This document shows, piece after piece, positions 1-14,867 of a stretch of 14,867 nucleotides of DNA (position 1 is the stretch's first letter; each line of letters starts with the position of its first letter). This DNA comes from Epsilonproteobacteria bacterium 4484_65 (GTDB taxonomy: Bacteria > Campylobacterota > Campylobacteria > Campylobacterales > Sulfurovaceae). The position numbers were made by a program, and so were the translations under genes. The notes beneath the pieces were generated by a model. That model made no database searches and had not been told where the DNA came from. It worked only from the letters and a program-made list of their open reading frames with translations. Where the stretch lies: the NCBI GenBank assembly GCA_002085305.1, contig NATJ01000008.1, positions 1-14,867 on the forward strand, written 5' to 3'.

Positions 1-373
1 TACCCCCTATAATAGCAGCTATTCCCAAAAGGGCATTAATATCCAACATAATGGCGGCATAGATAGTATCACGGGCCAAAACAGGGTTATGCTCATGCAG
101 CATCATAATAACGATGATAACGATCTCCACAACAACGGCAGAGATCGTTAAGATAAGTGTCCCATAGGGTTCCCCAAACTTTTCTGCAAGCATCTCTGCA
201 TGGTGTGCCACAGACATGGCAGCATACATAATAACAGCAAACAAGACGGCAAAACCTATAAGGTTTCCTACTGTTGTCTGTACCAAGGTATGTTCAAAGT
301 AGCTGATAATAAAATAGGTAATGATGGCTATAAAGAGACTGTACTCTTTTGAAAAATCTTTAAGCAATTGCAT
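1..373 (-). CDS. chaA: Calcium/proton antiporter, ChaA type (partial, N-terminal ~124 residues)
   Basis: The minus strand stays open from an ATG at 373 to the window edge, giving about 124 residues. After a short polar start (MQLLKDFSKEYSLF) come hydrophobic segments near residues 13-30 and 38-55. The stretch HHAEMLAEKFGEPYGTLILT, then a hydrophobic helix, a His-rich MMLHEHNP segment and VLARDTIYAAIMLDINALLG, follow the ChaA (Na+/Ca2+ exchanger superfamily) N-terminal repeat, including the GEPYG-TLIL motif that precedes the acidic ion-binding helix. Family members exchange cytoplasmic Ca2+ (or Na+/K+) for external protons in the inner membrane. The ATG shares one base with the TAA stop of the upstream HTH gene (CTAATG), so translational coupling is likely. 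The C-terminal repeat is outside the window. Family assignment is firm; ion specificity is not determined. Confidence 0.82.
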   Translation of the reverse strand, partial: MQLLKDFSKEYSLFIAIITYFIISYFEHTLVQTTVGNLIGFAVLFAVIMYAAMSVAHHAEMLAEKFGEPYGTLILTISAVVVEIVIIVIMMLHEHNPVLARDTIYAAIMLDINALLGIAAIIGG

Positions 374-1017
374 TAGACTAAGAGATCCTTATATTTTTTG
401 TTTGCATTGAGTTTAAGTTTCCCATCCTCTTTCATCAAACGTGCATCTCCCCTTTTATAGGCTTTTTTCAAACTTTTCAGTACTTTTTCTTGCTGTTTCT
501 CTTTCGTGACACCCAGTTGTTTGAAAAATTTTTTAATCCCTATCCAACGTTCTTCTTCTACCTCAACACTATCCTCTTCTGTGACCACTTCGATGGCCTC
601 TTGCGGTTTTTTCTGTTCAAGTCTATGTACATACAATGTACGCATTTCATGAAACGCTTCTTTAAGCAGATCTATTTCACTTCTGAGTGTAGTTGATATC
701 TGTTTGTTGCTCTTTTTAAGATCTTTGACCGTGCCCTTTAGTACAGCTATCGTTTCATCTTTAGCTTCAAGCAGTGCCTTGTAATCTCTTTGTGGATTTT
801 CTGTAGAGGTAGATGTTGTTTTAGCAGTTGCAGGTTTTTGTTTTGGTTCTTGCGCAGATTTTGAAGTCTCATTTGCTGTTGTGTTGTCAACCACGATGTA
901 AAGTTTACCTTCTACACTTTTAGCTGTAAGTATGCCTCTTTTTATCTTTGCATAGACTGCTTGCCTCGAGATACCCAGTTCTTTGGCATACTCTGCCGGC
1001 TTCATCAACTTTTCCAT
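373..1017 (-). CDS. Helix-turn-helix / coiled-coil protein of unknown function
   Basis: 214 residues. Residues 4-28 (MKPAEYAKELGISRQAVYAK, then IKRG) form an excisionase/MerR-like helix-turn-helix, followed by a short beta-like KLYIVV. Residues 50-80 are a low-complexity K/T/S/Q linker, and about 80-140 are charged and heptad-like (EAKDETIAVLKGTVKDLKKS onward), consistent with a coiled coil. The C-terminal 60 residues are very basic, with a second helical domain (WIGIKKFFKQLGVTKEKQQE). It could be a DNA-binding regulator or nucleoid-type protein. I have a faint recollection of DUF3972-type Campylobacterota proteins with this build, but could not verify it. The ATG at 1017 follows a purine-rich AGGGGTAGGA ribosome site. 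The stop overlaps the chaA start by one base, so it is probably the first gene of a two-gene operon. Repeated TTTACAAA motifs lie just upstream. Confidence 0.75.
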   Translation of the reverse strand: MEKLMKPAEYAKELGISRQAVYAKIKRGILTAKSVEGKLYIVVDNTTANETSKSAQEPKQKPATAKTTSTSTENPQRDYKALLEAKDETIAVLKGTVKDLKKSNKQISTTLRSEIDLLKEAFHEMRTLYVHRLEQKKPQEAIEVVTEEDSVEVEEERWIGIKKFFKQLGVTKEKQQEKVLKSLKKAYKRGDARLMKEDGKLKLNANKKYKDLLV

Positions 1018-1027
1018 TCCTACCCCT

Positions 1028-1076
1028 GTTTACAAATTTACAGAGTGTAGCATAAGTTTAATGAAAGGTTTACAAA
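1028..1076 (-). promoter_or_regulatory. Direct repeats GTTTACAAA upstream of the HTH gene (possible operator)
   Basis: The 9-mer GTTTACAAA occurs at 1028-1036 and again at 1068-1076, exactly 40 bp apart (about four helical turns). A further TTTAC is at 1038-1042 and a related GTTTTACAAAAC at 1136-1147. They lie within 60 bp upstream of the HTH gene start, where its promoter must be. Binding by the gene's own product is inference only. Confidence 0.3.
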
Positions 1077-1138
1077 AAGTTTTACCTATTTAAATATCAA
1101 AAGATAAAGTAGTGACTCTGCTTACGTTTAGAAATGTT

Positions 1139-1182
1139 TTACAAAACTGTAGTTGAACTCCTGTTCGGTGAAAGTTTTGTAA
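1139..1182. repeat. 10-bp perfect inverted repeat with a small inner hairpin
   Basis: TTACAAAACT (1139-1148) and AGTTTTGTAA (1173-1182) are perfect reverse complements around a 24-nt loop, which itself contains GAAC-tcct-GTTC (1155-1166). It lies about 32 nt after the pcm stop on the minus strand and before the HTH gene. There is no adjacent T run, so it is not a classical Rho-independent terminator. It could stabilise the pcm mRNA end or be a protein site. Confidence 0.5.
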
Positions 1183-1213
1183 GTTATTTATGAATGTAAT
1201 GAGAGTTACTAAT

Positions 1214-1849
1214 TTACTTTTGAGTGCCGTCGAGGACTGGGACGAACAGACACTGTTCGATGCTTTCTGAGGTAATACGTCCATTTCTTTTATAATAACG
1301 GGTAAGGAGATGATAATCTTTACTCTGTTCAACAGGAGCGATCAAGATACCCCCTTCTGCCAACTGTTCAAAAAGTACTTCAGGAACCTCTTTCGCTGTA
1401 GCTGAAAACAGGATACGTTCAAAAGGAGCATACTGTTTCCAGCCTCTCTGTCCATCATCAAAACGGGTAAAGATATTGTGCATTTCATGCTTGGAAAAAC
1501 GCCCTTTAGCCTCTTTAAGAAGCTCATCGATACGCTCTATGGTAAAGACACGACGACAGACCTTACTCAAAATAGCCGCCTGATAGCCGCTTCCACACCC
1601 TACTTCAAGTACAGAATCAACACCATCAAGCTCTAAATGTTGTGTCATTTTTGCTACAGTCAAGGGTGAAGATATCCACTGGCTTGCAGCTAAAGGGAGT
1701 GCCTCAAGCTGATACGCGAGGTGCTTAAATTCATTGGGTACGAATATCTCTCTGTCTACAGCCAAAAATGCCTCTTTTACGTGAGTATCCAGTGTAAAGT
1801 GTTTCTCTATTTCTGCAACAAGATTTTGTCGCTGTCTCGCTTTTATCAT
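1214..1849 (-). CDS. pcm: Protein-L-isoaspartate O-methyltransferase
   Basis: 211 residues, the usual length for bacterial Pcm. The enzyme methylates L-isoaspartyl residues of aged cytoplasmic proteins with S-adenosylmethionine and starts their repair. SAM-binding motif I is VLEVGCGSGYQAA (residues 80-92), followed by the acidic end of strand 2, FTIERIDEL (102-110). The family segment before motif I reads WISSPLTVAKMTQHLEL (58-74), matching the substrate-side ISQPxxVAxM motif with Ser in place of Gln. LPLAASQW also fits. The ATG at 1849 follows a GGGGAAG element. It is the third gene of a same-strand run nrdB / nitrilase / pcm, with a 65-bp gap before it. I recall pcm next to nrdB in Helicobacter pylori, which supports the context (not searched here). 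A TAGATAAAAT sequence in the gap could be an extra promoter. Confidence 0.93.
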   Translation of the reverse strand: MIKARQRQNLVAEIEKHFTLDTHVKEAFLAVDREIFVPNEFKHLAYQLEALPLAASQWISSPLTVAKMTQHLELDGVDSVLEVGCGSGYQAAILSKVCRRVFTIERIDELLKEAKGRFSKHEMHNIFTRFDDGQRGWKQYAPFERILFSATAKEVPEVLFEQLAEGGILIAPVEQSKDYHLLTRYYKRNGRITSESIEQCLFVPVLDGTQK

Positions 1850-1914
1850 ACGCCCGCTTCCCCAAAAGTTCTAAATATTAGGGGATTTTATCTAAAATGT
1901 GATTAGAGGTGCCC

Positions 1915-2670
1915 TTAATCCATCACGATATAACGTCGCATCTTCTTGATTTCTCTAAAATCCACTACCCCCTCTACGACCTCTTCACCGTCATTCATGA
2001 CAACATTACCGGTGGGGGCAATGATCGCGGATGAACTTGCCATATCTGCATCAGAACTGTTTGAGAGGAGCACATAACACTGATTCATAACCGCCAATGC
2101 ACGAGAGAGTATCTCCAAGTGCCCTTTGCGAAGTAAGCCCCATCTTGCCGGTATAAGCACTACGTCTGCACCCTCTATCTGCTTCCATAAGTCTTTAAAT
2201 CTTAACTCAAAACAGATAAGCAAGGCATACTTCACTCCGTCTATCATAAAAGGCTTTATCTTTTTTTCTTTCCCTGCGGTAAGGTAGATATCTTCATCAC
2301 CCAGCTTAAAAAGTTTGACCTTATCTTGTCTATGCACGACTTTGTGTTTGTGTATTACTACTGCCTGATTGACAAACTCATCACCATCTTCAAGGATAAG
2401 TGTTAAGACGACTATCTGCTCATCTACTACCTGCTTAAGGGTCTTAAGTGCTTTGGCTGAAAACTTTGCAGCAGTACTTAAGTGTTCATAATCATAGGCG
2501 GTAAGATAGACTTCCGGTGCAATGATAATATCTTTATCTTGATAGGTATGAAGATAGTTAAGCAAAGTATCCAGATTTGCCTGGTAGCGTTTAGCTGAAG
2601 GAAGTTGCAGTGCGACAACTTCCATATTTTTAGGTATTTTTATCATATGTCTTCCTTTGGGGGTGCTCAT
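1915..2670 (-). CDS. Carbon-nitrogen hydrolase (nitrilase superfamily)
   Basis: 251 residues (243 from the alternative start). The catalytic triad of the superfamily is visible: Glu53 in IIIAPEVYLTAY, Lys117 in RQDKVKLF, and nucleophile Cys153 in ALLICFELRF. The C-terminal part has the ADVVLIPARWG and ALAVMNQCYVLLSNSS strands typical of the family. Members hydrolyse amides or nitriles, often in metabolite repair; the substrate cannot be read from the sequence. It starts 12 bp after the nrdB stop, and an AGGAG overlapping that stop (TTTTAGGAG) serves the GTG-free ATG at 2670. A second ATG at 2646 (MIKIPKNMEV) has a strong AAGGAAG six bases upstream and fits the usual domain start better, so the true N-terminus may be eight residues shorter. 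Part of the nrdB-pcm run. Confidence 0.88.
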   Translation of the reverse strand: MSTPKGRHMIKIPKNMEVVALQLPSAKRYQANLDTLLNYLHTYQDKDIIIAPEVYLTAYDYEHLSTAAKFSAKALKTLKQVVDEQIVVLTLILEDGDEFVNQAVVIHKHKVVHRQDKVKLFKLGDEDIYLTAGKEKKIKPFMIDGVKYALLICFELRFKDLWKQIEGADVVLIPARWGLLRKGHLEILSRALAVMNQCYVLLSNSSDADMASSSAIIAPTGNVVMNDGEEVVEGVVDFREIKKMRRYIVMD

Positions 2671-2682
2671 TGGTAATGACTC

Positions 2683-3702
2683 CTAAAAGTCATCAAGGTC
2701 AAGACTTCCTTTTGAGTAGTTTGTTACATTCCCTTCAAAGAAGTTTGTCTTTTGGTCATTAAATTGAGAGAAGTTTTCTACCCATTTGATAGGATGCTCT
2801 ACATTATACAGTTTTTCCAATCCTACCGCATGCAGTCTCTTGTCTGCAAGATGCTGAATATACTGCTCAATGATCTCATCTGTAAGTCCCAGTATCTGAC
2901 CTTGAGTAATATATGCACCCCACTCAGACTCCAGTTTTACAGCATCTCTGAACATTTGATAGACATCATCTATGAGCTCTTTAGTGAAGAGTTCCGGTCT
3001 CTCTTTTTTTGTCGCATTGATCATGTTTTGGAAAAGTAACAGATGCGTTACCTCATCTCTTTGAATAAAACGGATCATCTGTGCTGTTCCCAACATCTTA
3101 TCTGAACGTGCCAATGTATATAGATAAGTAAACCCACTATAGAAGTAGATACCTTCAAGTATCTGGTTGGCGAACATTGCTTTGACGATATTTGTATCTG
3201 TTGGATTTTCTGAAAGATCTTCATAGACTTTGGCAATAGCATCATTTTTAGTCTTAAGCTTCATATCCCTTCTCCAAAGTTCATAGATCTCTTCTGAATT
3301 TGTAGAGATACTGTCAACCATGACCGCATAACTTTGAGAATGCAAGGCCTCTTCAAATGCCTGTCTTACTAAAATAAGGTTTACCTCTGGAGCAGTGATG
3401 AATGGGTTAAGATTATCGATGATATTATTGGTCTGAAGTGAATCCATAAAAATGAGCTGTGCCAAGACTTTATCATATGCTGACTTCTCCGCATCTGTAA
3501 GATGTTTATAGTCATTGACATCTCTTGTCATATCAACTTCTTTTGGGAACCATGTGTTATTCAACATCATCTCCCAAAGGTTATACGCCCATTGGTATTT
3601 GATATCATTGAGTTCAAATATCCCTGTCGGGTCTCCCCCGAATATCCTTCGTTCGCTGGTCTTTTCCTGAGATTCAGGGTTGTATATCTTTTTACGTTTC
3701 AT
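2683..3702 (-). CDS. nrdB: Ribonucleoside-diphosphate reductase, class Ia beta subunit
   Basis: 339 residues. This is the R2 subunit, which holds the diiron-tyrosyl radical that NrdA uses to reduce ribonucleoside diphosphates to deoxyribonucleotides. All ligands are present: Asp87 (FMDSLQ), Glu118 and His121 ([10 protein letters not shown]), Glu183 (QILEGIY), Glu217 and His220 (QRDEVTHL). The radical tyrosine is Tyr125. The first four positions equal the Escherichia coli numbering plus three, so this is an active tyrosyl-radical form and not a Tyr-less class Ic protein. The tail [10 protein letters not shown] resembles the C-terminal peptide by which R2 docks on R1. The ATG at 3702 follows AAGG seven bases upstream. 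The partner nrdA is in the same window but not adjacent (7915-10284), so the two subunits are expressed from separate promoters. Confidence 0.97.
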
Positions 3703-3742
3703 CTGTATACCTTGATAAATTTATTCTGATTTATTTTAAAAC

Positions 3743-3752
3743 ATTATACACA
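3743..3752 (-). promoter_or_regulatory. nrdB promoter -10 (TATAAT) overlapping a DnaA-type box
   Basis: On the minus strand a perfect TATAAT lies at 3748-3743, 41 bp before the nrdB ATG; the -35 region is an A-tract without a good hexamer, as is common for Campylobacterota sigma-70 promoters. On the plus strand the same bases form TTATACACA (3744-3752), a perfect match to the bacterial DnaA-box consensus TTATNCACA. DnaA control of nrd genes is known in Escherichia coli; here it is an inference from one box. Confidence 0.55.
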
Positions 3753-3783
3753 TTTTGGCTTTTTTTTTAGCTAGACTTTGACT

Positions 3784-4068
3784 ATGAAAACTTTAGAAGA
3801 AGACAAACTCGAACAACTGCTGCAAATTATTCAAGACACACCTGGGCAGCGCATTGTACATTTCTCCGATGATTCTCATATACTCACTAAACACTTAAGT
3901 GAATGTTGCAAAATACATGAGGGTGATTACTACTTAAACTGTACTAAGGATGAGTGGAGAGATATTCTTACAGAACAATACTATGTCTCAACTAATATCA
4001 TAGATGATCTTTTTGAACATTATGATGTCATTGTTTCAAAACGTATGCATGGATGGGGTGATATTTAG
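3784..4068 (+). CDS. Small protein of unknown function
   Basis: 94 residues from the ATG at 3784 (a TTG two codons upstream is a weaker option). I do not recognise it. The sequence is acidic, soluble and looks genuinely coded: MKTLEEDKLEQLLQIIQDTP, then a beta-like RIVHFSDDSHILTKHLSECC and a second strand/helix pair ending DDLFEHYDVIVSKRMHGWGD. The alternation of helices with RIVHF and YDVIVSKR strands recalls the start of a Rossmann-like or SAM-methyltransferase fold, but no glycine-rich motif is present. It may be the intact N-terminal part of a longer protein cut off by the structured DNA that begins right after its stop. It is transcribed divergently from nrdB across a 75-bp gap and has no clear Shine-Dalgarno sequence. 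Cysteines are at about 41, 42 and 53. Confidence 0.55.
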   Translation: MKTLEEDKLEQLLQIIQDTPGQRIVHFSDDSHILTKHLSECCKIHEGDYYLNCTKDEWRDILTEQYYVSTNIIDDLFEHYDVIVSKRMHGWGDI

Positions 4069-4080
4069 GTAGATGATTAA

Positions 4081-4202
4081 TGGCAGCTTTTCTGATAAAT
4101 AATTACAGGAGTTTGTGCCCAGCAAGGGAAGCAGGGCACAAAATAAAATGAAAAGCTACCTAGAAGGTCATCCCATCATAAGATGGGGGTAGAAGCACCT
4201 TA
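4081..4202 (+). other. Gene-free region with nested stem-loops, possible structured RNA
   Basis: Between the small protein and ppnP there are about 320 bp without a gene. The first part folds densely on paper: AGCTTTTC (4085-4092) pairs with GAAAAGCT (4150-4157), and inside it TTTGTGCCC (4112-4120) pairs perfectly with GGGCACAAA (4134-4142) around AGCAAGGGAAGCA. Next, AAGGT (4164-4168) pairs with ACCTT (4197-4201), enclosing CCCATC-ATAA-GATGGG (4172-4187). The strand is arbitrary because the stems also form on the minus strand. It does not match RNase P, tmRNA, SRP or 6S RNA as I know them. IS200/IS605-type ends or a TnpB guide-RNA remnant are possible but unproven. Confidence 0.4.
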
Positions 4203-4288
4203 ACAAGGGGAAGGGAGGAGATGCTCTACAACCTTCACAACAGAAGTATAGCTTTCCTATGTGAACTGTTTGTGTAGTGTTACAAAGA

Positions 4289-4406
4289 TCTATAAATAAG
4301 AACACAAGGCTATCTAATAGAACGTTCCCAAGGCAAAGCCTCGTCAACTACCTCAGCGGTAAGCTCTCGCGACTAGTCACTCTGTCTTATTCTACAAATA
4401 AGAACA
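4289..4406. repeat. 16-bp direct repeats flanking an 86-bp segment at the ppnP 3' end
   Basis: TCTATAAATAAGAACA (4289-4304) and TCTACAAATAAGAACA (4391-4406) differ at one position. The right copy encodes the last codons and stop of ppnP; the left is a non-coding duplicate. The 86 bp between them (4305-4390) are richer in G+C than the surroundings and, on the minus strand, contain the hairpin AGGC-TTT-GCCT followed by TGGGAACGTTC. That arrangement resembles the 3' end of TnpB/IS605 guide-RNA scaffolds. No tnpA or tnpB is present. Confidence 0.5.
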
Positions 4407-4703
4407 ACAATAATCAGTGATTGTTTTTACATTCACCTGAAACTTGCTATCAGCAGGCACATCAAAAGACTCTCCACCCTTAATGCTTACCCATCTGTCA
4501 CTCCCGGGAAGTTTTACATCCAACTCACCTGAAGTGATCTCCATAAGTTCAGCTGCAGCTGTCCCGAACTCATATTCACCCGGCAGCATAAATCCTAAGG
4601 TTTTTTTACTTCCATCTGCAAAATTAACCGTACGGCTTGTTACTGCACCATCAAAATAGCTGTTACCTTCTAATTCAACACTTACATTTTCAAAATTTCT
4701 CAT
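4392..4703 (-). CDS. ppnP: Pyrimidine/purine nucleoside phosphorylase PpnP (YaiE family)
   Basis: 103 residues from the ATG at 4703, close to the 94 of Escherichia coli PpnP. PpnP is a small homodimeric cupin that phosphorolyses a broad range of nucleosides to base and ribose-1-phosphate. Family marks: [34 protein letters not shown], the [15 protein letters not shown] strand pair, the cupin turn [13 protein letters not shown] and the ending DYCCSYL, equivalent to SYLCRYL in E. coli. A TTG one codon upstream (4706) is in frame, but AAGG six bases before the ATG favours 4703. It is a single gene, transcribed divergently from mqo, with its own extended -10 promoter. Its last codons are duplicated 102 bp downstream. 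Confidence 0.93.
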
Positions 4704-4723
4704 CAATAACCTTTTTTGGAAAG

Positions 4724-4732
4724 ATTATATCA
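4724..4732 (-). promoter_or_regulatory. ppnP promoter, extended -10
   Basis: The minus strand reads TGATATAAT at 4732-4724, a perfect extended -10 (TGnTATAAT), 20 bp before the ppnP ATG. No clear -35 is visible, which is usual when the TG extension is present. Transcription should start near 4717. Confidence 0.7.
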
Positions 4733-4805
4733 AAACAACATTACACAGCAATTCTACAATACAAGAATATACTCAATTTATATTCTAAAGTAAGAGGGAT
4801 ACCCC

Positions 4806-6164
4806 ATGGAAAAAGAAGGTTCATACTATACACAAGTAGCCATCATTGGTGGTGGTATCTCAGGTACAGCACTGCTTTTTATGCTCTCCAGATATACAAA
4901 TATCGAATCTGTCACCCTTTTTGAGAAATATGACAAACCTGCAACACTGAACTCTTCTGCCAAAGCAAACTCTCAAACCCTGCATATCGGAGATATCGAG
5001 ACAAATTATGACCTTGAAAAAGCAAAAAAAGTTTCTGCCTCTTCTTCTATGGTCGCAAACTTCATTAACCATTTTAACTATGAAGATACGATCGGTTCTA
5101 GAAAGACCAAAATGGTTTTGGCTGTAGGAGAAGAAGAGATCAGCCGACTTAAAGAACGTCATGAAACATTCAAAACCCTTTTCCCCTATCTGGAACTTTG
5201 GGACGAAAAAGAACTTGAAGAGATAGAACCTCTGCTGATCAAGGGTCGAAAAGAACCCATTATGGCACTGGGAGCAAAAAACAAGATCACAACGGTTGAT
5301 TTTGGGAAATTAAGTCAAACATTTATAGACCTCTCCCAAGAAGAGACTTGCAGTGTTGATCTTAACTTTGGTACGGAAGTGACAGAGATCACCAGGAAGT
5401 GGGATAAATTTGTCATTCATTCCGATAGGGGTGAGTTTATGAGTGATGTGGTGGTGGTAAATGCCGGTGCACACTCTCTGCTTATCGCACATGAAATGGG
5501 CTATGGAGATAACTATGCCATGTTGCCTATAGGAGGGAGTTTCTACTTTGCCAAAAAACAGCTGCTTAATGCAAAAGTCTATACGATGCAAAATCCAAAA
5601 CTGCCTTTTGCAGCAGTACATGGAGACCCGGACCTTACTGCCGACTGGAAAACACGCTTTGGTCCTACTGCTTTTGCGATGCCTAAACTTGAACGCTACC
5701 ACAACATGGAGATACTCAATCTTTTTGACCTGCTTAGTCTTGATGGAAGTGTTTTAGGTGTTTACTATGACCTTATGAAAGATGAAGATATCCGTGCCTA
5801 CATCATACGTAATTTTGCCCATGAACTCCCGGGTATAGGAAATGAATTCTTCATAGAAGAGGTACAAAAACTCATCCCTACATTACACAGTGATGACATA
5901 GAATATGCTGAGGGATACGGTGGTATGCGTCCACAGATCATTGATAAAAAAGCTAAAACGCTACTTTTAGGAGAAGCAAAAATAGATACCGGCAAAGGAA
6001 TCATCTTCAACATGACCCCAAGTCCAGGTGCCTCCAGCTGTTTGGGAAATGCCTTTGAAGATGCAAAGATCCTTTGTGATTTTTTAGATATGGATCTACT
6101 CAAAAGAAAAATTAAAAAGGAGTTATGTGATGAAAAAGAATACTGTTACATTAATCGACAATAG
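4806..6164 (+). CDS. mqo: Malate:quinone oxidoreductase (Helicobacter type, FAD-dependent)
   Basis: 452 residues, matching the ~450-residue Campylobacterota enzyme rather than the ~550-residue E. coli form. It oxidises malate to oxaloacetate and passes electrons to the quinone pool at the inner face of the cytoplasmic membrane. The FAD dinucleotide fold is at the N-terminus (QVAIIGGGISGTAL, residues 10-23, GxGxxG as G15/G17/G20), with LFEKYDKPAT ending its second strand. Later come SDVVVVNAGAHS (flavin-binding GAxS), LPIGGSFYF, and near the C-terminus GYGGMRPQIIDK and NMTPSPGASSCLGNA, typical of MQO-like dehydrogenases. The ATG at 4806 follows AAGAGGG. Possible -10 elements TACAAT (4755-4760) and TATATT lie upstream. 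The 3' end runs 35 bp into gltA. Product and substrate of the next enzyme match (oxaloacetate), so the pair forms a functional operon. Distant DAO-family functions are less likely. Confidence 0.88.
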   Translation: MEKEGSYYTQVAIIGGGISGTALLFMLSRYTNIESVTLFEKYDKPATLNSSAKANSQTLHIGDIETNYDLEKAKKVSASSSMVANFINHFNYEDTIGSRKTKMVLAVGEEEISRLKERHETFKTLFPYLELWDEKELEEIEPLLIKGRKEPIMALGAKNKITTVDFGKLSQTFIDLSQEETCSVDLNFGTEVTEITRKWDKFVIHSDRGEFMSDVVVVNAGAHSLLIAHEMGYGDNYAMLPIGGSFYFAKKQLLNAKVYTMQNPKLPFAAVHGDPDLTADWKTRFGPTAFAMPKLERYHNMEILNLFDLLSLDGSVLGVYYDLMKDEDIRAYIIRNFAHELPGIGNEFFIEEVQKLIPTLHSDDIEYAEGYGGMRPQIIDKKAKTLLLGEAKIDTGKGIIFNMTPSPGASSCLGNAFEDAKILCDFLDMDLLKRKIKKELCDEKEYCYINRQ

Positions 6165-7413
6165 TGTTGGAAAACGATACGAATACAACATTTTAGAGAG
6201 TACAAGAGGTCCTTCTGTCGTAGACATACGGAGTTTTTTTGCAGATACAGGTATGTTTACCTATGATCCTGGATTTACATCAACTGCGAGTTGTACCTCC
6301 AGTATTACTTTTATCGATGGAGCGAAAGGAGAGTTGCGATACCAAGGTATTCCCATAGAAGAGTTAGCCAATAACCATAGCTATATGGAGACATGTTACC
6401 TTCTTCTTAATGAACACCTTCCCTCAGCCCAAGAACTGAACGACTTCGATCTTGAGATACGGCACCGTGCATTTTTACATGAAGGGTTGCGTCATCTCTT
6501 TAACGCTTTTCCTGACAATGCACACCCCATGGCAACGCTTTCTGCATCCGTAACTGCGCTTGCTACTTTTTACAATGACCACTTGGATATGGAGCATGAA
6601 GAGGAGTATCTGGAGATGGCGCATCGTATCATTTCAAAGATCCCTACTATCGCAGCCTTTGCACATAGGCACTCTTTGGGCATACCTTTTATTCAACCCG
6701 ATATTGATCTGGGTTTCACGAAAAATTTTCTAACCATGATGCGTGCCTACCCCGGAGGAAAGATGCATCTCTGTGCAAGCGGACATGAAGATATAAAAGA
6801 TGTAGAGGTACGTGCTTTAGATACCATCTTCACCCTGCATGCCGACCATGAACAAAATGCTTCTACCACAGTAGTCAGAGGTGTAGCCTCCACAGGTGCA
6901 CACCCTTATGTCGCCATTGCTTCAGGTATCTCAGCACTTTGGGGTCGAGCACATGGAGGTGCCAACGAATCTGTCATCGCTCAACTTGAACTGATAGGTT
7001 CAGTTGATAATGTAGACAAGTATATTGCAAAAGCCAAAGACCATAATGACACCTTCAAGCTCATGGGCTTTGGTCATCGGGTCTATAAAAACTTTGATCC
7101 ACGTGCAAAAATACTCAAAAAACTTCAAGATGAACTCAAAGAGGAACTCCACCTTGATTCACACCTTATGGAAATAGCAGGCAAGATAGAAGAGATAGCA
7201 TTGAATGATGAATATTTCATTTCAAGAAATCTCTACCCAAACATAGATTTTTACACCGGCATCATCTTAACCGCACTTAAAATACCGAAAACAATGTTCA
7301 CTCCTATTTTTGTTATTGGTCGAACAGTTGGATGGATAAGCCAATGGATAGAATTTAAAAAAGATGAAACATCTAAAATTGCCAGACCGAGACAACGGTA
7401 TACTGGTGCGTGA
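6130..7413 (+). CDS. gltA: Citrate synthase
   Basis: 427 residues from the ATG at 6130. It condenses oxaloacetate and acetyl-CoA to citrate. It is the long, type II hexameric form with the N-terminal beta domain (TVTLIDNSVGKRYEYNI). The catalytic triad is His275 (LWGRAHGGANE), His316 (MGFGHRVYKNFDPR) and Asp373 (NIDFYTGIIL); the C-terminal ARPRQRYTGA is also standard. A GTG directly before the ATG (6127) is in frame, but AAGGAG seven bases upstream of the ATG selects 6130. That ribosome site and the first eleven codons lie inside the 3' end of mqo, so translation is probably coupled. In Campylobacterota that fix carbon by the reductive TCA cycle, citrate synthase with MQO indicates that the oxidative direction is also available. 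Followed by a candidate terminator. Confidence 0.96.
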   Translation: MKKNTVTLIDNSVGKRYEYNILESTRGPSVVDIRSFFADTGMFTYDPGFTSTASCTSSITFIDGAKGELRYQGIPIEELANNHSYMETCYLLLNEHLPSAQELNDFDLEIRHRAFLHEGLRHLFNAFPDNAHPMATLSASVTALATFYNDHLDMEHEEEYLEMAHRIISKIPTIAAFAHRHSLGIPFIQPDIDLGFTKNFLTMMRAYPGGKMHLCASGHEDIKDVEVRALDTIFTLHADHEQNASTTVVRGVASTGAHPYVAIASGISALWGRAHGGANESVIAQLELIGSVDNVDKYIAKAKDHNDTFKLMGFGHRVYKNFDPRAKILKKLQDELKEELHLDSHLMEIAGKIEEIALNDEYFISRNLYPNIDFYTGIILTALKIPKTMFTPIFVIGRTVGWISQWIEFKKDETSKIARPRQRYTGA

Positions 7414-7439
7414 TAAAAGTTATCATTTTATCGTCAAAA

Positions 7440-7484
7440 TAGCCTCTTTTTAGGGGCTAAAATAAGCGTTTTTTTTATTTTTCT
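7440..7484 (+). terminator. Candidate terminator after gltA
   Basis: TAGCCTC (7440-7446) pairs with GGGGCTA (7453-7459), seven pairs including one G-T, around TTTTTA. A T-rich run (GTTTTTTTTATTTTT, 7468-7482) follows after eight bases. A second small inverted repeat, GATAAAA-gttatca-TTTTATC (7412-7432), overlaps the gltA stop. The gap between stem and T run is longer than ideal. Confidence 0.5.
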
Positions 7485-7588
7485 CATACTAGGAGTTGAA
7501 AAACATATAAAAATGGCTTATTTTTTGTGTTAGATATCATAAACAGTTTTTTAGGCATAAAGGGCTCAATAATTGGCTTTGCCTTTCA

Positions 7589-7824
7589 TTTTTTTAGAAA
7601 AAACGAAACAAAAAATCGTCGTGGCTCTTGAATAGCTTCGCTTTCAAGGTCGTTCACCACGACACTGTTTTTTAATATAGCTAGGCTATCGCCAATATTA
7701 AAATACATTATCATAAAACTCTAAACAAGCTGCCAATCTTTTCTTTATAAAAACTCAAATCGCTTGTGGTTTTTTCTTTTGGGTTCGTTATCTTTTTTTC
7801 CGCATGAAAAAAAAGAAAAGGAAC
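7589..7824. repeat. Long intergenic repeat, copy A
   Basis: This convergent gap between gltA and nrdA (7414-7914) has no gene. It holds one of two related modules: TTTTTTTAGAAAAAA (7589-7603); an ungapped 88-bp core (7608-7695), about 80 of 88 identical to 13028-13115; a diverged stretch still sharing CAATCTTTTCT; and a closing T/A-rich inverted repeat (GTTCG...CTTTTTTTC 7783-7800 with 7806-7824). The core contains GTCGTGG (7618-7624) paired with CCACGAC (7657-7663), with CTTGAA/TTCAAG inside. No open frame is shared by both copies. Confidence 0.8.
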
Positions 7825-7873
7825 AAAGGAGAAAGAGATAAAAGTTTTAGATGAAAAAATATTGAAGTATACA

Positions 7874-7894
7874 TTACCACGGAAACCGTGGTAA
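7874..7894 (-). terminator. Hairpin after nrdA, probable terminator or mRNA-end stem
   Basis: TTACCACGG-AAA-CCGTGGTAA is a perfect 9-bp stem with a three-base loop, 20 bp after the nrdA stop on the minus strand. The next T-rich run on that strand (ATATTTTTTC) begins about 15 bases further, so termination may be inefficient or the stem may mainly protect the mRNA. Confidence 0.5.
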
Positions 7895-7914
7895 CGAGAA
7901 TTAGAGTTAAGGGT

Positions 7915-10284
7915 TTATTGACAACCCACACACTCTTGACTACGATCCTCAACATCGCCAGAAGCTTCAGGAGACTGACTTCTTAGGTAATAAGTAGACT
8001 TCAATCCAAACTTCCAAGCATTCATATAAATCTCATTCAAATATTTACCACTAGCTTTATCAAGCGTAATGAAGATGTTCAAACTCTGTCCTTGGTCTAT
8101 CCATTTCTGACGGATAGCTCCAGCTTTAATGAGCAAGTTTTGATCTAGGTCATAACTTGGCGTATAGTACTGCCATGTCTCTGAAGAGAGGTTTGGTGCA
8201 ACTACGGGGATGAGTCCGGAAAGGTTCTCTTCAAACCATTTACGTTTGTATACAGGCTCAATGGCTTGTGTCGTACCCGTTAAGATAGAAATAGAAGATG
8301 TAGGGGCGATAGCCATCAAATACCCATTTCTCATACCATCAGTTTTGACTTTCTCTTTGAGTGTCTGCCAGTCGTGACTGTATCCGAAGAGCCCACCTCT
8401 GTCAACCAGTTTACAAGCATTCTCATTGGCTTTGTCAATAGGGAAGATACCTTTCGACCAGTCAGACCCTTCATAAGTAGGGTACTGTCCTTTCTCCAAC
8501 GCTAAGTCACTTGAAGAACGGATAGCATAATAAGAGAGAGACTCCATCACTTCATCTACTTTGGTAAAGTGTTCATGGCTTCCCCACTCTATCTTGTTTT
8601 CTGCAAGCATTTGTGCTTCACCCATCACTCCTAGACCGATGGATCTTGATTTTTCATTGGTCTTCTTTACTTTTGCAAGAGGGTAGAAGTTAAGGTCTAT
8701 GACATTGTCAAGCATACGAACTGCAGTTGGTACAACACGTGCAAGATCTTCTTGTGTATGGATCTTTGACAAGTTGACAGAGGCAAGGTTACATACTGCT
8801 GTGTCACCATCTGTTTTCTCTTTGTCAACGATCCAGATCTGTCTACCGTTCAAGCTGTCAAGTGCTGTCACTTTCTTAGCCGGTTTGGTCATACCACTAT
8901 CGACTGTTAACATCTCATGCTCATCATAAGCTTCTACAGAACCATCTTCAAATGTAAACTGTGTTCTGTATGTGTTTGGTCCTGTATTCTGAAAGATCTC
9001 TGTACAAAGATTTGAAGATCTGATGATACCTGCATGTTTATTGGGGTTTGATCTGTTTGCTGAATCTTTAAAAGTAAGGAATGGATTTCCTGTTTCAAAA
9101 TAAGATCTAAGTATCTCTTTCCAAAGTCCTTTAGCAGAGATCACTTCTCTAGTAATATTATCATCAGAATGTTCAAGCTCTATGTAACGCTTCTCAAAAT
9201 CTTCACCATAAAGCTCTGTCAGTTCCGTCACTTCAAAAGGGTCAAAGAGTGTCCAGGTACCATCCTCTTCTACTCTTTGCATAAAGAGATCATTCAGCCA
9301 CATAGCAGGGAAAAGGTCATGTGCTCTACGACGCTCTTCGCCGGAGTTTTTCTTCAAGTCAAGGAAGTCTCTTACATCAACATGCCAAGGTTCTATATAA
9401 ACTGCTATAGCCCCCTTACGTGTTCCTAGTTGATCAACAGCGATGGCAACATCATTGGCTATCTTAAGGAAAGGGACGATACCACCCGCAGCATGTTTAT
9501 GTCCATCAATGTATGAACCCATACCACGAACAAGTGACCAGTCCCAACCGATACCACCACCAAACTTGGAAAGCAGTGCCATCTCTTTGTAGCCATCAAA
9601 TATACCTTCAATGTTGTCTGGTGTTGAACCTATGTAACATGAACTTAGTTGGTGTCTAGGTGTTCTGGCATTAGAGAGTGTAGGTGTAGCTGCCATCACT
9701 TCAAATTTACTCAAGATATCGTAGAATTTCTTTGCCCATGTTTGGCAGTCAAACTCGTTTTGTGCCAAGAACATCGCTACACCCATAAAGAGTTGTTGTG
9801 GAAGTTCTATAGGTACACCATCACGATCTTTAAGTAGATATCTATCATAGAGTGTTCTGATACCAAGGTAAGTAAACTGCAGATCTCTCTCTGGCTTGAT
9901 ATAGTCATTCAGGTCATCAAGGTCATATTTGTCTTTGAGTCCAAGTACGATACGCCCCTCTTTCTCTCCACGTTCAAAATGCTCACGAAGGTGATTGTAT
10001 CCTGTAAAGCCTACTGCCTTATGATAGATATCATACAAAAAGAGTCTGGAAGCTACAAAGGTCCAGTTAGGTCTGTCAATATCGATCTTGTCAACTGCTG
10101 TTTTAATAAGGGTTGTTTGTATCTCCTCGGAGCTGATCATGTCACGAAACTGGAGCTTTGCATCTACTTCTAATTCACTCTGGCTTACGTTGTCTAAACC
10201 TTCTACAGATGCTGCTGTATATTTCTGAATCTTGGATACGTCCAAGGTCTCTACTCTTCCGTTTCGTTTCACAACTCTGATCAT
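7915..10284 (-). CDS. nrdA: Ribonucleoside-diphosphate reductase, class Ia alpha subunit
   Basis: 789 residues. This is the catalytic R1 subunit, making dNDPs with NrdB in the cytoplasm. Residues 1-90 form an ATP-cone allosteric domain (MIRVVKRNGRVETLDVSKIQ). The redox cysteines are Cys216 (QLSSCYIG) and Cys498 (AVCNLASVN). The active-site loop SSNLCTEIFQ gives Asn425, thiyl-radical Cys427 and Glu429, and the radical-transfer pair is Tyr765-Tyr766 (KSTYYLR). The tail ECVGCQ supplies the thioredoxin-reducible CxxC (785/788). Between Cys427 and Cys498 there are 71 residues, about 48 more than the E. coli spacing as I recall it, rich in D/E/T. Same strand as purB but 258 bp downstream, with its own upstream inverted repeat. 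GGGAG precedes the ATG at 10284. Confidence 0.97.
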   Translation of the reverse strand: MIRVVKRNGRVETLDVSKIQKYTAASVEGLDNVSQSELEVDAKLQFRDMISSEEIQTTLIKTAVDKIDIDRPNWTFVASRLFLYDIYHKAVGFTGYNHLREHFERGEKEGRIVLGLKDKYDLDDLNDYIKPERDLQFTYLGIRTLYDRYLLKDRDGVPIELPQQLFMGVAMFLAQNEFDCQTWAKKFYDILSKFEVMAATPTLSNARTPRHQLSSCYIGSTPDNIEGIFDGYKEMALLSKFGGGIGWDWSLVRGMGSYIDGHKHAAGGIVPFLKIANDVAIAVDQLGTRKGAIAVYIEPWHVDVRDFLDLKKNSGEERRRAHDLFPAMWLNDLFMQRVEEDGTWTLFDPFEVTELTELYGEDFEKRYIELEHSDDNITREVISAKGLWKEILRSYFETGNPFLTFKDSANRSNPNKHAGIIRSSNLCTEIFQNTGPNTYRTQFTFEDGSVEAYDEHEMLTVDSGMTKPAKKVTALDSLNGRQIWIVDKEKTDGDTAVCNLASVNLSKIHTQEDLARVVPTAVRMLDNVIDLNFYPLAKVKKTNEKSRSIGLGVMGEAQMLAENKIEWGSHEHFTKVDEVMESLSYYAIRSSSDLALEKGQYPTYEGSDWSKGIFPIDKANENACKLVDRGGLFGYSHDWQTLKEKVKTDGMRNGYLMAIAPTSSISILTGTTQAIEPVYKRKWFEENLSGLIPVVAPNLSSETWQYYTPSYDLDQNLLIKAGAIRQKWIDQGQSLNIFITLDKASGKYLNEIYMNAWKFGLKSTYYLRSQSPEASGDVEDRSQECVGCQ

Positions 10285-10354
10285 CTTCTCTCCCAGGTTT
10301 TACTTCATTTTATAAAAAATCCCTCTGTTTCGAGGTAAAAATATTAAATGATTC

Positions 10355-10391
10355 TACAGAAATTATGCTTGAAGATTTGTTAATTTCTGTA
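10355..10391. promoter_or_regulatory. 11-bp perfect inverted repeat upstream of nrdA (possible operator)
   Basis: TACAGAAATTA (10355-10365) and TAATTTCTGTA (10381-10391) are exact reverse complements around 15 bp; TGAT/ATCA sequences extend the similarity on both sides with a three-base bulge. It lies 71-107 bp before the nrdA ATG. Minus-strand TAGAAT (10356-10351), preceded by TG, could be a -10 inside the left arm, so a protein bound here could block the promoter. It does not read like the NrdR box. Confidence 0.45.
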
Positions 10392-10476
10392 TCATTTTTA
10401 GGCAATTTTTTTATAAGTAAATATGATAGTTTAGGGAGTGCCGATGGGGTGGGAAGTCTTGGACTATTTTATATCA

Positions 10477-10534
10477 TGTAGGGTGGATTTATCCACCACC
10501 AAAATCACACAATGGTGGATAAATCCACCCTACA
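10477..10534. repeat. REPIN-like double palindrome 1
   Basis: Arms 10477-10498 and 10513-10534 are perfect 22-bp reverse complements with a 14-bp spacer. Each arm is GTAG plus the self-complementary GGTGGATTTATCCACC. A GTAG tetranucleotide next to a hairpin, in two inverted copies, is the plan of REP/REPIN elements mobilised by RAYT (IS200-like) transposases. It begins eight bases after the purB stop. Read as RNA it also makes a very strong hairpin that could end or protect purB transcripts. A second member is at 14523. Confidence 0.85.
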
Positions 10535-10542
10535 CGTTTATC

Positions 10543-11871
10543 TCATTTAAATACTCTTCTGAAAATCGCATCTACATTTTTAGTGTAATAATCAAAATTA
10601 AAACACTCTCTGATCTGCTCTTCAGAAAGTGACTCTCTTAGCTCATCATCGGCAAGCAGATACTGAAGGTAAAGTGACTCACCTTCATCATTGGTAGTAG
10701 ATTTACCTTGTTGGATCTCTTCCCATACTTTCATCGCGTTACGCTGTACAATTCTGTATGCATCTTCACGACTCACTCCTGCTTTAGGAAGCTCAAGAAG
10801 CACTCTTTGAGAGAATACCAACCCACCAGTAAGGTTTAGGTTTTTCATCATGTTCTCAGGCATTACAGTAAGGTTAGCAATAACGTTATTCATACGATGC
10901 ATCATGAAGTCACACGTGATGAAAGAGTCTGGTAACCAGAAACGTTCTGTTGATGAGTGAGAAATATCTCTTTCATGCCATAATGCTACGTTTTCCATAG
11001 CTGGTGTGATATAGGCTCTAACCATACGTGCAAGACCTGTGATGTTCTCTGTCAATATAGGGTTTCTTTTATGTGGCATTGCAGAAGATCCTTTTTGACC
11101 TTTTGCAAAATACTCTTCACACTCATATACTTCTGTACGTTGCCAGTGTCTTACTTGAACAGCAAATTTTTCAATGCTTGATGCAAGAAGCCCCAGTGTT
11201 GTAGCCAGTCTGGCATAACGGTCTCTTTGGATCACTTGGTTTGATGCAGGTGCAGGTTTAAGTCCCAACTCTTCCATCGCATACTCTTCAAGCTCAAGAG
11301 GAGCATGAGCAAAGTTACCCATGGCTCCAGATATCTGACCTACAGATATCACATCCATTGTCTGCTCTAAATTTGTTAAGTGTCTAGCCATTTCATCATA
11401 CCACACTGCAAGGACAAGACCAAAAGTGATAGGCTCGCCATGGATACCATGAGAGCGTCCCACCATCAAAGTCATCTTGTGTTCCATTGCTCTTTTTTTG
11501 ATAGACTCCATTATCATCTTTGTGTCTTCAATGATGATCTTGAGTGATGCTGTCATCTGTAAAGCAACAGCAGAATCAACCGTATCTGAAGATGTCATAC
11601 CATAGTGGAACCATCTACTCTCATCTCCAAGTGTTTCAGATACAGAAGTGGTGAACGCGATAAGGTCATGTCTTGTCACTGCTTCTATCTCATCGATACG
11701 CTCTACCGAGAAACCTGCATTGTCAACGATCTTTTGTGCATCATCATCAGGGATAAGTCCCAATTTATTCCATGCTTTAACAACTGCTATCTCTACATCA
11801 AGCCATGCTTGATACTTTGCCTGCATCGTCCAATTCTTTGCCATCTCTTCTCTTGAATATCTTTCGATCAT
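10543..11871 (-). CDS. purB: Adenylosuccinate lyase
   Basis: 442 residues, the Bacillus-like length. It cleaves SAICAR to AICAR and adenylosuccinate to AMP, releasing fumarate, in purine synthesis. The fumarase/aspartase superfamily signature is GSSAMPHKRNP (261-271) with the flexible-loop catalytic serine at 262-263. Catalytic histidines are His68 (VTRHDLIAF) and His141 (VGRSHGIHGEPITFG). MTSSDTVDSA (92-101) is the third conserved block. The ATG at 11871 has AAGGG six bases upstream. The promoter has a good -35/-10 pair with 17-bp spacing. It is divergent from the pseudouridine synthase gene and upstream of nrdA, an order I recall from Campylobacter jejuni (Cj0022c-purB-nrdA). Product purine nucleotides are substrates for the reductase encoded next to it. 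Confidence 0.97.
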   Translation of the reverse strand: MIERYSREEMAKNWTMQAKYQAWLDVEIAVVKAWNKLGLIPDDDAQKIVDNAGFSVERIDEIEAVTRHDLIAFTTSVSETLGDESRWFHYGMTSSDTVDSAVALQMTASLKIIIEDTKMIMESIKKRAMEHKMTLMVGRSHGIHGEPITFGLVLAVWYDEMARHLTNLEQTMDVISVGQISGAMGNFAHAPLELEEYAMEELGLKPAPASNQVIQRDRYARLATTLGLLASSIEKFAVQVRHWQRTEVYECEEYFAKGQKGSSAMPHKRNPILTENITGLARMVRAYITPAMENVALWHERDISHSSTERFWLPDSFITCDFMMHRMNNVIANLTVMPENMMKNLNLTGGLVFSQRVLLELPKAGVSREDAYRIVQRNAMKVWEEIQQGKSTTNDEGESLYLQYLLADDELRESLSEEQIRECFNFDYYTKNVDAIFRRVFK

Positions 11872-11885
11872 TGCATACCCTTATG

Positions 11886-11915
11886 TGTATAAAAATTTGG
11901 TACAATTCTACCAAA
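11886..11915 (-). promoter_or_regulatory. purB promoter with a palindrome on the -35 and a DnaA-type box on the -10
   Basis: On the minus strand TTGGTA (11914-11909), 17 bp and TATACA (11891-11886) make a good sigma-70 promoter ending 14 bp before the purB ATG. The -35 is half of the palindrome TTTGGTA-N6-TACCAAA (11896-11915), which lies in the 72-bp divergent gap and could serve both genes. The -10 overlaps TTATACACA (11892-11884), a perfect DnaA-box consensus. Plus-strand TACAAT (11901-11906) may be the -10 of the opposite gene. Confidence 0.6.
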
Positions 11916-11943
11916 ATAGCAGTTACAAAAGGGTTAGTAAAAG

Positions 11944-12870
11944 ATGCCATTCGTTAAAGAGAAGTTTATCGTACCAAAGAAAATGCCGGCATTTCTATTC
12001 ATCATGCGTACTTTTAACTTTACCCAAGGACAAGCACAACGTGTATTGGCAAAAGGTAGATTACTCATTAATGGAGAATCTATATTCAATACTGGGGAGT
12101 CTATAGAAGGGAATATAGAAATTGTCTATTTTAAACCTTCATCAAAAGGCAATACCCCACTCTTTCACAACAAAGACTTCATGGTATTTGAGAAGTATTC
12201 AGGTGTTTTAGTACATCCCAATACCATGGCAACACCTTACTCTTTGCTTGATGAGATCCGTACCGTTTCAGGAGACAATGCCAATGCTGTGCATCGCATC
12301 GATATGGAAACTTCTGGTCTTTTACTTGCCAGTAAACACAAGAAAGCAGAGTCCTATCTGAAAATGTCCTTTGAAGACAGAAGCATCAAAAAATCTTACC
12401 TTGCCTGGGTAGATGGAAAACTCACAGAACCTTTTTCTTCAAGTGAGTCCATTAAGATAAACAACGACTACAGCCAAACTAAACACAAGGTATTTATCTC
12501 TGCCGAAGGTAAAGCTTCACACACAGACTTTGTTCCCCTTGAATACGATGAAAATCTTGATGCCACACTTGTAGCCTGTTACCCTCATACGGGAAGAACC
12601 CATCAAATAAGAGTCCATTTGTTTCACGTGAAACATCCTATCTTGGGTGACCCTATCTACGGTACAACCTTTAAGACAGCTAATGATTATTTGGAAGATG
12701 AACTGAGTCCTGAAGATCGCATGACAAAAATGGGAGCAAGCAGACTGATGCTTCATGCACAGAGCTTGACATTTAACTTTGGTCCTAAATTTCATATAGA
12801 GAGTAGGAGTGATTTTAAGGGGATGAAAGATTTAATTTGTCCAAAAGACAAGAGGATTTTTAATTCGTAG
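11944..12870 (+). CDS. RluA/RluD-family RNA pseudouridine synthase
   Basis: 308 residues, normal for the family. It isomerises specific uridines of rRNA (or tRNA) to pseudouridine. An N-terminal S4-like RNA-binding domain (about 15-65: MRTFNFTQGQAQRVLAKGRL, then LINGESIF) precedes the catalytic domain. Motif I is FMVFEKYSGVLVHP (79-92) and motif II is AVHRIDMETSGLLL, with catalytic Asp120. KKSYLAWVDG and HTGRTHQIRVHLFH, with GDPIYG, follow as in RluA/C/D. Which of RluA, RluC or RluD it equals cannot be decided, so no symbol is given. The ATG at 11944 has only a weak purine-rich AAAAGGG upstream. The codons for FHVKH carry a perfect parS site (12620-12635). No clear terminator; a long palindrome follows about 80 bp downstream. 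Confidence 0.92.
   Translation: MPFVKEKFIVPKKMPAFLFIMRTFNFTQGQAQRVLAKGRLLINGESIFNTGESIEGNIEIVYFKPSSKGNTPLFHNKDFMVFEKYSGVLVHPNTMATPYSLLDEIRTVSGDNANAVHRIDMETSGLLLASKHKKAESYLKMSFEDRSIKKSYLAWVDGKLTEPFSSSESIKINNDYSQTKHKVFISAEGKASHTDFVPLEYDENLDATLVACYPHTGRTHQIRVHLFHVKHPILGDPIYGTTFKTANDYLEDELSPEDRMTKMGASRLMLHAQSLTFNFGPKFHIESRSDFKGMKDLICPKDKRIFNS
12620..12635. promoter_or_regulatory. parS centromere site 1 (perfect)
   Basis: TGTTTCACGTGAAACA is a perfect 16-bp palindrome identical to the bacterial ParB-binding parS consensus (TGTTNCACGTGAAACA). It lies inside the pseudouridine synthase gene, where it encodes F-H-V-K-H; location inside genes is normal for parS. It should nucleate ParB spreading for chromosome segregation. 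Confidence 0.9.
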
Positions 12871-12948
12871 ATCAGGTGTCTTCTCCCCGATATAAGTTTG
12901 TTTTTCTAAATTGCCTTTTTACTTAATCGTGGTGGTGTTTCTCTCGTC

Positions 12949-13028
12949 TACCCCAAGGGCACTTCCTCACTTTGTTCACGGCGTTTTTTTAGAAAAAATT
13001 TACGCCCAAAGGAAGTGCCCTTGGGGTA
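12949..13028. repeat. 19-bp perfect inverted repeat within the 12871-13332 gap
   Basis: TACCCCAAGGGCACTTCCT (12949-12967) and AGGAAGTGCCCTTGGGGTA (13010-13028) are exact reverse complements. Inside them GGCGT/ACGCC (12980-12984, 13002-13006) and a T6/A6 pair (12985-12990, 12993-12998) stack to a second hairpin. The right arm ends on the first base of the repeat-B core. Copy A lacks these arms, so they look like an insertion into, or an end variant of, the repeat. It could also stop transcription from both converging genes. Confidence 0.75.
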
Positions 13029-13251
13029 CAAAAAATCGTCGTGGCTCTCGAATCGCTTTGCTTTCAAGGGCGTTCACCACGACACGGTTTTTTAATATAT
13101 CGAGGCTATCACCAACTACTAAGCAACACCTATAAATAAACTGTAAACGAGCCATCAATCTTTTCTCTAATTACTTTGTGTCGCTTACTCTTTTTTCTTT
13201 TTTAGTTACTTCTTTCTTTTTTCGTCGTAGTACAAAAAAGAAAAAAGTAAC
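12984..13251. repeat. Long intergenic repeat, copy B
   Basis: Same orientation and order of parts as copy A: TTTTTTTAGAAAAAA (12984-12998), the 88-bp core (13028-13115) with GTCGTGG and CCACGAC, a diverged part with CAATCTTTTCT, and a closing inverted repeat (13205-13222 with 13234-13251, one mismatch in 18). The T7 block is 25 bp further from the core than in copy A because of the 19-bp arm. It lies in a convergent gap (pseudouridine synthase / rlmN side), as copy A does. Short open frames across it are low-complexity and not shared between copies. Confidence 0.8.
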
Positions 13252-13311
13252 AGAGAGAAACAACATCACAATCAAGATAAAGGGTAACCAAACAAAACAA
13301 AAAACCATTAT

Positions 13312-13327
13312 TGTTTCACATGAAACA
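13312..13327. promoter_or_regulatory. parS-like centromere site 2 (one change)
   Basis: TGTTTCACATGAAACA differs from the parS consensus only at the central CG, where it has CA. It is intergenic, five bases beyond the stop of the 33-residue membrane protein. Weaker ParB binding is likely, but it lies between two perfect sites. Confidence 0.7.
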
Positions 13328-13332
13328 AAGAC

Positions 13333-13434
13333 CTACTTCTCATCCTCCGAACGAGAATCATAAATAATCCACCCCACACCAATAGCAGCAACAATCACAA
13401 CAAACCCCAGCATAAATAATTCCAAAGTAGGCAT
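13333..13434 (-). CDS. Small single-pass membrane protein, 33 residues
   Basis: The frame reads MPTLELFMLGFVVIVAAIGV, continues GWIIY, and ends in a charged tail DSRSEDEK before a TAG stop. Residues 5-25 form one hydrophobic helix with a short, acidic hydrophilic C-terminus. The ATG at 13434 comes one base after the rlmN stop (TAGTATG), with AGGGGGAAG, an excellent ribosome site, inside the last rlmN codons. This close coupling, the ribosome site and the clean topology make it very likely a real gene in the rlmN operon. Function is unknown; I do not recognise the family. Confidence 0.72.
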   Translation of the reverse strand: MPTLELFMLGFVVIVAAIGVGWIIYDSRSEDEK

Positions 13435-13435
13435 A

Positions 13436-14509
13436 CTAAACTTCCCCCTCTGACTCTTGCTCCCTAAGCTGCCCACAGGCCGCAGAGATATCTAACCCTT
13501 TAGACTCACGAATCGTACAATGTAACCCTCGGGAAGTCAAGAACTCCTGAAATTCTTTCATGTCTTTCACTGAGGGACGCTTAAATTCAGTGCCCCCATA
13601 CGGGTTAAAATAAATCAAATTTACTTTTGCTTTTATACCATCAAGAAGACTCAAAAGTTTCTTCGCAGCAGAGATATCATCGTTGACATCTTTGATGACA
13701 AGATACTCAAACATAACTCTTTTTCTATCGTTGATAGGAAAGTTCTTCACTGCATCTATAATGGACTGGATATTATATGCTTTGTTAATAGGCATCAACT
13801 GTTGTCTAAGCTCATCATCTACTGCATGCAGCGAGATGGCCAGATTGATCCCAAGCTCCATTTTCCCAAGCTTCTCTATCTTGGAACTGAGTCCTGAAGT
13901 GGAGATCGTTTGACGATGTGTGGCAATAGCCATCCCCTCTGGATCTGCAAATATCTCTACAGACTTAACTACTGCATCCAGGTTGTCAAGAGGCTCACCC
14001 ATACCCATATAAACGATGTTGACACGACGGTTGGCATCTATCTCATTGTCTTTTTTGATCATACGCAATTGTTCCGTAATTTCACCCGCAGTCAAATTAC
14101 GCATAAAACCGCCCTTTGCAGTCAAACAAAAGGCACACCCTACCTTGCACCCTACCTGAGAGGAGATACATACTGTATAGCGTTCCTGATGCTTTACAGA
14201 GCCATCTTCATGATACTCCTTCTCTTTCATCAAAAGGAGTACGGCTTCAACCGTATGCCCATCATGAAGTTCAAAGAGATATTTCCGACTTCCATCTATA
14301 CTGTCTTGCACAGTAAGTGTCTTGAGTGGTGTGAGTGTATACTCAGCATCTAGCTTCTCACGCATCTCTTTTGGAAGATTTTTCATCTGCTCAAAACTAT
14401 CTACATACTTATGATAGATCCAAGAGTAGATCTGCTTTGCTCTAAAAGAGGGTTTGATCAATTGACTTAACTCTTCTTTTGTAAAATCTTGTATTATTTT
14501 CTTATTCAT
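13436..14509 (-). CDS. rlmN: Dual-specificity 23S rRNA / tRNA adenine-C2 methyltransferase
   Basis: 357 residues. This radical-SAM enzyme methylates C2 of A2503 in 23S rRNA and A37 in some tRNAs. The iron-sulfur cluster motif CxxxCxxC is Cys121, Cys125 and Cys128 ([19 protein letters not shown]). The SAM-binding GMGEPLDN block ([14 protein letters not shown]) and the ISTSGL segment follow. The methyl-accepting cysteine near the C-terminus is Cys345 ([10 protein letters not shown]). The N-terminal [13 protein letters not shown] helix bundle is typical for RlmN. Presence of ISAACGQL points to RlmN rather than its resistance relative Cfr, though this was not tested by alignment. The ATG at 14509 has GGAAAG nine bases upstream. 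The gene lies between a phosphorylase-like gene and the 33-residue protein, with a REPIN just upstream. Confidence 0.95.
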
Positions 14510-14522
14510 ATTTATTCTTTCC

Positions 14523-14574
14523 GTAGGGTCGATTTATCGACCTATTAATAATTTTGGTCGTTAACCGACCCTAC
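14523..14574. repeat. REPIN-like double palindrome 2
   Basis: Left arm GTAGGGTCGATTTATCGACC (14523-14542) faces right arm GGTCGTTAACCGACCCTAC (14556-14574). Each is GTAG plus a small hairpin. The left arm equals REPIN 1 except for G to C and C to G at the two paired positions, so the hairpin is conserved by compensating changes; the right arm has a one-base shorter loop. The right arm's GTAG contains the TAG stop of the upstream gene. Confidence 0.8.
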
Positions 14575-14867
14575 TTTTTTACTCTCTTCATAACATACTC
14601 TGTAAGTTTCACCATTGCTTCTTTTTGATTTTTTAAGAAATCATCATGTGCATTTTCATCACAGTAGTTTGTTACAATAAAAATACCGCCTGCTGAAATA
14701 CCAAATGCTTGAGCCACTTTCAGTACTGCATAATATTCCATATTTTCTAAATGTATATTTTGTGCCAGATAATATTTACCTAGACTTTTATCTGTAGTAA
14801 TATAGTTAGAAGAATTCACAAGTGTTTCACGTGAAACATCTTTTGTTGTAGAAACAACATTATCTAT
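14571..14867 (-). CDS. Nucleoside phosphorylase / nucleosidase family protein (partial, C-terminal part)
   Basis: The minus strand is open from the window edge (14867) to the TAG at 14571, about 98 residues; a GTG at 14819 is internal, not the start. The segment NIHLENMEYYAVLKVAQAFG carries the Met-Glu active-site pair of the PNP/UDP phosphorylase and MTA/SAH nucleosidase superfamily. GGIFIVTNYCDENAHDDFLK and a final amphipathic helix follow, as at the C-terminus of those enzymes. The substrate (purine nucleoside, or methylthioadenosine/S-adenosylhomocysteine) cannot be decided without the N-terminal half. A perfect parS site lies in its codons V-S-R-E-T. The stop is provided by the GTAG end of REPIN 2, so the last residues (KRVKK) may have been altered by that insertion. 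It is followed by rlmN on the same strand. Confidence 0.75.
   Translation of the reverse strand: MDNVVSTTKDVSRETLVNSSNYITTDKSLGKYYLAQNIHLENMEYYAVLKVAQAFGISAGGIFIVTNYCDENAHDDFLKNQKEAMVKLTEYVMKRVKK
14823..14838. promoter_or_regulatory. parS centromere site 3 (perfect)
   Basis: TGTTTCACGTGAAACA again matches the parS consensus at all 16 positions. It is inside the partial phosphorylase-like gene (codons V-S-R-E-T on the minus strand), 2.2 kb from the first site. Confidence 0.9.

Follow-up and report, generated by a model that had tools for sequence, protein, structure and literature searches.

We found three copies of a 16-bp palindrome, TGTTTCACGTGAAACA, within 2.2 kb of one contig of Epsilonproteobacteria bacterium 4484_65, two of them perfect and one with a single change. 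Very likely they form the predicted chromosomal centromere (parS) of this Sulfurovum-like bacterium, and the two copies that lie within genes have been kept by selection for ParB binding. Since these two occupy the same codons across many families, part of the sequence of two proteins seems to be imposed by the centromere. The window, by which we mean the whole stretch of 14,867 nucleotides analyzed, contains the following features.

7915..10284, minus strand: nrdA, ribonucleotide reductase alpha subunit (NF006279, 1549.8 bits; PF02867; synteny)
10543..11871, minus strand: purB, adenylosuccinate lyase (PF00206, PF10397; synteny)
11944..12870, plus strand: RluA-family RNA pseudouridine synthase gene (PF00849, E 1.5e-27)
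12620..12635, no strand: predicted parS site 1, 0 changes, in the pseudouridine synthase gene, codons L-F-H-V-K-H
13312..13327, no strand: predicted parS site 2, 1 change (CACATG centre), between the convergent pseudouridine synthase and rlmN genes
13436..14509, minus strand: rlmN, RNA methyltransferase, between sites 2 and 3 (TIGR00048, 452.6 bits, cut-off 290)
14571..14867, minus strand: C-terminal part of a PNP_UDP_1-type nucleosidase-like gene (label pnp), cut by the right contig edge
14823..14838, no strand: predicted parS site 3, 0 changes, in the minus-strand nucleosidase-like gene, codons V-S-R-E-T

The gene order nrdA-purB-pseudouridine synthase-rlmN is common to the window and its relatives. 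The pseudouridine synthase gene scores 151.2 bits against TIGR00005, under the cut-off of 192.7; rluD is a working label only. The nucleosidase-like fragment shares 75% identity with residues 79-175 of the gene in a related locus (L007), whose protein matches PF01048 (E 5.8e-15).

A window scan at up to three changes from the palindrome returned sites 1 to 3 and nothing else, which agrees with the first-pass annotation: it had placed three parS sites at 12620, 13312 (one central change), and 14823. Its judgment that chance occurrence is negligible also stands, as 200 dinucleotide shuffles of the window gave a mean of 0.12 matches at up to three changes, with a maximum of one, and never reached three. 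The draft genome (1,127,112 bases in 124 contigs, of which the window is contig C39) is 72.1% complete, and a scan of it at up to two changes found no parS beyond these three; a control motif read backwards matched one place at up to two changes and none at up to one. The genome-wide search that the annotation had proposed, allowing one mismatch, thus yielded the window's three sites only, without scattered copies. It had also expected further sites past the right edge, and here relatives disagree: in 46 related loci, 29 of which cover the full 10 kb on the gene's right side while the rest are shorter (as little as 2 bases), sites with up to one change reach no farther than 3.3 kb past the pseudouridine synthase gene start. 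One locus, L017, has a two-change match 7.2 kb after that start. Among these 46 loci, 37 are titled Sulfurovum and 9 by higher groups only (13 loci from Bacillus-like genomes were excluded), and for this reason we take family code f1 to be Sulfurovaceae. Of the 46, 14 have a middle site with up to one change between +0.9 and +1.6 kb, and in 7 it is perfect.

The draft genome encodes a chromosomal-type ParB piece and a ParA-like gene. The former, a frame without the N-terminal part, matches HTH_ParB (E 3.0e-31), and an adjoining 261-amino-acid frame matches AAA_31 (E 2.5e-70). The nearest solved chain to the ParB piece is 4umk, a chromosome-partitioning ParB that we take to be the Helicobacter pylori protein. 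The piece has the equivalents of R173 and G201, residues described as absolutely conserved among ParB orthologues in passages of PMC7383237. Across 100 genomes of the order, sites with up to one change are lacking from six of the eight without a convincing ParB versus 13 of the 92 with one, and five of those 13 (G029, G157, G195, G199, and G239) have a two-change site at the nucleosidase-gene position. The two genomes that have parS without a convincing ParB, G154 and G226, are both split into hundreds of contigs.

ParB lies on contig C72 and DnaA on contig C110, both outside the window, as the first-pass annotation had said, and its comparison of parS with dnaA and GC skew was therefore run in relatives. 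In the 56 relatives that carry dnaA and parS on one contig among the matches listed (22 of 150 family members and 34 of 100 order members), the nearest site is at most 85 kb from dnaA, with a median of 27.9 kb and a largest value of 85.2 kb in the family and 22.4 and 66.3 kb, respectively, in the other order members; single-contig genomes G042 and G122, whose sites lie toward the far end of contigs beginning with dnaA, were excluded from these distances. In two single-contig relatives, G033 and G024, a sample of about 9% of the sequence places the sign switch of GC skew at the dnaA end. Copy number is low: relatives have zero to five sites with up to one change, and the order sample (n = 100) comprises two sites in 53 genomes, one in 16, three in 11, four in 1, and none in 19. 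The proximity of parS to dnaA in 56 relatives upholds the centromere reading, and together with the skew, the low copy number, and the ParB piece it supports the earlier proposal of an origin-proximal chromosomal parS cluster. In relatives, the parB gene itself is distant from dnaA (median over 37 genomes, 27% of the contig).

Site 1 occurs at homologous codons in 45 of the 46 related loci and, at the level of the order, in 51 of 86 genes from nine families; 91 of 100 genomes have a pseudouridine synthase match, and those of G184, G187, G207, G211, and G217 were left out. Site 3, with up to two changes, is found at homologous codons in 62 of 97 order-level genes from 13 families, nucleosidase matches being present in 98 of 100 genomes and the window's own copy, cut by the contig end, having been left out. 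In codon tests whose sets of genes with a site were picked by parS match, which itself lowers diversity (only the 46 related loci were picked regardless), the five-codon window FHVKH has a synonymous diversity of 0.134, the lowest of 284 windows (median, 0.524), and VSRET has 0.067, the second lowest of 169 (median, 0.496). The corresponding values in genes without the site, 35 in each case, are 0.591 (median, 0.511) and 0.401 (rank 31). Codon choice at site 1 is narrow, valine being GTG in 48/48 cases versus 17% in the rest of the gene and the leucine codon ending in TG in 46/46 versus 30% elsewhere. The pseudouridine synthase tree needs five changes of site label, which fit one gain and four losses but, the tree having no inferred root, do not prove a single origin. 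The nucleosidase tree, built from few alignment columns, needs 12.

In family f18, a TGTTCC/GGAACA variant is found at both coding sites in six of seven genomes, and it is reached via different amino acid changes. Relative to the usual peptides, one genus has replaced E by G in the second protein; in another, the first protein has E for K and the second has P for S. These paired variants may represent as few as two events. In family f17, site 1 is perfect and the second coding site has CACATG in all six genomes with both, and pairs of one perfect and one centre-changed coding site amount to 8 of 40 genomes in all; therefore, variant pairing is not general. The codon constraint seen only where the site is present, along with the f18 variants, suggests that residues of two proteins have probably been kept, and to some extent chosen, by centromere selection.

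According to the model that we propose, ParB would load at the three palindromes and then spread; with ParA, and probably with SMC, which may be loaded there, it would separate newly copied origin regions. Selection for ParB binding, not enzyme need, would keep the nucleotides of the coding sites across many families. Six residues of the pseudouridine synthase (L-F-H-V-K-H) and five of the nucleosidase-like protein (V-S-R-E-T) would be largely set by the centromere, the enzymes presumably tolerating rather than needing them. We also lean, with moderate confidence, toward a broader proposal, namely, that parS shaped the two enzymes over much of the order, that shifts in its preferred sequence forced replacements, as in f18, and that pseudouridine synthases of site-free lineages have different residues there, IGH being the most frequent.

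The two peptides might instead be kept for enzyme function, the palindromes arising incidentally from codon usage. As the counts above indicate, most genomes have conserved both genes, and the first motif survives in part in some site-free homologues (His at its second or fifth position). Yet FHVKH, FHMKH, and FHVEH are absent from all 35 pseudouridine synthase genes without the site, 20 of which have IGH instead, and one palindrome is spelled by two unrelated proteins in different frames, with variants that shift together in f18. The synonymous positions, moreover, are among the most constrained in the gene when parS is present and not when it is absent; on this codon evidence, from both genes, we set aside conservation for the enzymes as highly improbable.

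It is likewise very unlikely that the sites bind ParB mainly to regulate their host genes. PMC5521831, according to its title, does report ParB repression of promoters adjoining parS3 and parS4 in Pseudomonas aeruginosa; against such a role here, the window's three sites are the sole ones found in the draft genome at up to two changes, and genomes that lack one coding site often have a spare site nearby (both g11 genomes and four of seven f15 genomes, within the stretch compared). We give next to no credence to a plasmid-like or integrated element as the source of the sites, rather than the chromosome's own partition system: the draft genome does not place the window contig beside dnaA, but the surrounding genes are housekeeping ones (nrdA, purB, rlmN, and others), synteny with relatives is kept, and the sites of single-contig relatives lie near dnaA.

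A centromere placed in this way would be a clean example from nature of a single piece of DNA that obeys both a protein code and a centromere code, and its repeated losses and sequence shifts invite comparison. With it one could test directly to what extent a chromosome segregation site can dictate enzyme residues, and the parS variants already collected can be matched against ParB. It also advises caution, as peptide conservation across families need not reflect protein function.

At the level of titles and abstract openings, and in a coverage that excludes a 2006 paper on H. pylori and a 2007 parS survey, we found no description of this coding arrangement. The 2006 paper, on H. pylori Soj/Spo0J (HpParA/HpParB), reportedly deals with putative parS sites; our ParB piece resembles HpParB in that its nearest solved chain, 4umk, is presumably the H. 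pylori protein. The passages available from a Campylobacter jejuni paper (PMC5438104) hold nothing on parS, and those from a review (PMC7022226) contain none on Helicobacter or coding sites. P. aeruginosa likewise has parS within genes, and a passage of PMC4368675 describes such intragenic sites mutated without protein change; unlike the present case, that passage has neither conservation at fixed codons nor proteins that follow the site. Noc belongs to a related protein family with a palindromic target, and according to passages of PMC7383237 its NBS sites occur genome-wide and it has Q173, K179, K184, and R201 at four positions. The ParB piece, unlike Noc, has R/T/S/G there (counted from the KSR motif), and its sites are few and not spread; lacking the Q/K/K/R residues, it was rejected as Noc. 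Clusters of parS are an already known kind, and the one described here is like those of chromosomal ParABS systems in its 16-bp palindrome, its few clustered copies, their position near dnaA in relatives, and the accompanying ParB piece and ParA-like gene. Unlike in those systems, parB is far from dnaA in relatives, and two of the sites are coding, at codons that stay fixed over many families.

The first-pass annotation had placed three parS palindromes in the window, and all three are present as claimed: TGTTTCACGTGAAACA is perfect at 12620 and 14823 and carries a single central change at 13312. No further match appears in the window with up to three changes allowed. At that tolerance, dinucleotide shuffles of the window averaged 0.12 matches and three were reached in 0 of 200. 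In the draft genome (1,127,112 bases in 124 contigs, 72.1% complete), the same three are the sole matches with two or fewer changes; a backwards-read control sequence found one place at that threshold.

Positions of the parS sites in the window
12620: site 1, within the RluA-family pseudouridine synthase gene, 11944-12870 (+); spells L-F-H-V-K-H
13312: site 2, intergenic, where the pseudouridine synthase and rlmN genes converge
14823: site 3, within a minus-strand gene, 14571-14867, running off the contig; spells V-S-R-E-T

The complete relative of the site 3 gene in locus L007 encodes a PNP_UDP_1 protein of 182 residues, whose nearest models are nucleosidases with scores below their cut-offs; rluD and pnp, for the site 1 and site 3 genes, are working labels, not identifications. 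A DUF3972 protein encoded at the window's left end (373-1017, -) begins with a region that weakly matches a helix-turn-helix.

The palindromes are a real chromosomal parS cluster, ordinary in itself. At least one site with no more than one change occurs in 133 of 150 sampled family genomes (82 of the 88 of good quality). Rather than many scattered copies, each of the 150 holds zero to five such sites, and exactly two is the commonest count in the order (53/100 genomes). The proposed origin-near position is supported in relatives by distances to dnaA and by sampled GC skew; in the genome itself, dnaA lies on another contig. Among the matches listed, in genomes with dnaA and parS on one contig, the median distance between dnaA and the nearest parS is 27.9 kb across 22 family members (largest, 85.2 kb) and 22.4 kb across 34 other members of the order (largest, 66.3 kb). 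In samples of 10 to 12 kb along two single-contig relatives, GC skew flips sign at about 1.0 to 1.2 Mb as well as at the dnaA end. Distant extra sites count against origin clustering: three of the four in genome G208 lie 133 to 145 kb from dnaA, and a one-change site in G024 (TGTTTCAAGTGAAACA, G024:C1:705328-705343) lies 705 kb from dnaA and about 42 kb from parB.

ParB and DnaA fall outside the window (contig C39), as had been noted, on contigs C72 and C110, respectively. The DNA-binding part of ParB is a 188-residue open frame (L004 1120-1686, -) whose nearest solved chain is PDB 4umk (E = 5.6e-38). Placed by eye and without gaps, it carries R173, T179, S184, and G201, counted from the KSR motif with the Caulobacter numbering of PMC7383237, which describes R173 and G201 as absolutely conserved across ParB orthologues. 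The N-terminal domain is missing, perhaps through a frame break or an assembly fault; the neighboring ParA-like frame of 261 residues is complete (AAA_31, E = 2.5e-70). Across the order, 13 of the 92 genomes with a convincing ParB match (E < 1e-10) have no parS site, versus 6 of the 8 without one (Fisher p = 5e-4, relatedness ignored). The four genomes of family f21 (G181, G193, G205, and G215; 96 to 98% complete) all lack a DnaA match, a convincing ParB, and any parS with one or no change; f21 is apparently a family of the order without DnaA.

What is unusual is where the sites are kept. Among 46 Campylobacterota loci found by peptide words that avoid the motif, the codons homologous to site 1 form parS with at most one change in 45 (41 perfect and 4 one-change). 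The exception is L017, which reads FHIQH at the motif; it retains a one-change site toward the gene's 5' end. This extra parS-like site, at +20 (AGTTTCACGTGAAACA or CGTTTCACGTGAAACA), is also present in L019, L022, L025, L028, L029, L039, and G003 (L066). The pseudouridine synthase gene was found in 91 of 100 order genomes (E <= 1e-30) and read in 86, of which 51 carry parS at these codons (32 perfect, 18 one-change, and 1 two-change), in families f1, f3, f5, f8, f9, f15, f17, f18, and f20. Their peptide is FHVKH in 46, FHMKH in 3, and FHVEH in 2; none of these occurs in the 35 genes without the site, 20 of which have IGH. On a tree built with the motif columns left out, a quick one whose root was not inferred and many of whose forks are weak, the parS label needs 5 changes against a shuffled mean of 27.4. 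This pattern would fit one gain and four losses (in G167, G153, G222, and the f2/f6/f7/f10 group).

The nucleosidase-like gene was found in 98 of 100 order genomes, and 97, from 20 families, were read. With up to two changes, parS lies at the homologous codons (within three codons, allowing for alignment) in 62 of them, spread over 13 families and all in a single common frame (16 perfect, 37 one-change, and 9 two-change). The residues are V-S/P-R/H/C/Y-E/G-T, as expected from changes to parS, and the label needs 12 changes on a tree of few columns, against a shuffled mean of 28.9. In genus g40 of f9 (G186, G198, and G228; L317, L312, and L314), ParB is present and no parS with one or no change was found; these codons read AGTTTCACAAGAAACA or TGTTTCACAAAAAACA, encoding VSQET and VSQKT, a decayed or shifted site.

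The surrounding order, nrdA-purB-pseudouridine synthase-rlmN-nucleosidase, is retained with orientation in 32 of the 46 loci, the other 14 missing at least one of the five genes from the stretch read, and recurs in members of f5, f8, f9, f15, f16, f17, and f18. At the f7 loci, the stretch read beside the pseudouridine synthase gene contains neither rlmN nor the nucleosidase gene, and the site is absent from the homologous codons of both the pseudouridine synthase and the nucleosidase gene.

Forty genomes carry the site in both the pseudouridine synthase gene (first) and the nucleosidase gene (second): two perfect copies occur in 11, two centre-changed copies in 8, a perfect first with a centre-changed second copy in 8, and other combinations in 7. 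The remaining six have the TGTTCC/GGAACA variant at both genes, all in f18, whose seventh genome is centre-changed at both. Relative to the usual peptides, four of these pairs leave the first protein unaltered and replace E with G in the second, and two replace K with E in the first and S with P in the second; thus, two proteins accommodate a single DNA variant via different residues. Such pairing is not a rule, since all six f17 genomes with both sites combine a perfect first site with CACATG in the second. Single coding sites also occur. In f1, both g11 genomes are without the second-gene site and have a perfect site about 0.3 kb from the first; seven f15 genomes have the first site only, and for four of these the stretch read includes a further one-change site. 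In G177 (f15), the first gene carries TGTTCC and the second-gene codons hold no site, and G222 (f15) has a two-change second site only.

Codon usage points to selection at the DNA level. Synonymous diversity in the five-codon FHVKH window is 0.134 in the 51 genes with parS, the lowest of 284 windows (median, 0.524), and an ordinary 0.591 in the 35 without (median, 0.511). The VSRET window gives 0.067 in 62 genes with parS, second of 169 (median, 0.496) to the overlapping DVSRE, and 0.401 (rank 31) in 35 without. Genes with parS were picked by the match itself, so their low diversity is partly built in; the 46 loci, chosen regardless of the site, show the same (0.068 against a median of 0.527, second to the overlapping LFHVK at 0.056). 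At site 1, Val is GTG in 48/48 (17% in the rest of the gene), Leu codons have TG as their last two bases in 46/46 (30%), and Lys is AAA in 49/49 (78%); His is CAC in 41/51, the ten CAT being centre variants, and Phe, less telling, is TTT in 46/51 (82%). The retention of the centromere within two genes across much of the order, at the cost of those codons' freedom, is well supported.

Intragenic parS is already known in Pseudomonas aeruginosa (PMC4368675). None of the papers listed in literature searches describes parS kept at codons of these two genes; an earlier record of the arrangement may exist, in a 2006 H. pylori paper or a 2007 survey. In 37 genomes with parB and dnaA on one contig, the two are separated by a median of 27% of the contig, and by more than 100 kb in 36. 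In these genomes parB lies far from dnaA, unlike the origin-proximal parAB known from other phyla.
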